NCBI RefSeq assembly: GCF_002379095.1
Contig: NZ_NBZV01000003.1
Location: 62,001-126,000, forward strand
DNA length: 64,000 bases
From: Polaromonas sp. AER18D-145
GTDB taxonomy: Bacteria > Pseudomonadota > Gammaproteobacteria > Burkholderiales > Burkholderiaceae_C
Direction: 5' to 3'
Shown here one piece after another: positions 1 to 64,000 of this stretch (its first letter is position 1; every line of letters starts with the position of its first letter). A program made the translations under genes and the position numbers. A model generated the notes under the pieces. The model saw only the letters and a list, made by a program, of their open reading frames with translations, did not search any database and was not told the DNA's origin.

Positions 1-531
1 GAGGTCCGCAAAGTGGCGGTTGCCAGTGGCTCGGGCCACCTCCATGTGGAACTGGAAGTCGGGCGGAACGGCGTCGGAGTCGGCGTGGATCGAGTCCTGG
101 AAAGCCCGCAGGGCCGTGGCCATGGCCTCGAGGTTTTCCGTGGTTCTCCTCTGGGCGGCGAGGCCGGCGGCTTCGGTTTCCAGGCTGATGCGCAGCTCCA
201 GCACCGAAATGACATCGGCCACCGTGGCGAAGTCGGCTGCGGCAATCTTGAAGTTGCCGGCGTCGCGGTTCTCGATCACAAAGGTGCCGATGCCGTGGCG
301 CGTCTCCACCAGGCCGGAGGCCTGCAGTTTCGAAATCGACTCGCGCACCACCGTCCGGCTCACATCGAAGCGGGCCATGATTTCGGCCTCGGTGGGCAGC
401 TTGTCGCCGGGCTGGAGCTGCCCCGCGCGGATGCTGGCCGCCAGGCTTTCAACAATTTCCGTGACCAGGCCGCGAGGGCGGCGCACACGCGGTGCGTCGT
501 CAAGAGGGGTGGCCGTTACGTTCGATTCCAT
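1..531 (-). CDS. GntR/FadR-family regulator of the hexuronate locus (partial, C-terminus off the left edge)
   Basis: The first 177 residues are visible. Residues about 20-88 form a winged helix-turn-helix of the GntR type (FDVSRTVVRES recognition region, then a GIGTFV wing). The start of an all-helical FCD effector domain follows. The gene is divergent from the uronate dehydrogenase operon, the usual place for a local repressor. GntR regulators named GguR are known to control galactarate/glucarate genes in Polaromonas relatives, and this is probably such a protein; that name is inference. ATG at 531 was chosen because it sits just before the first HTH helix. The reading frame is open to base 1. 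Confidence 0.85.
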   Translation of the reverse strand, partial: MESNVTATPLDDAPRVRRPRGLVTEIVESLAASIRAGQLQPGDKLPTEAEIMARFDVSRTVVRESISKLQASGLVETRHGIGTFVIENRDAGNFKIAAADFATVADVISVLELRISLETEAAGLAAQRRTTENLEAMATALRAFQDSIHADSDAVPPDFQFHMEVARATGNRHFADL

Positions 532-609
532 CGGGTTTGCTCGGGTAGGGGTTTGCCTTGATCGGACCAGAAAACACTTGACAGGGGATGCTGCCTCATT
601 AAAAATTCT

Positions 610-623
610 TTGTCATCAGACAA
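610..623. promoter_or_regulatory. Candidate GntR operator in the divergent promoter of the uronate operon
   Basis: TTGTCATCAGACAA is an inverted repeat with 5-base arms and a 4-base centre, in the AT-rich gap between the divergent regulator (start 531) and udh (start 720). A TTGACA hexamer at 578-583 and a TATAAC at about 626-631 lie on either side. FadR-family regulators bind short dyads of this size, so this is the best local operator candidate. The assignment is inference. Confidence 0.45.
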
Positions 624-719
624 CGTATAACTGATATCTTATTGAATTGAAGCTACTTTAGCAAACCTGATGCAAAAGTCCAGCGTTTGCCACCCACCTA
701 TTTTCAACCAGAGACAAGC

Positions 720-1529
720 ATGACCATCCGGGCCCACCAAAAACTGCTGCTGACCGGCGCCGCCGGTGGCCTGGGGCAGGCCTTGCGTGAGCGCCTGAAA
801 GCCAACTGCAGCGTGCTGCGCCTGTCGGACCGGGTCGCCTTCGGCGTGGCCGGGGCGGGCGAAGAGGTGGTGCTGGCCGATCTGGCCGACGCCGCGGCCG
901 TCGACGCCATGGTCCAGGGCGTGCAGGCCATCGTGCACCTGGGCGGCGTGTCGGTCGAAGGGCCGTTCGGCCCCATCCTGCAGGCCAACATCCTGGGCCT
1001 CTACAACCTGTATGAAGCGGCGCGCAAACACGGCGTCCAGCGCGTGGTGTTTGCCAGCTCCAACCACGTCACCGGTTTTTACCGCCAGAGCGAAACCATC
1101 AACGCCGATGCGCCCGCCCGCCCGGACGGCCTGTACGGCGTCAGCAAGGCTTTTGGCGAAGACCTGTCGAGGTTTTACTTTGACCGCTACGGCATTGAAA
1201 CGGCCTGTGTGCGCATCGGCTCCTCCTTTCCCGAGCCGAAAGACCGGCGCATGCTGGCGACCTGGCTGAGTTTTGACGACCTGCACCGCCTGGTCACCGC
1301 CTGCCTGACCACACCGGTGCTGGGCCACAGCATTGTGTTCGGCATGTCCGACAACGCCGTCACCTGGTGGGACAACAGCCGCGCGCGCCACATCGGTTAT
1401 GCGCCGCAGGACAGCTCGGACATCTTCCGCGAGGCGGTGTACGCCCGCACCCCGGCGCCCGACCTCAACGACCCGGCGGTGCAGTTCCAGGGCGGCGGTT
1501 TTGTCAAAGCCGGCCCGTTTGCCGATTGA
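720..1529 (+). CDS. udh: Uronate dehydrogenase (NAD-dependent, SDR-type)
   Basis: Oxidises D-galacturonate or D-glucuronate to the aldarolactone, the first step of the oxidative uronate pathway. The 269-aa length matches known Udh proteins. Visible features are the N-terminal Rossmann motif TGAAGGLG (residues 12-19), the SSNH segment near 113-116, the catalytic Y139-xxx-K143 (YGVSK) and the RIGSSFP segment. The overall pattern closely resembles remembered Pseudomonas Udh. ATG at 720 follows AGAGACAAGC. The lactonase starts 4 bases after its stop, so the two are co-transcribed and likely act in sequence. Confidence 0.93.
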   Translation: MTIRAHQKLLLTGAAGGLGQALRERLKANCSVLRLSDRVAFGVAGAGEEVVLADLADAAAVDAMVQGVQAIVHLGGVSVEGPFGPILQANILGLYNLYEAARKHGVQRVVFASSNHVTGFYRQSETINADAPARPDGLYGVSKAFGEDLSRFYFDRYGIETACVRIGSSFPEPKDRRMLATWLSFDDLHRLVTACLTTPVLGHSIVFGMSDNAVTWWDNSRARHIGYAPQDSSDIFREAVYARTPAPDLNDPAVQFQGGGFVKAGPFAD

Positions 1530-1533
1530 TGCC

Positions 1534-2445
1534 ATGAGCACCGGCGCCGAACTCCTGGTGGACTGCCGCAATGCAACCGGCGAGAGCCCGGTCTGGCATG
1601 TGGCTGCACAGGCGCTGTACTGGGTGGACATCCCGGCGCGCCAGCTCTGCCGCTGGCAGGCCGCGACAGGCCAGGTCACGACCTGGCTGGCGCCCGAAAT
1701 GCTGGCCTGCATCGCCTCCTGCGGCCCCGACACGCATTGGGTGGCGGGCCTGGAAACCGGGGTGTTCGAATTGCGCCTGCATGAAGACAGCCGGCTCGAG
1801 GCCAAACGCCTGGCCGAGGTCCGGCACGAGCAGGACGGCATGCGTTTCAACGATGGCCGCTGCGACCGGCAGGGCCGCTTTGTGGCCGGCACCATGATGC
1901 GCGATATGTCGCTTGGCGCGCGTACCGGCTGCGTCTACAGCTATGAAAAAGAGAGCGGCCTGACAAAGCGCCTGAGCGGCTTCATCACGCCCAACGGCCT
2001 GGCTTTCAGTCCCGATGGCCGCACCATGTACCTCTCGGACTCCCATCCCTCGGTGCAGATGATCTGGGCCTTCGACTACGACACGGCCACGGGCACGCCC
2101 TCGCGGCGCCGGCCTTTTGTCGACATGAACCACTTGCCGGGCCGGCCCGACGGCGCCGCTGTCGATGAAGACGGCTGCTACTGGATCTGCGGCAACGATG
2201 CCGGGCTGATTCACCGCTTCACACCCGAAGGCAAGCTGGACCGCTCGCTCGCCGTGCCCGTCAAGAAGCCCGCCATGTGCGCCTTCGGCGGCGCCGGGCT
2301 GGACACCCTGTTTGTCACATCGATACGCCCCCACGGCGTTGACCTGTCCGACCAGCCGCTGGCCGGCGGCCTGTTCGCCCTGCGCCCCGGTGTGCGGGGC
2401 CTGGCCGAGCCGCTGTTTTCCCCTGTTCCCTTTCGTCATTCATAA
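1534..2445 (+). CDS. SMP-30/gluconolactonase-family aldarolactone hydrolase
   Basis: A six-bladed propeller lactonase of 303 aa. The metal-site residues are readable: E17 in GESPVW, the Asn of RFNDGR, the Asn of TPNGLAFS and the Asp of PDGAAVDEDG. Its place directly after uronate dehydrogenase indicates that it opens galactaro- or glucarolactone to the free aldarate. The exact lactone isomer cannot be read from sequence. ATG 1534 is the only start compatible with the domain and the 4-base gap. The next gene starts 22 bases after its stop. Confidence 0.88.
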   Translation: MSTGAELLVDCRNATGESPVWHVAAQALYWVDIPARQLCRWQAATGQVTTWLAPEMLACIASCGPDTHWVAGLETGVFELRLHEDSRLEAKRLAEVRHEQDGMRFNDGRCDRQGRFVAGTMMRDMSLGARTGCVYSYEKESGLTKRLSGFITPNGLAFSPDGRTMYLSDSHPSVQMIWAFDYDTATGTPSRRRPFVDMNHLPGRPDGAAVDEDGCYWICGNDAGLIHRFTPEGKLDRSLAVPVKKPAMCAFGGAGLDTLFVTSIRPHGVDLSDQPLAGGLFALRPGVRGLAEPLFSPVPFRHS

Positions 2446-2467
2446 GCATTCCTACAAGGAGACAACC

Positions 2468-3451
2468 ATGACTTTCCGCAGACAACTGCTCGCCTCGGCG
2501 GCCCTGGCCGCTGCCACTTTCGCCTTGCCGCTGGCCGCGCAAGCGCAAACCGTCCTCAAGGCCGCGGACGTGCACCCGGCCGGCTACCCGACGGTGGTCG
2601 CTACCGAAAACCTGGGCAAGAAGCTTGAAGCGGCCACCAAGGGCAAGTTCAGGATGCAGATGTACCCCGGCAGCGTGCTGGGCGACGAAAAAACCATGAT
2701 CGAGCAGACCCAGATCGGCGCCATCAACATCCTGCGCACCTCGCTGGGCCCTGTCGGTGCCGTGGTGCCGGACGTCAATGTCTTCAACATGCCTTTTGTG
2801 TTCCGCAACGAAGCCCACATGCGCGCCGTGATCGACGGCCCCATCGGCCAGGAAATCCTCGACAAGGTGTCCAACGGCCCGACACGCATGGTTGCGCTGG
2901 CCTGGATGGACGGCGGCTCGCGCCACCTGTACACCAAGAAGCCGGTCAAGACCCCGGCCGACCTCAAGGGCGTGAAAGTCCGCATGATGGGCAACCCGCT
3001 GTTTGTCGACACCATGAACGCCATGGGCGGCAACGGCATTTCCATGGGCTATGGCGAGGTCTTCAGTGCCCTGCAGACCGGCGTGATCGACGGTGCCGAG
3101 AACAACCCGCCCAGCCTGTTCACCTCCAACCACTACACCACCGGCACCAAGTACTACGCCCAGACCAACCACCTGATCATTCCCGAAATGCTGGTGATGT
3201 CCAGGGTGACCTGGGACAAGCTGAGCAAGGACGAGCAGGCGCTGGTCAAGAAGTTCGGCCGCGAAGCGCAATTCGAGCAGCGCGCGTTGTGGGACAAGAG
3301 TGTCGCCGACTACACGGCCAAGCTCAAGGCCGCCGGCGTGCAGTTCACCGAGGTGGAGCAGAAGCTGTTTTTTGACGCCACCGCACCGGTGCGTGCCAAG
3401 TACGGCGCCCCGTACGCGGACCTGATGAAGCGTATCGCCGACGTCAAGTAA
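2468..3451 (+). CDS. dctP: TRAP transporter substrate-binding protein, DctP family (probable hexuronate receptor)
   Basis: A 327-aa periplasmic receptor with a Sec signal peptide at residues 1-27 (cleavage after AAQAQ). The DctP fold is recognisable from GDEKTMIEQTQ, the conserved Arg in KVRMMGNP that grips the ligand carboxylate, and the following MGYGEVFSALQTGVIDGAENN block. AAGGAGA at 2456-2462 is a strong ribosome-binding site for ATG 2468. The two membrane subunits follow. With Udh upstream and GarD downstream, galacturonate or glucuronate is the expected ligand; this is inference. Confidence 0.9.
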   Translation: MTFRRQLLASAALAAATFALPLAAQAQTVLKAADVHPAGYPTVVATENLGKKLEAATKGKFRMQMYPGSVLGDEKTMIEQTQIGAINILRTSLGPVGAVVPDVNVFNMPFVFRNEAHMRAVIDGPIGQEILDKVSNGPTRMVALAWMDGGSRHLYTKKPVKTPADLKGVKVRMMGNPLFVDTMNAMGGNGISMGYGEVFSALQTGVIDGAENNPPSLFTSNHYTTGTKYYAQTNHLIIPEMLVMSRVTWDKLSKDEQALVKKFGREAQFEQRALWDKSVADYTAKLKAAGVQFTEVEQKLFFDATAPVRAKYGAPYADLMKRIADVK

Positions 3452-3606
3452 GCAGCCGCAAGCAACAAGCAACAAGCAAAAAACAGAAAGAGCGAAGTAG
3501 GAGGCAGGACGCGGCGCGAGCCGGTGTGCTGCGTCCCCCGGCGCTGCCGCGGCAGCGTCATGAACAAGGCGCGCAGGCCGGCTCACCCGAGGGGCGACCT
3601 GCGGGC

Positions 3607-4152
3607 ATGAAAAAAACAGACATGATCAACACCCTTCAACGCGCCATCGACGGGCTGTACCTGGCCTGCATCTGGGTCGCCGGCCTGTCCATCGTGGCCA
3701 TGAGCCTCATCATTCCGGTCGGCGTGTTTGCCCGCTATGTGCTCGGTTACGGCGCGCAGTGGCCCGAGCCGATTGCCATCTTGCTGATGGTGGTCTTCAC
3801 CTTCGTCGGTGCGGCCGCCGGTTACCGCGCCGGCGCCCACATTGCCGTCGGCATGCTCACCGACCGCCTGCCGCCGCCGCTGCAGAAGGTTTTTTCGGTG
3901 GTGGTTGACCTGCTGATGATCATCGCCAGCCTCTTCATGATCATCTGGGGCTTCAAACTCTCGATGGAAACCATGAGCCAGTCCCTGGCGGCGATCCCGT
4001 CGATTCCGGTGGGCCTGACCTACGCACCGCTGCCGCTCGGCGGCCTGTGCACGCTGGTTTTTGTGCTCGAGAAGCTGTTTCTCGGCCCCCAGCACGGGCG
4101 TGCCGTGGTGCGCTTCGACCACCAGGTGGATGACGCCACGGCGGAGGCCTGA
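3607..4152 (+). CDS. dctQ: TRAP transporter small permease, DctQ family
   Basis: About 181 aa with four predicted membrane segments, as usual for DctQ. The typical RYVLGYGAQWPEPIAI motif lies in the first half. It pairs with DctM, whose start codon lies 2 bases after its stop. The start is uncertain: ATG 3607 and ATG 3622 are both possible, and the 155-base gap upstream has AGTAGGAGG at about 3496 but no start codon near it. ATG 3607 is preferred because of GAGGGG upstream. Confidence 0.85.
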   Translation: MKKTDMINTLQRAIDGLYLACIWVAGLSIVAMSLIIPVGVFARYVLGYGAQWPEPIAILLMVVFTFVGAAAGYRAGAHIAVGMLTDRLPPPLQKVFSVVVDLLMIIASLFMIIWGFKLSMETMSQSLAAIPSIPVGLTYAPLPLGGLCTLVFVLEKLFLGPQHGRAVVRFDHQVDDATAEA

Positions 4153-4154
4153 TC

Positions 4155-5438
4155 ATGGACGCACTCGTTTTACTCGGAAGCTTCATGGTGCTGATCCTGA
4201 TCGGCATGCCGGTCGCCTATTCGCTGGGCCTGGCGGCCCTGATCGGCGCGGTGTGGATAGAACTGCCGCTGGACGCGGTCATGATCCAGATCGCCAGCGG
4301 CGTCAACAAGTTCTCGCTGCTGGCCATTCCGTTCTTCGTGCTGGCCGGCGCCATCATGGCCGAGGGCGGCATGTCGCGCCGCCTGGTGGCGTTTGCCAGC
4401 GTGCTGGTGGGGTTTGTGCGCGGTGGGCTGTCGCTGGTCAACATCCTCGCGTCCACCTTTTTCGGCGCGATCTCCGGCTCGTCAGTCGCCGACACGGCGT
4501 CCATCGGCTCGGTGATGATTCCCGAGATGGTCAAGAAGGGGTATCCGCGCGATTTCTCGACCGCGCTGACGGTCAGCGGCTCCATCCAGGCGACGCTGAT
4601 TCCGCCCAGTCACAACGCGGTCATTTATTCCATGGCCGCCGGCGGCTCCATCTCCGTGGCCGCGCTGTTCATGGCCGGCGTGTTGCCCGGCCTGCTGCTG
4701 GGCCTGACGCTGGCCATCTACTGCCTCTACATCGCGCGCAAGCGCAATTTCCCCAAGGGGCATGCCATTCCGCTGAAGCAGGCGCTGCGCATCTGCGCCG
4801 ACGCCCTGTGGGGCCTGATGACCATGGTCATCATCCTGGGCGGCATTTTGTCGGGTGTGTTCACGGCCACCGAGTCGGCCTCGATCGCGGTGCTCTGGGC
4901 GTTTTTCGTGACCATGTTCATCTACCGTGACTACAAGTGGAACGACCTGCCCAAGCTGCTGCACCGCACGGTCAAGACCGTGTCCATCGTGATGATCCTG
5001 ATCGGCTTTGCCGCGGCCTTCGGCTACATCATGACCTTGATGCAGATTCCGCTCAAGGTCACCGCCTTGCTGACCTCGATGACCGACAACCGTTACCTGA
5101 TCCTGCTGGCGATCAACTTCATGCTGCTGGTGCTGGGCACGCTGATGGACATGGCGGCGCTGATCCTGATCCTCACGCCCATCCTGCTGCCGGTGGTGAT
5201 GGCCGTGGGCGTGGACCCGGTGCATTTCGGCATGATCATGATCGTGAACCTCGGCATCGGGCTGATCACGCCGCCGGTGGGCACCGTGCTGTTTGTCGGC
5301 AGCGCCGTGGGCAAGCTGCCCATCGAAAAAGTCGTGCGTGCGCTGATGCCGTTTTTTGCGCTGCTGGTGGTGGTGCTGGGCATCGTGACCTATGTGCCCG
5401 CGCTGTCGTTGTGGCTGCCGCGCCTGGTGGGCGTCTGA
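4155..5438 (+). CDS. dctM: TRAP transporter large permease, DctM family
   Basis: A 427-aa polytopic inner-membrane protein with about 12 hydrophobic segments. It has the DctM signatures [35 protein letters not shown] and [12 protein letters not shown]. It forms the sodium-driven channel of the TRAP system with DctQ. It starts 2 bases after dctQ, and its stop is followed within 11 bases by the start of garD, so transporter and catabolic genes share one transcript. Confidence 0.93.
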
Positions 5439-5448
5439 GGTGAGCGAC

Positions 5449-7032
5449 ATGGTTGCCCCCGGCGCGCCCCTCTACATCCGCATGCACGCGGACGACAACG
5501 TGGCCATCGTCGCCAACGACGGCGGCCTGGGCCCGGGCGCCACGTTTGCCGACGGCCTGGTGTTGCGTGAAAAGGTGCCGCAAGGGCACAAGGTGGCGTT
5601 GGTCGATCTGCCGCAGGGCAGTGCGGTGTTGCGTTACAAGGTGCCCATCGGCTTTGCGCTCAATGACATTCCCGCCGGCAGCTGGGTGCATGAGCGCCTG
5701 CTCGAGATGCCGGCCGCGCGCGGACTCGAAGGCTTGCCGATGGCGACCGTCAAGCCGCCGGCACTGGCGCCGCTGGAAGGCTACACCTTCGAGGGTTACC
5801 GCAATGCCGATGGTTCGGTCGGCACCCGCAACATCCTCGCCATCACCACCACCGTGCAGTGTGTGGCCGGCGTGGTGGACTTCGCGGTCAAACGCATCAA
5901 GGCCGAGCTGCTGCCGAAATTCCCCCACGTCGATGACGTGGTGGGCCTCGAACACACTTACGGCTGCGGTGTCGCCATCGACGCACCCGACGCCATCATC
6001 CCGATACGCACCTTGCGCAACATCAGCCTGAACCCCAACTTCGGCGGCGAGGTGATGGTGGTGAGCCTGGGCTGCGAGAAACTGCAGCCCGAGCGCCTGC
6101 TGCCGCCCGGCAGCATCCAGATCGTCGACGAGCGCAGCGTGGCCGATGTCGGCGTCAATGCCGAGGCACCGCTGGACGTGGTCTGCCTGCAGTCCGAGAA
6201 CCATGTGGGCTTCATGTCCATGATCGATTCCATCATGCAGGCCGCGGTGCTGCACCTGGAAAAGCTCAATGCGCGCCGCCGCGAGACCGTGCCCGCCAGC
6301 GAACTGGTGGTCGGTGTGCAGTGCGGCGGCAGCGACGCGTTTTCCGGCGTCACCGCGAATCCGGCGGTCGGCTTTTGCACCGACCTGCTGGTGCGCGCCG
6401 GCGCTTCCGTGATGTTTTCCGAAACCACCGAGGTGCGCGACGGCATCGACCAGCTGACCTCGCGCGCCAGCACACCGGAAGTCGCTGAAGCGATGATCCG
6501 CGAGATGGCCTGGTACGACGCCTACCTGCAAAAAGGCATGGTTGATCGCAGTGCCAACACCACGCCCGGCAACAAAAAGGGCGGCCTGTCCAACATTGTC
6601 GAAAAAGCCATGGGCTCCATCGTCAAGTCGGGCAGTGCATCCATCAGCGGCGTGCTCGCGCCCGGTGAAAAGCTCAAACAAAAGGGTTTGATCTACGCCG
6701 CCACGCCGGCCAGCGACTTCATCTGCGGCACGCTGCAGCTGGCCGCCGGCATGAATTTGCATGTGTTCACCACCGGCCGCGGCACGCCTTATGGCCTGGC
6801 CGAGTGCCCGGTCATCAAGGTCGCCACGCGCAGCGACCTGGCCAGGCGCTGGCACGACCTGATGGACGTCAACGCCGGCCGCATTGCCGACGGGCAGGCC
6901 CGCATCGAAGACGTCGGCTGGGAGCTGTTCCACCTGATGCTCGACGTCGCCAGCGGCCGCAAGAAAACCTGGGCCGAGCACTGGAAGCTGCACAACGCGC
7001 TGGTGCTGTTCAACCCGGCGCCCGTGACCTGA
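5449..7032 (+). CDS. garD: Galactarate dehydratase (UxaA/GarD family)
   Basis: Dehydrates galactarate to 5-keto-4-deoxyglucarate. The 527 aa align almost end to end with remembered E. coli GarD: an N-terminal SAF domain (HADDNVAIV...GHKVALVD) and the large catalytic domain with [53 protein letters not shown] and [11 protein letters not shown] 5440 is in frame, but AGGTGA at 5438-5443 is spaced for ATG 5449. The neighbours supply its substrate (Udh, lactonase) and use its product (GarL). The presence of GarD favours galacturonate as the main input; no GudD-type glucarate dehydratase is in the window. Confidence 0.95.
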
Positions 7033-7076
7033 TTCTCATACCCCTGTACCCCAACTCCTTCAAAATCCAACTCCTC

Positions 7077-7859
7077 ATGACCCAAGTTGTTCCCTATCAG
7101 TCCTTTCCCAACAGCTTCAAGCGCGACCTGCGGGCCGGCAAGAAGCTGATCGGCTGCTGGTCCTCGCTGTCCAACGCCATCACCACCGAGGTGCTGGGCG
7201 TGGCCGGTTTCGACTGGATCCTGCTCGACGGCGAACATTCGCCCAACGATGTCGCCACCTTCATCCCGCAGCTGATGGCGCTGAAAGACAGCGCCAGTGC
7301 ACCCGTGGTGCGGCCGTCCTCCAACAACGAGGTCGAGATCAAGCGCCTGCTCGACGCCGGCTTCTACAACTTCCTCGTGCCCTTTGTCGAAAGTGTGGAC
7401 GAGGCGAAACGCGCCGTGTCCGCCACCCGTTACCCGCCCCAGGGCATACGCGGCGTGTCGGTGTCCCAGCGCAGCAACCGCTACGGCACGGTGCCCGACT
7501 ACTTCAAGTCGATCAACGAGCACATCTGCGTGATGGTGCAGATCGAAAGCCGGGCCGGCGTGGCGGCGGCGCGCGACATTGCGGCGCTCGACGGCGTTGA
7601 CTGCATTTTTGTCGGCCCGTCAGATCTGGCCGCCGGCCTGGGCCACCTGGGCAATGCCGGCCACCCCGAGGTGCAGGCCGCCATTGCCGCGGTGTTTGCC
7701 GATGCGAAAGCCTGCGGCAAACCCACGGGCATCCTCGCGCCGGTGGATGCCGATGCACGCCGCTACATGGCCATGGGCGCCACCTTTGTGGCTGTCGGCA
7801 GCGACCTGGGCGTGTTCCGCTCGGCCACGCAGGTCCTGCGTGACAAGTACCTCGACTAG
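7077..7859 (+). CDS. garL: 2-dehydro-3-deoxyglucarate aldolase (HpcH/HpaI family)
   Basis: Cleaves the keto-deoxyaldarate made by GarD to pyruvate and tartronate semialdehyde. The 260 aa match GarL in length and motifs: LDGEHSPND (general-base His54), the metal ligand Glu in VQIES and Asp in [13 protein letters not shown], and [14 protein letters not shown]. It follows garD by 44 bases. The start at 7077 has no strong Shine-Dalgarno, but the residues upstream do not resemble the family. Confidence 0.94.
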
Positions 7860-7924
7860 GTTTGCCTGTCATCCCTAACGTGATCCGAAGTCATGCTGTA
7901 CGACCCACAGAGCGTGTATGCGGA

Positions 7925-8025
7925 CATGGATTGCGGGTCGAGGCCCGCAATGACAGCCAATGGGATGCAGTGCAAAGTGCTTGTCCCGCAAAGGTGTCAT
8001 CCCGGACTCGATCCGGGATCCATGC
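7925..8025. repeat. Inverted pair of REP-like palindromes between garL and garR
   Basis: Two short palindromes of one family face each other. The first has arms 7930-7937 and 7944-7951 (ATTGCGGG / CCCGCAAT). The second has arms 7999-8005 and 8013-8019 (ATCCCGG / CCGGGAT). Read on opposite strands, both have the form GTCAT-stem-CTCGA-stem-CCATG. Such pairs are typical of dispersed REP-like elements and could form a large stem-loop in the garL-garR message. Confidence 0.75.
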
Positions 8026-8089
8026 CTCCGCCATCTGAACCGTGGCTCATGGGTCGCAGATTTTTTTAACGAACAAAGGAGTATTCGAA

Positions 8090-8977
8090 ATGAGCAAGCT
8101 GGGTTTTATCGGTCTGGGCATCATGGGTGCGCCCATGGCCGCACATCTGGTCAAGGCCGGCCACGAGGTCTTCCTGGCCACCCGCAGCAAGGTGCCCGCC
8201 GACCTGCTGACCGGCCAGGCCGTGGCCTGCGCCTCGGCACAGGAAGTCGCCGAGAAGGCCGACATCATTTTCATGATGCTGCCCGATACGCCGGATGTGC
8301 AGAAGGTGCTGTTCGGCGACAAGGGCGTTGCGGCCGGTCTGTCCAAAGGCAAAACCGTGGTCGACATGAGCTCGATCTCGCCGATGGATACCAAGGAGTT
8401 CGCAGCGAAGATCAACACGCTCGGCTGCGACTACCTCGACGCGCCGGTCTCCGGCGGCGAGGTCGGTGCCAAGGCCGCCAGCCTGACCATCATGGTCGGT
8501 GGCCCCGATGCCGCGTTTGAACGCGTCAAGCCGCTGTTCGAACTGATGGGCAAAAACATCACGCTGGTTGGCGGTAACGGCGACGGCCAGACCTGCAAGG
8601 TCGCCAACCAGATCATCGTGGCGCTCAACATTGCCGCCGTCGGCGAAGCCCTGCTGTTTGCCAGCAAGGCCGGTGCCGACCCGGCCAAGGTGCGCCAGGC
8701 GCTGATGGGTGGTTTTGCCTCTTCGCGCATTCTGGAAGTGCATGGCGAACGAATGATCAAGCGCACCTTCAACCCGGGTTTTCGCATCGGCCTGCACCAG
8801 AAAGACCTGGGCCTGGCCCTTAGCGGTGCGCGCACCCTCGGTGTGGCGCTGCCGCAAACCGCCGGTGCCGCCCAGCTCATGCAGGTCTGCAGCGCCAACG
8901 GCATGCAGGACCTCGACCATTCGGCCCTGGTGCGCGCACTGGAGCTGATGGCCAACCACGAAGTCGCCAAGGCATAA
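8090..8977 (+). CDS. garR: Tartronate semialdehyde reductase (2-hydroxy-3-oxopropionate reductase)
   Basis: Reduces tartronate semialdehyde from GarL to D-glycerate. The 295-aa beta-hydroxyacid dehydrogenase has the NAD-binding motif GLGIMGAPMA at residues 8-17, the DAPVSGGE substrate loop near 118-125 and the catalytic Lys170 in QTCKVANQI. AAAGGAG lies 9 bases before ATG 8090. It is the last gene of the uronate unit. The glycerate kinase needed next is not in the window. Confidence 0.94.
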   Translation: MSKLGFIGLGIMGAPMAAHLVKAGHEVFLATRSKVPADLLTGQAVACASAQEVAEKADIIFMMLPDTPDVQKVLFGDKGVAAGLSKGKTVVDMSSISPMDTKEFAAKINTLGCDYLDAPVSGGEVGAKAASLTIMVGGPDAAFERVKPLFELMGKNITLVGGNGDGQTCKVANQIIVALNIAAVGEALLFASKAGADPAKVRQALMGGFASSRILEVHGERMIKRTFNPGFRIGLHQKDLGLALSGARTLGVALPQTAGAAQLMQVCSANGMQDLDHSALVRALELMANHEVAKA

Positions 8978-9031
8978 GGCCACGGCATACGCACCGGGCA
9001 GTTTTCAACAAGATTTTTCAGGAGACAAGAC

Positions 9032-10006
9032 ATGACCATCAATCGCCGCAAGGTTCTTGCATCGTCCGTGGCCCTGGGCCTGGCCGCTTCCGGCGTCCAG
9101 GCGCAAACCCAGGCCTGGCCTGCCAAGCCGATCCGCATCATCGTGCCTTACCCGCCGGGCGGCTCGTCCGACATCATTGCCCGCGCCATCAGCCAGCCGC
9201 TGTCCGAGGCGCTCAAGCAGCCGGTGATTGTGGAAAACAAGCCGGGCGCCAATGGCAACCTCGGCGCCGACTTCGTCGCCAAGTCGGCCCCCGATGGTTA
9301 CACCCTGCTGCTGTGCGACACCGGTGCGCTGGCGATCAGTCCGTCGGTGTACACCCGGCTTCAGTTTGACCCAAGCAAGGACTTGCGCGGCGTGACCATG
9401 CTGGCCTATTCGCCGCACCTGCTGGTGGTGCACCCGTCGGTGCCTGCCAACAATCTGAAAGAACTGGTGGCGCTGTCGCAAAAGACGCAGCTCAACTTCG
9501 CCGTCACCGCCATGGGCAGTGCGCCGCACCTGGCCGGTGTCGCGGTCGAGCGAGCCAGCAATGCGAAGTGGCAGTACATCCCCTACAAGGGCGGCTCCCA
9601 GGCCATCACCGACACGGTAGGCGGCCAGACCCAGGTGTTGATGAACGGCATGCTGGCCACGTTGCCTTTTGTGCAGAACGGCCAGCTAAAGATACTCGGC
9701 GTGTCCAAGGCCACACGCATGCCGCTGATCGGCAACGTGCCGACGCTGCAGGAGCAGGGCATCACCGGTTTCGAGTCCGGCACCTGGCAGGGCATTCTGG
9801 TGGCGAAGAACACGCCGGCGGCCATCGTGACGCGGCTCAACACCGAACTGATCAAGGTCATCCGCAGCCCCGAGATCCGCGCCCGGCTCAGCGGGCAGGG
9901 CGCCGAGGTGGTGACCATGGCCTCCGCCGAGCAGGACCAGTTCTTCAACCAGGAGCGCAAGCGCTGGGCCGCGGTGGTGGCGCAGGCCGGCATCAAGCTG
10001 GATTGA
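9032..10006 (+). CDS. Bug-family (TctC-like) periplasmic solute receptor
   Basis: A 324-aa extracytoplasmic receptor of the tripartite tricarboxylate transporter type. Residues 1-25 form a signal peptide ending at VQAQ. The family signature IIVPYPPGGSSDIIAR and the ENKPGANGNLG loop follow. TctA/TctB permease genes are not nearby, which is usual for Comamonadaceae, where Bug genes are greatly amplified. The ligand is unknown. AGGAGACA precedes the ATG. It could belong to the garR transcript (54-base gap) or serve the next cluster. Confidence 0.9.
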   Translation: MTINRRKVLASSVALGLAASGVQAQTQAWPAKPIRIIVPYPPGGSSDIIARAISQPLSEALKQPVIVENKPGANGNLGADFVAKSAPDGYTLLLCDTGALAISPSVYTRLQFDPSKDLRGVTMLAYSPHLLVVHPSVPANNLKELVALSQKTQLNFAVTAMGSAPHLAGVAVERASNAKWQYIPYKGGSQAITDTVGGQTQVLMNGMLATLPFVQNGQLKILGVSKATRMPLIGNVPTLQEQGITGFESGTWQGILVAKNTPAAIVTRLNTELIKVIRSPEIRARLSGQGAEVVTMASAEQDQFFNQERKRWAAVVAQAGIKLD

Positions 10007-10009
10007 AGA

Positions 10010-10074
10010 TAAGCTATTGATTTGATAGCTGCTGGCGCAGGTACTTATTGGGCTACAGGCCAAATTGGCTTGTA
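10010..10074 (+). repeat. Comamonadaceae-type 3'-end repeat, copy 1
   Basis: Contains TTTGATAGCTGCTGGCGC followed by TATTGGGCTACAGGCC. It lies 3 bases after the stop of the Bug gene on the same strand, between convergent genes. It is the reference for the 14-copy family described in the findings. Confidence 0.85.
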
Positions 10075-10093
10075 ATCAGCGCGCAGTGCCCCA

Positions 10094-10999
10094 TCAGGCG
10101 CGCTGGCCCAGCACCGCCAGGTGCTCGGCCAGCAGCTGGGCCGAAGGCGACAGCGCCGCGGCATCGCGGTAACAGATGATGAAGCGGCGCTGCGCCCAGG
10201 GCTCGGCCATGGGCACCATGGTCAGGCCGTAGGCGTCGGCGTAGATCTCGGCCACCTCGCGCGGCACCAGGCTGATCGCCAAGCCGGCGCGCACCACGCG
10301 CAGCGCGGCTTCGAAGTTGGCGACGATCACCCGCTGCGTCACGCTGCGCCCCAGCCGGGCCGCGGCGCGCTGCAGCATCACCTGCACCGCGCTGGCCACC
10401 GGCATGCTCACGTGTTCGTAGTCGAGCGTGTCCTCGAAGCGCAGGCTTTGGCGTTTGGCCAGCGGATGCTGTTTGGGTACCACCATGCACAGGTGGTCGC
10501 TGCGGTAGGGGCGTGACTGCAGCGGCCCCAGGTCCACCGCGTCCCAGCAGATGCCCAGCGAGGCGGTGCCGTCGCGCACGCCGCGCACCACCTCCGGGCT
10601 CACCCGTTCTTCCATGTCGACCTGGATGTTGGCGTGCGCCGGCAGTTGCAGGAAGGAAGCCACGTCGTCGGCCAGCGACTCGGCCATGGCCGAGGCCGAG
10701 GCCAGGATGCGCACCTGTCCGCGCACGCCGGCCGCGTAGGCCTCCATGTCTCGTTCGATGCGCGCCGCGCTAGCCAGCATGGCGCGTGCATGTTCCAGCA
10801 GGGTCTGTCCGGCGGCGGTGGGTTCCACGCCATGGCGCTTGCGCGTGAGGATGGGCGTGCCCACGGTCTGCTCCAGTTGCGCCAGCCGCTTGCTGATAGC
10901 CGAGCCGACGATGCTGGCCTTTTCGCCGGCGCGCGCAATGTTGCCGGTCTCGCAGACCGAGACAAACAGCCGCAGGGTGGTGAGGTCCAGGTCGCGCAA
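10094..10999 (-). CDS. LysR-family transcriptional regulator
   Basis: A 301-aa LTTR with an N-terminal winged HTH (residues about 4-63, LRLFVSVCETGNIARAGEKA) and a C-terminal periplasmic-binding-like effector domain. The start is TTG at 10999, with AAGGA on the minus strand 8-12 bases upstream; no in-frame ATG precedes the domain. It is divergent from the HMG-CoA-lyase-like/CaiB/Bug unit and is its probable regulator. The inducer is not inferable. Confidence 0.9.
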   Translation of the reverse strand: MRDLDLTTLRLFVSVCETGNIARAGEKASIVGSAISKRLAQLEQTVGTPILTRKRHGVEPTAAGQTLLEHARAMLASAARIERDMEAYAAGVRGQVRILASASAMAESLADDVASFLQLPAHANIQVDMEERVSPEVVRGVRDGTASLGICWDAVDLGPLQSRPYRSDHLCMVVPKQHPLAKRQSLRFEDTLDYEHVSMPVASAVQVMLQRAAARLGRSVTQRVIVANFEAALRVVRAGLAISLVPREVAEIYADAYGLTMVPMAEPWAQRRFIICYRDAAALSPSAQLLAEHLAVLGQRA

Positions 11000-11033
11000 A
11001 GTGGTTGTCCTTGGAGATTCTTGATATTCCTGA

Positions 11034-11073
11034 TTGGAAGTTTATGCGTTCCAAAATAGCAAAGAAATTTCTT
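11034..11073. promoter_or_regulatory. Candidate LysR binding region between divergent TTG-start genes
   Basis: Two dyads lie in the 131-base divergent gap. TTGGAA/TTCCAA arms at 11034-11039 and 11049-11054 have a 9-base centre. The perfect palindrome AAGAAATTTCTT is at 11062-11073. The first has the size of a LysR box (T-N11-A type). The assignment is inference from position. Confidence 0.4.
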
Positions 11074-11130
11074 CTGGGAAATTTTAAACTGTCGGCAGCA
11101 CCCCAGAACAGGCACAACAGGAGACAAACC

Positions 11131-12117
11131 TTGGCTGCACCCACTTTCACGCGAGCCGCCTTGCCGCGCCACGCCATCATTCGCGAGATGGGCCTGCGCG
11201 ACGGCCTGCAAAGCATTGCGCAGGTGATGCCCACCGCGCAAAAACTCGAATGGCTGCGCGGCGCGTACGACGCCGGCCAGCGCGAGATCGAGGTCGGCTC
11301 CTTTGTGCCCGCGCGCCTGCTGCCGCAACTGGCCGACACCGCTGAGCTGGTGGCCTTTGCCAAAACCCTGCCGGGCCTCGCCGTGTCGGTGCTGGTGCCC
11401 AACTTCAAGGGCGCGGAGCGTGCCATCGAGGGCAATGCCGACCTGATGCTGGTGCCGCTCTCGGCCAGCCATGCCCACAGCCTGGCCAACCTGCGCAAGA
11501 CACCCGACGAGGTTGTGGCCGAGATCGCCCGCATACGCGCGGCGCGCGACGCGGCCGGTTCGTCCACCCTGATCGAGGTCGGCATCAGCACCGCTTTTGG
11601 CTGCACCTTGCAGGGCAGGGTGGAGCCCGCCGAGGTGCTGCGCCTCGTCAAGGCCGTGCTCGACACCGGCGTGGACCGCGTGAGCCTGGCCGACACCGTG
11701 GGGTATGCCGACCCGGCCATGGTGCAGAAACTGTTTGCGCTCACGCTGCCTGTCGCCGGCGACAAACTCAATTGCGGCCACTTCCACGACACACGCGGCC
11801 TGGGCCTGGCCAACGTGTATGCCGCGCTGCAGATGGGCGTGACACGTTTCGACGCCTGCCTGGGCGGCATAGGCGGTTGCCCGCATGCGCCCGGCGCCAG
11901 CGGCAACGTCGCCACCGAAGACCTGGCCTACCTGCTGGCCAGCATGGGCATCAGCACCGGGCAGGACTTCGACCAACTGATCGCATTGCGCAAAAAACTC
12001 GCCGGCTGGCTCAGTGGCGAGACCCTGCACGGCACCTTGTGGCGCGCCGGCCTGCCCAAAACCATGAAGTCCGACGCCGCCGCGGTTCCTGTGGCCTCTG
12101 TGGCCGCACTGGCCTGA
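11131..12117 (+). CDS. Hydroxymethylglutaryl-CoA lyase-like enzyme
   Basis: A 328-aa TIM-barrel lyase of the HMGL-like/DRE superfamily. The catalytic signature REMGLRDGLQ is near residues 17-26. A divalent-metal His pair occurs in NCGHFHDTRG, and the GCPHAPGASGN loop with its active-site Cys is present. It splits a 3-hydroxy-3-methyl acyl-CoA type substrate to acetyl-CoA or pyruvate plus a keto acid. The CaiB transferase next to it would supply the CoA ester, so a dicarboxylate such as hydroxymethylglutarate or citramalate is plausible but unproven. TTG 11131 was chosen for AGGAG at about 11119; ATG 11044 is in frame but overlaps the promoter region. Confidence 0.85.
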   Translation: MAAPTFTRAALPRHAIIREMGLRDGLQSIAQVMPTAQKLEWLRGAYDAGQREIEVGSFVPARLLPQLADTAELVAFAKTLPGLAVSVLVPNFKGAERAIEGNADLMLVPLSASHAHSLANLRKTPDEVVAEIARIRAARDAAGSSTLIEVGISTAFGCTLQGRVEPAEVLRLVKAVLDTGVDRVSLADTVGYADPAMVQKLFALTLPVAGDKLNCGHFHDTRGLGLANVYAALQMGVTRFDACLGGIGGCPHAPGASGNVATEDLAYLLASMGISTGQDFDQLIALRKKLAGWLSGETLHGTLWRAGLPKTMKSDAAAVPVASVAALA

Positions 12118-12157
12118 ACCACCGTTTTTAACCCGAGCTAACCCAACCGGAATCCCG

Positions 12158-13363
12158 ATGACAAGCACTGACAGCAACGCACCGCAACCCCTCACCGGCC
12201 TGCGCGTCATCGAGTTCACCCACATGGTCATGGGCCCGACCTGCGGCATGGTGCTGGCCGACATGGGCGCCGAGGTCATCAAGATCGAACCGATTGACGG
12301 CGACCGCACGCGCCGCCTGCTGGGCGCGGGCTCGGGCTTTTTTCCCATGTTCAACCGCAACAAGAAAAGCATGGGCATCGACCTGCACAGCGAGGCCGGC
12401 GCGGCGCTGGCGCGCAAGCTCTGCGCCACGGCCGACGTGGTGGCCGAGAACTTCAAGCCCGGCACCATGGCCAAGTACGGCCTGGACTATGCCGCGCTGA
12501 GCCAGGTCAACCCGCGCGTGATCTACGTGAGCCACAAGGGGTTTCTGCCCGGCCCCTACGACCACCGCACCGCGCTCGACGAGGTGGTGCAGATGATGGG
12601 CGGCCTGGCCTACATGACGGGCCGGCCCGGCGACCCGCTGCGCGCCGGCACCAGCGTCAACGACATCATGGGCGGGCTGTTCGGCGCCATCGGCGCGTTG
12701 GGCGCGCTGATCCAGCGTGGCATCACCGGCAATGGCATGGAGGTGCAGTCGGCGCTGTACGAGAACAATGTGTTTCTCATGGGCCAGCACATGCTGCAGT
12801 TCGCCATGACCGGCAAACACCCGGCGCCCATGCCCGCGCGCGACAACCCCTGGGCCGTCTACGACGTGTTCACGGTGAAGGACGGCGAGCAGATCTTCCT
12901 GGCCGCGGTCAGCGACGCGCAGTGGCTGACCTTTTGCGACGTGCTCGGTTTCCCCGACCTGAAAGCCGAGCCCGAACTCGCCACCAACAACCTGCGCGTG
13001 GCCCTGCGCCCGCGCCTGCTCAAGACCATTGCCGAACGCATTGCCGGGCGCAGCGCGGCCGAGCTGTCGGCCATCATGGAAAAGGCCGGCCTGCCGTTTG
13101 CGCCTATCCGCCGGCCCGAAGACCTGCTGGACGACGAACACCTGCTGGCCACTGGCGGCCTGGCCGACGTGCGCCTGCCCGACGGCCCGAAAGCCGGCGA
13201 GAGTGTCAAGACCACGCTGTTTCCCATCACCATGGGTGGCCAGCGCCTGGGCGTACGCCTGCACCCGCCGCGCCTGGGCGAACACACGCGCGAGCTGCTG
13301 GAAGGCCTGGGACTGGGCGCCAGCGAGATCGATGCGTTGAGGGCGCAGGCTGTGGTGGCCTGA
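12158..13363 (+). CDS. CaiB/BaiF family III CoA-transferase
   Basis: A 401-aa formyl-CoA-transferase-type enzyme. Visible features are the N-terminal LTGLRVIEFTHMVMGPTCG block, the catalytic Asp region, the GAEVIKIEP motif and the conserved central NPRVIYVSHKGF. It moves CoA between carboxylic acids without ATP. It sits 40 bases after the HMGL-like gene and before a Bug receptor, so receptor, activation and cleavage form a small acid-degradation unit. The substrate is unknown. Confidence 0.9.
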   Translation: MTSTDSNAPQPLTGLRVIEFTHMVMGPTCGMVLADMGAEVIKIEPIDGDRTRRLLGAGSGFFPMFNRNKKSMGIDLHSEAGAALARKLCATADVVAENFKPGTMAKYGLDYAALSQVNPRVIYVSHKGFLPGPYDHRTALDEVVQMMGGLAYMTGRPGDPLRAGTSVNDIMGGLFGAIGALGALIQRGITGNGMEVQSALYENNVFLMGQHMLQFAMTGKHPAPMPARDNPWAVYDVFTVKDGEQIFLAAVSDAQWLTFCDVLGFPDLKAEPELATNNLRVALRPRLLKTIAERIAGRSAAELSAIMEKAGLPFAPIRRPEDLLDDEHLLATGGLADVRLPDGPKAGESVKTTLFPITMGGQRLGVRLHPPRLGEHTRELLEGLGLGASEIDALRAQAVVA

Positions 13364-13410
13364 ACCGTCGTTGAAGAGTGAGTGAATTGCAAAACCAAAG
13401 AAGGAGACAA

Positions 13411-14415
13411 ATGATGAAAACCGTAGAACAACACATGCTGTCACGCCGCCATGCCCTGGCCGCCCTGGGCGGCCTCGGCCTGGGTGCCGCCGGCCTGTCG
13501 CTGGGCGGTGCAGCGCATGCGCAGAGCGACAAGGCGGTGCGCTTCATCCTGCCCATCAGCGCTGGCTCGGGGGTGGACACCATCGTCCGCGCCTCCAGCG
13601 CGGCGCTGTCCAAAGCGCTGGGCCAGACGGTGGTGATCGAGAACCAGCCCGGCGCCGGCGGCCTGGTGGGCACTTCGGCCATGATCAAGTCGCCGCCCGA
13701 CGGCCAGACGCTGAGCGTGGTCTCCAACAACCACGTGATCTACCCCAGCGTGCTCAAGTCCGTGCCTTTCGACCCGGTCAACGACATCACGCCGATTGCG
13801 GTGCTGGGCGCGACACCCATGGTGCTGGTGGTCAACTCGAAGCTGCCGGTCAAAGACCTCAGGGAATTCATTGCCCTGCTCAAGGCCAACCCCGGCAAGT
13901 ACAACTACGCCTCGTCGGGCAACGGCACCATCCTGCACCTGGCGGCCGAGATCTTCAAGGACCTGACGCGCACCTTTTCCACCCACATTCCCTACCGCGG
14001 CTTCGGCCCGATGATGCAGGACATCGTCGGCGGCCAGGTCGACTGGGGCGTGGGCGCGCTGCCTGCGGTGGCGGGCCAGGTGAAGGCGGGCAACCTGCGC
14101 GCCCTGTGCATCGCTTCGCTGGCGCGCAGCCCGGCCGCGCCCGACATTCCGACCTCGGCCGAAGCGGGCCTGCCCTTCTACGTGGTGGAGGGCTGGTTCG
14201 CCGCCGTGGGCCCCAAGGGCATGAGCGCCGAGAACGTCAGCCGCATCCACGCTGCCTTCTCCACGGCTTTCGCCACGCCCGAGGTCAAGGAGGCCATGGC
14301 CAAACAGGGCAACATCATCAAGGTAGCTACGCCCGAAGCCTCGAAAGAGTTCTTTGCCAGCGAACTCAAGCGATACGCCCGCGTCGTCAAAAGTGCCGGG
14401 GTGGTGCCGCAGTAA
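13411..14415 (+). CDS. Bug-family (TctC-like) periplasmic solute receptor
   Basis: 334 aa with a twin-arginine-like signal (SRRHALAALGGLGLGAAGL, cleaved near AHAQ) and the receptor signature FILPISAGSGVDTIVR and ENQPGAGG. AAGGAGA is 5 bases before ATG 13411. It is the last gene of the LysR-regulated HMGL/CaiB unit and probably captures its substrate. No TctAB permease is nearby. Confidence 0.9.
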   Translation: MMKTVEQHMLSRRHALAALGGLGLGAAGLSLGGAAHAQSDKAVRFILPISAGSGVDTIVRASSAALSKALGQTVVIENQPGAGGLVGTSAMIKSPPDGQTLSVVSNNHVIYPSVLKSVPFDPVNDITPIAVLGATPMVLVVNSKLPVKDLREFIALLKANPGKYNYASSGNGTILHLAAEIFKDLTRTFSTHIPYRGFGPMMQDIVGGQVDWGVGALPAVAGQVKAGNLRALCIASLARSPAAPDIPTSAEAGLPFYVVEGWFAAVGPKGMSAENVSRIHAAFSTAFATPEVKEAMAKQGNIIKVATPEASKEFFASELKRYARVVKSAGVVPQ

Positions 14416-14438
14416 GCCGCATGGGAGCGTTTCGGCGC

Positions 14439-14500
14439 TCCTGATTTGATAGCTGCTTGCGCGCACAGGTATTTGGCTGGAGGCCGATTTTGGGTTGTAA
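14439..14500 (+). repeat. 3'-end repeat, copy 2
   Basis: CTGATTTGATAGCTGCTTGCGC, then TTTGGCTGGAGGCCGATTTT. It lies 24 bases after the stop of the preceding Bug gene, same orientation, between convergent genes. Confidence 0.85.
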
Positions 14501-14532
14501 AAAGTAAGCGCTCAGGCAGTATGGGCTGGTTT

Positions 14533-14613
14533 TACTCCCTCTCCCCCTGGGAGAGGGCAGGGGTGAGGGTTGGCGGCCCTCACCCCCACCCTCTCCCGGA
14601 GGGCGAGGGGGGC
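14533..14613. repeat. C/G-rich palindromic intergenic element (compound)
   Basis: Three nested inverted repeats of the CCCTCTCCC / GGGAGAGGG and GGGTGAGGG / CCCTCACCC type, in an 80-base block just downstream of the osmolyte-transporter fusion gene. A related single copy lies on the other side of that gene at 16231-16272. Likely a dispersed REP-like element. Confidence 0.8.
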
Positions 14614-14638
14614 AAGACAAAGTAGCCTTTTCGGGCTT

Positions 14639-16186
14639 TCAACCGGCGCGGCGGCGCCGCATCAGCCAGTCAACGCCTTCAAACAGCGCTTCGCTGAGCA
14701 GCGCCAGCAAGGTGGCGGGCAGGGCGCCGGCCAGCAGCAACTGGCCGTCGTTCAGCGCCAGCCCGGTGACGATGCGCTCGCCGTAACCGCCCGCACCGAT
14801 GAAAGCGGCAATCGTCGCCGTGCCAATGGCTATGGCGGTGGCCGTGCGCACGCCGGCCACGATGGTGGGCAGCGCCAGCGGCAGCTCGATGTGGCGCATG
14901 CGCTGGCTCGCCGTCATGCCCAGCGCCTGCCCGGCCAGGCGCAGGCCGGGCGACACCTCGTTCAACCCCGCCACCGTGTTGCGCATGATGGGCAGCAGCG
15001 CATACAGCATTAGCGCCATCAGCGCCGGCACGGTGCCGATCACGCCCAGCAGCGAGATCAGCATGGCCAGCAGCGCCAGCGAAGGCACGGTCTGCATCAG
15101 CCCGGTGGCGCCCAGCACCAGCGCGCGCAGGCGCGGGTGCGGAAACACCCATACCGCCAGCGGAATGCCGATCAGCGCCGCCAGCCCGACCGAAATCAAG
15201 GTCAGCGCCAGGTGCTGCCGCGTCAGCCGCGCCAGATCCGGGCCGAACAGCTTGTCCCAGAAGCCGCGCTGGTTCGGGTCTTGTGTTGTGCTGGTGACAG
15301 CTGGTGCGCCACCGGCCTTGGCAGCCAAGTGGTCGCGGGCGATGACATCAAACGCCACGCCCTGCAGCTCGGCCCGCGCGTTCATCGCAATCATCGCGTT
15401 TTCGTCGATGCTGCCACTGAGCTTTTGCAGCGCCGCCCAGGCTTGCGGAAAACGCGTGGGCACATCCAGCCGATACAGCAGCACCGCGTCATAGCGCGGG
15501 AAGTAAGCCTTGTCGTCCTTCAGCACGCGCAGGCCCAGGTGACCAATCTTTGCGTCGGTGGTGTAGATGTCGATCACGTCCACCTGCTTTTGCGCAATCG
15601 CGTCATAGGCCAGCCCGTGGTCCAGCGCCACCGGCACCTGCGCCGCGCCATAACGCTGCGCCAGCCCGCGCCAGCCGTCGGCCCGGCCAATGAACTCGTT
15701 CGACAGGCCCAGCTTTAGCGCCGGGTGTTTCACCAGATCGCTGAGCGACGTGATGCCCAGCCGCTGCGCCGTGTCTTCACGCATGGCCAGCGCGTAGCCG
15801 TCGTTAAACCCCAGCGGCACCGCCACACCCAGGCCCAGCGGCGCCAACGCAGCGTTCATGGCCTGCGTCGTCATGGCCGCATCACCCTTGAGGATCTCCT
15901 GGCTGATGGTGCCCACGTACTCCGGGTAGAGGTCGATGCTGCCCGAGCGCAGCGCTTCATAAACAATGGCCGTGTTGCCCAGGCCCTGCAGCACCGAGGG
16001 CGGCGTGGGCGTGTGCGGCGCCGCCGTCTGCGCCAGCACCTGCGCGAGGATGTAGGACTCGGTGAAACGTTTGGACCCAATGCGCAGCGTGTCGTTGGCG
16101 GGCGGCGCGGCGAGGGCAAAGCTGCTGATGGCGGCCAGCACCAGGGCGATGCAGCAGGCGGCAAGGGCGGGGAGGCGGCAGGTCAT
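14639..16186 (-). CDS. Osmoprotectant (glycine betaine/choline) ABC transporter: fused substrate-binding and permease protein
   Basis: 515 aa. A signal-anchor at residues 1-26 is followed by an OpuAC/OsmF-like binding domain (about 30-300, RIGSKRFTESYILAQVL, LYPEYVGTISQEIL). A BPD-type permease (about 325-510) has TVPSLALLAML and the EAA-like segment GLRLAGQALGMT. Such fusions are a known architecture for quaternary-amine uptake. No ATP-binding subunit is next to it; the gene stands alone between convergent and divergent neighbours. ATG 16186 is chosen because upstream in-frame residues lack similarity and run through a repeat. Confidence 0.88.
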   Translation of the reverse strand: MTCRLPALAACCIALVLAAISSFALAAPPANDTLRIGSKRFTESYILAQVLAQTAAPHTPTPPSVLQGLGNTAIVYEALRSGSIDLYPEYVGTISQEILKGDAAMTTQAMNAALAPLGLGVAVPLGFNDGYALAMREDTAQRLGITSLSDLVKHPALKLGLSNEFIGRADGWRGLAQRYGAAQVPVALDHGLAYDAIAQKQVDVIDIYTTDAKIGHLGLRVLKDDKAYFPRYDAVLLYRLDVPTRFPQAWAALQKLSGSIDENAMIAMNARAELQGVAFDVIARDHLAAKAGGAPAVTSTTQDPNQRGFWDKLFGPDLARLTRQHLALTLISVGLAALIGIPLAVWVFPHPRLRALVLGATGLMQTVPSLALLAMLISLLGVIGTVPALMALMLYALLPIMRNTVAGLNEVSPGLRLAGQALGMTASQRMRHIELPLALPTIVAGVRTATAIAIGTATIAAFIGAGGYGERIVTGLALNDGQLLLAGALPATLLALLSEALFEGVDWLMRRRRAG

Positions 16187-16230
16187 GGGTTTGGTGATCT
16201 TTTTCAAATACACGACAGTGAATTGAACTG

Positions 16231-16272
16231 CTCTCACCCTCGCCCTTTGGGAGAGGGGCGGGGTGAGGGATG
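16231..16272. repeat. C/G-rich palindromic intergenic element
   Basis: CTCACCCTCGCCC, TTGGGAGAGGGGCG and GGGTGAGGG form an imperfect hairpin. It is the same family as 14533-14613, and the two bracket the osmolyte transporter gene. Confidence 0.75.
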
Positions 16273-16392
16273 GAGCGTTCCGATGGTCATGTTTTTTGAA
16301 ACGCTCACCAGTATCGCCGCGTCGGCTGCAGGCGCCAACACCCTGTGGCAGACTGCATCCCGAACGCACCCACCCATCAACACAAAGACCCC

Positions 16393-17031
16393 ATGCCCAT
16401 CCAGCTCTACACCTTCGACACCCCCAACGGCCGCAAGATCAGTGTTGCCCTCGAAGAAATGGGCCTGCCCTACGAGGTGCACGTGGTGGACATCACCCAG
16501 GGCGAGCAGACCGCGCCCGAGTTCCTGAAGATCAGCCCCAACAACAAGATCCCCGCCATCATCGACCCCGACGGCCCGGGCGGCCAACCGATCAGCGTCT
16601 TCGAGTCCGGCGCCATCCTGATCTACCTGGCCGAAAAGACCGGCACCTTCCTGCCCAAAGACCCACGCGCCCGCGTCGCCGCTTTGGAATGGCTGATGTT
16701 CCAGGTGGGCGGCTTCGGCCCCATGCCCGGCCAGGTGCACCACTTCGCCGGGCTGGAAAACGAAGCCGATCGCCGCTACGGCCTGGAGCGCTTCATGGCC
16801 GAAACCCGCCGCCTCTACGGCGTGATGGACCGCCGCCTGGCCGACCACACCTTCTTTGCAGGCAAAGAAATCTCAATAGCCGACTTCGCCATCGTCGGCT
16901 GGGCTTGGCGGCATGAGCGGCACAAGATTGACCTGGCGGATTTTCCGAATGTTCAGCGGTGGTACCGGGGGGTGATGGCGCGGGATGCGGTGATGCGGGG
17001 GTTTGCGGTGGGGTTGAAGCGATCGTCTTGA
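16393..17031 (+). CDS. yfcG: Glutathione S-transferase / disulfide-bond oxidoreductase, YfcG type
   Basis: 212 aa. The N-terminal thioredoxin-like GST domain (about 1-85) has TPNGRKISVALEE, ISPNNKIPAI and the glutathione gamma-Glu-binding FESGAILIYLAEK. The C-terminal helical domain has WLMFQVGGFGPMPGQVHHF, characteristic of the YfcG/Ure2-like group. These enzymes use glutathione for disulfide reduction. It is monocistronic. No clear Shine-Dalgarno precedes ATG 16393. Confidence 0.88.
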   Translation: MPIQLYTFDTPNGRKISVALEEMGLPYEVHVVDITQGEQTAPEFLKISPNNKIPAIIDPDGPGGQPISVFESGAILIYLAEKTGTFLPKDPRARVAALEWLMFQVGGFGPMPGQVHHFAGLENEADRRYGLERFMAETRRLYGVMDRRLADHTFFAGKEISIADFAIVGWAWRHERHKIDLADFPNVQRWYRGVMARDAVMRGFAVGLKRSS

Positions 17032-17045
17032 TGATGCGAGCCTGC

Positions 17046-17108
17046 TCAATAGCTATAAATTAGATAGCTACTTGCGTCCGCTGCATAAGGGATGTAGGCC
17101 GATTCTGT
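17046..17108 (+). repeat. 3'-end repeat, copy 3 (diverged)
   Basis: TTAGATAGCTACTTGCGTCC, then AAGGGATGTAGGCCGATTC. It follows the GST stop by 14 bases, same strand. It forms the left border of a low-GC segment; copy 4 forms the right border. Confidence 0.7.
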
Positions 17109-17377
17109 ATTCAGTTCCTTCTGAAAATATATTCATAGGTACTCATCGGGCGCTTGTGGCATGTCCTCTCATTGGGGGATGCCTCTTGGCGGGCTCGCAC
17201 CTAGAATCGACCAGAGGCAACACCAATGACGCCAGAGCAATAAGCGAGAGTCAGCTTAAACACGCTGTTGCAGCAAGCAGGCTGGCATGTCTGCGATATG
17301 GCTAACCTCAGGGGTGCATGGGCGCTACTGCGGGTAGAACTTAAAAAATAATTCGAAGTTTATAAAATGGAGGGTGA
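17109..17377. promoter_or_regulatory. Non-coding leader of the low-GC two-gene module
   Basis: About 270 bases without a credible gene. The last 40 bases are AT-rich, with TATAAA at 17361-17366 and a GGAGGG ribosome-binding site at 17369-17374 before ATG 17378. GC content falls from here until about 18760. No integrase, tRNA or direct-repeat attachment site was seen. Confidence 0.5.
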
Positions 17378-18280
17378 ATGACCAAACAAGCCAAGTATTA
17401 CCTCGGTAGGATTCGAAAACGTGGCGAACTTACTGCGGCAAAGATCGCCGAAGCTATGCGCGAACCTGAAACTATCGAATATCGTGGTACGCGCTACAGC
17501 TTCATTGACTTTCAGACGTTTGGCTCGCCCGGCAGTGAAACTGGGTTTTACGCGAAGATTGCGAAATACAGGCAATTGGGTTCAGTTGAGGTCGTTCATG
17601 AGGCCCAACATGCGTCTGCCGCTGCCGCAGTTCCAAACCTCATTGATGTCGCAAGCCCGTTTGTATATCTGCCAGGGTTTAGCGGCATTGCCTATCGGCA
17701 TATCTGGAATGCCTTTCCAAGTGAGCAGTTTGAAAAAGTATTTAAAGACTTGGTTGAGGCGAAGTACCAGAAGTTTTTTGTCGCATGCGACATTGAAGCA
17801 GTTGCTGATTTGCGAACTTTTGTAACTAGGCTTGCAGGTTTGGACAGGATTACGGAATTGCAGGCTACGGTGTTTCCACCGAACCCCCTATTTGGCCCTT
17901 GCTGGAAATCATTGAGTGAATATTTGCTGAAGCGAAAACTAAAAGAGGCCGTCATCAAAGAGGAGGGCATTCAAGGCATTGAAACAAAATTGCCAGAGAT
18001 CGCGGCTGCGTTTCTTTCGGATAAGCCAGCCGCAGAAATGGTTGCGCTAATGGAGCCATTGCTGGACGGCCTTGGTGATGCGGCCTTATTAATGGCTGCT
18101 GACGGCTATGGTCGTGCACGGGTGAAGGGTTCAGAGCGTGGTCGGGATGTCATCATCCGAACCAGCGAGAACCAAAAGAGTTTCTTGTTTGAAGGTGACC
18201 CACATCCATCGCGGCTTTTCGAGCAGGCTTTTGATGCATTTAGAAAAATCAACGACGAGCGAGGCCTTGAGCATCCATGA
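17378..18280 (+). CDS. Uncharacterised 300-aa protein, first gene of a low-GC two-gene module (possible phage-defence sensor)
   Basis: Not assigned to a named family. It is soluble, with no signal peptide or membrane segment. It begins KYYLGRIRKRGELTAAK and alternates predicted strands and helices, including a hydrophobic strand PFVYLPGFSGIAYRHIW near the middle and helix-rich ends. Codon usage is clearly AT-richer than the flanks, which suggests transfer. Its stop overlaps the next start (ATGA at 18277-18280), so the two are translationally coupled. The order and sizes (300-aa soluble, then 153-aa four-helix membrane protein) resemble lambda RexA (279 aa) and RexB (144 aa). A KwaB- or DUF4747-like protein is an alternative. 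Function is inference only. Confidence 0.6.
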   Translation: MTKQAKYYLGRIRKRGELTAAKIAEAMREPETIEYRGTRYSFIDFQTFGSPGSETGFYAKIAKYRQLGSVEVVHEAQHASAAAAVPNLIDVASPFVYLPGFSGIAYRHIWNAFPSEQFEKVFKDLVEAKYQKFFVACDIEAVADLRTFVTRLAGLDRITELQATVFPPNPLFGPCWKSLSEYLLKRKLKEAVIKEEGIQGIETKLPEIAAAFLSDKPAAEMVALMEPLLDGLGDAALLMAADGYGRARVKGSERGRDVIIRTSENQKSFLFEGDPHPSRLFEQAFDAFRKINDERGLEHP

Positions 18281-18738
18281 GACGCACTCTTGATTTTCTT
18301 CGGCTTGTATTTTTCTCGCCGGAACTGGTGCTAGCTCTCATACCTATTGTCATTTATATATATGTACCGGGTTGGGCGGACCTCTTGTTGAAGCCGATGG
18401 GTGATGGCGTAGGCTGGGGGCTGTCCGCTGCAGGCTTGTCTTTGGCAATGCTTGCTTTTAACTACAAAGAGGGTTTTGAGTTGCTGTCGTTAAGTGGCGG
18501 CAAGAAGGTGCTGATTGAATGGCCCGACTATCCACAACTTAAGATGCGGATTTTGGTTGCGTTCGTCTGGTGTTTGTTTGGGGCAGTTGCGTGTTTTGGC
18601 GCAACGTGGATGGTCGCAAAAAATTTACAACCGTTGCTGGGTATCACTTTGATGGTTAGCGGACTGCTGTCTGCCGCAGCTGCAACGGCAACTATTGCAC
18701 TGGCCAGATTTTCCCTCCGGGAAATATTAGGAGAGTGA
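18277..18738 (+). CDS. Small four-helix membrane protein, second gene of the low-GC module
   Basis: 153 aa with four predicted transmembrane segments at about 11-31, 45-62, 90-112 and 118-140. A polar loop (residues 63-89) with WPDYPQLKMR lies between the second and third. There is no recognisable catalytic motif. It overlaps the upstream gene by 4 bases and lies in the same low-GC block. The topology suits a membrane effector or pore partner of the upstream soluble protein, as RexB is for RexA. No sequence identity to RexB was established. Confidence 0.6.
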   Translation: MRRTLDFLRLVFFSPELVLALIPIVIYIYVPGWADLLLKPMGDGVGWGLSAAGLSLAMLAFNYKEGFELLSLSGGKKVLIEWPDYPQLKMRILVAFVWCLFGAVACFGATWMVAKNLQPLLGITLMVSGLLSAAAATATIALARFSLREILGE

Positions 18739-18768
18739 TGGATTCGCGCTGCCAGCGGGATAGATGTG

Positions 18769-18823
18769 CACTATAAAAATACTAGCTACTTGTGCAATAG
18801 GTATCGGGGATAGAACCCGATTC
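18769..18823 (+). repeat. 3'-end repeat, copy 4 (strongly diverged)
   Basis: CTATAAAAATACTAGCTACTTGTGC, then ATCGGGGATAGAACCCGATT keeps the spacing and ends of the family. It is 30 bases after the stop of the membrane-protein gene, same strand, and marks the right edge of the low-GC segment. Confidence 0.55.
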
Positions 18824-18839
18824 GACAGGGAACAGCCAC

Positions 18840-19634
18840 ATGAAAGAGCTACACGCACTGGTGGACTATGAGAACGTCCAGCCCACGCTCGAAGAGCTGG
18901 TCAAGCTCGCGCCTGACTTCACCGATGTCTGGCTATTCCATGGCCCGCATCAGATCAAGCAGGCGCAGCAGATGGCGACAGCCCATACCGGCGTGACGCT
19001 GGTGCCCCGCAGTGGTAAGGGCCGAAACGCGCTGGACTTTCACCTGACGTTTTATTTAGGCTATGTGGCGGCCAAGCACCCGGACGCGCACCTGGTGGTA
19101 GTGGCCAACGACAAGGGTTATGACCCCATGATTGCCCACGCCCGATTGCTGAACTTCACGGTGAAGCGCATGGGCCACAAAGCCAAGCCCTCCACAGTCG
19201 CCAAACCAGTGGTTGAAGCAGCGGTCAAGGCCGTGGCGCCAGCCGCAGCCAAAAAAACAGCTCCTGCCGCCAAGGCTGCGCCGGCAAAAAAAGCAGCTCC
19301 CGCCAAAGCACCTGTAGCGGCCAAAAAAGCTGCAGCAAAGAAAGCTCCAGTCAAGAAGGCGACCGCCAAAAAGTCCGCAAACCCCAAGCCGTCAGCAGCC
19401 AAAGTGGCTACCCAGTCCAAAGCTGCAATGTCGGCAGACGCCAAAGAGTTGACTCGCATCAAAAACGGCCTCGCCAAGATGGGCAACAAGGCCCCGCACA
19501 AGCTCAAGTCATTTTTGCGCCATGTAGGGGCGCAGTTGGGCAAAGGCAGTACAGCGGAGCAGATTGAGGCAATGGTGCAAAAGCTGGAGAAGGCGGGGGC
19601 GGTGCATATTGCTGGCGATTTGGTGCTGTACTGA
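18840..19634 (+). CDS. PIN-like (NYN-type) domain protein with histone H1-like Lys/Ala-rich linker
   Basis: 264 aa in three parts. Residues 1-110 form a PIN-like fold with acidic residues D9 (VDYENV), D66 (NALDFHL), D91 and D95 (ANDKGYD), as in metal-dependent RNases. Residues about 114-195 are Lys/Ala/Pro-rich repeats like histone H1 or AlgP and probably bind nucleic acid. Residues about 200-264 form a small helical domain. The role is likely RNA or DNA processing; the substrate is unknown. AGGGA lies upstream of ATG 18840. The gene has normal high GC, unlike the module before it. Confidence 0.75.
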   Translation: MKELHALVDYENVQPTLEELVKLAPDFTDVWLFHGPHQIKQAQQMATAHTGVTLVPRSGKGRNALDFHLTFYLGYVAAKHPDAHLVVVANDKGYDPMIAHARLLNFTVKRMGHKAKPSTVAKPVVEAAVKAVAPAAAKKTAPAAKAAPAKKAAPAKAPVAAKKAAAKKAPVKKATAKKSANPKPSAAKVATQSKAAMSADAKELTRIKNGLAKMGNKAPHKLKSFLRHVGAQLGKGSTAEQIEAMVQKLEKAGAVHIAGDLVLY

Positions 19635-19721
19635 ATTTGAAGTCGCAATTTGCGACCTTAAAGTTGTTGGCCGAGGTCATGCCCTTGGCATGAGCGCAAA
19701 ACAGTTCGATGAGGTGCAACC

Positions 19722-20114
19722 ATGAAAAAGACCGCAGAGACCCAGGGCGAATCCCCCGTCCGGCTGATCGACGCGAAGATCAAGAGCCTGGACGACTGGC
19801 GAGGCAAGACGCTCGCCCGTGTCCGCGCGCTCATCCAGCAGGCCGACCCGGCGGTGGTCGAGGAGTGGAAGTGGAGCCTTCCGGTGTGGTCGCACGACGG
19901 CATTCTCTGCACCGGCGAGACCTACAAAGACAAGGTGAAGCTGACTTTCCCCAAGGGCGCCTCGCTCAAGGACCCGGCCAAACTGTTCAATGCCAGCCTG
20001 GAAGGCAACACCCGGCGCGCCATTGATCTGGCGGAGGGCGATGCCATCGATGAAGCGGCCTTCAAGGCGCTGATACGCACCGCTGCGGCGCTGAACAAGT
20101 CGCCCGCCCGGTAG
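19722..20114 (+). CDS. DUF1801-domain protein
   Basis: 130 aa. The pattern RVRALIQQADPAVVEEWKWSLPVW, followed by a strand-rich core with KVKLTFPKGASL, is typical of the YdhG/DUF1801 family, a small alpha/beta fold of unknown biochemical role. GAGGTG sits 6-11 bases before ATG 19722. It appears monocistronic, and the next gene is convergent. Confidence 0.8.
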   Translation: MKKTAETQGESPVRLIDAKIKSLDDWRGKTLARVRALIQQADPAVVEEWKWSLPVWSHDGILCTGETYKDKVKLTFPKGASLKDPAKLFNASLEGNTRRAIDLAEGDAIDEAAFKALIRTAAALNKSPAR

Positions 20115-20157
20115 GGGGACGCGGCGCCGCATCAGTGGCTGCCTGCCCCAGGCACTG

Positions 20158-21186
20158 TCAGTTCAATGCCTTGTCAAAAAACGCAGGAAGCTCACGCTGC
20201 AACTGGCCCAGAAACGCGCCACGGTCAAAGCCCGGCGGGTTGGCGCCAATGTCGCCGTCTTCGGAAGGGATGGGCATGGTGGGCATGTCCTGAAACGCGA
20301 AGTGCCAGGCATTGGGCACCCGGTGCATGTCAACACCGGGCACGTTGGCGGCCACCCATTCGGCATGAAAGCGCGGCACCAGAAAACGGTCTTGCTGCGC
20401 CCCATACACCGCCACCGGAATGCGGATTTGCGCCAGCGAGGCGGCGCTGAACAAGGCCCCCATAGGCGCCAGTGCCACCACGGCCCGCACGCGTGTATCG
20501 GTCAAAGGCGGAATGGCCGGCGCTGCGGCGCCAGCGTTGGTGGCCGGGATGCGCTCCTTGCCGGTGTTGCAAAAAATCGGGTCCTCGGCGCGCTCGGCAT
20601 TGCAGTGCGCGTCGAAGCGTGACGGCTCGGCCCGCCCACCCGCCAGGGCCAGCACGGTGTAGCCACCTGCCGAATGCCCCACGGCGCCCACGCGTGGCCC
20701 CTTCGCGTCGCTGGCGATGCGGTCCTTCCATAACGGGTCGTTCAGCAAGGCGTCGATCACGCGCGACGCCTGCCGCGGCCGCTCGGTGGCATAACGCTCC
20801 AGGCTGCCCTGGCGCAAGGAGCGGTCTTGCCAGTTGTCGCCGGGGTGGCGCAGTGCGGCCACCAGGTAGCCTTGCTGCGCCAGCGCCTCGGCCAGGCTGC
20901 TGTGCGCAAGTTCACTGCCGCCGGTGCCGTGGCTCAGGACGATCAGGCCCTTGACCTTGGCCTCGGGCGCGGCCTGCATGGCCACGTTCACATTGAACGG
21001 CCCCATGGCGATGGTGCGCGCGGCCGCCTGCGTGGGGTAATACAAGGCCGCCACGATGGGCGCGGCATCCGCCGTGGTGGCTGGAATGGTGATCTGGCGC
21101 CAGCCGGCTTGCGCCGCCATGGCCTGGGCCGCCGTCAGCAGCAGGCCGCAAAAAACGAGGGTGACAGGGCGTGTTGAAAGGGACAT
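20158..21186 (-). CDS. Secreted alpha/beta hydrolase (dienelactone hydrolase / PAF-acetylhydrolase-like)
   Basis: 342 aa with a signal peptide (residues 1-24, AAQAMAAQA). The oxyanion-hole strand VLSHGTGG, the nucleophile elbow GHSAGG and a C-terminal NAWHFAFQD with the catalytic His are visible. It probably hydrolyses esters in the periplasm; the substrate is unknown. GGAG precedes ATG 21186 on the minus strand. It is convergent with the DUF1801 gene and stands alone. Confidence 0.82.
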   Translation of the reverse strand: MSLSTRPVTLVFCGLLLTAAQAMAAQAGWRQITIPATTADAAPIVAALYYPTQAAARTIAMGPFNVNVAMQAAPEAKVKGLIVLSHGTGGSELAHSSLAEALAQQGYLVAALRHPGDNWQDRSLRQGSLERYATERPRQASRVIDALLNDPLWKDRIASDAKGPRVGAVGHSAGGYTVLALAGGRAEPSRFDAHCNAERAEDPIFCNTGKERIPATNAGAAAPAIPPLTDTRVRAVVALAPMGALFSAASLAQIRIPVAVYGAQQDRFLVPRFHAEWVAANVPGVDMHRVPNAWHFAFQDMPTMPIPSEDGDIGANPPGFDRGAFLGQLQRELPAFFDKALN

Positions 21187-21411
21187 GGTGAGCTCCGTGG
21201 GTGTTGACTGGATTGAAACTGGAGGCGATGGTAGGCGCGCGAAGGGCGGCGCTGGGGTGGATTGCGACGGAACGGCCGGGCAGCGGCGCGAGATGCTGTT
21301 TCAGGCGGATGAGAGGGATGCGTCTGGCGAACCCAAACCCAAACCAGCTAACCGGCCGATGGGTTTTACCGCAGACCTGTCAGTGAAGTTTGTCAGTGAC
21401 GTCTGCCAATC

Positions 21412-21470
21412 GCTAGTGTTTTGATAGCTGCCGGCGCCCGTATTTATTGGGCTGTAGCCGGTTTTTTGCA
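21412..21470 (+). repeat. 3'-end repeat, copy 5 (exception: lies in a divergent gap)
   Basis: GTTTTGATAGCTGCCGGCGC, then TATTGGGCTGTAGCCGG, just upstream of the mazG-like gene. It is one of two copies that are not behind a stop codon. The rest of the 21187-21484 gap shows nothing else recognisable. Confidence 0.85.
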
Positions 21471-21484
21471 TAGAATGCCAAGAT

Positions 21485-21856
21485 ATGAACAACGATCTTC
21501 CCTCCCTGACCCAGTCCCTGCGCGACTTCGCCCAGGCGCGTGACTGGGCGCAGTTTCACTCGCCCAAGAACCTGGCGTCGGCCCTGTCGGTGGAGGCGGC
21601 GGAGTTGCTGGAGCACTTTCAGTGGCTGACGGAAGAACAAAGCCGCACACTGGCCGCACCCAAAAAAGCCGAGGTGGCCGCCGAGGCGGCCGATGTGTTG
21701 CTGTACCTGCTGCAGCTTTGCGACAAGCTGCAGATTGACCTGCTGGAGGCGGCGCGGCTGAAGCTGGCCGTCAATGCCGCAAAGTACCCGGTGGACCGTG
21801 CGCGCGGCTCCAGCCAGAAATACACCGCGATCACCGACCCGAAGCAGGGTGGGTGA
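21485..21856 (+). CDS. MazG-like nucleotide pyrophosphohydrolase
   Basis: 123 aa, an all-helical MazG/RS21-C6-type enzyme that hydrolyses (d)NTPs to monophosphates. The metal-binding ExxE...ExxD pattern is present: SVEAAELLEHFQW and EVAAEAADVLLYLLQL. Length and motifs fit the single-domain house-cleaning group. It is followed by a repeat and the PPC-domain gene on the same strand. Confidence 0.88.
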   Translation: MNNDLPSLTQSLRDFAQARDWAQFHSPKNLASALSVEAAELLEHFQWLTEEQSRTLAAPKKAEVAAEAADVLLYLLQLCDKLQIDLLEAARLKLAVNAAKYPVDRARGSSQKYTAITDPKQGG

Positions 21857-21867
21857 GGGGCGCGTAA

Positions 21868-21928
21868 CTCCTGATTTGATAGCTGCCTGCGCAATAAGCA
21901 TAAGGGCTGGAGGCCAATTTCTTGTGAG
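21868..21928 (+). repeat. 3'-end repeat, copy 6
   Basis: CTGATTTGATAGCTGCCTGCGC, then AAGGGCTGGAGGCCAATTT. It starts 12 bases after the mazG stop, same strand, and fills the gap to the next gene. Confidence 0.85.
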
Positions 21929-21934
21929 AAAACC

Positions 21935-22384
21935 ATGCAGACCCTGCCCATTCGCCTGAGCCCCGGCGAGGACTTGCGCACCGCCATCGAGGCGGCGGTG
22001 CGCGGCGCCAACTGCCGCGCGGCGTTTGTGCTGTCCGGCATCGGCAGCCTGTCCAGCGCGGGCCTGCGTTTTGCGGGCGCAAAGCAGCCGCGGCGCCTGA
22101 CGGGTGACATGGAAATCCTGAGCCTGTCGGGCACGGTGGCGTTCAACGGCACGGGCCAGGGCGCACGCAGCAGCTCGCACCTGCACATGGCGCTGTCCAC
22201 CGCCACCGGCGAAGTGTTGGGCGGCCATGTGGCGCCGGGCTGCACGGTGCGGACCACGGCGGAGGTGTTGCTGGCGTTGCTGCCGGAGTGGGAGTTCTCC
22301 CGCGAGCCGGATGCGGCGACGGGGTATCAGGAGCTTGAAATCACAAAACGTGACCTCCAGTCTGGCGACAGGCACAAGCCGTGA
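21935..22384 (+). CDS. PPC (DUF296) domain protein
   Basis: 149 aa. RLSPGEDLRTAIEAAV at the start, the VLSGIGSLSSAGLRFA block and the HLHMALS...GGHV metal/ligand motif define the plant/prokaryote conserved domain, a trimeric fold. In bacteria it is usually a stand-alone protein of unknown role. The start is 78 bases after the mazG stop, with a repeat copy between. Confidence 0.88.
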   Translation: MQTLPIRLSPGEDLRTAIEAAVRGANCRAAFVLSGIGSLSSAGLRFAGAKQPRRLTGDMEILSLSGTVAFNGTGQGARSSSHLHMALSTATGEVLGGHVAPGCTVRTTAEVLLALLPEWEFSREPDAATGYQELEITKRDLQSGDRHKP

Positions 22385-22426
22385 CGCCAGATGGGCAAGC
22401 CCTGTCAGCCCAGGCTCAGAACCCGC

Positions 22427-22981
22427 TCAGAACAGCCTGACCCACCACAGGCGCAGGCGCATGCCCAGTTCGGTGGTGTAGCCCGCGCTGGCGCTGCGCA
22501 GCTGGCCTTGCCCGTCGATCACCACAAAAGAGGGCACCGACTGAAAGCCGAAGGCACGCGTCAGCTCACCGCGCGTATCGATGGCGGTTTGCCAGGGCAA
22601 CTGGCGCTGCTGCTGCACCTGCCGCACCTTGTCGGCCGGGCCGGACTGCATGGCCACCGTCAACACCGGCCAGTCCTGCGCGAGCCGGGTGACGCTGTTC
22701 TCTTCGGTGCGGCAGATGGGGCACCACTCGGCCCAGAAGTGCAGGGCGACCGGCTGGCCGGGGTGGGCCTGGCGCCACTGGGCCAGCGTGGTGCTGCGCG
22801 TCGTGCCGTCGGGCTGCAGCACGCTGATGGCCAGATCGGGCGCCGGCCCGGCCGGCACATGCCGCGTCTGCCAGGCCTGAACCGCAACCACGATCGCCAC
22901 CAGCATGGCCAGTTGGGCCAGATGGCTTTTCCAGTGGTTGCGCAGGTGCGCGGCGAAGCGGGTGATCAGGGTGTTTGGCAT
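22427..22981 (-). CDS. Membrane-anchored thioredoxin-like protein, ScsD type
   Basis: 184 aa. One N-terminal transmembrane anchor (about 21-38) is followed by a periplasmic TlpA-like thioredoxin domain with the redox pair C87-P-I-C90 in AEWCPIC and the cis-Pro loop SVPSF. Such ScsD-like proteins keep periplasmic thiols reduced, often in copper stress. Partner genes (ScsB/DsbD) are not in the window. ATG 22981 is chosen because it places the membrane anchor correctly. Confidence 0.85.
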   Translation of the reverse strand: MPNTLITRFAAHLRNHWKSHLAQLAMLVAIVVAVQAWQTRHVPAGPAPDLAISVLQPDGTTRSTTLAQWRQAHPGQPVALHFWAEWCPICRTEENSVTRLAQDWPVLTVAMQSGPADKVRQVQQQRQLPWQTAIDTRGELTRAFGFQSVPSFVVIDGQGQLRSASAGYTTELGMRLRLWWVRLF

Positions 22982-23092
22982 GTGCCCCGAGTATCGACCA
23001 GGCACTGCCGGCCCGCGCCGCCGCTGCGGGAAGCCCCGGCAGCGGCAAGGTGGGGCGCCGGCGGGGCTGCGGGCGTGCGGACGATGCATGGG

Positions 23093-23154
23093 TTGCTATT
23101 AAAGTCATAGCTGCTTGCGGCCATAGTTATTGGGCTGGAGCCCGATTTCAATCG
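23093..23154 (+). repeat. 3'-end repeat, copy 7 (exception: lies in a divergent gap)
   Basis: TAAAGTCATAGCTGCTTGCGG, then TATTGGGCTGGAGCCCGATTT with a perfect GGGCT/AGCCC hairpin. It lies in the 22982-23305 gap between the ScsD-like gene and the wHTH gene. Confidence 0.85.
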
Positions 23155-23211
23155 TTGATTTCGTGTTGCGTGTGGCTTTTCCTGGTTTTCAGGCTGTGAG
23201 AACTTGTATTT

Positions 23212-23289
23212 CAATATGCATATTGCAGACAACTATGATTTTGTTGTTGAATTTTAAAATAATTCATGGCATATTCTGTATGCATATTG
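23212..23289. promoter_or_regulatory. Repeated palindromic operator before the wHTH/nucleotidyltransferase pair
   Basis: CAATATGCATATTG (23212-23225) is a perfect 14-base palindrome. Its core TATGCATATTG recurs at 23279-23289, 64 bases on and just before the first gene. The region between is AT-rich and probably holds the promoter. This fits autoregulation by the downstream winged-HTH protein, as in toxin-antitoxin operons; inference. Confidence 0.55.
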
Positions 23290-23305
23290 AATGCAAGGGT
23301 TGCCA

Positions 23306-23860
23306 ATGAGTTCTTCCGGAATCAAATCCCGCCTTGGCCATGCGCAGTGGTCGCTGAAACCGCAAGACCTGGCCATGGGGTTCAAGCTGGTGTGTCTGGC
23401 AGGGCAAAAGCTGCCCTACACAGCACTGGCGCAGGCCATGCACATGTCGCAGTTTGAAGCCCACGCCTGCATGGCGCGGCTCGGTGGAGCGCGTCTGTTG
23501 GCTGAGGTTAATGACGTCCCTACGCTGGTGCTGGCGGCTTTCAGGCCCATGGTGTTGCAGGGGGCGCCTTACTTTTTCCCGGCGGTAAGGGGCGAGATCA
23601 CCATGGGTTTTCCTACGGCCTATGGTGTTGAGCCGCTCAAGTCCAAAGTGCTGTTTGCTGATGAGACACCGCCCGTGTGGCCCCATGCAGACGGCCCGGT
23701 GCGCGGCAGTGCGCTGCTGCCTCTGTACCCCAAGTTGCCCCTCGCCGCCGCGCAGGACCCGGCTTTGTACGAGTTGCTGGCCTTGTTTGACGCGCTGCGC
23801 ATAGGCCAGGCGCGCGAACGCGAAATGGCCCGCAAGCTGCTGGAAGAAAGGTTGAGCTGA
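23306..23860 (+). CDS. Winged-HTH protein, first gene of a putative toxin-antitoxin-like pair
   Basis: 184 aa with no named family assigned. A predicted winged HTH lies at about residues 20-70 (QDLAMGFKLVCLAG..LPYTALAQAMHMSQFEAHACMARL). The rest is a Pro-rich middle and a helical C-terminus (FDALRIGQAREREMARKLLEE). ATG 23291 is also in frame; 23306 leaves the second operator copy free. The stop TGA overlaps the ATG of the nucleotidyltransferase gene by one base. The layout matches antitoxin/nucleotidyltransferase-toxin operons (AbiE-like), but the function is inferred from context. Confidence 0.6.
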   Translation: MSSSGIKSRLGHAQWSLKPQDLAMGFKLVCLAGQKLPYTALAQAMHMSQFEAHACMARLGGARLLAEVNDVPTLVLAAFRPMVLQGAPYFFPAVRGEITMGFPTAYGVEPLKSKVLFADETPPVWPHADGPVRGSALLPLYPKLPLAAAQDPALYELLALFDALRIGQAREREMARKLLEERLS

Positions 23861-24582
23861 TGGCCGCATTCAACAACCCCAATCTGGCTATTCTGGAGCT
23901 CGTGGCGCAGGCCTTGGGTCCGGTATGTGAAAGCGTGATCTTTGTGGGCGGTTGCGCTACGGGTCTGTTGCTGACGCAGGAGCGGCCCGACCGCATCCGC
24001 ATCACCGAAGACGTTGACATCGTTGCGCAAGCGCTGACGGTGCATGACTACCACGCCATTGAGAAGCAAGTCCGCGCTCAGGGCTTCAGCAACGACATGC
24101 GGCCCTATGCACCCATTTGCCGGTGGGTTTATAAAAATGTCACGCTTGACTTGATGCCCACGGTCAAGGACATCCTGGGCTTTGCCAACCGCTGGTATCC
24201 ATTGGCCCTGCAGACTGCAGAACTGGTCACACTGCCCAGCGGCATGAGCATCCGGCTCATTAGCGCCCCGGTTTTCATTGGCACCAAGTTAGAGGCGTTC
24301 AAGGACCGGGGCAAAGACGCCGATGGCAGGCCAGACTTTCTGGGTAGCCATGATCTTGAAGACATCATCACCGTGGCAGACCGGCGGCCCGAACTGCTGG
24401 CCGAGTGCCGTGCCGCAACGCCGGAGCTGCGCGCCTACCTGGCGGCAGAACTCACGGCGCTGTTTGCCAATCCCGAGTTCGAACAAGCCCTGTCAGGCCA
24501 TTTGCCGGGCGACACTTTCAGCCAGCAGCGCGCCAGACCGCTCGCAAATACATTGCGCGAACTGTCAACGCTTTTAGCATGA
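23860..24582 (+). CDS. Nucleotidyltransferase-fold protein (AbiEii/MNT-like)
   Basis: 240 aa. The polymerase-beta-type signature is complete: FVGGCATGLLL (G30-G31), the acidic pair D51-V-D53 in ITEDVDIV and a third acid D97 in VTLDLMP. The C-terminal half is helical with TKLEAFKDRGK and LGSHDLEDIITV, as in AbiEii-family toxins that modify RNA or protein. It is translationally coupled to the wHTH gene. It could be a toxin or defence effector; a housekeeping transferase is not excluded. Confidence 0.72.
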   Translation: MAAFNNPNLAILELVAQALGPVCESVIFVGGCATGLLLTQERPDRIRITEDVDIVAQALTVHDYHAIEKQVRAQGFSNDMRPYAPICRWVYKNVTLDLMPTVKDILGFANRWYPLALQTAELVTLPSGMSIRLISAPVFIGTKLEAFKDRGKDADGRPDFLGSHDLEDIITVADRRPELLAECRAATPELRAYLAAELTALFANPEFEQALSGHLPGDTFSQQRARPLANTLRELSTLLA

Positions 24583-24630
24583 AATACATGGAGGTCACAG
24601 ACCCGTAGCCGAGGGTAAGGGTGGCGAAAT

Positions 24631-24688
24631 TCTCATTATTTGATAGCTGCTGGCGACCGTATTTATTGGGCTACAGCCCGATTTGACA
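24631..24688 (+). repeat. 3'-end repeat, copy 8
   Basis: ATTTGATAGCTGCTGGCGACC, then TATTGGGCTACAGCCCGATTT with a perfect GGGCT-AC-AGCCC stem. It lies 49 bases after the nucleotidyltransferase stop, same strand, directly before a terminator. Confidence 0.88.
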
Positions 24689-24690
24689 TA

Positions 24691-24724
24691 AAAAAACCGC
24701 CGGCAGTTGCCAGCGGCTTTTCTT
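24691..24724. terminator. Bidirectional rho-independent terminator between convergent genes
   Basis: Stem CCGCCGGCA (24697-24705) / TGCCAGCGG (24708-24716) with one mismatch. An A-tract lies before and CTTTTCTTT after it, between the nucleotidyltransferase gene (+) and the MetE-like gene (-). Confidence 0.8.
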
Positions 24725-24746
24725 TATCGGGCAGTCGGCGAACCGA

Positions 24747-25859
24747 TCAGACCGAACCCCACACCTCCTGCGCCGTCTCGATCACCAGGCGCAGCTTGGC
24801 GCGCTGGGCTTCGACGGCGATGTCATTGCCGTGCACGGTGCTGGAAAAGCCGCACTGCGGTGACAGGGCCAATTGCTCCAGCGGGGCGTATTTCGCGGCT
24901 TCCTCGATGCGGCGTTTCAGCTCGTCCTTGCTTTCCAGCGTGCCGAACTTGGTGGTCACCAGGCCCAGCACCACGGTTTTGCCCTTGGGCAGGAAACGCA
25001 GGGGCTTGAAGTCGCCGGAGCGGTCGTCGTCGTATTCCATGAAGTAGGCGTCCAGGTTCATTTCCTTGAGCAGCGCCTCGGCCACCGGCTCGTAGTTGCC
25101 GGCGGCGGCGTGGGTGCTCTTGAAGTTGCCGCGGCACAGGTGCATGGCCAGCAACATGCCTTCGGGCTTTTGCGCCACCACCTTGTTGATGAAGCCGGCG
25201 TAACGGTGCGGCAGCTCGTCGGGGTCGTCACCGCGCTGGCGGGCGGCTTCGCGCATCTTGGTGTCGCACAGGTAGGCCAGGTTGGTGTCGTCCATCTGCA
25301 CATAGGTGCAGCCGGCGGCGGCCAGGCTGCGCAGCTCGTCGCCGTAGGCCTTGGCCACGTCGTCATAAAACTGCGGGTCGAGCTCGGGGTAGGCTTCCTT
25401 GCTGATGCCGGCGCGGCCGCCGCGGAAGTGCAGCATGGTGGGTGAGGGGATGGTCACCTTGGGCGTGTTGCCGGCAGAGACCTGGCTCTTGAGGTACTGG
25501 AAGTCGGCGAGCTGGATGTCTTTGACGTGGCGCACCTTGTCGATCACGCGCATCACCGGCGGGGCCAGCTCCTGCGTGCCGTCGGGCCGGATGACGGTGA
25601 CCGGGATGTCGGTTTTCACGCCGCCGATCTGCTCGAGAAAATCAATGTGGAAGTAGGTGCGGCGGAACTCGCCGTCGGTAATGCTTTTCAGGCCCACGTC
25701 TTCCTGGAACTTGACGATCTCGGTGATGGCCTTGTCTTCCACCTTGCGCAGCTGCTCGGGCGTGATCTCGCCCTTGGCCTTCTGCTCGCGGGCTTCCAGC
25801 AGGTATTTGGGGCGCAGAAAACTGCCAACGTGGTCGTAACGGGCGGGGAGCTGGGTCAT
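24747..25859 (-). CDS. MetE C-terminal-domain-like methyltransferase (cobalamin-independent methionine synthase II family)
   Basis: 370 aa, the usual size for the stand-alone MetE-C family. Zinc-ligand motifs of methionine synthase are present: H-x-C in AMHLCRGN and the later Cys in LSPQCGFSS. The N-terminus YDHVGSFLRP and the DGEFRRTYFHIDFLE block are typical. It is last in an apparent vanA-vanB operon (95 bases after vanB). VanAB releases the methoxyl carbon as formaldehyde, so a methyl/C1 role or an acceptor role in another demethylation is conceivable but unproven. AAAGGAAAAAGAG lies before ATG 25859. Confidence 0.85.
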   Translation of the reverse strand: MTQLPARYDHVGSFLRPKYLLEAREQKAKGEITPEQLRKVEDKAITEIVKFQEDVGLKSITDGEFRRTYFHIDFLEQIGGVKTDIPVTVIRPDGTQELAPPVMRVIDKVRHVKDIQLADFQYLKSQVSAGNTPKVTIPSPTMLHFRGGRAGISKEAYPELDPQFYDDVAKAYGDELRSLAAAGCTYVQMDDTNLAYLCDTKMREAARQRGDDPDELPHRYAGFINKVVAQKPEGMLLAMHLCRGNFKSTHAAAGNYEPVAEALLKEMNLDAYFMEYDDDRSGDFKPLRFLPKGKTVVLGLVTTKFGTLESKDELKRRIEEAAKYAPLEQLALSPQCGFSSTVHGNDIAVEAQRAKLRLVIETAQEVWGSV

Positions 25860-25953
25860 GTCTCTTTTTCCTTTGAGGTCGATGAAGTCAGGCAGGGGGA
25901 AGGTGAATGCAAATGTAAATGTAAATATCAGGGCACAGCCGCCGGTGGCCGGT

Positions 25954-26910
25954 CTACAGGTCCAGCACCAGGGTTTTGCTTTTGGCGCGCGAGCAGCAGG
26001 GCGTGAACTGGTCGTTTTTTGCCTTCTCCTCGTCGGTGAAGTACATGTCGCGGTGGTCGGGCTCGCCCTCGAGCACACGGGTGATGCAGGTGCCGCAGAC
26101 GCCCTGTTCGCAGGAGGTGAGGATCTCGATGCCATGGTCTTTCAGCACCTGCACAACGTTCTGCGCCGCGCCCACGGTGTAGCTTTTGCCGGTGCTGGCG
26201 ATCTTCACCTCAAAGCCGGTGTCGCTTGCCGTGTCCTGCGGCGCCGCGCCGAAATACTCGAGGTGAATCTGCTCGCTGCGCCAGCCGCTGGCCTTGGCCG
26301 TGCTGACCACATGGTCGATGAAGCCGGCGGGGCCGCAGACATACAGCTGGTGTTCGGGGGTGGCGCCGGCCAGTGCGGCCGGCAGGTCCAGTTTCTGCCC
26401 GGCCGGCCCCGCGTCGAAGTGGAAAAACACCTTGTCGGCAAAGGCCGAACTGCTGATCTCCTGGCGGAAGGCGGTGCGTTCGGCCGAGCGGGTGCAGTAG
26501 TGCAGGGTGAAATCAGCGTGGATGGCCGCCAGCCGCTGCGCCATGCACAGCAGCGGCGTCACGCCGATGCCGCCGGCCAGCAGCAGCGTGCGCGGTGCGT
26601 GCTGCAGCGGAAAGTGGTTTTTCGGCGCGCTGATGCGGATCACGTCGCCCTCGTTCACGGCCTCGTGCATGGCGACGGAGCCGCCGCGCGACGCCGGGTC
26701 GCGCAGCACGGCGATGCGGTAGCGGTGCTGCTCGATGGCGTCGTTGCACAACGAGTACTGGCGCGTCAGCCCGCCGGGAATCTGCACATCGACATGGGAG
26801 CCGGCGCTGAAGGCCGGCAGCGGCGCACCGTCGGCGCGGGCCAGCTCGAAGCTGGTGATGCCCTCGGCTTCCAGGGTTTTGCGGATGACCTTGACTTCAA
26901 GACTGTCCAT
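25954..26910 (-). CDS. vanB: Vanillate O-demethylase reductase subunit
   Basis: 318 aa of the phthalate dioxygenase reductase family. In order: an FMN-binding barrel (about 1-100, RQYSLCND), an NAD-binding domain (LLLAGGIGVTPLLCM, about 108-122, and VCGPAGFID), and a C-terminal plant-type [2Fe-2S] ferredoxin with SCEQGVCGTC and a distal Cys in TPCCSR. It passes electrons from NADH to VanA. It starts 2 bases after the vanA stop (26913), so the two subunits are tightly coupled. Confidence 0.93.
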   Translation of the reverse strand: MDSLEVKVIRKTLEAEGITSFELARADGAPLPAFSAGSHVDVQIPGGLTRQYSLCNDAIEQHRYRIAVLRDPASRGGSVAMHEAVNEGDVIRISAPKNHFPLQHAPRTLLLAGGIGVTPLLCMAQRLAAIHADFTLHYCTRSAERTAFRQEISSSAFADKVFFHFDAGPAGQKLDLPAALAGATPEHQLYVCGPAGFIDHVVSTAKASGWRSEQIHLEYFGAAPQDTASDTGFEVKIASTGKSYTVGAAQNVVQVLKDHGIEILTSCEQGVCGTCITRVLEGEPDHRDMYFTDEEKAKNDQFTPCCSRAKSKTLVLDL

Positions 26911-26912
26911 GG

Positions 26913-27980
26913 TCAGGCGGCCTGCTGCTGGGCTGGGGCTGCGGCGGGGGCCGGCGCCTGTTCCTGCGCAATCAGGCGGTCGATGATGCGGCGCGACTGC
27001 ACGCCGCCGGCGTCGATGTTGAGCATCAGCAGCTTGCGTTGCGGGAACAGCGTGAGGTTGCGCTGCTGTGCCTCCAGCACCGCGGTGTCTTCGGCAAACA
27101 CCTTGCCCTGGCCCTCGCGGATCTGTGCGGTGAGCGCCTTGTCTTTCGGGTTGAAGTTGCGCGCCATGCCCCAGAAATACCACATCGAGGTTTCGGTTTC
27201 GGGCGTGATGAAGTCCACCACGATGCTACTGACCTTGTCTTTCGGGTCGGCGTGGTAGCCGCCCTTGCCGGCGTGGGCCACGCCGACTTCGATCAGGACG
27301 TGGCTGGGCGGCGTGAAGCGGCAGACCTGCCAGCGGTCCACCGGCACGTCGTCGGCCAGGTTGTTGGCGCGCAGGTTGGCGCGCCAGAAGGGCGGTGCCA
27401 TCACGTTTTCCATGAAGCGGCTGGTCACCACGCTCTCGCCCTCGGTCTTGGTGGTGACGGGGGTTTCGTCGATTTCCTTCTGGCCGATGCTGGTGGTGTG
27501 CACATAGGTCTCATGCGTCAGGTCCATCAGGTTGTCGATCATCAGGCGGTAGTCGCAGTGGATGTGGTACAGGCCGCCGCCATAGGCCCACTCGGGGTTG
27601 TTGGCCCAGTCGAGGTGGGGGATCTTGCTTTCATCGGCCAGTTTTTCGTCACCGGTCCAAACCCAGATGAAGCCGTGGCGCTCCACCACCGGGAAACTGC
27701 GGTTGCGCGGGAAACCCTGCACGCGTTGGCCGGGCATGGAGGCCACCTTGCCGTCGCATTCCATCACCAGCCCGTGGTAGCCGCAGACCAGTTTGCCTTC
27801 GCAGACGATTCCCAGCGACAGGGCCGCGCCGCGGTGCGGGCAGAAATCGTCCATCGCGGCGACCTTGCCTTCGGGGCCGCGGTAAAAAACAATTCTCTCG
27901 CCGCAGATCTGCCGGCCCAGCGGCTTGTCGTCGATTTCGGCGGGAGTGCAGGCAACATACCAGGTGTTTTTGGGAAACAT
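26913..27980 (-). CDS. vanA: Vanillate O-demethylase oxygenase subunit (Rieske type)
   Basis: 355 aa. Converts vanillate to protocatechuate and formaldehyde. The Rieske centre is complete (C47-P-H49 and C66-x2-H69 in CPHRGA and CGYHG). The mononuclear iron motif NLMDLTHETYVH gives H156 and H161. The start MFPKNTWYVACTPAEI and the whole length closely match remembered Pseudomonas VanA. The last 15 residues are Ala/Pro/Gln-rich (AQEQAPAPAAAPAQQQAA region) and look like a tail added to the core. It is divergent from vanR. Confidence 0.95.
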   Translation of the reverse strand: MFPKNTWYVACTPAEIDDKPLGRQICGERIVFYRGPEGKVAAMDDFCPHRGAALSLGIVCEGKLVCGYHGLVMECDGKVASMPGQRVQGFPRNRSFPVVERHGFIWVWTGDEKLADESKIPHLDWANNPEWAYGGGLYHIHCDYRLMIDNLMDLTHETYVHTTSIGQKEIDETPVTTKTEGESVVTSRFMENVMAPPFWRANLRANNLADDVPVDRWQVCRFTPPSHVLIEVGVAHAGKGGYHADPKDKVSSIVVDFITPETETSMWYFWGMARNFNPKDKALTAQIREGQGKVFAEDTAVLEAQQRNLTLFPQRKLLMLNIDAGGVQSRRIIDRLIAQEQAPAPAAAPAQQQAA

Positions 27981-28103
27981 GACGCTTGTCCGGAAGGAAG
28001 AGGGGTGGAGGGCAGGGAAGGGGGTGGAGATGTTTTTGGCGATGCTGTCCGCCTGGATCGGCTGGACATCTCAAGCGGCGATTATGCAAAAAAATGAATT
28101 TGT

Positions 28104-28111
28104 TGTATACA
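28104..28111. promoter_or_regulatory. Candidate VanR operator 1 over the vanA promoter
   Basis: Perfect palindrome TGTATACA. On the minus strand it overlaps a -10-like TATACA (28104-28109) that lies 16 bases from a -35-like TTGCTA (28126-28131). A regulator bound here would block vanAB transcription. Confidence 0.6.
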
Positions 28112-28176
28112 TTGGACTTGAAATTTAGCAAAATTCGCGTTCAATAGCCTGAAAATTGGCCTTAGTAGGCGCTGAC

Positions 28177-28184
28177 TGTATACA
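28177..28184. promoter_or_regulatory. Candidate VanR operator 2 before vanR
   Basis: A second perfect TGTATACA, 73 bases (about seven helical turns) from the first and 12 bases before the vanR ATG. The identical palindromes suggest cooperative binding of a GntR dimer pair and autoregulation. The gap between them has no other obvious feature. Confidence 0.6.
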
Positions 28185-28196
28185 TCAAGAGTTCCA

Positions 28197-28967
28197 ATGA
28201 ACGACAAAACCATTTCCCTGGCCGCCGCCGAAGCGCAGGAGCCGGGTGCCTCCCAGACCGTCAAGGCGCAGCTGCGGCTGCGCGAAATGATTCTGGCCGG
28301 CGAGCTGCCCGGCGGCGCGCGTATTGCCGAGCTGGCCATTGTTGAAAAGCTCGGGGTGTCGCGCACGCCGATTCGCGCCGCGCTGATGCGGCTGGAGCAG
28401 GAGGGCCTGCTGGAAGGGCTGGTCAACGGCGGTTATGCCGTCCGCACGTTTTCGGAGCGCGATGTGTCCGAGGCGATTGAACTGCGCGGCACGCTCGAAG
28501 GGCTGTCAGCGCGGCTGGCGGCCGAACGCGGGGTGGCCGCCGCGGTGCTGGCCGAGGCGCGCGCCTGTCTCGGGCAGATCGACGGCGTGCTGAGCCAGCC
28601 GGCCCTGGACGACGAGTCTTTCCTGCGTTACGTCACGCTGAACCAGCGCTTTCACAACCTGCTCAGCGAGATGGCCGGCAGCACGGTGATCACGCGTGAA
28701 CTCGAGCGCGTCGTGAACCTGCCGTTTGCCTCACCCTCGGGCTTTGTCGTGGCGCAGGCCAACTCGCCGCAGGCGCGTGACATGCTGATCGTGGCGCAGG
28801 ACCAGCACCGCCAGGTGCTGGACGCCATCGAGCGGCGCGAAGGCGCACGCGCCGAAGCCATCATGCGCGAGCACTCGCGCATCGCCCAGCGCAACCTGCT
28901 GGCGGCCATGCAAAGCCAGGACCTGGAGCGCATGCCCGGTGTGCGGCTGATCCGCAAGCGCGGCTGA
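28197..28967 (+). CDS. vanR: GntR/FadR-family regulator of vanillate genes
   Basis: 256 aa. The N-terminal winged HTH (about 18-85) has LREMILAGELPGGARIAE and KLGVSRTPIRAALMRLEQEG. The C-terminal FCD effector domain (about 100-235) has helical metal/effector-site residues in VTLNQRFHNLLSEMAGS. It is divergent from vanA, the standard arrangement for VanR, which releases its operator when vanillate is present. No clear Shine-Dalgarno precedes ATG 28197. Confidence 0.88.
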   Translation: MNDKTISLAAAEAQEPGASQTVKAQLRLREMILAGELPGGARIAELAIVEKLGVSRTPIRAALMRLEQEGLLEGLVNGGYAVRTFSERDVSEAIELRGTLEGLSARLAAERGVAAAVLAEARACLGQIDGVLSQPALDDESFLRYVTLNQRFHNLLSEMAGSTVITRELERVVNLPFASPSGFVVAQANSPQARDMLIVAQDQHRQVLDAIERREGARAEAIMREHSRIAQRNLLAAMQSQDLERMPGVRLIRKRG

Positions 28968-28995
28968 GGGCCCGCGCCTGCGCCCAGCCGCAAGC

Positions 28996-30132
28996 TCAGT
29001 AGCGCAGCTTGCCGTCGCTGCCGATGACGCCGATGTCGACGAAATTGCTGCCGACATTGCTTTTGCTGAAGTCGACGCGGAAGCCGCCGAAGTCCAGCTC
29101 ACCCATGGTTTTCAGGGTTTTGGCCAGGCCCGCTGCGGTCGGCTCTTTTTCGGTATTGCGCTTCAGGGCCTCGCCCACGGTCCGGGCGGAGAGGTAGCCC
29201 TCCAGGTGGAAGGAGGTGTATTCCTTCAGGTCGGGGAAGGCGGCTTTCATCGCGGCCTGGAAGTCGCGGTGCACCGGCAGCGTGCGGCCGTTCGGGTTGG
29301 GATAGGTTTGTGCAATGCCCACGCCGCGCGCACCTTCGACGCCGGCGAGCTTGACGATCAGCCCCGCCGGCACATAGGACAGCACGAAGATCGATTGCGA
29401 GACGCCCGCCTTGCGCAGCGCGGCCACGCCGTCGGCCATGAAGCGCGGCGCACCCAGCACCAGCACGCCCTGGCCACCGAGTGCGCCTATCTGCTTGCTG
29501 GCTGCGGCGAGTGCCGGCGCGTCGGTGGCGGATTTCACACCCTTGAGCTCCAGACCGCTGGCCTTGCCGGCCGCTTCCTGCGCCACCGCCATGCCCGAAG
29601 TGCCTATCGGCAGGTCCTGGTAAAGCACCGACAGCTTTGTCATGCCGATGGTGCGCGAGTGGTGGACCATTTTTTCGATCTGCTGCTTGTCGCCGGCGCG
29701 GATGTGGAACAGCCTGGGATGGCCGGGCGCACGGAAGCTCTCCGCACCGGGAATGGCGTTCATGATCACAACGTCGGTCTGGTCCAGCAGTTTGTCGTCG
29801 AGCAGGCGTTTGAGCGCGTTGGAGCCGATCGGCGAGAGCAGGGCGACCGGTTTTTTGTCCATGGCCTTGCCGAGCTGCTCGACGAAACCGTCGGCCGAAT
29901 AACGGTCGTCGAGTTCGAAGAAACTGATCTTGCGGCCGCGCACGCCCTGCTTGTTGGCTTCGTTCACATAGGCCTTGATGCCCTGGTTGATTTCCGGTGC
30001 GTCGGGCACCGGAATCACGGTGAACGGGCCGATCTGGCCCAGAACAATGTCCGCGCTGTGCGCGGGCGCTGCCGCCAGGGCGGCCATGGTGAGAAGCGCA
30101 GCGAGCCAGGCCTGCGAAAGACGACGGGTCAT
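28996..30132 (-). CDS. ABC transporter substrate-binding protein, LivK type (type 1 periplasmic fold)
   Basis: 378 aa with signal peptide 1-26 (APAHSADIV). The Leu/Ile/Val-receptor fold is seen in GIKAYVNEANKQGVRGRKI and the hinge region. Such receptors in aromatic clusters often bind benzoate-like acids. It is oriented toward vanR (convergent) and is the reverse of the second receptor at 30402. GGGAG precedes ATG 30132; ATG 30156 upstream is possible. It probably works with the single livHMGF set downstream. Confidence 0.85.
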   Translation of the reverse strand: MTRRLSQAWLAALLTMAALAAAPAHSADIVLGQIGPFTVIPVPDAPEINQGIKAYVNEANKQGVRGRKISFFELDDRYSADGFVEQLGKAMDKKPVALLSPIGSNALKRLLDDKLLDQTDVVIMNAIPGAESFRAPGHPRLFHIRAGDKQQIEKMVHHSRTIGMTKLSVLYQDLPIGTSGMAVAQEAAGKASGLELKGVKSATDAPALAAASKQIGALGGQGVLVLGAPRFMADGVAALRKAGVSQSIFVLSYVPAGLIVKLAGVEGARGVGIAQTYPNPNGRTLPVHRDFQAAMKAAFPDLKEYTSFHLEGYLSARTVGEALKRNTEKEPTAAGLAKTLKTMGELDFGGFRVDFSKSNVGSNFVDIGVIGSDGKLRY

Positions 30133-30401
30133 TAAAACTCCCTTGTGGTAGATCATGAGAAGGTTTCGTTTGATAACGATTTGATGAGTATATTTGTCCG
30201 GCAGGCCGTCCGTGGCGTGCCGCATGCGCGATGCGCCGCGCTATCGTCGGCGCGTTGCCGGGCGGGGTGGTGCAGCGCGTTCTCGATATGCATATTTGCT
30301 ATAACTGCAAGGCTGAAATCCATCTTGCGCATCTGCCCGCAGCGGGGGATAGTCGCGGGTGACCTGTTGAACGTCCCCTTTTTGAACCCTCTGGAGAGAC
30401 C
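30133..30401. promoter_or_regulatory. Divergent promoter region between two LivK-type receptor genes
   Basis: About 270 bases without a gene. It contains the 10-base palindrome ATATGCATAT (30286-30295) followed by TATAAC (about 30299-30304), a possible operator and -10 element for the rightward Liv operon. The core TATGCATA is the same as at 23212 but this may be chance. Confidence 0.35.
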
Positions 30402-31574
30402 ATGCAAAAACGAATCTTTCTCGGCACCATCGCCCTGGCCGTCGCCACACTGGCCGCCGGCGGCGCTGTGGCGCAGACCAACACCTTCAAGATCGGCCTG
30501 ATTCTTCCCATGACCGGTCCTTTCGCCTCGACCGGGCGCCAGATCGAAGCGGCGGCCAAGCTCTACATGGCGCAAAACGGCGACAACGTGGCCGGCAGGA
30601 AGATCGAGCTGATCATCAAGGACGACACCGGCACGCCCGACGTGACCAAGCGCCTGGCGCAGGAGATGATCGTCAACGACAAGGTCAACGTGCTGGCCGG
30701 TTTCGGCCTGACGCCGCTGGCTTTTGCCACCGCGCCGCTGGCCACGCAGTCCAAGACACCGATGGTGGTGATGGCGGCGGCCACGTCCAGCATCACGCAG
30801 GCGTCGCCCTACATCGTGCGCAGCAGCTTCACCTTGCCGCAGGTCACCGTCGGCATTGCCGACTGGGCGCCGAAAAACGGCATCAAGAAGGTGGTGAGCC
30901 TGGTCTCCGACTACGGCCCGGGCATTGACGCCGAGCGCACCTTCAAGGACCGCTTCACCTTCAACGGCGGCACCGTGGTCGAGGCCGTGCGGGTGCCGCT
31001 GCGCAACCCGGACTTCGCTCCCTTCCTGCAGAAAGTGCGCGACGCCAAGCCCGACGCGGTGTTTGCCTTTGTGCCGTCGGGCGCGGGCTCGGCGCTGATG
31101 AAGCAGTTCGCCGAACGCGGCCTCGACAAGGTCGGCATCAAGCTGATTGCCACCGGCGACGTGACCGATGACGACATCCTGAACGACATGGGCGAAGTCG
31201 CGGTGGGCGTGGTGACCTCGCACCATTACTCGGCGGCACACAAGTCGGCGCTGAACCAGAAGTTTGTGGACGCCTTCAGCAAGGCCAACAAGGGCCTGCG
31301 CCCCAACTTCATGGCCGTCGGCGGTTACGACGGCATGCGCGTGATCTACGAAGCCCTGAAAACCACCAAGGGCAAAGGCGACGGCGAGGCCTTGCTGGGC
31401 GCCATGAAGGGCCAGGTCTTCGAGAGCCCGCGCGGCCCGGTGTTCATCGACGCGCAGACCCGCGACATCGTGCAGAACGTCTACATCCGCAAGGTCGAAA
31501 AAGTCGGCGGCCAGCTCTACAACGTCGAGTTCGAAACGATCAAGGACGTGAAAGACCCGGGCAAGACGAAATAG
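30402..31574 (+). CDS. livK: ABC transporter substrate-binding protein, LivK type (probable aromatic acid receptor)
   Basis: 390 aa. Signal peptide 1-24 (GGAVAQT), then the receptor core KIGLILPMTGPFASTGRQIE and the DDTGTPDVTKRLAQEMI block. It resembles receptors for aromatic acids in beta-proteobacterial clusters. It heads the livHMGF operon, with the permease starting 139 bases later. CTGGAGAGACC precedes the ATG. Import of vanillate or protocatechuate is inferred from position between van and pmd genes. Confidence 0.88.
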   Translation: MQKRIFLGTIALAVATLAAGGAVAQTNTFKIGLILPMTGPFASTGRQIEAAAKLYMAQNGDNVAGRKIELIIKDDTGTPDVTKRLAQEMIVNDKVNVLAGFGLTPLAFATAPLATQSKTPMVVMAAATSSITQASPYIVRSSFTLPQVTVGIADWAPKNGIKKVVSLVSDYGPGIDAERTFKDRFTFNGGTVVEAVRVPLRNPDFAPFLQKVRDAKPDAVFAFVPSGAGSALMKQFAERGLDKVGIKLIATGDVTDDDILNDMGEVAVGVVTSHHYSAAHKSALNQKFVDAFSKANKGLRPNFMAVGGYDGMRVIYEALKTTKGKGDGEALLGAMKGQVFESPRGPVFIDAQTRDIVQNVYIRKVEKVGGQLYNVEFETIKDVKDPGKTK

Positions 31575-31587
31575 TGGCACACCCCCA

Positions 31588-31665
31588 TCCAGGCTCACTG
31601 CGTGTAGCCTGTTTCCCCCTTGCAGGGAGCAACGCCTGCGGCCCGGCAAAGCCGGTTCCGCGGCG
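31588..31665. repeat. GC-rich dispersed element, copy A
   Basis: GGCTCACTGCGTGTAGCC and GCCTGCGGCCCGGCAAAGCC with a following GGTTCCGCGG match parts of the elements at the right end of the window. It fills the livK-livH gap. Confidence 0.65.
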
Positions 31666-31713
31666 TTCCTGGAATGGCCTCCTTCAAGCAGCTTCTGACT
31701 ATCCGGCCAAAAC

Positions 31714-32586
31714 ATGTTGACCATTCTTTTCGACGGCATCGCCTACGGCATGCTGCTGTTTGTGCTCGCGGTCGGCTTGGCGGTCACCATGGGCCTGATG
31801 AATTTCATCAACCTCGCGCATGGCGCGTTTGCCATGGTAGGCGGCTACATCACGGTGCTGCTGATGCAGCGCCTGGGTGTGCCTTTCCTGCTGTGCCTGC
31901 CGCTGGCTTTCCTGGGCGCCGCGCTGCTGGGCGGGCTGCTGGAACGCACGCTGTACCGGCCCATGTATGCCAAGCCCCACCTGGACCAGGTGCTGTTTTC
32001 CATCGGCCTGACCTTCATGGCCGTGGCCAGCATGGACTACTTCATGGGTTCGACCCAGCAGATCATCCAGCTGCCCGACTGGCTGCGCGGCCGCACCGAG
32101 CTTGGCAGCGGCGCCTGGGTGCTGGGCATGGGGCACTACCGGCTGTTCATCATCGCCGTGTGTGCGGCGCTGACGGTTGCGCTGCAGTACGTGCTGGCGC
32201 GTACCCGTTTCGGCAGCCGCCTGCGCGCCTCGGTCGACGATCAGCGTGTGGCCGCCGGTCTGGGCATCAATGTCAATGTGGTGTTTCTCTCCACCTTTGC
32301 CGTCGGCTCGGGCCTGGCCGGCCTGGGCGGCGCGCTGGGCGCCGAAGTGCTGGGGCTGGACCCGACCTTTCCGCTGAAATTCATGATTTACTTTTTGATC
32401 GTGGTCGCCGTCGGCGGCACCTCGTCCATCACCGGGCCGCTGCTGGCGGCGCTGCTGCTGGGCATTGCCGACGTGGCGGGCAAGTACTACATGCCCAAGC
32501 TCGGCGCCTTCATCGTCTACAGCCTGATGATCGTCATCCTGATCTGGCGTCCGCAAGGTCTGTTTGTGCGCAAGGGGGGCAAGTGA
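31714..32586 (+). CDS. livH: Branched-chain/aromatic acid ABC transporter permease LivH
   Basis: 290 aa with about eight hydrophobic segments and the LivH signatures GLMNFINLAHGAF and GVPFLLCLPLAF near the start and RASVDDQRVAAGLGIN in the EAA loop. It is the first membrane subunit of the Liv operon. Its TGA overlaps the livM start (TGATG at 32584-32588). Confidence 0.92.
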   Translation: MLTILFDGIAYGMLLFVLAVGLAVTMGLMNFINLAHGAFAMVGGYITVLLMQRLGVPFLLCLPLAFLGAALLGGLLERTLYRPMYAKPHLDQVLFSIGLTFMAVASMDYFMGSTQQIIQLPDWLRGRTELGSGAWVLGMGHYRLFIIAVCAALTVALQYVLARTRFGSRLRASVDDQRVAAGLGINVNVVFLSTFAVGSGLAGLGGALGAEVLGLDPTFPLKFMIYFLIVVAVGGTSSITGPLLAALLLGIADVAGKYYMPKLGAFIVYSLMIVILIWRPQGLFVRKGGK

Positions 32587-33557
32587 TGAGCAACGCGACC
32601 CAAAAATCCCTGCTTCACAGCTCGCGCCTCAAGCCCTGGGAGCCGGTGCTGTGGCTGCTGGCCTTTGCCTCGCCGCTGCTGCTGTCCAGCCACGCGCTGA
32701 TCATCAACGAGATCGCCATCGTGGCGCTGTTTGCCATTTCGCTGGACCTGATCCTGGGCTACACCGGCATCGTTTCGCTGGGGCATGCGGCATTTTTCGG
32801 CATGGGCGCCTATGCGGCGGCGCTGTTCGCCAAACACGTGATGCCCGATCCGCTGGTCGGCCTGGCCTTTGCGATCGGCGTCTCGACCCTGCTGGGGGCG
32901 ATCTGCAGCCTGACCATCATGCGTGGCAGCGACCTGACGCGGCTGATGGTCACGCTGGGCATGGGCCTGATCCTGATGGAGCTGGCGAACCGGCTGGACT
33001 GGCTGACCGGCGGTGCCGACGGCCTGCAGGGTGTGCTCATGGGGCCGCTGCTCGGCACCTTCGAGTTCGACCTGTCCGGCCGCACCGCAGCGTATTACTC
33101 GCTGTGCATCGGCCTGGTGTTTTTTGTGCTGGCCCGGCGCCTGGTGCATTCACCGTTCGGCGCCACGCTGATGGCGATTCGGGACAACCGCCTGCGCGCC
33201 ATGGCCATCGGCATTCCGGTGCATTCGCGGCTGGCGCTGGTCTACACGGTGTCGGCCGGGGTGGCCGGTGCGGCGGGGGCCTTGCTGGCGCAGACCACCG
33301 GTTTTGCCTCGCTCGACGTGTTCGACTTTCACCGCTCGGCCGACGTGATGCTGGTGCTGGTGGTCGGCGGTGTCGGCTGGCTCTATGGCGGCATTGTCGG
33401 CGCGGTGGTGTTCAAGCTGATGCAGGACACCTTGTCGAGCATCACGCCGCAATACTGGACCTTCTGGATCGGCCTGTTCCTGGTGGTGCTGGTGCTGGTT
33501 GGGCGCGAGCGCCTGCTGCGGCCCTGGACCTGGTTCAGGAAGCGGGGCGGCGCATGA
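32586..33557 (+). CDS. livM: Branched-chain/aromatic acid ABC transporter permease LivM
   Basis: 323 aa with about ten membrane segments. It has the LivM pattern FAISLDLILGYTGIVSLGHA and the cytoplasmic loop MAIRDNRLRAMAIGI. The start overlaps the livH stop by one base, and the stop overlaps the livG start (ATGA at 33554-33557), so the subunits are translationally coupled. Confidence 0.92.
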   Translation: MSNATQKSLLHSSRLKPWEPVLWLLAFASPLLLSSHALIINEIAIVALFAISLDLILGYTGIVSLGHAAFFGMGAYAAALFAKHVMPDPLVGLAFAIGVSTLLGAICSLTIMRGSDLTRLMVTLGMGLILMELANRLDWLTGGADGLQGVLMGPLLGTFEFDLSGRTAAYYSLCIGLVFFVLARRLVHSPFGATLMAIRDNRLRAMAIGIPVHSRLALVYTVSAGVAGAAGALLAQTTGFASLDVFDFHRSADVMLVLVVGGVGWLYGGIVGAVVFKLMQDTLSSITPQYWTFWIGLFLVVLVLVGRERLLRPWTWFRKRGGA

Positions 33558-34405
33558 CACAGACCGTGCTTCAGGCCAGCGGCCTGGTGATGCGTTTTGG
33601 CGGCATCACGGCGACCAACAACGTTACGCTGAACCTGCAAAAAGGCGCGCGCCACGCGCTGATCGGCCCGAACGGGGCCGGCAAGACCACGCTGATCAAT
33701 TTGCTGACGGGGGTGCTGCAGCCGACCGAGGGGCGCATCACCCTGCTTGGCGAAGACATCACTCAACTGGCGCCGCACCAGCGCGTGCAGCGCGGCATGG
33801 TGCGCACCTTCCAGATCAACCAGCTGTTCGACTCCCTGACGCCGCTGCAGACGCTGGCGCTGACGGTGTCGCAACACCAGGGCCTGGGCCTGCGCTGGTG
33901 GCAGGCGCTGGGTCGCAACGCCGCGGTGAGCGAGCGCTGCGCGCAACTGCTGGAGCAGTTTCACCTGACCGAGATGAGGGACCAGCCGACCCGCGTGCTG
34001 GCCTACGGCAAACGCCGGCTGCTGGAAATTGCGATTGCGCTGGCCTGCGAGCCGCGCGTGCTGCTGCTCGACGAGCCGGTGGCTGGTGTACCGGCCGGCG
34101 AACGCGAGGAGCTGCTGCAAACCGTGGCGGCCCTGCCGGCCGACGTGTCGGTGCTGCTGATCGAACACGACATGGACCTGGTGTTCAGCTTTGCCACACG
34201 CATGACGGTGCTGGTCAACGGCACGGTGCTGACCGAAGGTGACCCGGACCAGATTGCCAATGATCCCGAAGTCAAGGCGGTCTATCTGGGCCATGGCGAG
34301 GAAGCGGGAGATCGCGACGCCGGGCCGCCCCAAGGCGCGAACGCCCCCTCGGGGGGCAGCGCAACGGCGCCAGCCGAAAGCGTGGGGGCACATCCGCATG
34401 ACTGA
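33554..34405 (+). CDS. livG: ABC transporter ATP-binding protein LivG, with a repeat-derived C-terminal tail
   Basis: 283 aa. Walker A GPNGAGKTT, Q-loop TFQINQLF, Walker B LLLDEPVAG and switch His in IEHDMD are intact. The usual ABC signature is replaced by VLAYGKRRLLEIA, normal for LivG. The family normally ends near VYLGHGEE. Here about 30 more residues (RDAGPPQGANAPSGG onward) are encoded by dispersed element copy B. The end overlaps livF by 8 bases. Confidence 0.92.
   Translation: MTQTVLQASGLVMRFGGITATNNVTLNLQKGARHALIGPNGAGKTTLINLLTGVLQPTEGRITLLGEDITQLAPHQRVQRGMVRTFQINQLFDSLTPLQTLALTVSQHQGLGLRWWQALGRNAAVSERCAQLLEQFHLTEMRDQPTRVLAYGKRRLLEIAIALACEPRVLLLDEPVAGVPAGEREELLQTVAALPADVSVLLIEHDMDLVFSFATRMTVLVNGTVLTEGDPDQIANDPEVKAVYLGHGEEAGDRDAGPPQGANAPSGGSATAPAESVGAHPHD
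34322..34390. repeat. GC-rich dispersed element, copy B, inside the end of livG
   Basis: GGGCCGCCCCAAG, CCCCTCGGGGGGCAGCGCA and AGCGTGGGGGC occur in this order here. On the opposite strand they occur at 63661-63732. The element is read as the LivG C-terminus and reaches to 8 bases before the livF start. Confidence 0.8.
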
Positions 34406-35102
34406 ACTTCTGAAGGTCGAAGGTCTGAGCGCCGGTTACGGCGAGGCGGTGGTGCTGCAGGGTGTGTCGCTGTCGCTGGCCGAAGGCAAGACGCTGGCGC
34501 TGCTGGGACGCAACGGCACCGGCAAGACCACGCTGATCAACACGCTGGCCGGCGCCACGCGCCAACACGGCGGCAGCATCCTGCTGGCGGGCAAGGCGCT
34601 GCACAAGATGGCCCCGCATGAACGCGCGGCCGCCGGCATAGGCTGGGTGCCGCAGGAGCGCAACATCTTCAAGTCGCTGACGGTGCATGAAAACCTGACC
34701 GCGGTGGCGCGGCCAGGCCGCTGGACGCCGGACCGGGTGTACGAGATGTTCCCGCGCCTGGGCGAACGCAAGAGCAACCTGGGCACGCAGCTGTCGGGCG
34801 GCGAGCAGCAGATGCTGGCGGTCGGTCGCGCGCTGGTGCTCAACCCGCGCCTGCTGCTGCTCGACGAGCCGCTTGAAGGCCTGGCGCCCATCATTGTCGA
34901 GGAGCTGCTGCTGGCGATTCGCCGCGTGACGCGGGACGAGGGGCTGTCGGCGATCATCGTCGAGCAGCATCCGCAGGCGATCCTGAGAATCTCCGACAGC
35001 GCGGTGGTGCTGGACCGCGGGACAGTGGTGCATGCCGGCACGGCGGACGAGTTGCTTGACCAGCCGCAGCTGCTTGAGCAGCTGCTGGGCGTGGCACGTT
35101 GA
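34398..35102 (+). CDS. livF: ABC transporter ATP-binding protein LivF
   Basis: 234 aa, normal length. Walker A GRNGTGKTT, Q-loop WVPQERNIF, signature LSGGEQQM, Walker B LLLDEPLEG and switch His in VEQHPQ are present. Second ATPase of the Liv importer. The ATG at 34398 overlaps the livG end; livF is the last gene of the operon and is followed by repeat copy 9. Confidence 0.93.
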   Translation: MTELLKVEGLSAGYGEAVVLQGVSLSLAEGKTLALLGRNGTGKTTLINTLAGATRQHGGSILLAGKALHKMAPHERAAAGIGWVPQERNIFKSLTVHENLTAVARPGRWTPDRVYEMFPRLGERKSNLGTQLSGGEQQMLAVGRALVLNPRLLLLDEPLEGLAPIIVEELLLAIRRVTRDEGLSAIIVEQHPQAILRISDSAVVLDRGTVVHAGTADELLDQPQLLEQLLGVAR

Positions 35103-35109
35103 CCTTGAA

Positions 35110-35180
35110 TCGCTATTGATTCGCTATTGAATTGATAACTGGTTGCGCATGTTGTATATGGGCTGGAGCCGCTTTTGATT
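35110..35180 (+). repeat. 3'-end repeat, copy 9
   Basis: Two tandem CGCTATTGA units precede ATTGATAACTGGTTGCGC, then ATGGGCTGGAGCCGCTTTTG. It starts 7 bases after the livF stop, same strand. Confidence 0.78.
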
Positions 35181-35269
35181 CATGGCCCTGCCGGCGCAAC
35201 CCGTGGCCGGCACCGGCCGCGCCGCCGGATGGACCAAAATGGCGCGATGCCAACGATCGCAAGGACACC

Positions 35270-36235
35270 ATGATTTTTCAACGCCTGGCCGGCAGCCTGC
35301 TGGCCTGCCTGGTGCTGGCCCTGCCGGCCGCGGCCCAGACCTTTCCCCACAAGCCGGTCCGCATCGTGGTGCCCTTTGGGGCCGGCGGCGTGGCCGACCT
35401 GACCGCGCGCACGGTGGCGCAAAAACTCAGCGAGTCGCTGGGCCAGCCCGTGGTGGTCGACAACAAGCCCGGCGCCGGCGGCGTGGTGGCCGGCGAGATG
35501 GTGGCCAGGGCCGAGCCCGACGGCCACACCCTGCTGCTGATGTCCAACGGCACGGCGGTCAGTGCGGGCCTGTTCAAGTCGCTGCCGTTTGATGCGCTGC
35601 GCGACTTCGCGCCGGTCTCCACGCTGGGGTTTTTTGACATCGCCGTGGTCACCCCCGCCGATTCGAAATTCAGGACCCTGCGCGACTTGCTGGCTTTTGC
35701 GAAGGCCAATCCCGGCAAGCTCAACCTTGGCAGTATCAACATCGGCAGCACGCAAAACCTGGCAGCCGAGCTGTTCAAGATCAGCTCCGGCGCCGATGTG
35801 CAGATTGTTCCGTTCAACGGCACGCCGGCGGTGGTCACGGCTTTGCGTGGCGGCCAGATCGACGCCGCGGTGGAAATCCTCGGCCCCATCCTGCCGCAGA
35901 TCCGGGCCGGGGCCCTGCGCGCGCTGGCCGTCACCGGCGACAGACGTGCCGCCGTGCTGCCCGAGGTGCCGACGGCCAAAGAAAGCGGCCTACCCACCTT
36001 TCTGGCGTCCAGCTGGAACGCGCTGGCCGCGCCGGCCAAAACGCCGCCCGGCGTGATTGCGCGGCTGAACCGGGAGGTGGTGGCCGCCGTCAACGCGCCG
36101 GAGGTCCGCAAGAAGCTGGCCGAATTGAACGTCGAAGCGCGCGGCAGTTCGCCCGAACAGGCCGCCGAACTGCTGGCCGGTGAAACCAGGCGCTGGGGCG
36201 AGGTGATCAGGCGCGCCAGGATTCCGACACAGTAG
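35270..36235 (+). CDS. Bug-family (TctC-like) periplasmic solute receptor
   Basis: 321 aa. A short signal peptide (1-22, LPAAAQT) is followed by RIVVPFGAGGVADLTAR and DNKPGAGGVVAGEM. It is the third Bug receptor in the window and lies 54 bases before an oxidoreductase gene on the same strand. AAGGACACC precedes ATG 35270. The ligand is unknown; an aromatic or keto acid is plausible from context. Confidence 0.88.
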   Translation: MIFQRLAGSLLACLVLALPAAAQTFPHKPVRIVVPFGAGGVADLTARTVAQKLSESLGQPVVVDNKPGAGGVVAGEMVARAEPDGHTLLLMSNGTAVSAGLFKSLPFDALRDFAPVSTLGFFDIAVVTPADSKFRTLRDLLAFAKANPGKLNLGSINIGSTQNLAAELFKISSGADVQIVPFNGTPAVVTALRGGQIDAAVEILGPILPQIRAGALRALAVTGDRRAAVLPEVPTAKESGLPTFLASSWNALAAPAKTPPGVIARLNREVVAAVNAPEVRKKLAELNVEARGSSPEQAAELLAGETRRWGEVIRRARIPTQ

Positions 36236-36289
36236 GGACGCAGTCGAAGCGGCGACGGGGCGGACCGATCAAGCACAGGAGAAACATTC

Positions 36290-37195
36290 GTGAAGTTCCA
36301 ACATATCGGCATGATTGGTTATGGCGAGGTCGGCAAGATTTTCACCGCCGACCTCAAGGACAAGGTGGCGGGCATCAGCGCCTGGGACCTCGCCTTCGAG
36401 GTGCCGGCCCTGCGTGACGCGCAGCGCGCCCATGCGGCGCAGGCCGGTGTGGCGGCGTGTACGTCCATGGCAGAGTTGTGCGGGCGGGCCGACCTGGTCA
36501 TCTCGGCCGTCACCGCGTCCAACACGCTGGCCGTGGCGCAGGCGGCCGCCGCCCATGTCCGGCGTGGCACGGTTTTTCTGGACCTCAATTCCGCGTCACC
36601 CGGCACCAAGCAGCAGGCCGCGGCCCTGATCACCGCCGCCGGTGGGCACTATGTCGAAGCCGGGGTGATGACCTCGGTGCCGCCCTACGGCATCCGGGTG
36701 CCCATGCTGCTGGGCGGCGCGCGTGCGACCGAACTGGCCGGCGTGCTCGCGGACTGGGGCATGGATGCGAAGGCGGTCAGCGAACAGCTCGGTGTGGCCA
36801 GCGCCATCAAGATGTGCCGCAGCGTGATGATCAAGGGCCTGGAGGCGCTGGTGATCGAGAGTTACACCACGGCCCGCGCCTACGGCGTGGAGGACCATGT
36901 GTTGCCGACGCTGGCAGAAACCTTCCCCAGCATTGACTGGGAAAAGCAGGGGGCCTACTTTTTCAGCCGCGTGGTGCAGCACGGCCAGCGCCGTGCCGAG
37001 GAAATGCGCGAAGCGGCCAACACCGTGCGCGAGGCCGGCGGCGGCTTCGAGGCCTTCATGGCGTCGGCCATTGCCGACAAACAGCAGTGGGTGGCCGACC
37101 AGGCCAGGGCCGGCGTGTTTGCCGGCCTTGGCAAGGACGCCCGCTGGCAGGACTACGCGGACCGCTTGCTGGCCGCTGTGCCGAAGGCGCCGTAG
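36290..37195 (+). CDS. NAD(P)-dependent oxidoreductase, 6-phosphogluconate-dehydrogenase-like with DUF1932-type C-terminus
   Basis: 301 aa. The N-terminal Rossmann domain has GMIGYGEVGKIF, and the DLNSASPGTKQQAA loop matches the beta-hydroxyacid dehydrogenase group. The helical C-terminal domain (about 185-260) with SAIKMCRSVMIKGLEAL resembles DUF1932. The start is GTG 36290 after ACAGGAGA. It is close to the protocatechuate cluster but no lig/pmd step requires it; it may act on a side product or a keto-acid intermediate. Function unassigned. Confidence 0.8.
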   Translation: MKFQHIGMIGYGEVGKIFTADLKDKVAGISAWDLAFEVPALRDAQRAHAAQAGVAACTSMAELCGRADLVISAVTASNTLAVAQAAAAHVRRGTVFLDLNSASPGTKQQAAALITAAGGHYVEAGVMTSVPPYGIRVPMLLGGARATELAGVLADWGMDAKAVSEQLGVASAIKMCRSVMIKGLEALVIESYTTARAYGVEDHVLPTLAETFPSIDWEKQGAYFFSRVVQHGQRRAEEMREAANTVREAGGGFEAFMASAIADKQQWVADQARAGVFAGLGKDARWQDYADRLLAAVPKAP

Positions 37196-37295
37196 CCCAG
37201 CGTGACAGCCTCAGCGCTTTGGCGCCGGTGATTGCACTGGCGACAAGTTCCAGGGACCGCGGGCGCCTGTCCAGGAGCAAAGGGTCCGGTCAAGG

Positions 37296-38228
37296 TCAGG
37301 CGTAAGGCTTGATGGCCTCGACCACCACCGCCTTGACCACCTCGATCGCCATTTTCTGCGTGTCGGTGCTGGCGCGGCGCGAGGAGCGCGCCAGCATCAG
37401 CTCGCTCATGATGCGCGGGGAGTGGATGCTGCGCAGCAGGAAGGGCTCGGGATCATGGACGTTGCTCAGCGTGTAGCTTGGCAAGACGGCATGGCCCATG
37501 CCCTCCTTGACCAGGCTCAGGATGGCGTTCAGGCCGTCCACCTCCAGCGTGATCTGCGGCTTGCGGCCTATCGTGATCATTTCGCTCTCGATCAGGATAC
37601 GGAAGGCGTTCGGGCGGCTGGGCAGGATCAGCGGCAGCTCGGCCACCTCGGCGAGGCTGATCGGCTGCCGCTTGCCTGCCTTGCCTTTTTTCGCAGCACC
37701 GGGCTTGATGCTGGTCCGGGGGGAAATCAGCACCAGCTCTTCGGTGTGCAGCGTGGTGATGTCCAGCTCGGGCGAACGCTCGGAGTTGTAGAGCACGGCC
37801 ATGTCGAGGTTGCCCACACGCAGGCCCTCGTGCATCAGCACGGAAAAGCCCTCGGTCAGCGTCAGCTGGGCATGCGGCAGCTGCTGGCGGAAAGCCCGGG
37901 TGAGCGGCACCGTGATGAGTTTGGACAGGCTGGGCGGCAGGCCGATGGACACCCGTCCGGCCAGGGCACCACGGGCGGCGCCCAGTTCTTCACGGGCCAC
38001 CTCTACCTGGTGCAGGATGCCGCGCCCGTGCTTGAGCAGCAGCTTGCCGGCTTCCGTCGGAATGGCGCCGCGCCCGTTGCGGGTCAGCAGGTTCTGCCGC
38101 AGCTCCACTTCCAGCAGGCGGATCTGGCGGCTCAGCGCCGGCTGGGCAATGTCCAGCGCAATGGAGGCGCGCGTGAAGCTGCCGAGTTCGGCCACGCGCA
38201 CAAAATATTCAAGCTGCTTGAGGTCCAT
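37296..38228 (-). CDS. LysR-family regulator of the protocatechuate 4,5-cleavage genes
   Basis: 310 aa. The N-terminal HTH MDLKQLEYFVRVAELGSFTRAS is followed by an effector domain containing a short Lys-rich insert (AAKKGKAGKRQ, near residue 197). Divergent from the pmd operon, the place occupied by PmdR/LigR-type activators in relatives; these respond to protocatechuate or gallate-type compounds. ATG 38228 starts directly at the HTH. Confidence 0.86.
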   Translation of the reverse strand: MDLKQLEYFVRVAELGSFTRASIALDIAQPALSRQIRLLEVELRQNLLTRNGRGAIPTEAGKLLLKHGRGILHQVEVAREELGAARGALAGRVSIGLPPSLSKLITVPLTRAFRQQLPHAQLTLTEGFSVLMHEGLRVGNLDMAVLYNSERSPELDITTLHTEELVLISPRTSIKPGAAKKGKAGKRQPISLAEVAELPLILPSRPNAFRILIESEMITIGRKPQITLEVDGLNAILSLVKEGMGHAVLPSYTLSNVHDPEPFLLRSIHSPRIMSELMLARSSRRASTDTQKMAIEVVKAVVVEAIKPYA

Positions 38229-38255
38229 GAGGGGAAGGGGGCGTTGTCCTGAATG

Positions 38256-38293
38256 GATATAACAGGCGTCGATCAATGCCGATATGTTATATC
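38256..38293. promoter_or_regulatory. Candidate LysR operator of the pmd cluster
   Basis: GATATAACA (38256-38264) and TGTTATATC (38285-38293) form a perfect 9-base inverted repeat with a 20-base centre, in the divergent gap between the LysR gene (start 38228) and the first rightward gene (start 38374). Size and position fit a tetrameric LTTR site. Confidence 0.6.
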
Positions 38294-38373
38294 AGCTAGA
38301 AACCGCCCTGCCTTGCGGGCGGCAGGGCCATGGTCACAATCAATGGCATGACCCTCCACGCTGACCGACTGCC

Positions 38374-39066
38374 ATGACGACCGACCTCAAGGGCATTTCC
38401 TCCATGGCCACCCGCCTGGTGCTGGCCGATCTGGTGACGGCTTTCGAGCAGCAATCGGGCTGCCGCGTGGCCATCGAATCGGTGGGCGGCGTCGATGCGG
38501 CCCGGCGCGTGCAGGCCGGCGAGGCCTTCGATGTCGTGATCCTCGCGTCCGACGCGATCGACAAGCTGATCGCCTCCGGCCATGTGCTGGCCGGCAGCAG
38601 GGTGGATCTGGTCCGCTCGGGCGTGGCCGTTGCCGTACGCGCCGGTGCGCCCAGGCCCGACATCGCGACGGAGGACGCGCTGCGCGAGGCCGTGCGCGCC
38701 GCGCGCAGCATCAGTTACTCGACCGGGCCCAGCGGCGTGGCGCTGGCTGGACTGTTCGAGCGCTGGGGCATCGCCGGCGAGATCCAGAGCCGCATCGTCA
38801 CACCGCCGCCGGGCATGCCGGTCGGCTCGCTGGTGGCGCGCGGCGAGGTCGAGCTGGGTTTCCAGCAACTGAGCGAGCTGATGCACCTGGAGGGCATCAC
38901 CGTGCTGGGCCCCTTGCCGCCGGCGATCCAGATCATCACCACTTTTTCTGCCGGCGTCTGCACCGGCACCCGCCACGCAGAAGCGGTGCGCGCCATGCTG
39001 GCGTTCATGAACACGCCGCAGGCCGCCGAGGCCAAGCGCCGCCAGGGCATGGACCCGGCCGCCTGA
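38374..39066 (+). CDS. ModA-like periplasmic-binding-fold protein without a signal peptide
   Basis: 230 aa of the molybdate-binding-protein-like fold: MATRLVLADLVTAFEQQSGC, FDVVILASDAIDKLI, YSTGPSGVALAGLFERWGI and the hinge FSAGVC. There is no N-terminal signal, so it should be cytoplasmic, and no ABC partner is nearby. It is the first gene of the pmd operon (33 bases before ligJ). A small-molecule binding or isomerase role in the pathway is possible. The 4-oxalomesaconate tautomerase (LigU/GalD) is otherwise absent from the window. This link is speculation. Confidence 0.75.
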   Translation: MTTDLKGISSMATRLVLADLVTAFEQQSGCRVAIESVGGVDAARRVQAGEAFDVVILASDAIDKLIASGHVLAGSRVDLVRSGVAVAVRAGAPRPDIATEDALREAVRAARSISYSTGPSGVALAGLFERWGIAGEIQSRIVTPPPGMPVGSLVARGEVELGFQQLSELMHLEGITVLGPLPPAIQIITTFSAGVCTGTRHAEAVRAMLAFMNTPQAAEAKRRQGMDPAA

Positions 39067-39098
39067 CAGACACCCCCTTGCATTCCCAGGAGACCTTT

Positions 39099-40139
39099 AT
39101 GAAAAAATCATTGATCATCGACTGCCACGGCCACTACACCACGGCGCCCAAGGCGCTGGAAGCGTGGCGCAACCGGCAGATCGCCGGCATCAAGGACCCG
39201 GCCATGATGCCCAAGGTGGCTGAGCTGAAGATCAGCGACGACGAGCTGCGGGAGTCGATCGAGACCAACCAGCTGCGTCTGATGAAAGAGCGCGGCAGCG
39301 ACATCACGCTGTTTTCGCCACGCGCCAGCTTCATGGCCCATCACATCGGTGACTTCAATGTCTCGTCCACCTGGGCGGCCATCTGCAACGAGCTCTGCTA
39401 CCGCGTCAGCCAGCTGTTCCCCGACCACTTCGTGCCGGTGGCGATGCTGCCGCAGTCGCCCGGTGTCGATCCGGCCACGTGTATTGCCGAGCTGGAAAAA
39501 TGCGTGAAGGACTACGGCAACGTCGGCATCAACCTCAACCCCGATCCTTCGGGCGGCCACTGGACTTCGCCGCCGCTGTCCGACAAACACTGGTACCCGA
39601 TCTACGAGAAGATGGTCGAGTACGACATCCCCGCGATGATCCATGTGAGTACCAGCTGCAACGCCTGCTTTCACACCACCGGCGCGCACTACCTGAACGC
39701 CGACACCACGGCCTTCATGCAGTGCCTGACCTCGGACCTGTTCAAGGACTTCCCGACGCTGCGCTTTCTGATTCCCCACGGCGGCGGCGCCGTGCCTTAC
39801 CACTGGGGGCGCTTCCGCGGCCTGGCGCAGGAGCTGAAAAAGCCGCTCTTGTCCGAGCACCTGCTCAACAACATCTACTTCGACACCTGCGTCTACCACC
39901 AGCCGGGCATCGACCTGCTCAACACGGTGATCCCGGTGAAAAACGTGTTGTTTGCCTCCGAGATGATTGGCGCGGTGCGCGGCATCGATCCCGAAACCGG
40001 CAACTACTACGACGACACCAAGCGCTACATCGAGGCCAGCAAGATCCTCAGCGCCGACGACCGCCACCAGATCTACGAGGCCAATGTGCGCCGTGTGTTT
40101 CCGCGCCTTGACGCGCGCCTCAAGGCCAAAAGCCTTTAA
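39099..40139 (+). CDS. ligJ: 4-oxalomesaconate hydratase (amidohydrolase superfamily)
   Basis: 346 aa. Hydrates 4-oxalomesaconate to 4-carboxy-4-hydroxy-2-oxoadipate in the protocatechuate 4,5-cleavage pathway. Metal-site motifs are IDCHGHY (H-x-H, residues about 5-11), MIHVSTSCN and IPHGGGAVPYHWGRF. The length and FASEMIGAVRGIDPETG match LigJ/PmdE. CCAGGAGA precedes ATG 39099. ligK follows 18 bases after its stop. Confidence 0.92.
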   Translation: MKKSLIIDCHGHYTTAPKALEAWRNRQIAGIKDPAMMPKVAELKISDDELRESIETNQLRLMKERGSDITLFSPRASFMAHHIGDFNVSSTWAAICNELCYRVSQLFPDHFVPVAMLPQSPGVDPATCIAELEKCVKDYGNVGINLNPDPSGGHWTSPPLSDKHWYPIYEKMVEYDIPAMIHVSTSCNACFHTTGAHYLNADTTAFMQCLTSDLFKDFPTLRFLIPHGGGAVPYHWGRFRGLAQELKKPLLSEHLLNNIYFDTCVYHQPGIDLLNTVIPVKNVLFASEMIGAVRGIDPETGNYYDDTKRYIEASKILSADDRHQIYEANVRRVFPRLDARLKAKSL

Positions 40140-40157
40140 TTGACGGAGATACGAATC

Positions 40158-40841
40158 ATGACCACACTGGGAATTGTCAAACGCAACATCGTGCGCGCCG
40201 ACCAGGCCGCCGTCGACCGGCTGACCCGCCTGGGCGCCGCCACCGTGCACGAGGCGATGGGCCGCGTCGGGCTGATGAAGCCCTACATGCGCCCCATCTA
40301 CCGTGGCGCGCAGGTGTCGGGCACCGCGGTGACCGTGCTGCTGCACCCCGGCGACAACTGGATGATGCATGTGGTGGCCGAGCAGATCCAGCCCGGCGAC
40401 ATCGTGGTGGCGGCCCTCACCGCCGACAACTGCGACGGCTTCTTTGGCGACCTGCTGGCCACGTCCTTCATGGCGCGCGGCGCCCGGGCGCTGGTGATCG
40501 ACGCCGGCGTGCGTGACGTCAAGACACTCGAGGAAATGGGCTTTCCGGTCTGGAGCAAGGGCATCAGCGCCAAGGGCACGATCAAGGCCACGCTGGGCTC
40601 GGTGAACATCCCGGTGGTGTGCGCGGGCGTGAGCGTCAACCCCGGCGACGCGGTGGTGGCCGACGACGACGGCGTGGTGGTGGTGCCGGCCGAGTGGGTG
40701 AAAAAGGTGGCCGACGCCGCCGAAGCCCGTGAAGCCAACGAAGGCGAAAAACGCGCCAGGCTCGCCGCGGGCGTGCTGGGCCTGGACATGTACAACATGC
40801 GTGAACCGCTGGCCAAGGCCGGCCTCAAGTACATCGACTGA
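40158..40841 (+). CDS. ligK: 4-carboxy-4-hydroxy-2-oxoadipate aldolase / oxaloacetate decarboxylase
   Basis: 227 aa, exactly the usual LigK/PmdF length, of the RraA-like fold. The catalytic block [21 protein letters not shown] holds the pyruvate-binding Arg and metal Asp. Splits the hydratase product to pyruvate and oxaloacetate, the last pathway step. ATG 40158 follows CGGAGA; a TTG at 40140 is less likely. Confidence 0.93.
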
Positions 40842-40896
40842 GACGCTTTTTCCCTTCTGTTTTTTTATCAATAGCCTGTTTAACCCGGTCATTCCC

Positions 40897-41889
40897 ATGT
40901 TCATTGCAACCCCTTGTTTGTCGCGCAGGCTGTCCATGGCGCTTGCCGTGGCCGCGCTTGCCGGCGCCTTCCCGCTGCTGGCGTCGGCCCAGTCCTATCC
41001 CGCCAAACCCGTCAAGGTTGTGGTCGGCTACTCGGCCGGCGGTGCTGTGGACGCCGTGGCCCGCACCGTGGGCCAGGCCATGTCGGCCAGCATGGGCCAG
41101 ACCTTTGTGGTGGAAAACAAGCCCGGGGCCGGCACCAACATCGCCGTCAAGTCGGTCATCGCGGCCGAGCCCGATGGCTACACCCTGATGATGGCGGCCA
41201 ATGCCCTGGCCGCCAACATGGCGCTGTACCAGCCCGCCCCTTTCGATGCCGAGCGCGACCTGGTGCCGGTGTCGCTGATTGGCCGCGTGCCGGTGGTGAT
41301 TGCCGCCAATGCCAGCGCCCCTTATGCCAGCATCCAGCAGCTGATCGCCGCCGCCAGGGCCAAGCCGGGCAGCATTTCCTTCGCCAGCCCAGGCAACGGC
41401 TCCACGCCGCACATGGCGGTGGAGTTCTTCAAGCGTGCGGCGGGCATCTCCCTGCTGCACATTCCCTACCGTGGCGGTTCGCAGGCGCTGACCGATGTGA
41501 TCGGCGGCCAGCTGCCGCTGGTGGCTGTCAATGCACTGGAAGTGCAGCCACATGTGAAGAGCGGCAAGCTCAAGGTGCTGGCGGTGCTCAGCACCAACCG
41601 TTCTGCCATCTTTCCGGACGTGCCGACCATTGCCGAGTCCGGCTTCCCCGGTTTTGAAGCCTCGGTCTGGTACGGCCTGGTGGCGCCGGCCGCGACGCCC
41701 AAGGCCATCGTGACCCGGCTTCACGCCGAGGTGCAGAAAGCCCTGCAGACCAAAGAGGTGCGTGAGCGCATGACGGCTGTCGGCGGCGAGGTTCTGCCAG
41801 GCAGCGCCGAGATGTTTGCCGCCCTGATTCGCTCGGAGCGTCAGCGCTACGAAAAGCTGGTGCGCGAAGCCAACATCAAACCTGACTGA
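40897..41889 (+). CDS. Bug-family (TctC-like) periplasmic solute receptor inside the pmd operon
   Basis: 330 aa. A basic n-region and hydrophobic core end at LLASAQS (about residue 31), then VVVGYSAGGAVDAVAR and ENKPGAGTNIA. It is embedded between ligK and ligI, so protocatechuate or a related dicarboxylate such as pyrone dicarboxylate is a likely ligand; inference. The start is uncertain: ATG 40897 or the in-frame ATG 40936 region. No TctAB is present. Confidence 0.87.
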   Translation: MFIATPCLSRRLSMALAVAALAGAFPLLASAQSYPAKPVKVVVGYSAGGAVDAVARTVGQAMSASMGQTFVVENKPGAGTNIAVKSVIAAEPDGYTLMMAANALAANMALYQPAPFDAERDLVPVSLIGRVPVVIAANASAPYASIQQLIAAARAKPGSISFASPGNGSTPHMAVEFFKRAAGISLLHIPYRGGSQALTDVIGGQLPLVAVNALEVQPHVKSGKLKVLAVLSTNRSAIFPDVPTIAESGFPGFEASVWYGLVAPAATPKAIVTRLHAEVQKALQTKEVRERMTAVGGEVLPGSAEMFAALIRSERQRYEKLVREANIKPD

Positions 41890-41900
41890 GAGCGATCAAG

Positions 41901-42812
41901 ATGACCCAGAAATTCACCAAGACGCCTGGCTGGCTCGACTGGTATGCCGGCCCCGCCAAACCCCGCTTCAAGCTGCCCGCCGGCGCGGTGGACGCGCACT
42001 GCCATGTGTTTGGTCCGGGCGCGCAGTTCCCCTATGCGCCCGAGCGCAAGTACACGCCGTGCGACGCGTCCAAAGACCAGCTGTTTGCCCTGCGCGACCA
42101 CCTGGGTTTTGACAAAAACGTGATTGTGCAGGCCACTTGCCACGGCAGCGACAACCGTGCGCTGGTCGATGCCCTGCGTCACTCGAACAACAAGGCGCGC
42201 GGCGTCGCCACCGTCAACCGCAACGTGAGCGACGCCGAGCTCCAGGACATGCATGAAGCCGGCGTGCGCGGCACGCGGTTCAACTTTGTCAGGCGCCTGG
42301 CCGACTTCACGCCGCGTGAGGTGTTGCTGGAGATCGCCAACCGCATTGCGCCCCTGGGCTGGCATGTGGTGGTGTATTTCGAGGCGCAGGACCTGCCCGA
42401 GCTGTACGACTTTTTCACCGCGCTGCCGACCACGGTGGTGGTCGATCACATGGGCCGGCCCGACGTGACCAAGCCGGTGGACGGCCCCGAGTTCGAGCTG
42501 TTCGTCAAGATGATGCGCGAGCACGACAACATCTGGAGCAAGGTCAGCTGCCCCGAGCGGCTGAGCGTGAGCGGCCCGCCGGCCCTGAACGGCGAGCTAA
42601 ACGCCTACCGCGACGTGGTGCCCTTTGCCCGGCGCCTGGTCGAGACCTTTTCCGACCGTGTGCTCTGGGGCACCGACTGGCCGCACCCCAACCTGAAAAA
42701 CCACATGCCCGACGATGGCCTGCTGGTGGACTACATTCCCCATATCGCCACCACGCCCGCATTGCAGCAAAAGCTGCTCGTTGACAACCCGACCCGCTTG
42801 TACTGGAGTTAA
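41901..42812 (+). CDS. ligI: 2-pyrone-4,6-dicarboxylate hydrolase (amidohydrolase superfamily)
   Basis: 303 aa. Hydrolyses 2-pyrone-4,6-dicarboxylate to 4-oxalomesaconate. The N-terminal VDAHCHVFGPG motif, the HMGRPD segment and the C-terminal WGTDWPHPN with the catalytic Asp are as in LigI/PmdD. It starts 11 bases after the Bug gene, so it belongs to the same operon. Confidence 0.93.
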   Translation: MTQKFTKTPGWLDWYAGPAKPRFKLPAGAVDAHCHVFGPGAQFPYAPERKYTPCDASKDQLFALRDHLGFDKNVIVQATCHGSDNRALVDALRHSNNKARGVATVNRNVSDAELQDMHEAGVRGTRFNFVRRLADFTPREVLLEIANRIAPLGWHVVVYFEAQDLPELYDFFTALPTTVVVDHMGRPDVTKPVDGPEFELFVKMMREHDNIWSKVSCPERLSVSGPPALNGELNAYRDVVPFARRLVETFSDRVLWGTDWPHPNLKNHMPDDGLLVDYIPHIATTPALQQKLLVDNPTRLYWS

Positions 42813-42822
42813 GAACCCGCAC

Positions 42823-42874
42823 CCGTTCGGGCTGAGCCTGTCGAAGCCCATTTCGACAGGCCCGGAGAGAACGG
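42823..42874. repeat. Palindromic intergenic repeat between ligI and ligA
   Basis: Nested inverted repeats. The inner arms CCTGTCGAA (42837-42845) / TTCGACAGG (42852-42860) are perfect. The outer arms are CCGTTC (42823-42828) / GAACGG (42869-42874). This CCGTTCGGGCTGAGCCTGTC-type element is widely dispersed in proteobacterial genomes. In the mRNA it would put a stable hairpin directly before the ligA ribosome-binding site. Confidence 0.85.
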
Positions 42875-42889
42875 TTAAGGCAAACCATC

Positions 42890-44190
<1,301 letters not shown>

Positions 44191-45144
44191 ATGAGCAAAA
44201 CCATCAAAGTCGCCCTGGCAGGCGCCGGTGCCTTCGGCATCAAACACCTCGACGGCATCAAGAACATCGACGGTGTCGAAGTGGTCTCGCTGATCAGCCG
44301 TGACCTGGAAAAGACGAAAGAAGTCGCTGCCAAATACGGCATCGCCCACGTCAGCACCGACCTGGCCGACAGCCTGGCGCTCAAGGAGGTGGACGCCGTC
44401 ATCCTGTGCACGCCGACCCAGATGCATGCCGAGCAGTCCATCGCCTGCATGAAGGCGGGCAAACACGTGCAGGTGGAGATTCCGCTGGCCGATACCCTGA
44501 AGGGCGCCCAGGACGTGGTCGCCCTGCAGAAGCAGACCGGGCTGGTCGCCATGTGCGGCCACACCCGCCGTTTCAACCCCAGTCACCAGTACGTGCACAA
44601 GGAAATTGCGGCGGGCCGCTTCAACATCCAGCAGATGGATGTGCAGACCTACTTCTTCCGCCGCAGCAACATGAACGCACTGGGCCAACCGCGCAGCTGG
44701 ACTGACCACCTGCTGTGGCACCACGCGGCCCACACGGTGGACCTGTTCGCTTACCAGTGCGGCAGCCCCATCGTGAAAGCCAATGCCATCCAGGGCCCCA
44801 TTCACCCGGCGCTGGGCATTGCCATGGACATGAGCATCCAGCTCAAGGCGGCCAACGGCGCCATCTGCACCTTGAGCCTGTCCTTCAACAACGACGGGCC
44901 GCTGGGCACCTTCTTCCGCTACATCGGCGACAGCGCCACCTACATCGCGCGTTACGATGACCTGTTCAACGGCAAGGAAGAAAAAATCGACGTGAGCAAG
45001 GTCGATGTGTCCATGAACGGCATCGAGCTGCAGGACCGCGAGTTTTTTGCCGCCATCCGCGAGGGCCGTGAACCCAATTCCAGCGTCGCCAAGGTGCTGC
45101 CGTGTTACCAGGTGCTGCACGACCTGGAACAGCAGCTGAAGTAA
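44191..45144 (+). CDS. ligC: 4-carboxy-2-hydroxymuconate-6-semialdehyde dehydrogenase
   Basis: 317 aa, GFO/IDH/MocA-type dehydrogenase. The NAD(P)-binding motif GAGAFGIKHLDGI (residues 11-23) and the KHVQVEIPLA segment are present. Oxidises the ring-cleavage hemiacetal to 2-pyrone-4,6-dicarboxylate, the LigI substrate. It abuts ligB with no gap. The next gene starts 3 bases after its stop. Confidence 0.93.
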   Translation: MSKTIKVALAGAGAFGIKHLDGIKNIDGVEVVSLISRDLEKTKEVAAKYGIAHVSTDLADSLALKEVDAVILCTPTQMHAEQSIACMKAGKHVQVEIPLADTLKGAQDVVALQKQTGLVAMCGHTRRFNPSHQYVHKEIAAGRFNIQQMDVQTYFFRRSNMNALGQPRSWTDHLLWHHAAHTVDLFAYQCGSPIVKANAIQGPIHPALGIAMDMSIQLKAANGAICTLSLSFNNDGPLGTFFRYIGDSATYIARYDDLFNGKEEKIDVSKVDVSMNGIELQDREFFAAIREGREPNSSVAKVLPCYQVLHDLEQQLK

Positions 45145-45147
45145 GCC

Positions 45148-46164
45148 ATGCCCACCTCCCTGCCAACCCGCCGCATCGGCCCCTTCGACGTTTCGGCCAT
45201 CGGCCTGGGCTGCATGAACCTGAGCCACGCCTACGGTGCGCCGCCGTCGGCGGAGCAGGGCGAACGCGTGCTGCTGGCCGCGCTCGATGCCGGCGTCACG
45301 CTGTTCGATACCGCAGCGCTTTACGGCTTCGGCGCCAACGAAACATTGGTGGGCAAGGTGCTCTCCAGACACCGCAGCCGCTTCACGCTGGCCAGCAAGG
45401 GCGGCATGGCCGGCGTGCAGTTTGAGGACGGCGTCAAACGCGTGATCGACGGCCGGCCCGAGGCCATCCGCAAGAACTGCGAAGACAGCCTCCAGCGCCT
45501 GCAGACCGATGTGATCGACCTCTACTACCTGCACCGCTGGGACAAGACGGTGCCGATCGAGGACAGTGTGGGTGCCATGGCGGAACTGGTGCGCGCGGGC
45601 AAGGTGCGGGCCATCGGCCTGTCCGAAGTGTCGGCCGCCACACTGCGCAAGGCCCATGCGGTGCACCCCATTGCGGCCGTGCAGACCGAGTATTCGCTGT
45701 GGACACGCAACCCCGAGATCGCGGTGCTCGACGCCTGCCGCGAACTGGGCGCGGCCTTTGTGGCCTTCAGCCCGGTGGCACGCGGCTTTCTGTGCGATGC
45801 GCTGCACGACGTCGGCACACTCCAGCCCAAGGACATCCGCAGCGCCATGCCGCGTTTTGCACCCGACAACTACGCGGCCAACCTCCAACTGCTGCCGCCC
45901 TACAAGGCCCTGGCGCTAGAGGCGGGCTGCACGCCGGCCCAGCTCGCGCTGGCCTGGCTGCTGCACAAGGCGCCGCACATTGTCCCGATTCCCGGCACCA
46001 CCAGCGTCGAGCATCTGCACGACAACCTCGGCGCGGTGAACGTCCGGCTGGACGCCGGCCTGCTGGCCAGGCTGGAAGCGCTGGTCAACCAGCGCACCGT
46101 CACCGGTCACCGCTACAGCGCGCAGAGTGCCAGCGAAGTCGATACCGAGGAGTTTGCCGCCTGA
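45148..46164 (+). CDS. Aldo/keto reductase
   Basis: 338 aa of the AKR (YajO/AKR13-like) TIM-barrel family. N-terminal IGLGCMNLSHAYG, the catalytic tetrad region with FDTAALYGFG (Asp, Tyr) and YYLHRWD (His), and the cofactor loop VPIPGTTSVEHL are visible. It is the last gene of the pmd operon, 3 bases after ligC. No pathway step needs it; it may reduce reactive aldehyde intermediates. Confidence 0.88.
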   Translation: MPTSLPTRRIGPFDVSAIGLGCMNLSHAYGAPPSAEQGERVLLAALDAGVTLFDTAALYGFGANETLVGKVLSRHRSRFTLASKGGMAGVQFEDGVKRVIDGRPEAIRKNCEDSLQRLQTDVIDLYYLHRWDKTVPIEDSVGAMAELVRAGKVRAIGLSEVSAATLRKAHAVHPIAAVQTEYSLWTRNPEIAVLDACRELGAAFVAFSPVARGFLCDALHDVGTLQPKDIRSAMPRFAPDNYAANLQLLPPYKALALEAGCTPAQLALAWLLHKAPHIVPIPGTTSVEHLHDNLGAVNVRLDAGLLARLEALVNQRTVTGHRYSAQSASEVDTEEFAA

Positions 46165-46185
46165 GCGGATTCCACGGATCGCATT

Positions 46186-46248
46186 TGCTACTTTATTGAT
46201 AGCTGCCAGCGCATGATCTGCAAGGGCTGATGGCCTGTTTGGCTTGAA
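46186..46248 (+). repeat. 3'-end repeat, copy 10
   Basis: ACTTTATTGATAGCTGCCAGCGC, then CAAGGGCTGATGGCC. It starts 21 bases after the aldo/keto reductase stop, same strand, between convergent genes. Confidence 0.83.
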
Positions 46249-46342
46249 AGCCTCAGCCTGATGCCGCACCGGCCAGCGCCGCGCCCCGGCTGGGGGTCGG
46301 CCTCCGGCAGGATGGCGCTGGCGACGCCGGACGAGTCGTGGA

Positions 46343-47479
46343 TCAGGTCGCCCTGCCCAGCCTGGACGGGCTGAGCATGGCGGCCGTGAGGCCAAGGGCG
46401 GCGACGCGTCCGGGAACGGGCAGGCCGCGCGCCAGCGCGGCGCAGGTCTCGCCCATGGCGGCCGAGGTCTGGATGCCGTAACCGCCCTGGGCCGCCACCC
46501 AGAAGAAGCCCGGCGCGTGTGCATCGAAGCCGCCCACCAGGTCGCCGTCGGCGACGAAGGAGCGCAACCCGGCCCAGGTGCGCGTGGGCCGGCGGATGGA
46601 CAGCGTGGTCATCTCCTCGATGCGGTGGATGGCCAGGGCGATGTCCATTTCCTCGGGCTGCACGTCATGCGGCGCCACCGGGTCGGCATTGGCCGGCGAG
46701 CCCAGCAGCATACCGGCGTCGGGTTTGAAGTACCAGTCCTCGGCGACGCCGCCGGTCATGGGCCAGCCGCTGGTGGCGACGTTCCCGGGCGGTGCAAAGA
46801 TGAAGGCCGAGCGCCGCCGCGGCTCCAGGCCGATGCCGGGCAGGCCGGCGAGGGCGGCGACCACGTCGGCCCAGGCGCCAGCAGCATTGAGGACCACGGG
46901 CGCTTTGTACACATGGCCGCCCGCCTGCGCCCGCCACAGGCCGCCCACGCGTGCCAGCGCGGTCACTTCCGCATCACACACCACGCGGCCACCGGCATGG
47001 CGCAGCCCGCGCAGATAACCCTGGTGGATGGCATGCACGTCCATGTCGGCGGCGTCGGGTTCGTACACCGCGCCCAGCACCTTGCCGGGGCGCAGCGCAG
47101 GCACCCTGGCGCAGGCGCCTGCGCTGTCCAGCAGCTGCGCATGCGGCGCCATGGCGCGCAGGATGTCCCAGTGTTCGGCGAGCAGCGCCTCCTGCCCGTG
47201 GGTGGCCACCATCATGGCGCCGCGCGGGCCCAGCAGCGGGTGTTCGGCAAAGCCTTGCGGCGGCGACTGCAGGAAGGCCCGGCTGGCCATGGTGAGGGCG
47301 CGCACCTGGGGCGTGCCATAACTCTCCATGAACAGCGCGGCCGAGCGGCCGGTGGAGTGGTAGCCGGGCTGCGGCTCGCGCTCGAGCAGGGTGACGCGGC
47401 CGTGCGGCGCCAGCCAGTAGCCGACGGAGGCGGCGGCGATGCCGCCGCCGATGATGAGGAAGTCGGTGGATTCAGACAT
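46343..47479 (-). CDS. FAD-dependent oxidoreductase, DAO (glycine oxidase/D-amino-acid dehydrogenase-like) family
   Basis: 378 aa. The N-terminal FAD dinucleotide motif DFLIIGGGIAAASVGYWLA (residues 6-24), STGRSAALF, and C-terminal AQGGYGIQTSAAMGE are the DAO hallmarks. Probably oxidises an amine or amino acid; the substrate is unknown. It is monocistronic, with the aldo/keto reductase convergent and the rpoD terminator upstream. Confidence 0.85.
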   Translation of the reverse strand: MSESTDFLIIGGGIAAASVGYWLAPHGRVTLLEREPQPGYHSTGRSAALFMESYGTPQVRALTMASRAFLQSPPQGFAEHPLLGPRGAMMVATHGQEALLAEHWDILRAMAPHAQLLDSAGACARVPALRPGKVLGAVYEPDAADMDVHAIHQGYLRGLRHAGGRVVCDAEVTALARVGGLWRAQAGGHVYKAPVVLNAAGAWADVVAALAGLPGIGLEPRRRSAFIFAPPGNVATSGWPMTGGVAEDWYFKPDAGMLLGSPANADPVAPHDVQPEEMDIALAIHRIEEMTTLSIRRPTRTWAGLRSFVADGDLVGGFDAHAPGFFWVAAQGGYGIQTSAAMGETCAALARGLPVPGRVAALGLTAAMLSPSRLGRAT

Positions 47480-47639
47480 GTCGTGCAGCGCTCATGGCAG
47501 TTTGGTGAACGAGTTCGGTGAACGCCAAGTGTAGGGTGTGGGGCGGCGCAGGCGAAGGCCGCTTGCGCGGAGCAGGGCGCTATTAGTTATGAAGCGCTCC
47601 AGGTCCGTCCCATGTGGGCTGCAGGTCATTCAATGCACC

Positions 47640-47680
47640 AAAAACAACGCCCCGAGCCGCTGTGGGCGGGCCGGGGCGTT
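47640..47680 (-). terminator. Rho-independent terminator of rpoD
   Basis: AACGCCCCG (47646-47654) pairs perfectly with CGGGGCGTT (47672-47680). On the minus strand the hairpin is followed by GTTTTTGG. It lies 40 bases beyond the rpoD stop. Confidence 0.88.
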
Positions 47681-47719
47681 GGGTTGCCGTGCCGCTTGCG
47701 CGGCAAGGAGTCAGGGCGC

Positions 47720-50122
<2,403 letters not shown>

Positions 50123-50410
50123 GGCGAACTCCCCCGGTGTGAAACTTTCCTCAACAGACTTGGGTTCCTGACGCCCGACAGCGGTCGGACTACAGGCACA
50201 AAAAATGCCCGCGCCGGACGGCTGGGCATTCAGGAGTCTGTCGGACTTGAGAGGTGTCTCAAGCCCGTCAGGCTCCACAGCAAGTTGTTTGGGCGAACAT
50301 TTGGTGTGCAGTCCTTGCGGGGAGGTGGCCCTTCAACCTGTGAGGTCCCGTTCTTGCGGGGGGCTGGTACCGGAGGTGCTGCTGTCGCGCTTGCCGTAGC
50401 GGAAAATCGG

Positions 50411-50440
50411 ATTATACCCTGTTGCCTCATTTTTGGGCAA
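50411..50440 (-). promoter_or_regulatory. Sigma-70 promoter of rpoD
   Basis: On the minus strand TTGCCC (50435-50440) and a perfect TATAAT (50411-50416) are spaced by 18 bases. GTTGCC/GGCAAC arms (50421-50426, 50436-50441) form a small dyad over the spacer. The remaining leader to the rpoD start (50123-50410) has no recognisable gene. Confidence 0.75.
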
Positions 50441-50466
50441 CAAAAAAGGGCCGGATCAGCTATTTT

Positions 50467-52446
50467 TCAGGCGGGAGCGCGGGTTTTGCTGCGGGTCATC
50501 AGAAAGGCCAGGCGTTGTCGTTTGCCAGGATCTTTCAGCGTTTCTGCGCCGCCTTCACTCAATTCCTTCTGTTCCTGATCCAGTTTTGCCTCAAGCAATC
50601 GATCAAGAATGGCGCGAGCTTCATTCCAGTCGCATTCAATGCCTTCCGGGATCTCGGAGATCTGGTCAACAGCGTACTTTTCCTGGGGGTGGTCGCGAAG
50701 TCCCTCGCGCAGGGCCGCCCAGGGCTGCGGGCCGTGTTCATGCAACTGGCTTTCGAGCCAGACAAACAGCGGCCCGTGCGGCGCCGGCAGTTCACACAGC
50801 AACACATGCTCTTCCCCGCCGAGCTTGTCCCAGCTTTGCGGATCCGTCAGCATCAGGCGCAGCACCCGGTCTTCGGGGCTTGCCGACATCCGACGCCCTG
50901 CAATTCTTCGGGCAGGACGGTTGGATGGTCCCGTGCTGCGCCGCGCCGGCGACGTGTCCATGGGCAGCGAAGCGGCGTAAGCGCCTTCGTCATGCAGGTC
51001 GGCGAAATTGCCGGAAAACTCTTCAAAATGTGCTGCGCTGCCCGACATTTCCGGTGTTTTTGGCCGCGGGCCCTTTGCAGACGGGCGTGAGCCGCTATTG
51101 TTTTTATAGTCCCTGGCGCTCGCGGGCTGCCAGATCTGCAGCAGTTCGCGGCTGTCGATCAGCACGGTGTCGGCGATCTCTGCGAGCAACTGGTGCTTGA
51201 GCGTGCCGTCGGGCAGCAGGCTCCAGAGCGGCCGCGCATTGCTGGCCATGTGGGCGCGGCCTTCGGCGGTGTCCAGGTCGCAGCCTTCGCCGGCGGCTTC
51301 GAGCATGAATTTGCTCAGCGGCACGGCCTTGGCGACATAGGCGGCAAAACCTTCCTGGCCGTGTTCGCGGATGTAGCTGTCGGGGTCGTGTTCGGCCGGC
51401 AGGAACAGGAACTTGACGGTGCGCACGTCGGTGGCAAAGGGCAGGGCGGCGTCCAGCGCCTTGCGCGCGGCGCGCCGGCCGGCGCTGTCGCCGTCAAAGC
51501 TGAAGACCACAGCATCGGTGAAACGGAACAGCTTTTGCACATGGTCCGCGGTGCAGGCCGTGCCCAGGGTGGCCACCGCGTTGGCAAAACCGAGCTGGGC
51601 CAGCGCCACCACGTCCATGTAGCCTTCGGTGACCAGCGCGTAGCCGTGCTCGCGCAGGGCGGTGCGTGCCTCGAACAGGCCGTAGAGCTCTCGCCCCTTG
51701 CTGAACACCGGGGTTTCGGGCGAGTTCAGGTACTTGGGTTTTTCGTCGCCCAGCACGCGCCCGCCGAAACCGATGCATTCGCCCTTGACGTTGCGGATCG
51801 GAAACATGATGCGGTCGCGAAAGCGGTCGTAACGCTTGGCCTCACCCGATTTCCCCTGGGCGTTTTCCTCACCCGGTTCGCCGCTGATGACCAGGCCGCT
51901 TTCCACCAGCAGCGGGTCGTTGTAGTCGGGGAACACGCTGGCCAGCGCGCGCCAGCCTTCGGGCGCGTAACCGAGACCGAAGGTTTTGGCGATTTCACCC
52001 GACAGGCCGCGGCCCTTGAGGTAGTCGATGGCACGCGGCGCGTTGCGCAGGTGCTTGATGTAGGCGATGCCGGCTTTTTCGAGCACGCTGGTGAGCGTGG
52101 CCTGCTGCTCGCGCGCCTGGGCGGCGCGGGCGCGCTCCTGCGGCGAAACGTCGTCTTCGGGCACCTGCAGGCCGTACTGCTGGGCCAGGTCTTTCACGGC
52201 CTCGACAAAGGTCATGCCGCCGTGTTCCATCAAAAAGCTGATGGCATTGCCGTTTTTACCGCAGCCGAAGCAGTGGTAGAACTGCTTGGACGGGCTCACG
52301 CTGAAGGAGGGCGATTTTTCGCCGTGGAAGGGGCACAGCCCCATGAAATTGGCGCCGCCTTTTTTGAGCTGCACGTAGCGCCCGACGATGTCCACCACGT
52401 CGGCGCGCGCCAGCAGTTCCTGGATGAATGATTGGGGAATGGCCAC
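50467..52446 (-). CDS. dnaG: DNA primase
   Basis: 659 aa. The CHC2 zinc finger is complete: C38, H41, C59 and C62 (GLCPFHGEKSPSF, YHCFGCGKNGNA). The Toprim core follows with VVTEGYMDVVALAQLG-type and FSFDGDSAGRRAARKA segments. A less conserved linker (about 430-520) leads to the helicase-binding C-terminus. It makes RNA primers for replication. It is upstream of rpoD as in the macromolecular synthesis operon, but rpsU is not next to it; an acyl-CoA ligase diverges instead. Confidence 0.97.
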   Translation of the reverse strand: MAIPQSFIQELLARADVVDIVGRYVQLKKGGANFMGLCPFHGEKSPSFSVSPSKQFYHCFGCGKNGNAISFLMEHGGMTFVEAVKDLAQQYGLQVPEDDVSPQERARAAQAREQQATLTSVLEKAGIAYIKHLRNAPRAIDYLKGRGLSGEIAKTFGLGYAPEGWRALASVFPDYNDPLLVESGLVISGEPGEENAQGKSGEAKRYDRFRDRIMFPIRNVKGECIGFGGRVLGDEKPKYLNSPETPVFSKGRELYGLFEARTALREHGYALVTEGYMDVVALAQLGFANAVATLGTACTADHVQKLFRFTDAVVFSFDGDSAGRRAARKALDAALPFATDVRTVKFLFLPAEHDPDSYIREHGQEGFAAYVAKAVPLSKFMLEAAGEGCDLDTAEGRAHMASNARPLWSLLPDGTLKHQLLAEIADTVLIDSRELLQIWQPASARDYKNNSGSRPSAKGPRPKTPEMSGSAAHFEEFSGNFADLHDEGAYAASLPMDTSPARRSTGPSNRPARRIAGRRMSASPEDRVLRLMLTDPQSWDKLGGEEHVLLCELPAPHGPLFVWLESQLHEHGPQPWAALREGLRDHPQEKYAVDQISEIPEGIECDWNEARAILDRLLEAKLDQEQKELSEGGAETLKDPGKRQRLAFLMTRSKTRAPA

Positions 52447-52610
52447 GGCTGTATTGTGCCTTCAGCGCCGGATTTTCCCCGAAACCGACCGGTGCCAACC
52501 GGCCGCCCGCGGCGCACCGGGTCATGGCCCCGGTCTGAGGCGGGTCAAGGCCAGGCGCCGGGGTGCGGCTACCATGGCCGTACAGACCGCCCAACCCCGA
52601 GGAGACTTTG

Positions 52611-54257
52611 ATGCCCAGCATTTTTGACCAGGACCTGCCCCGCAACGAGGCGAATTACGCGGCGCTGTCGCCACTGTCATTCATTGAGCGCACCGCCGAG
52701 GTTTACCCGGACCGGCTGGCGGTGGTGCATGGCGGCCTGCGCCGCAGCTGGGCCGAGGTCTTCACGCGCTGCCGCCAGCTGGCCAGTGCGCTGCAGCAGC
52801 GCGGCATTGGCAAGGGCGACACGGTGGCCGTGATGCTGCCCAACACCCCGCCCATGGTGGAGGCGCATTTCGGCATTCCGGTGCTAGGTGCGGTGCTCAA
52901 TGCGCTGAACACCCGGCTCGACCCCGAAACCATTGCCTTCATGCTGGACCACGGCGAGGCCAGGGTGGTCATCGTCGATCCGGAGTTCGCCGCGGTCATG
53001 AAAAAGGCGCTGGCCCTGCGCCAATCGAGCGCGCCGCTGCTGGTCATCGACGTGGATGACGCGCTGTACACCGGGCCGGTCGAGCGCATCGGTAGCATCG
53101 GTTACGACGCGTTCCTGGCCAGCGGCGACGCAGGGTTTGCCTGGCGCCAGCCCGACGACGAATGGGACGCGATTGCGCTGAACTACACCAGCGGCACCAC
53201 CGGCAACCCCAAGGGCGTGGTCTACCACCACCGCGGCGCGGCGCTCAATGCGGTGTCCAACATCCTCGAATGGGACATGCCCCAACACGCGGTGTACCTG
53301 TGGACGCTGCCGATGTTTCACTGCAACGGCTGGTGTTTCCCGTGGACGGTGGCGGCCCGCGCCGGTGTCAATGTCTGCCTGCGCCGGATCGAGCCCAAGG
53401 CGATTTTTGACGCCATCCGCCAGCATGGCGTGACGCATTACTGCGGCGCGCCCATCGTGCACGGCCTGCTGGTCAATTCGCCCGACAGCATGAAACAAGG
53501 CCTGCCGCGCGGCGTCAAGGCCATGGTGGCCGGGGCGGCGCCGCCGGCGTCCATGATCGAGGGCATGGAGGCACTCGGGTTTGACCTGACCCATGTCTAT
53601 GGCCTGACCGAGGTCTACGGCCCGGCGACGGTGTGCGCCGCGCAGGACGGCTGGGAAAAGCTCGACATCGGGGAGCGCGCCCGCCTCAACGCGCGCCAGG
53701 GCGTGCGTTATCACCTGGAGCGCGATGTGCGCGTGCTCGATTCGCAGACCCTGCAGCCGGTGCCGCAAGACGGCGAGACCATGGGCGAGATCATGTTCCG
53801 GGGCAATATTGCGATGAAGGGGTATTTGAAAAATCCCAAAGCGACCGAAGAGGCTTTTGCCGGCGGCTGGTTCCACAGCGGCGACCTCGCGGTGATGTAC
53901 CCCGACGGGTACATCAAGATCAAGGACCGCAGCAAGGACGTGATCATCTCCGGTGGCGAAAACATCTCCTCGATCGAGGTCGAAGACGTGCTGTACCGCC
54001 ACCCCGACGTGCTGGCCGCTGCCGTGGTGGCCAAGCCCGACGAGCGCTGGGGCGAAACCCCCTGCGCCTTTGTCGAGCTCAAGGCCGGGGCGACGGCGAC
54101 CAAGGAGGACATCGTGGCGCACTGCAAGAAACACCTGGCCGGCTTCAAGGTGCCACGCGCGGTTGTGTTCGGCGAGCTGCCCAAGACCAGCACCGGAAAG
54201 ATCCAGAAGTTCGAGCTGCGCAAGCTGGCCGGCTCGGCGGCAGCGATCGATGTATGA
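52611..54257 (+). CDS. Acyl-CoA synthetase (AMP-forming), medium-chain/methylthiopropionate-ligase type
   Basis: 548 aa of the ANL superfamily. The P-loop-like NYTSGTTGNPKGVVYHHRG, the LTHVYGLTEVYGP motif, the hinge WFHSGDLAVMYPDGYIKIKDRSKD and the terminal catalytic Lys in KTSTGKIQKFEL are present. Activates a carboxylic acid to its CoA thioester. The pattern is that of the DmdB/AlkK group (medium-chain or short substituted acids). GAGGAGA precedes ATG 52611. Divergent from dnaG. Confidence 0.9.
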   Translation: MPSIFDQDLPRNEANYAALSPLSFIERTAEVYPDRLAVVHGGLRRSWAEVFTRCRQLASALQQRGIGKGDTVAVMLPNTPPMVEAHFGIPVLGAVLNALNTRLDPETIAFMLDHGEARVVIVDPEFAAVMKKALALRQSSAPLLVIDVDDALYTGPVERIGSIGYDAFLASGDAGFAWRQPDDEWDAIALNYTSGTTGNPKGVVYHHRGAALNAVSNILEWDMPQHAVYLWTLPMFHCNGWCFPWTVAARAGVNVCLRRIEPKAIFDAIRQHGVTHYCGAPIVHGLLVNSPDSMKQGLPRGVKAMVAGAAPPASMIEGMEALGFDLTHVYGLTEVYGPATVCAAQDGWEKLDIGERARLNARQGVRYHLERDVRVLDSQTLQPVPQDGETMGEIMFRGNIAMKGYLKNPKATEEAFAGGWFHSGDLAVMYPDGYIKIKDRSKDVIISGGENISSIEVEDVLYRHPDVLAAAVVAKPDERWGETPCAFVELKAGATATKEDIVAHCKKHLAGFKVPRAVVFGELPKTSTGKIQKFELRKLAGSAAAIDV

Positions 54258-54269
54258 CGCCAAGCTGGT

Positions 54270-54330
54270 GTGCTATCAAAAAAGTAGCTGCTTGCGCAAG
54301 TCTGGCAAGGGCTTTAGCCACTTTTTATGA
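54270..54330 (+). repeat. 3'-end repeat, copy 11 (AAAAAAG subtype)
   Basis: TGCTATCAAAAAAGTAGCTGC, then AAGGGCTTTAGCCACTTTTT with a GGCT-TT-AGCC stem and a T-run. It starts 12 bases after the acyl-CoA ligase stop and ends 17 bases before the next start. Confidence 0.82.
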
Positions 54331-54346
54331 TAAACAGGCCACTGCC

Positions 54347-55258
54347 ATGACCCCCGGACCCCGGGCCGCCTATGTGATCCGGCACCCCGGCGCCTTTGCG
54401 CTGCGCGTGTTGCTGGGCTTTCGCGCCAACCAGGGCCTGCTGCTGGCGGGGGCGGTGGCTTATTACGCCTTGCTATCGATTGTTCCGCTGCTGATCCTGA
54501 TGGCGATTGCGCTGTCGCATGTCATCGACCAGTCGGCGCTGCTGGAGGCGCTGGGCCGCTACATCGGCTGGCTGGCGCCGGGCCAGGCCGACTTCATCGT
54601 GGGCGAACTGGAAAACTTTCTCGCCCATCGCGAGTTCATGGGCTGGGTGCTGCTGGCCACCATGCTGTTTTTCAGCTCCCTGGCCTTCACCGTGCTGGAA
54701 AACGCGATGTCGGTGATTTTCCTGCACCGCGTGGCGATCCGGCGCCGCCGTTTCCTGGTGTCCGCGCTGCTGCCTTACATCTCCATCCTGTGCCTGGGCG
54801 TGGGCCTGCTGCTGGTGACGCTGGTCTCCGGCAGCTTTCAGGCCCTGGGCGACCAGAGCCTGGAGTTTTTGGGCTACAGCTGGTCGCTCAGCGGTTTCTC
54901 GGGCGTGTTGCTCTACCTGTTGGGACTGGCCGGCGAGATTTTTGTGCTGACCTCGGTCTACATGGTGATGCCGGTCGGCAAGCTCTCGCTGCGCCACGCG
55001 CTGATAGGCGGCATCACGGCGGCGCTGCTGTGGGAAGTGACGCGCCATCTGCTGGTCTGGTACTTCGACACGCTGTCGCAGGTCGGCCTGGTCTACGGCT
55101 CGCTGACCACGGCCATCATTGTCCTGCTGAGCCTGGAGCTGGCCGCCATGCTGCTGTTGCTGGGCGCGCAGGTGATTTCGGAGTACGAACGCATAGGCAC
55201 GAGCAAACAGGACGCGCCGGCCGAGCCGATGCAGACCAGTGCGCTACCAAAAAAATAG
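54347..55258 (+). CDS. YihY/BrkB family inner-membrane protein
   Basis: 303 aa with six predicted membrane segments and the family pattern ANQGLLLAGAVAYYALLSIVP near the start and GGITAALLWEVTRHLLVWYF near the end. Function is uncertain (formerly mis-annotated RNase BN; proposed transporter). The last residues (ALPKK) and the stop are encoded by repeat copy 12, so copies 11 and 12 flank the gene on both sides in the same direction. Confidence 0.88.
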   Translation: MTPGPRAAYVIRHPGAFALRVLLGFRANQGLLLAGAVAYYALLSIVPLLILMAIALSHVIDQSALLEALGRYIGWLAPGQADFIVGELENFLAHREFMGWVLLATMLFFSSLAFTVLENAMSVIFLHRVAIRRRRFLVSALLPYISILCLGVGLLLVTLVSGSFQALGDQSLEFLGYSWSLSGFSGVLLYLLGLAGEIFVLTSVYMVMPVGKLSLRHALIGGITAALLWEVTRHLLVWYFDTLSQVGLVYGSLTTAIIVLLSLELAAMLLLLGAQVISEYERIGTSKQDAPAEPMQTSALPKK

Positions 55259-55299
55259 CTGCTTGCGCCCGCCAGAAAAGGGCTGCAGCCACTTTTTGT
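55241..55299 (+). repeat. 3'-end repeat, copy 12 (AAAAAAG subtype, includes the yihY stop codon)
   Basis: GCGCTACCAAAAAAATAGCTGC, then AAGGGCTGCAGCCACTTTTT with a palindromic GGCTGCAGCC and a T-run. The TAG at 55256-55258 inside it is the stop of the YihY gene. Most similar to copy 11. Confidence 0.85.
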
Positions 55300-55301
55300 A
55301 C

Positions 55302-57182
55302 TCAGTCTCCCATCACCACGCCTTCACGGCGTGGATCGGCGCCGCCCAGCCACAGCGGCTTGCCGTGCGCCTGGCCGCGGGCAATCGCCTGCAGGCCGCT
55401 GGTCATGGCCATCTCGCGCACTTCGTGGCCGCGGGCTTTCAGCGCCTCGACGGTGGCCGGTGCAAAGCGTTTTTCTTCCAGCAGGGTCGGGCCGTTGAGC
55501 GAGCCGAAGTTGGGCAGGTTGATGGCCTGCTGCGGCATCAGGCCCCAGTTCAGCACGCCGTACAGGGTCTTGGCGGTGTAGTGAATGATCAGCGCGCCGC
55601 CCGGGCTGCCGCCGCTCATCACGAGCTGGCCGGTGGCCTTGTCGAACACCAGGGTGGGCGCCATCGACGAGCGCGGGCGTTTGTTGGGCTGCACTCGGTT
55701 GGCCACTGGCTTGCCATCGGCATCGGTTGGCGCAAAGCTGAAGTCGGTCAGCTCGTTGTTCAGCAGGAAACCGTGGACCATCTGGCGGGCGCCGAAGGCG
55801 TCTTCGATCGTGGTGGTCATCGCAATCGCGTTGCCGTACGCGTCGACGATGCTGATGTGCGAGGTGCCGTATTCGGGCTGCTCGGGCATGGGGGCATAGG
55901 CCATGCGCGTGCCGCCCGGTGTGCCGGGTTTGGCGACCTTCATGCTTTGCCCGCCGGGCTGCGCGGCGATCAGCTTGGCGCGTTCGGCCAGGTAGGCCGG
56001 GTCCAGCAGGCTCAGCCAGCTGCCGCCGGGCGGCTGCACGAAGTCGGGGTCGGCCAGGTACTGCGCGCGGTCGGCAAAGGCCAGGCGCGAGGCCTCGGTG
56101 TACAGGTGCAGCCAGTCGGCCGACGGTGCCGCGCCCGCCGTCCCCGGCGTGCCGCTCATGCCGGTGTCCAGGGCCAGCGTCGCGGCGGGCGTGTGGTTCA
56201 GGATGCCCAGGATCTGCCCGACTGCTATCGCGCCCGAGCTGGGCGGCGGCATGCCGCAGATGCGGTAGTCGCGCGCCTGCGCCCGGTAGTCGTGGCAGAT
56301 CGGCTCGCGTTTTTTGGCCTGGTAACCGGCCAGGTCGGCCAGGCTCAGTTTGCCGGGGTTGGTTGGGTGGCCCTGCACCTTGGTCACAATGGCCTGGGCA
56401 ACGTCGCCTTCGAGGAGGGCCCTGGAGCCGCCGGCGGCGATTTTTCTCAAGACATCGGCCAGCGGCTGGTTGCGGAGCAGACTGCCGGCGGCCAGCGGCT
56501 CGCCATTGACGGGGTAAAAGTAGGCGGCGGCGACCGGGTCTTTTTTCAGGTGTTGCTCGGTCTTGAGCAGGGTGGCCAGGCGCGCGCTGACCTTGAAGCC
56601 GCCTTCGGCCAGCGTGATGGCCGGTACAAACAGCTGCGCCCAGGGCAGCTTGCCATGCTGCTTGTGCGCCATCTCCAGCATGCGCACGGTGCCCGGCACG
56701 CCGACCGAACGGCCGCCGACCACGCCGTCGATGAAGGTCATGGGTTTGCCGTCGGCGCCGACAAAAAGTTTTTCGTCGGCCGCCGCCGGTGCGGTTTCGC
56801 GGCCGTCAAAAGCCTCGACCTTGCTGCCGCTGGCATGCAGCAAAAACGCGCCGCCGCCTATGCCGCTGGACTGCGGCTCGACCAGTGTGAGCACCATCTG
56901 CACGGCAATCGCTGCGTCGATCGCCGAGCCACCGGCCTTGAGCACCTGGTAGCCGGCATCGGTGGCCAGCGGGTTGGCCGCGGCCACGGCAAAGCTCGCG
57001 TTCGCCCAGCCGGGTTTTTCGGTGTAGCCCGACGTGCCTTCAGGCTGCGCCGGCACGCTGTAGGCAAAGGGCGGGGCCGTGGCGCAGCCGGCCACCAGCA
57101 GGGCGGCAGCCAGTGCCAGGCCGGAAAGCGGAGACAGGAACGCAAGGCGCTTGAACATGAACGCAGGGGCGACGGTTTTCAT
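55302..57182 (-). CDS. ggt: Gamma-glutamyltransferase (lipoprotein-type)
   Basis: 626 aa, Ntn-hydrolase. A lipoprotein signal has the lipobox LLVAGCA (Cys about residue 33). The large-subunit motif AIDAAIAVQMVLTLVEPQSS and the autoprocessing site with nucleophile Thr in PEYGTSHISIVDAYGNAIA follow. The small subunit has MSGGSPGGALI. It hydrolyses glutathione or transfers gamma-glutamyl groups in the periplasm. CTGGAGAAG precedes ATG 57182; ATG 57158 would give a shorter signal. Confidence 0.93.
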   Translation of the reverse strand: MKTVAPAFMFKRLAFLSPLSGLALAAALLVAGCATAPPFAYSVPAQPEGTSGYTEKPGWANASFAVAAANPLATDAGYQVLKAGGSAIDAAIAVQMVLTLVEPQSSGIGGGAFLLHASGSKVEAFDGRETAPAAADEKLFVGADGKPMTFIDGVVGGRSVGVPGTVRMLEMAHKQHGKLPWAQLFVPAITLAEGGFKVSARLATLLKTEQHLKKDPVAAAYFYPVNGEPLAAGSLLRNQPLADVLRKIAAGGSRALLEGDVAQAIVTKVQGHPTNPGKLSLADLAGYQAKKREPICHDYRAQARDYRICGMPPPSSGAIAVGQILGILNHTPAATLALDTGMSGTPGTAGAAPSADWLHLYTEASRLAFADRAQYLADPDFVQPPGGSWLSLLDPAYLAERAKLIAAQPGGQSMKVAKPGTPGGTRMAYAPMPEQPEYGTSHISIVDAYGNAIAMTTTIEDAFGARQMVHGFLLNNELTDFSFAPTDADGKPVANRVQPNKRPRSSMAPTLVFDKATGQLVMSGGSPGGALIIHYTAKTLYGVLNWGLMPQQAINLPNFGSLNGPTLLEEKRFAPATVEALKARGHEVREMAMTSGLQAIARGQAHGKPLWLGGADPRREGVVMGD

Positions 57183-57277
57183 GACTTCTCCAGTGGGGAT
57201 GGGTCATGGTAAACCGAAGCCCGGCGCGGCGCTGCCGGGTCAGCCCCGGTGGGGAGTTTGATTTTTGTAAGCAGCAG

Positions 57278-57316
57278 AAAAAAAGCCGACCTGACTGGGT
57301 TCACAGTCAGGTCGGC
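57278..57316 (-). terminator. Rho-independent terminator of the SDR gene
   Basis: A perfect 12-base stem GCCGACCTGACT (57285-57296) / AGTCAGGTCGGC (57305-57316), followed on the minus strand by a run of seven T. It overlaps the distal half of repeat copy 13. Confidence 0.92.
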
Positions 57317-57365
57317 CTTCAGCCCAGACAGGGCGGTCGCAAGCAGCTATCAATACGATAGCTGT
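57297..57365 (-). repeat. 3'-end repeat, copy 13 (minus strand)
   Basis: Read on the minus strand: TATTGATAGCTGCTTGCGACC, then CTGGGCTGAAGGCCGACCTG. It is the only minus-strand copy, and the gene it follows (the SDR gene) is also on the minus strand. It runs directly into that gene's terminator. Confidence 0.82.
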
Positions 57366-57375
57366 CAGGCGGGGC

Positions 57376-58134
57376 TTAGCGCGGTGCCAAGCGGATCGCG
57401 CCGTCCAGGCGGATCACCTCGCCGTTGAGCATGTCGTTTTCAAAGATGTGCTGGGCGAGCTTGGCGTAGTCCTGCGGCGTGCCCAGGCGGCTGGGGAAGG
57501 GCACGGAGGCGGCCAGCGAGTCCTGCACTTCTTTCGGCATGCCGAACATCATGGGTGTGCCGAAGATGCCAGGCGCAATCGTCATGTTGCGGATGCCGTT
57601 GCGTGCCAGGTCGCGCGCGATCGGCAGCGTCATGCCGACAATGCCGCCCTTGGACGCGCTGTAGGCGGCCTGGCCGATCTGGCCGTCGTAGGCCGCGACG
57701 GAAGCGGTGGAGATCAGCACGCCGCGCTCGCCGGTGGCTTCGGGTTCGTTCTTGCACATCGCGTCAGCGGCCAGGCGGATCATGTTGAAGCTGCCGATCA
57801 GGTTGACCGTGATGGTCTTGCTGAACACACCAAGGTTGTGCGCGCCGTTTTTGCCAACGGTTTTTTCGGCCGGTGCAATGCCGGCGCAGTTGACCAGGCC
57901 CATCAGTTTGCCCATGGACACGGCCTTGGCGACCACGGCCTGGCCGTCGGCTTCCTGGCTCACGTCGCACTTGACGAAGGCGCCGCCGATGTCCCTGGCG
58001 ATGGCTTCGCCCTTGTCGACCTGCATGTCGGCAATCACGACCTTGCCGCCTTGGGCCGCCAGCATGCGTGCCGTGCCTTCGCCGAGACCCGATGCGCCGC
58101 CGGTAACGATGAATACTTTGCCTGCGATGTCCAT
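57376..58134 (-). CDS. Short-chain 3-hydroxyacyl-CoA dehydrogenase (SDR, HSD17B10-like)
   Basis: 252 aa. NAD motif [13 protein letters not shown] (residues 11-23), [11 protein letters not shown], and catalytic S...YSASK are intact. The insert with [21 protein letters not shown] and the [15 protein letters not shown] end are typical of type II 3-hydroxyacyl-CoA / 2-methyl-3-hydroxybutyryl-CoA dehydrogenases of isoleucine and fatty-acid breakdown. A LiuR-like operator precedes it. AAGGAAC precedes ATG 58134. Confidence 0.9.
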
Positions 58135-58177
58135 GAGATGTTCCTTGGGGAAATGATGAGGGGAGGGTGTTGCGGAG

Positions 58178-58193
58178 TTGACGTTAACGTCAA
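58178..58193. promoter_or_regulatory. Candidate LiuR-type (MerR family) operator of the SDR gene
   Basis: TTGACGTTAACGTCAA is a perfect 16-base palindrome, followed by another CGTCAA half. It lies 44 bases before the SDR start. The sequence has the ACGTNNACGT core known for LiuR regulators of branched-chain amino acid and acyl-CoA degradation. The regulator gene is not in the window. Confidence 0.65.
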
Positions 58194-58230
58194 CGTCAAG
58201 GGCAATTATCACGCATAAAAATCACCCATA

Positions 58231-58256
58231 AAAAAGCCCGGCGAGCCGGGCTTTTT
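58231..58256. terminator. Bidirectional rho-independent terminator after the FbpA gene
   Basis: Perfect stem AAAAAGCCCGGC (58231-58242) / GCCGGGCTTTTT (58245-58256) with a 2-base GA centre. It ends leftward transcription from the FbpA gene just before the SDR promoter. Confidence 0.93.
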
Positions 58257-58277
58257 CTTTCCTGATGGCGGGCCAGC

Positions 58278-59333
58278 TTACTTGTAGCCGACGCGGTCCA
58301 GCATCTGCTGCACCTTCACCTGGTTGGCGCCGACGGTGCTGACCGGGATGGTCTCGGACTTGAAGCTGCCGCCCGACATGGCCTGCAGGGCCGCATTGCT
58401 GACCTTCACGCCGGCGACGGCGGGCCACTCGTTGTTGCCGTTGGCAAAATAGTTTTGCGCGTCGGGGCTGGCCAGGTACTCCATGAATTTCACCGCGTTG
58501 GCGCTGTTCTTGGCGTTTTTGGCGACGGCCGCGCCGGCGATGTTCACATGGGTGCCCCAGGACTGCTGGTTGGGAAACACCACGCCGACTTTGTCGGCGA
58601 TGGCCTTGTCTTCCGGCGCGGAAGACCGCAGGATGCGCGCGAGGTAGTAGCTGTTGGTGATCGCGATGCCGCATTCACCGCTGGCCACGCCCTTGATCTG
58701 GTCGGTGTCGCCGCCCTTGGGCGGGCGGGCCATGTTGGCCACCATGCCCTTGAGCCATTCTTCGGCCTGGGCGGCGCCCAGGTGCTCGGTCACCGCGCCG
58801 AACAGCGACAGGTTGTAGGGGTGCGAACCCGAGCGGGTGCACAGCAGGCCTTTGTTTTTCGGGTCGGCGAGTTCCTCGTAGGTATCGACATCGGCTTTGT
58901 TGACCTTGAGCTTGTCATAAACGATGACGCGGGCGCGTGTGGAAAAACCGAACCAGGTCGTGCCTTCGGGCGTGGCCTGGGCACGCAGCTGCGCCGGAAT
59001 CGCCTTTTCCAGCAGGGGCGACTTGATGGGCTGGAACAGGCCTTCGCTGTCGCCTTTGGCCAGCCGCGCTGCGTCCACCAGCAAAATCACGTCGGCCGGG
59101 GAGGCTGCGCCCTCGGCTTTCAGCCGCGCGAGGATGCCGGCGTCGTCGGCGTCCACGCGGTTGATCCGGATGCCCGTGGTTTTGGTGAAATTGTTGTAAA
59201 GCGCCTCATCGGTCTGGTAGTGGCGGGCAGAATACAGGTTGACCACCTGTTCCTGCGCGCTGACGCCGCCTGCGCCGGTTATCAGGGTGGCGGCGACGGC
59301 CAGGGTGGCCAGAATCGGGGATTTTTTCAACAT
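58278..59333 (-). CDS. Fe(3+) ABC transporter substrate-binding protein (FbpA/FutA)
   Basis: 351 aa. Signal peptide 1-26 (GGVSAQEQ), then VVNLYSARHYQTDEALYNNF with the iron-ligand Tyr/His and a second Tyr pair in AITNSYYLARIL. It captures ferric iron in the periplasm. The permease and ATPase (fbpBC) are not in the window. A Fur-box-like sequence lies upstream. ATG 59333 is the only start that gives a signal peptide. Confidence 0.9.
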   Translation of the reverse strand: MLKKSPILATLAVAATLITGAGGVSAQEQVVNLYSARHYQTDEALYNNFTKTTGIRINRVDADDAGILARLKAEGAASPADVILLVDAARLAKGDSEGLFQPIKSPLLEKAIPAQLRAQATPEGTTWFGFSTRARVIVYDKLKVNKADVDTYEELADPKNKGLLCTRSGSHPYNLSLFGAVTEHLGAAQAEEWLKGMVANMARPPKGGDTDQIKGVASGECGIAITNSYYLARILRSSAPEDKAIADKVGVVFPNQQSWGTHVNIAGAAVAKNAKNSANAVKFMEYLASPDAQNYFANGNNEWPAVAGVKVSNAALQAMSGGSFKSETIPVSTVGANQVKVQQMLDRVGYK

Positions 59334-59380
59334 GGTGCTAGCTGTGAAAGTTGGAATGGAAGTCAGTGTAATACAAACGC

Positions 59381-59397
59381 GAATTATTCTCAATATC
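59381..59397 (-). promoter_or_regulatory. Candidate Fur box of the FbpA gene
   Basis: On the minus strand GATATTGAGAATAATTC resembles the Fur consensus (GATAAT-type hexamers, TGAGAATAATT core). It lies 48-64 bases before the FbpA start and between it and the divergent patatin gene, so iron control of either is possible. Confidence 0.5.
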
Positions 59398-59412
59398 TTT
59401 TCGAGGGCGGGC

Positions 59413-60354
59413 GTGACCGTGCAATCGGCGGCCGGTGCGCTGGGTCGCGGGGCCGCACTCGCGGTCGGGCTGGCCCTGCTGGCCGGTTGTGCCAGCCTGC
59501 CGGCGGGTCCGGCCGGCAAGGTGGCGCCCGCCGTCGGGCCGGTGGTCGAGACCCCGGCCCAACGCCTGCCGCGCATCGGCCTGGCGCTGGGCGGCGGGGC
59601 GGCGCGCGGTTTTGCCCATGTGGGCGTGATTGCGGTGCTGGAAGAGGCCGGCATCCGGCCCGCCGTGGTCGTCGGCACCTCGGCCGGCAGCCTGGTCGCA
59701 GCGCTGTATGCCAGCGGCAAAAGCAGCGCGCAGCTGCAGCAGACGGCGCTGAACATGGAGGAGGTCGCGATCACCGACTGGATGCTGCCGATTTTCGGCC
59801 GCGGCATGTTTCGCGGCGAGGCCCTTGGCCGTTATGTGAACGATCTGGTCGCCGGCCGGCTGATGGAAAACATGGCCATTCCGCTGGGCATCGTGGCGAC
59901 CGACCTGGGCAGCGGCCAGCCGGTGCTGTTCCAGCGCGGCGACACCGGCATGGCGGTGCGCGCCTCCAGCGCCGTGCCGGCAGTGTTTGTGCCGGTCAAA
60001 ATCAATGGCCGCGAGTATGTGGACGGCGGCCTGGTCTCGCCGGTGCCCGTGCGTTTTGCGCGGCAGATGGGCGCCGAGCTGGTGATTGCCGTCGACATCT
60101 CCAATCCTCCCGAAGCCAACACGGCCGACGGCACCTTGCAGATCCTGCTGCAGACCTTTGCCATCATGGGCAAAAGCATCAACCAGTATGAATTGAAGGA
60201 CGCCGATGTGGTGGTGCAGCCTTCCCAGGCGGGCCTGAAAAGCGCCGACTTCTCGGCCCGGCAACGTGCCATCGATGCGGGCCGGGCGGCAATGCGGGCG
60301 GCGCTACCCGCCCTCAGGGCAAAGATGGACACCCTGCGCACGGCGGCCCGTTAA
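59413..60354 (+). CDS. Patatin-like phospholipase, RssA-type lipoprotein
   Basis: 313 aa. Lipoprotein signal with lipobox LLAGC (Cys24). The patatin domain has the oxyanion motif LALGGGAARGFAHVG, the nucleophile GTSAGS and the catalytic Asp in VDGGLVSPVPV. A cell-envelope esterase or phospholipase. GTG 59413 with GAGGG upstream gives a normal lipoprotein signal; ATG 59356 is in frame but adds a non-signal-like segment. Confidence 0.88.
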   Translation: MTVQSAAGALGRGAALAVGLALLAGCASLPAGPAGKVAPAVGPVVETPAQRLPRIGLALGGGAARGFAHVGVIAVLEEAGIRPAVVVGTSAGSLVAALYASGKSSAQLQQTALNMEEVAITDWMLPIFGRGMFRGEALGRYVNDLVAGRLMENMAIPLGIVATDLGSGQPVLFQRGDTGMAVRASSAVPAVFVPVKINGREYVDGGLVSPVPVRFARQMGAELVIAVDISNPPEANTADGTLQILLQTFAIMGKSINQYELKDADVVVQPSQAGLKSADFSARQRAIDAGRAAMRAALPALRAKMDTLRTAAR

Positions 60355-60357
60355 TGC

Positions 60358-60420
60358 TCTTGTTTTGATAGCTACCGGCGCAATACCGGTAAGGACTCAA
60401 GGCCTTTTTGGCCAAAAAAA
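60358..60420 (+). repeat. 3'-end repeat, copy 14
   Basis: TTGTTTTGATAGCTACCGGCGC, then AAGGACTCAAGGCC with a GGCC-TTTTT-GGCC hairpin. It starts 3 bases after the patatin stop, same strand, before convergent phasin. Confidence 0.8.
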
Positions 60421-60442
60421 AGCCCGATCTTGCGATCAGGCT
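60412..60442 (-). terminator. Rho-independent terminator of the phasin gene
   Basis: AGCCCGATC (60421-60429) pairs with GATCAGGCT (60434-60442) with one wobble pair on the minus strand, followed there by eight or more T. It is 175 bases beyond the phasin stop. A further perfect hairpin with GGGTTTGAA / TTCAAACCC arms (60548-60556, 60560-60568) lies in the 3' leader. Confidence 0.75.
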
Positions 60443-60615
60443 TTGAAGGGGTCCGTGAAACTTGATTTCTGGAAGGACCCGAGGAGACAACTGGTGGGAA
60501 CTTGCGCTCCGATACTTGTTTATCGGCAGCAGGCTCCGGAATCTGTAGGGTTTGAATATTTCAAACCCGGCTTGAATCAACTGGCGGCTCGGCCCGCCAA
60601 TTCAAGCCCTGTTCA

Positions 60616-61158
60616 TTAACGCTTTTTGGAAGCGGTCTTGGTGGCGTTCACGGCGGTGTTGGTCACTGCGGTGAGGTTGGCTTCAGCCATGTCGCTGGCT
60701 TGTTTGACGGCTTTCTGGACCGACTCGAAAGCGTTGGTGGCAGCAGCCACGGCGCCTTTCATCACGGCCACAGCGGATTCGGAACCGGCCGGTGCGTTTT
60801 TGGCGGCGCTGTCGACCAGACCCATGAATTTGGCTTGGGCTTCAGCAGCCTGGCCTTCGAAGGCCTTGCCGACTTCAGCACCGGTGCCGGTGGCGATGTC
60901 GTACAGGTGGCGGCTGTAAGCGGCTGTTTTTTCAGCCAGGGGCTGCATCAGGCTGGCTTGCAGGGCCAGCAGTTCCTGGGCGTCTTTGGCGCCGAGCAGG
61001 GTCTGGGTGTGGTTGGCGGTTTCAGCCAGGGCAGCCTTGGAAGCCTGGACATTGAGTTCAACCAGTTTCTCGACGCCTTCGAAAGCCTTGCTGGTCAGAC
61101 CAAACAGGGTTTCAACGGTTGCTTTGTGGGAAGCCATGATTTGTTCAGCGGTCAACAT
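60616..61158 (-). CDS. phaP: Phasin (PHA granule-associated protein)
   Basis: 180 aa, helical and Ala-rich. [26 protein letters not shown] at the start (first phasin helix) and the [27 protein letters not shown] segment are typical of phasin_2 proteins that coat polyhydroxyalkanoate granules. GGAG lies before the ATG. The organism therefore probably stores PHA. Long 3' leader to the terminator. Confidence 0.93.
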
Positions 61159-61237
61159 ATTTAAATCTCCAAGAGGTGGGTTAAGAATTCAATTAGTTGC
61201 GCTGCTGGACAATCTGCTGTTTGGCTGGTCTTGTCGA

Positions 61238-61308
61238 TTGCTGCACTGCAACATAACTCAAGTATAGGGATCGGGCGCACGATTGCAAGCGATTTTTGCT
61301 GCAGTGCA
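61238..61308. promoter_or_regulatory. TGC-rich direct repeats upstream of phasin (possible PhaR sites)
   Basis: TTGCTGCACTGCA (61238-61250) and TTGCTGCAGTGCA (61296-61308) are 13-base near-identical repeats 58 bases apart, 80-150 bases upstream of the phasin start. PhaR repressors of phasin genes bind TGC-rich sequences in several bacteria, so these are candidates. Confidence 0.45.
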
Positions 61309-61434
61309 CCATTTTAGAGGTCAAGCTCTAGCCACAGAGGCAAAACGCGGGTGTTGGGGTTCCAGCCACAATGCAGGTGGACGCCCCACGGGCGGTGCAC
61401 TCCCATACCCAGCAACTCCTCTGCGTCAACCATC

Positions 61435-62421
61435 TTGCAAGCTTTTTACGCCGACCACTTTGTCCTGCCCTTGCCGGCCGGGCACCGCTTTCCGATGGCC
61501 AAATACCAGCGACTGCGCGACCGCGTGGCGGGCGAGTTGCCGCAGGTGCGCATGGGCGTGGCACCGCGGGCCAGCGACGGCGAGCTGGCGCTGGCGCACG
61601 CACCGGCCTACATCCAGGCCGTGGCCGAGGGCACGCTGGAAGCGGCGCTCATGCGCGAGATCGGCTTTCCCTGGAGCACGGAGATGGTCGAACGTTCACG
61701 TCGGTCGGTGGGTGCCACGGTGGCGGCGGCACGTGCTGCCTTGGGGCTGCAGGGCCGTGCCGAAGGCGTGGCCGCCAACATGGCGGGCGGCACCCACCAC
61801 GCGTCGGCAGGCAAGGGCGGGGGCTTTTGTGTGTTCAATGATGCGGCCGTCGCGGCCCGCCAGATGCAGATGGAGTGGGCACGCAGGCAACGCACGCCGC
61901 TGCGGGTGGCGGTGATCGACCTGGACGTGCACCAGGGCAACGGAACGGCCAGCATTTTCAGAAACGACCCGGGTGTTTTTACGCTGTCGCTGCATGGTCA
62001 GAAGAATTTCCCCTTTCGCAAGGAGGCGAGCGACCTCGACGTGGACCTGCCGGACGGCTGCACCGATGCGCCCTACCTGCAGGCGTTGGAGCATGCGCTC
62101 GACGAGCTGGAACGGCGCTTCGAGCCTGGCCTGGTGATTTATCTGGCGGGCGCCGACCCGTTCGAAGGAGACCGGCTGGGACGGCTCAAGCTCAGTTATG
62201 ACGGCCTGGAGGCCAGGGACCGGCGCGTTTTTGACTGGGCCTGGCAGCGCCGCATTCCGCTGGCCTTCGCCATGGCCGGCGGTTACGGCGTCAACATCGA
62301 CGAGACGGTGCAGGTGCAGATGAATACCTACCGCGTGGCGATCGAGTACTGGAAACGCTGGAAGATGGCCCCCATGGTCGCTCACTGCGAGCCTGCGGCA
62401 TCTTCCTGCCCCTTGCCCTGA
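61435..62421 (+). CDS. Histone deacetylase family protein (acetylpolyamine/acetoin-utilisation type)
   Basis: About 328 aa of the zinc-dependent HDAC fold: GGTHHASAGKGGGFCVFNDAA (active-site His pair and substrate loop) and VIDLDVHQGNGTA (zinc Asp/His), then ADPFEGDRLGR and AGGYG. Bacterial members deacetylate polyamines or small amides. The start is uncertain (TTG 61435 chosen; GTG 61351 also in frame). The last 15 codons (MVAHCEPAASSCPLP) come from the dispersed element copy C. Confidence 0.85.
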   Translation: MQAFYADHFVLPLPAGHRFPMAKYQRLRDRVAGELPQVRMGVAPRASDGELALAHAPAYIQAVAEGTLEAALMREIGFPWSTEMVERSRRSVGATVAAARAALGLQGRAEGVAANMAGGTHHASAGKGGGFCVFNDAAVAARQMQMEWARRQRTPLRVAVIDLDVHQGNGTASIFRNDPGVFTLSLHGQKNFPFRKEASDLDVDLPDGCTDAPYLQALEHALDELERRFEPGLVIYLAGADPFEGDRLGRLKLSYDGLEARDRRVFDWAWQRRIPLAFAMAGGYGVNIDETVQVQMNTYRVAIEYWKRWKMAPMVAHCEPAASSCPLP

Positions 62422-62466
62422 AAAGGGGCCGCTGCGCCTGCGGGCTGGCGAAGCCAGACCCGCGGC
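62365..62466. repeat. GC-rich dispersed element, copy C, overlapping the end of the HDAC gene
   Basis: TGGCCCCCATGGTCGCTCAC at 62366 and GGCCGCTGCGCCTGCGGGCT (to 62466) match copy E. The first part is translated as the HDAC C-terminus; the second is the gap before the thioesterase gene. Confidence 0.8.
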
Positions 62467-62515
62467 CCCGACTCGACGGAAGAATGCCGCTGGCCTGCTG
62501 GCAAAATAGCCCTCC

Positions 62516-62962
62516 ATGACATCCCCGACACGCCCCGAGGCCGAACCCCGCAGCGCCTACAAGGTCTTCCGTCCCATCGGCACACGCTGGTCCGACAACG
62601 ATGTGTACGGCCATGTCAACAACGTCGTGTATTACAGCTGGTTCGACACCGCGGTCAACGGCTACCTGATCGAGCGCGGGGCCATCGACATTCATGCCGG
62701 CCCTGTCATCGGGCTGGTCATCGAGACGCAGTGCAATTATTTTGCGCCGCTGTCCTTTCCCGAGCCGGTGCTTGCCGGCATCCGCGTGGCGCACGTGGGT
62801 TCGTCCAGCGTGCGCTACGAGGTCGGGCTGTTCCCTGGCCAGGATGGCGCTGCCCTGAGCGCTGCCAGGGGCCACTTCATCCATGTGTATGTGGACCGGC
62901 ATACCCGCCGGCCCGTGCCCTTGCCGCCCCAACTTTTGACCATCCTGGAGACCCTGAAGTGA
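62516..62962 (+). CDS. Acyl-CoA thioesterase, hot-dog fold (4-hydroxybenzoyl-CoA thioesterase/YbgC-like)
   Basis: 148 aa. The catalytic Asp lies in [22 protein letters not shown] and the hot-dog core follows. It hydrolyses acyl-CoA; the acyl group is unknown. The stop TGA overlaps the GTG start of the nitroreductase gene (GTGA, 62959-62962), so the two are translationally coupled. Confidence 0.9.
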
Positions 62963-63660
62963 CCGAACCCCTCAATGCTGTGGATGCTGCCATCCACAGC
63001 CGCATGTCCGTGCGTGCATTCCTGCCGAAAGCCGTGCCCCGCGAAACGCTGGAGCACCTGCTGGCGATCGCCAGCCGCGCGCCCTCGGGCACCAACACCC
63101 AGCCGTGGAAGGTGTACGTGCTGCAGGGCGGCAGCCGTGACAGCCTGGTTGGCAAGGTCTGCGCCGCGCACGACGCCATCCGCGCCAACCCCGAGCAGGC
63201 CGTGCAATACAAGGAGGAGTACGACTACTACCCCGAAAAATGGGTCTCGCCCTACATCGACCGGCGCCGCGAAAACGGCTGGGGCCTGTACGGCCTGCTC
63301 GGCATAGGCAAGGGTGACAAGGACAAGATGCATGCCCAGCACCAGCGCAACTACCGGTTTTTTGACGCACCCGTCGGCCTGATGTTCACGCTGGACCGCG
63401 TCATGGGCCGCGGCAGCCTGGTGGACTACGGCATGTTCATGCAAAACATCATGGTGGCCGCGCGCGGCCACGGCCTGCACACCTGTCCGCAGGCGGCCTG
63501 GAACGGTTTTGCCAAAATCATCCTGCCGCACATCGGCGCTGGCGACGACGAAATGCTGGTCTGCGGCATGGCGCTGGGTTATGCCGACGAGTCCGCGCTG
63601 GTGAACACCTTCCGCACGCCGCGCGTTGGCGTGCAGGCCTTCACGACCTGGCTGGATTAG
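62959..63660 (+). CDS. Nitroreductase-family FMN oxidoreductase
   Basis: 233 aa. FMN-contact motifs [36 protein letters not shown] and a C-terminal [20 protein letters not shown] are typical of the PnbA/NfsB-like group. Reduces nitro or quinone compounds with NAD(P)H. GTG start at 62959, overlapping the thioesterase stop. Confidence 0.9.
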
Positions 63661-64000
63661 GTGGCCCCCACGCTTGTCGCTTCGCGTACTGCGCTGCCCC
63701 CCGAGGGGGCTGGCCTTGCTTGGGGCGGCCCTGCGCTGCGGCCCTTGGCCCCCACGGTCGCTCACTGCGTGTAGCTCCCGAGGCCTTGCAGGCCGCGGCT
63801 GGCGGGACGCTTCGCCTCTGTCGCCTGTCCAAAGCTGCGCAGGCAGCTTTGGAGCCGCAGGCTCCAGCCCCTTGGGGGCCGCTGCGCCTGCGGACTGGCG
63901 AAGCCAGATCCGCGGCCCCTGCTTGGATCGGAAGGGCTCCACGCTTGCCACTGCACGGCGCTCGACAGCCTCCTGAACCCGCCTCCGGGCTGCCACTTGC
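63661..64000. repeat. Repeat-rich non-coding end: GC-rich dispersed elements D and E
   Basis: No gene was found in 340 bases. Copy D (63661-63732) is the reverse complement of copy B inside livG. Copy E (63746-63917) repeats copy C, with TGGCCCCCACGGTCGCTCAC and GGCCGCTGCGCCTGCGGACT. AAAGCTGCG/CAGGCAGCTTT and GGAGCCGCAGGCTCC hairpins lie between. The end is probably a transcription-end or REP-like block. Confidence 0.75.

Follow-up and report, generated by a model that had tools for sequence, protein, structure and literature searches.

A low-GC gene pair specifying a DUF4747-like protein and a small membrane protein: a candidate RexAB-type defence module beside a restriction-gene remnant

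The gene pair A/B

The window, by which we mean the whole 64-kb stretch of DNA analysed here, contains two overlapping genes on its forward strand. Gene A (17378-18280) is a 300-aa ORF with an ATG start, the product of which appears to be a soluble DUF4747-like protein and is the predicted sensor of the pair. Gene B (18277-18738), also beginning with ATG, specifies a small membrane protein of 153 aa, the predicted membrane effector. The overlap is 4 bases in length, ATGA being common to both ORFs. The G+C content is 0.492 for A and 0.494 for B, compared with a mean of 0.643 (sd 0.034) for the window. When the 64 kb were scanned in 627 windows of 1361 bp at 100-bp steps, a G+C content as low as that of the pair was seen in only five, all of which start at 17001-17501, and the lowest value among the 586 scanning windows lying wholly outside 17024-19728 was 0.569. 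The low-GC stretch also takes in a remnant of an hsdR gene (17226-17318), overlooked in the earlier note, which is discussed below. Both ORFs, their overlap and their low G+C content (49% against the 64% mean) are located where the earlier note had put them.

Comparison with the homologs of Limnohabitans sp. 2KL-17 (L002) gave pN 0.104 and pS 0.852 for A, and pN 0.17 and pS 0.744 for B, values which point to purifying selection on both genes. Nor is this a chance pair of ORFs, since a homologous B directly follows A in L002, in an uncultured bin (L003), in Undibacterium macrobrachii (L004) and in L007.

Neither protein matches a Pfam or PADLOC model at E-values up to 1. PHROGs yielded matches at E 0.14 and 0.15 only, below the family cut-off. 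In NCBIfam neither reaches the cut-off, the one weak local match of A, with a urea-transporter binding-protein model, having E 0.004 and 16.4 bits where the cut-off is 333.9. Solved structures, searched by sequence and by profile, yielded chance-level matches only, and AlphaFold2 models built from the four close sequences (mean pLDDT 43 for A and 58 for B) were too poor for fold comparison. That the pair belongs to no recognised family, as first suggested from the sequence, was borne out in Pfam, NCBIfam, PHROGs and PADLOC, where both proteins stay below cut-off.

The hydropathy scan of B revealed three strong hydrophobic segments (residues 10-28, 92-110 and 125-143). The second supposed helix (about 44-62) peaks at 1.25 in the window copy, just below the cut-off of 1.3 for a hydrophobic segment, and exceeds 1.3 in the L004 copy; the four helices originally assigned to B are therefore likely, not certain. 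A loop of B carries a conserved WPxYPxxKxR stretch. B shares 48% identity with its L004 homolog and A 70%, A being the more conserved of the two. In A, PPNP and AADGYG are conserved stretches. Profile comparison found no homology between B and the membrane proteins which accompany DUF4747 proteins, and by Pfam B has no match to RexB (PF15968). The L004 homolog of B has a sub-cut-off match to DUF4064 (E 0.0026; Pfam), to which we give no weight.

Relatives, restriction neighbourhoods and the variable site

A peptide-pattern scan of a collection of genome contigs revealed the closest relatives of A in L002 (83% identity), L003 (82%) and L004 (70%). The identity is 38% for L007, 37% for L011 and, in a multiple alignment, 24% for the protein of a Picosynechococcus plasmid (L010), which matches 60% of the L007 A at 26% identity (E 6e-9). 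The distribution is patchy: A was found in 1/87 genomes of the genus (its own), in 2/399 of the family (its own and L005), in one further genome of 369 in the class (G740, the source of L007), in one further genome of 260 in the order (G1402, the source of L011) and in no further genome among 398 of the phylum. Genus searches around G740 (3 genomes) and G1402 (21 genomes) added nothing new, and G1453 is the L004 contig. No A-family relative was found by tblastn in phage records (queries A, L007 A and P0001) or in viral contigs (queries A3, A2, A4 and P0001); among plasmids, also searched by tblastn, the one from Picosynechococcus is the sole carrier. L005 (G191), with 28% identity over part of A (E 4.7e-4), was rejected as a relative; of its three ORFs of at least 200 aa none was A-like by eye.

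A small membrane protein is specified directly downstream of A in the window, L002, L003, L004, L007 and L010. That of L010 has 177 aa and is 14% identical to B in the alignment, homology to B not being found. In L011 the membrane protein is absent: the C-terminus of its A (8998-9885) diverges after about residue 270 and no B was found, so that this locus of G1402 is a broken pair, consisting of a truncated A without B. The loss looks as if a toxin had gone first, which is what one might see were A/B a toxin-antitoxin-like addiction pair, with B a membrane toxin held back by A; such a pair would have stabilised the restriction island and would persist through being hard to lose. The tight overlap, the low G+C content, the patchy distribution and the fact that both genes remained intact when their presumed host operon was lost would also fit. 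A 300-aa DUF4747-like protein is, however, unlike the usual antitoxins, and we regard an addiction pair as quite improbable. Moreover, those pairs with a weak DUF4747 match for which measurements are described are phage-defence systems (PMC6426596, PMC6426606).

In all three close relatives the pair lies directly after a type I hsdS gene, beginning 9 (L002), 11 (L003) and 123 bp (L004) behind it. HsdS has a Pfam match in each of them, the L003 copy being incomplete because the contig ends there; HsdR and HsdM were identified in L002 and L004, and HsdM in L003, where hsdR lies beyond the end of the contig. The operon of L002 reads hsdR-hsdS-A-B-dGTPase-236-aa gene-AlbA-type gene-Polbeta-type gene-hsdM, and that of L003 hsdS-A-B-dGTPase-236-aa gene-AlbA-type gene-DUF4357 gene-hsdM. 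Since hsdM is located further downstream, the pair stands between hsdS and hsdM in these two. In L004 the order is hsdR-hsdM-hsdS-A-B, followed by adenosine deaminase, Ham1, SIR2-type and PDC-S14 genes. The dGTPase beside the pair was identified by PADLOC in L002 and is 85% identical in L003; the 236-aa gene next to it in L002 has no Pfam match. The shared part of HsdR shows no more than 28% identity between L002 and L004, so that one type of pair accompanies two unlike restriction systems.

On the Picosynechococcus plasmid the pair is situated between dndE/dndD and a phosphorothioation-associated methyltransferase gene, and adjoins an HNH endonuclease gene. A type I restriction-modification or Dnd setting is thus found in 4/6 relatives. 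L007 and L011 showed no match to the Hsd query proteins, and the hsd-adjacent position was not seen in L007, L010 or L011. The gene neighbours, a survey of which was proposed in the earlier note, favour defence for four of the relatives, although defence neighbours can be hitch-hikers. The two loci at which no restriction operon was found near A, together with the weak urea-transporter match of A, are what might be put forward for an ordinary enzyme and transporter pair unrelated to defence; the setting of the other four, the restriction of A to a single genome of its genus, the failure of any family to exceed its cut-off and the relationship of A to DUF4747 make such a pair scarcely credible.

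Beside the window pair no hsdM or hsdS gene was found. Upstream of it, tblastn with the L002 HsdR located a decayed N-terminus of this type I restriction subunit (17226-17318, forward strand), which corresponds to the first 33 residues of the query at 61% identity (E 8.7e-6 in 64 kb) and has an in-frame stop at codon 6. A targeted local DNA alignment (17224-17325) scored 56, a value which 300 shuffles did not approach (at most 34); when the intergenic stretch was compared with the relatives by plain blastn, only short matches at chance level appeared, and the remnant was not among them. A search of the deletion junction for a tail of hsdS was negative: of 500 shuffled sequences, 447 scored as high against L002, 162 against L003 and 116 against L004. 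The genome possesses another type I system on contig C52, and A in one copy only. The remnant indicates that a type I restriction operon probably stood at this locus, the hsd genes of which have probably been lost apart from the N-terminal piece of hsdR. The accessory position within or directly behind hsd genes, seen in 3/3 close relatives, is represented in the window by this HsdR remnant only, and in A/B an accessory immune module has probably outlived its restriction operon.

The pair might itself be a relic with no function, carried along in the restriction operon until this was deleted and intact only because the deletion is recent. Not only does the HsdR remnant stand upstream, the promoter may be gone as well: since A begins 9-11 bp after hsdS in L002 and L003, the deletion may have removed the promoter of A, and a single promoter-like site (17341-17368) was detected upstream of the gene against a mean of 1.8 in shuffled sequences. 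Nevertheless, A and B have kept their reading frames open, in contrast to the drifted, stop-containing HsdR remnant, and a relic seems to us improbable. Synonymous sites are saturated or nearly so, and therefore the age of the restriction-gene loss cannot be judged from them. A relic overlaps with the explanation preferred below, since such a relic may once have served in defence, and the probabilities given to the several readings need not sum to one.

The pair was first described as lying between core genes. This applies to its left side, where 3/31 relatives searched have a match to the upstream GST gene at 84-90% identity, and not to the downstream PIN gene; the conserved right flank begins only at about 19728. 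The PIN7-domain protein (18840-19634, forward strand; PF18475, E 4e-26) is rare, occurring in 3/51 genomes of the genus and, among the 49 of good quality, in its own only (query: first 114 residues). It has a long lysine/alanine-rich middle and falls within a variable stretch (17024-19728) between the GST gene and the conserved right flank, which is likely an insertion hotspot. Two of three sibling genomes have other DNA with defence-type genes at this site: in L051 and L052 the match to the window, at 87-92% identity, ends at about 17023 and resumes at 19728 or 19748, and between these flanks lie 6.9 kb (L051) and 4.5 kb (L052) which include neither A, B nor the PIN gene. The L051 insert contains a helicase gene matching PDC-S41 (2.7e-17), AbiO and Nhi models, that of L052 PDC-S14 and HNH/type IV-like genes. 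The third sibling, L053 (G023), tells nothing about the site because synteny is lost after the GST gene. Both L051 and L052 have a second partial copy of the 3'-end of the GST gene (162 and 146 bp, 89%) next to the inserted DNA, which points to repeated insertion at that gene end.

Some further genes at these loci deserve mention. Candidate defence genes that recur both near the pair and at the variable site are PDC-S14 (L004, L052) and DUF4357 (L052, L003), with coordinates L004:13881-14750, L052:9042-9929 (-) and L003:6016-6906. The L051 insert also holds a soluble protein of 317 aa followed by a membrane protein of 169 aa (L051:5825-6778 and 6798-7307, forward strand; G+C content 0.45 and 0.40). 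They have no Pfam or PADLOC match, and hhalign gave no significant link with DUF4747 (2.4%, E 0.02); they may be another RexAB-like pair.

Relationship of A to DUF4747

A set of DUF4747 proteins was compiled from four genes found with the Pfam model PF15931 in 219 genomes of the phylum and two more found by tblastn on plasmids; the model found none in 143 genomes of the class. Bit scores of the members so found lie between 65 and 172. By hmmscan, the A proteins of the window, L004, L007, L011 and L010 have no match to PF15931 at E up to 1. Comparison of profiles gave a different result. A seven-row profile of A scored 48.4 (86.8%) against the four DUF4747 proteins by hhalign and 57.3 in the other direction, the controls reaching at most 23.3 in 200 column shuffles and 15.8 with the reversed profile. 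Against all six proteins the probability rose to 97.0% over 249 columns, with an E-value of 1e-10 which, like the others for A and DUF4747, refers to one pairwise comparison of small alignments. Left out of the rows were G191/L005, G1453 (the duplicate L004 contig), the L003 A beyond codon 267 (a frame break in the record) and, in the A6 alignment, the last 27 residues of the L011 A.

The scores depend on the sequences included. Without the cyanobacterial row the profile of A scored 48.7 (88%) against the six proteins (60 shuffles, at most 24.1), and the four close A sequences alone 35.5 (60 shuffles, at most 22.1). Against the four proteins the corresponding values were 28.8 (9%; 200 shuffles, maximum 26.7) and 29.4 (12%), and against a single DUF4747 protein 27% over 28 columns only. 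Because the scores fall with fewer rows, the link leans on bridging rows. By these profile comparisons A is distantly related to DUF4747 over nearly its whole length.

The genes of the DUF4747 set resemble A in their surroundings, a gene for a small membrane protein lying directly after the DUF4747 gene in 6/6 loci examined. At one of these (L023:282-2602, reverse strand) a CI-like repressor gene precedes the DUF4747 gene and the small membrane protein gene, which is the order of lambda cI-rexA-rexB. Lambda RexA and RexB themselves are another matter. They match PF15969 and PF15968 at 1e-97 and 8.5e-92, models to which neither A nor B has a match, and comparison of A with four RexA proteins, at an hhalign probability of 0.4%, likewise revealed no homology to lambda RexA. 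The profile check suggested in the earlier note has accordingly come out in favour of DUF4747, and sequence homology to RexA/RexB, which the note had listed for checking along with it, was not upheld for either protein. Neither lambda RexA nor the Butters and CarolAnn proteins match the DUF4747 profile, although weak DUF4747 matches are reported for them in the literature, and the term RexA-like as applied to A therefore rests on the layout, on DUF4747 and on the literature.

Proposed function and comparison with known systems

The DUF4747 homology of A, the restriction or Dnd setting of four relatives and a variable site occupied by defence-type genes argue that A/B is very probably a defence module of some kind, and the RexAB-like layout noted at the outset stands with them. 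The more specific explanation, which we favour with fair confidence, is that of a divergent RexAB-type (DUF4747-like) abortive-infection module, working as set out here and orphaned from its restriction operon. A, the soluble DUF4747-like partner, would recognise an infection signal which gets past restriction, candidates being a phage DNA-protein complex, DNA ends or a phage protein. Activated A would then contact the loop of B with the WPxYPxxKxR stretch, supposing that this loop is exposed on the appropriate side of the membrane, and switch B on. B would permeabilise or depolarise the inner membrane, such that growth would stop before phage release and protection would ensue. In the genome studied here the restriction genes would have been lost except for the start of hsdR, with A and B kept intact.

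A bolder version, which we put forward tentatively and hold to be rather less than an even bet, is that A/B is a second-line suicide module wired into restriction operons, which would fire if modification-based immunity were overwhelmed or gave rise to a DNA signal and which could survive deletion of the operon as a stand-alone pair at a hotspot. If the module works, restriction failure or restriction products as a trigger of abortive infection would be directly testable.

The roles of the two proteins could also be reversed, A being a DNA-binding or toxic effector and B anchoring, sensing for or restraining A at the membrane. There are precedents for this: in Butters the soluble protein is described as the effector and the membrane protein as restraining it (PMC12894663), and in Kiwa the membrane protein is reported to sense while KwaB binds DNA (PMC12904381). 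The greater conservation of A (70% against 48% identity to L004) points the same way. Kiwa has two components, one of them in the membrane, as has A/B. Its gene order (KwaA/KwaB) is presumably the reverse of that of A/B, and in PADLOC neither A nor B has a Kiwa match at E-values of 1 or less, so that homology to Kiwa is not supported; overall we consider reversed roles unlikely.

Lambda RexAB resembles A/B in the order of a soluble and then a membrane protein, in size (279 and 144 aa compared with 300 and 153 aa), and in having a small membrane protein with three or four helices. The two differ in that the close relatives of A/B are in restriction operons, with no cI gene noted beside them. 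RexA is reported to be a DNA-binding dimer with a fold related to that of RdgC (PMC11077077), and RexAB of P. putida is described as a further example (PMC12894663). In the literature cited here, pairs of the RexAB type come mainly from prophages.

The nearest counterparts are the DUF4747/CarolAnn-type pairs. Sbash gp30/31, CarolAnn gp44/43 and Butters gp30/31 are described as prophage pairs which block other phages, each with a soluble protein having a weak DUF4747 match and a four-helix membrane protein; for Sbash, channel activation with depolarisation has been proposed as the mode of action (PMC6426596, PMC6426606, PMC7542560). A/B shares with them a soluble protein of about 300 aa, which aligns over most of its length with DUF4747, and a small membrane protein directly after it. 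It differs in that A has no PF15931 match and B no homology to the DUF4747 partners. A 2026 paper gives DUF4747/CarolAnn operons in 17/443 capK-capS cases, and nearly 20% of capK-capS loci as flanked on one side by a restriction operon and on the other by an immune operon, for example CBASS or DUF4747/CarolAnn (PMC13373217). In contrast, the pair of the close relatives begins 9-123 bp after hsdS, which leaves no room for capK-capS between them.

As for type I restriction-modification operons with nested accessory genes, L002, L003 and L004 are alike in this respect, and the window keeps the HsdR N-terminus only. The initial proposal of an undescribed phage-defence system can thus be retained in part. 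Pairs of the DUF4747/CarolAnn type are already in print (PMC6426606, PMC6426596, PMC13373217), whereas the A/B sequence family holds as undescribed within the libraries searched. To the published type it contributes a sequence family that escapes the Pfam and PADLOC libraries, and a branch located directly behind hsdS and once inside a phosphorothioation cluster.
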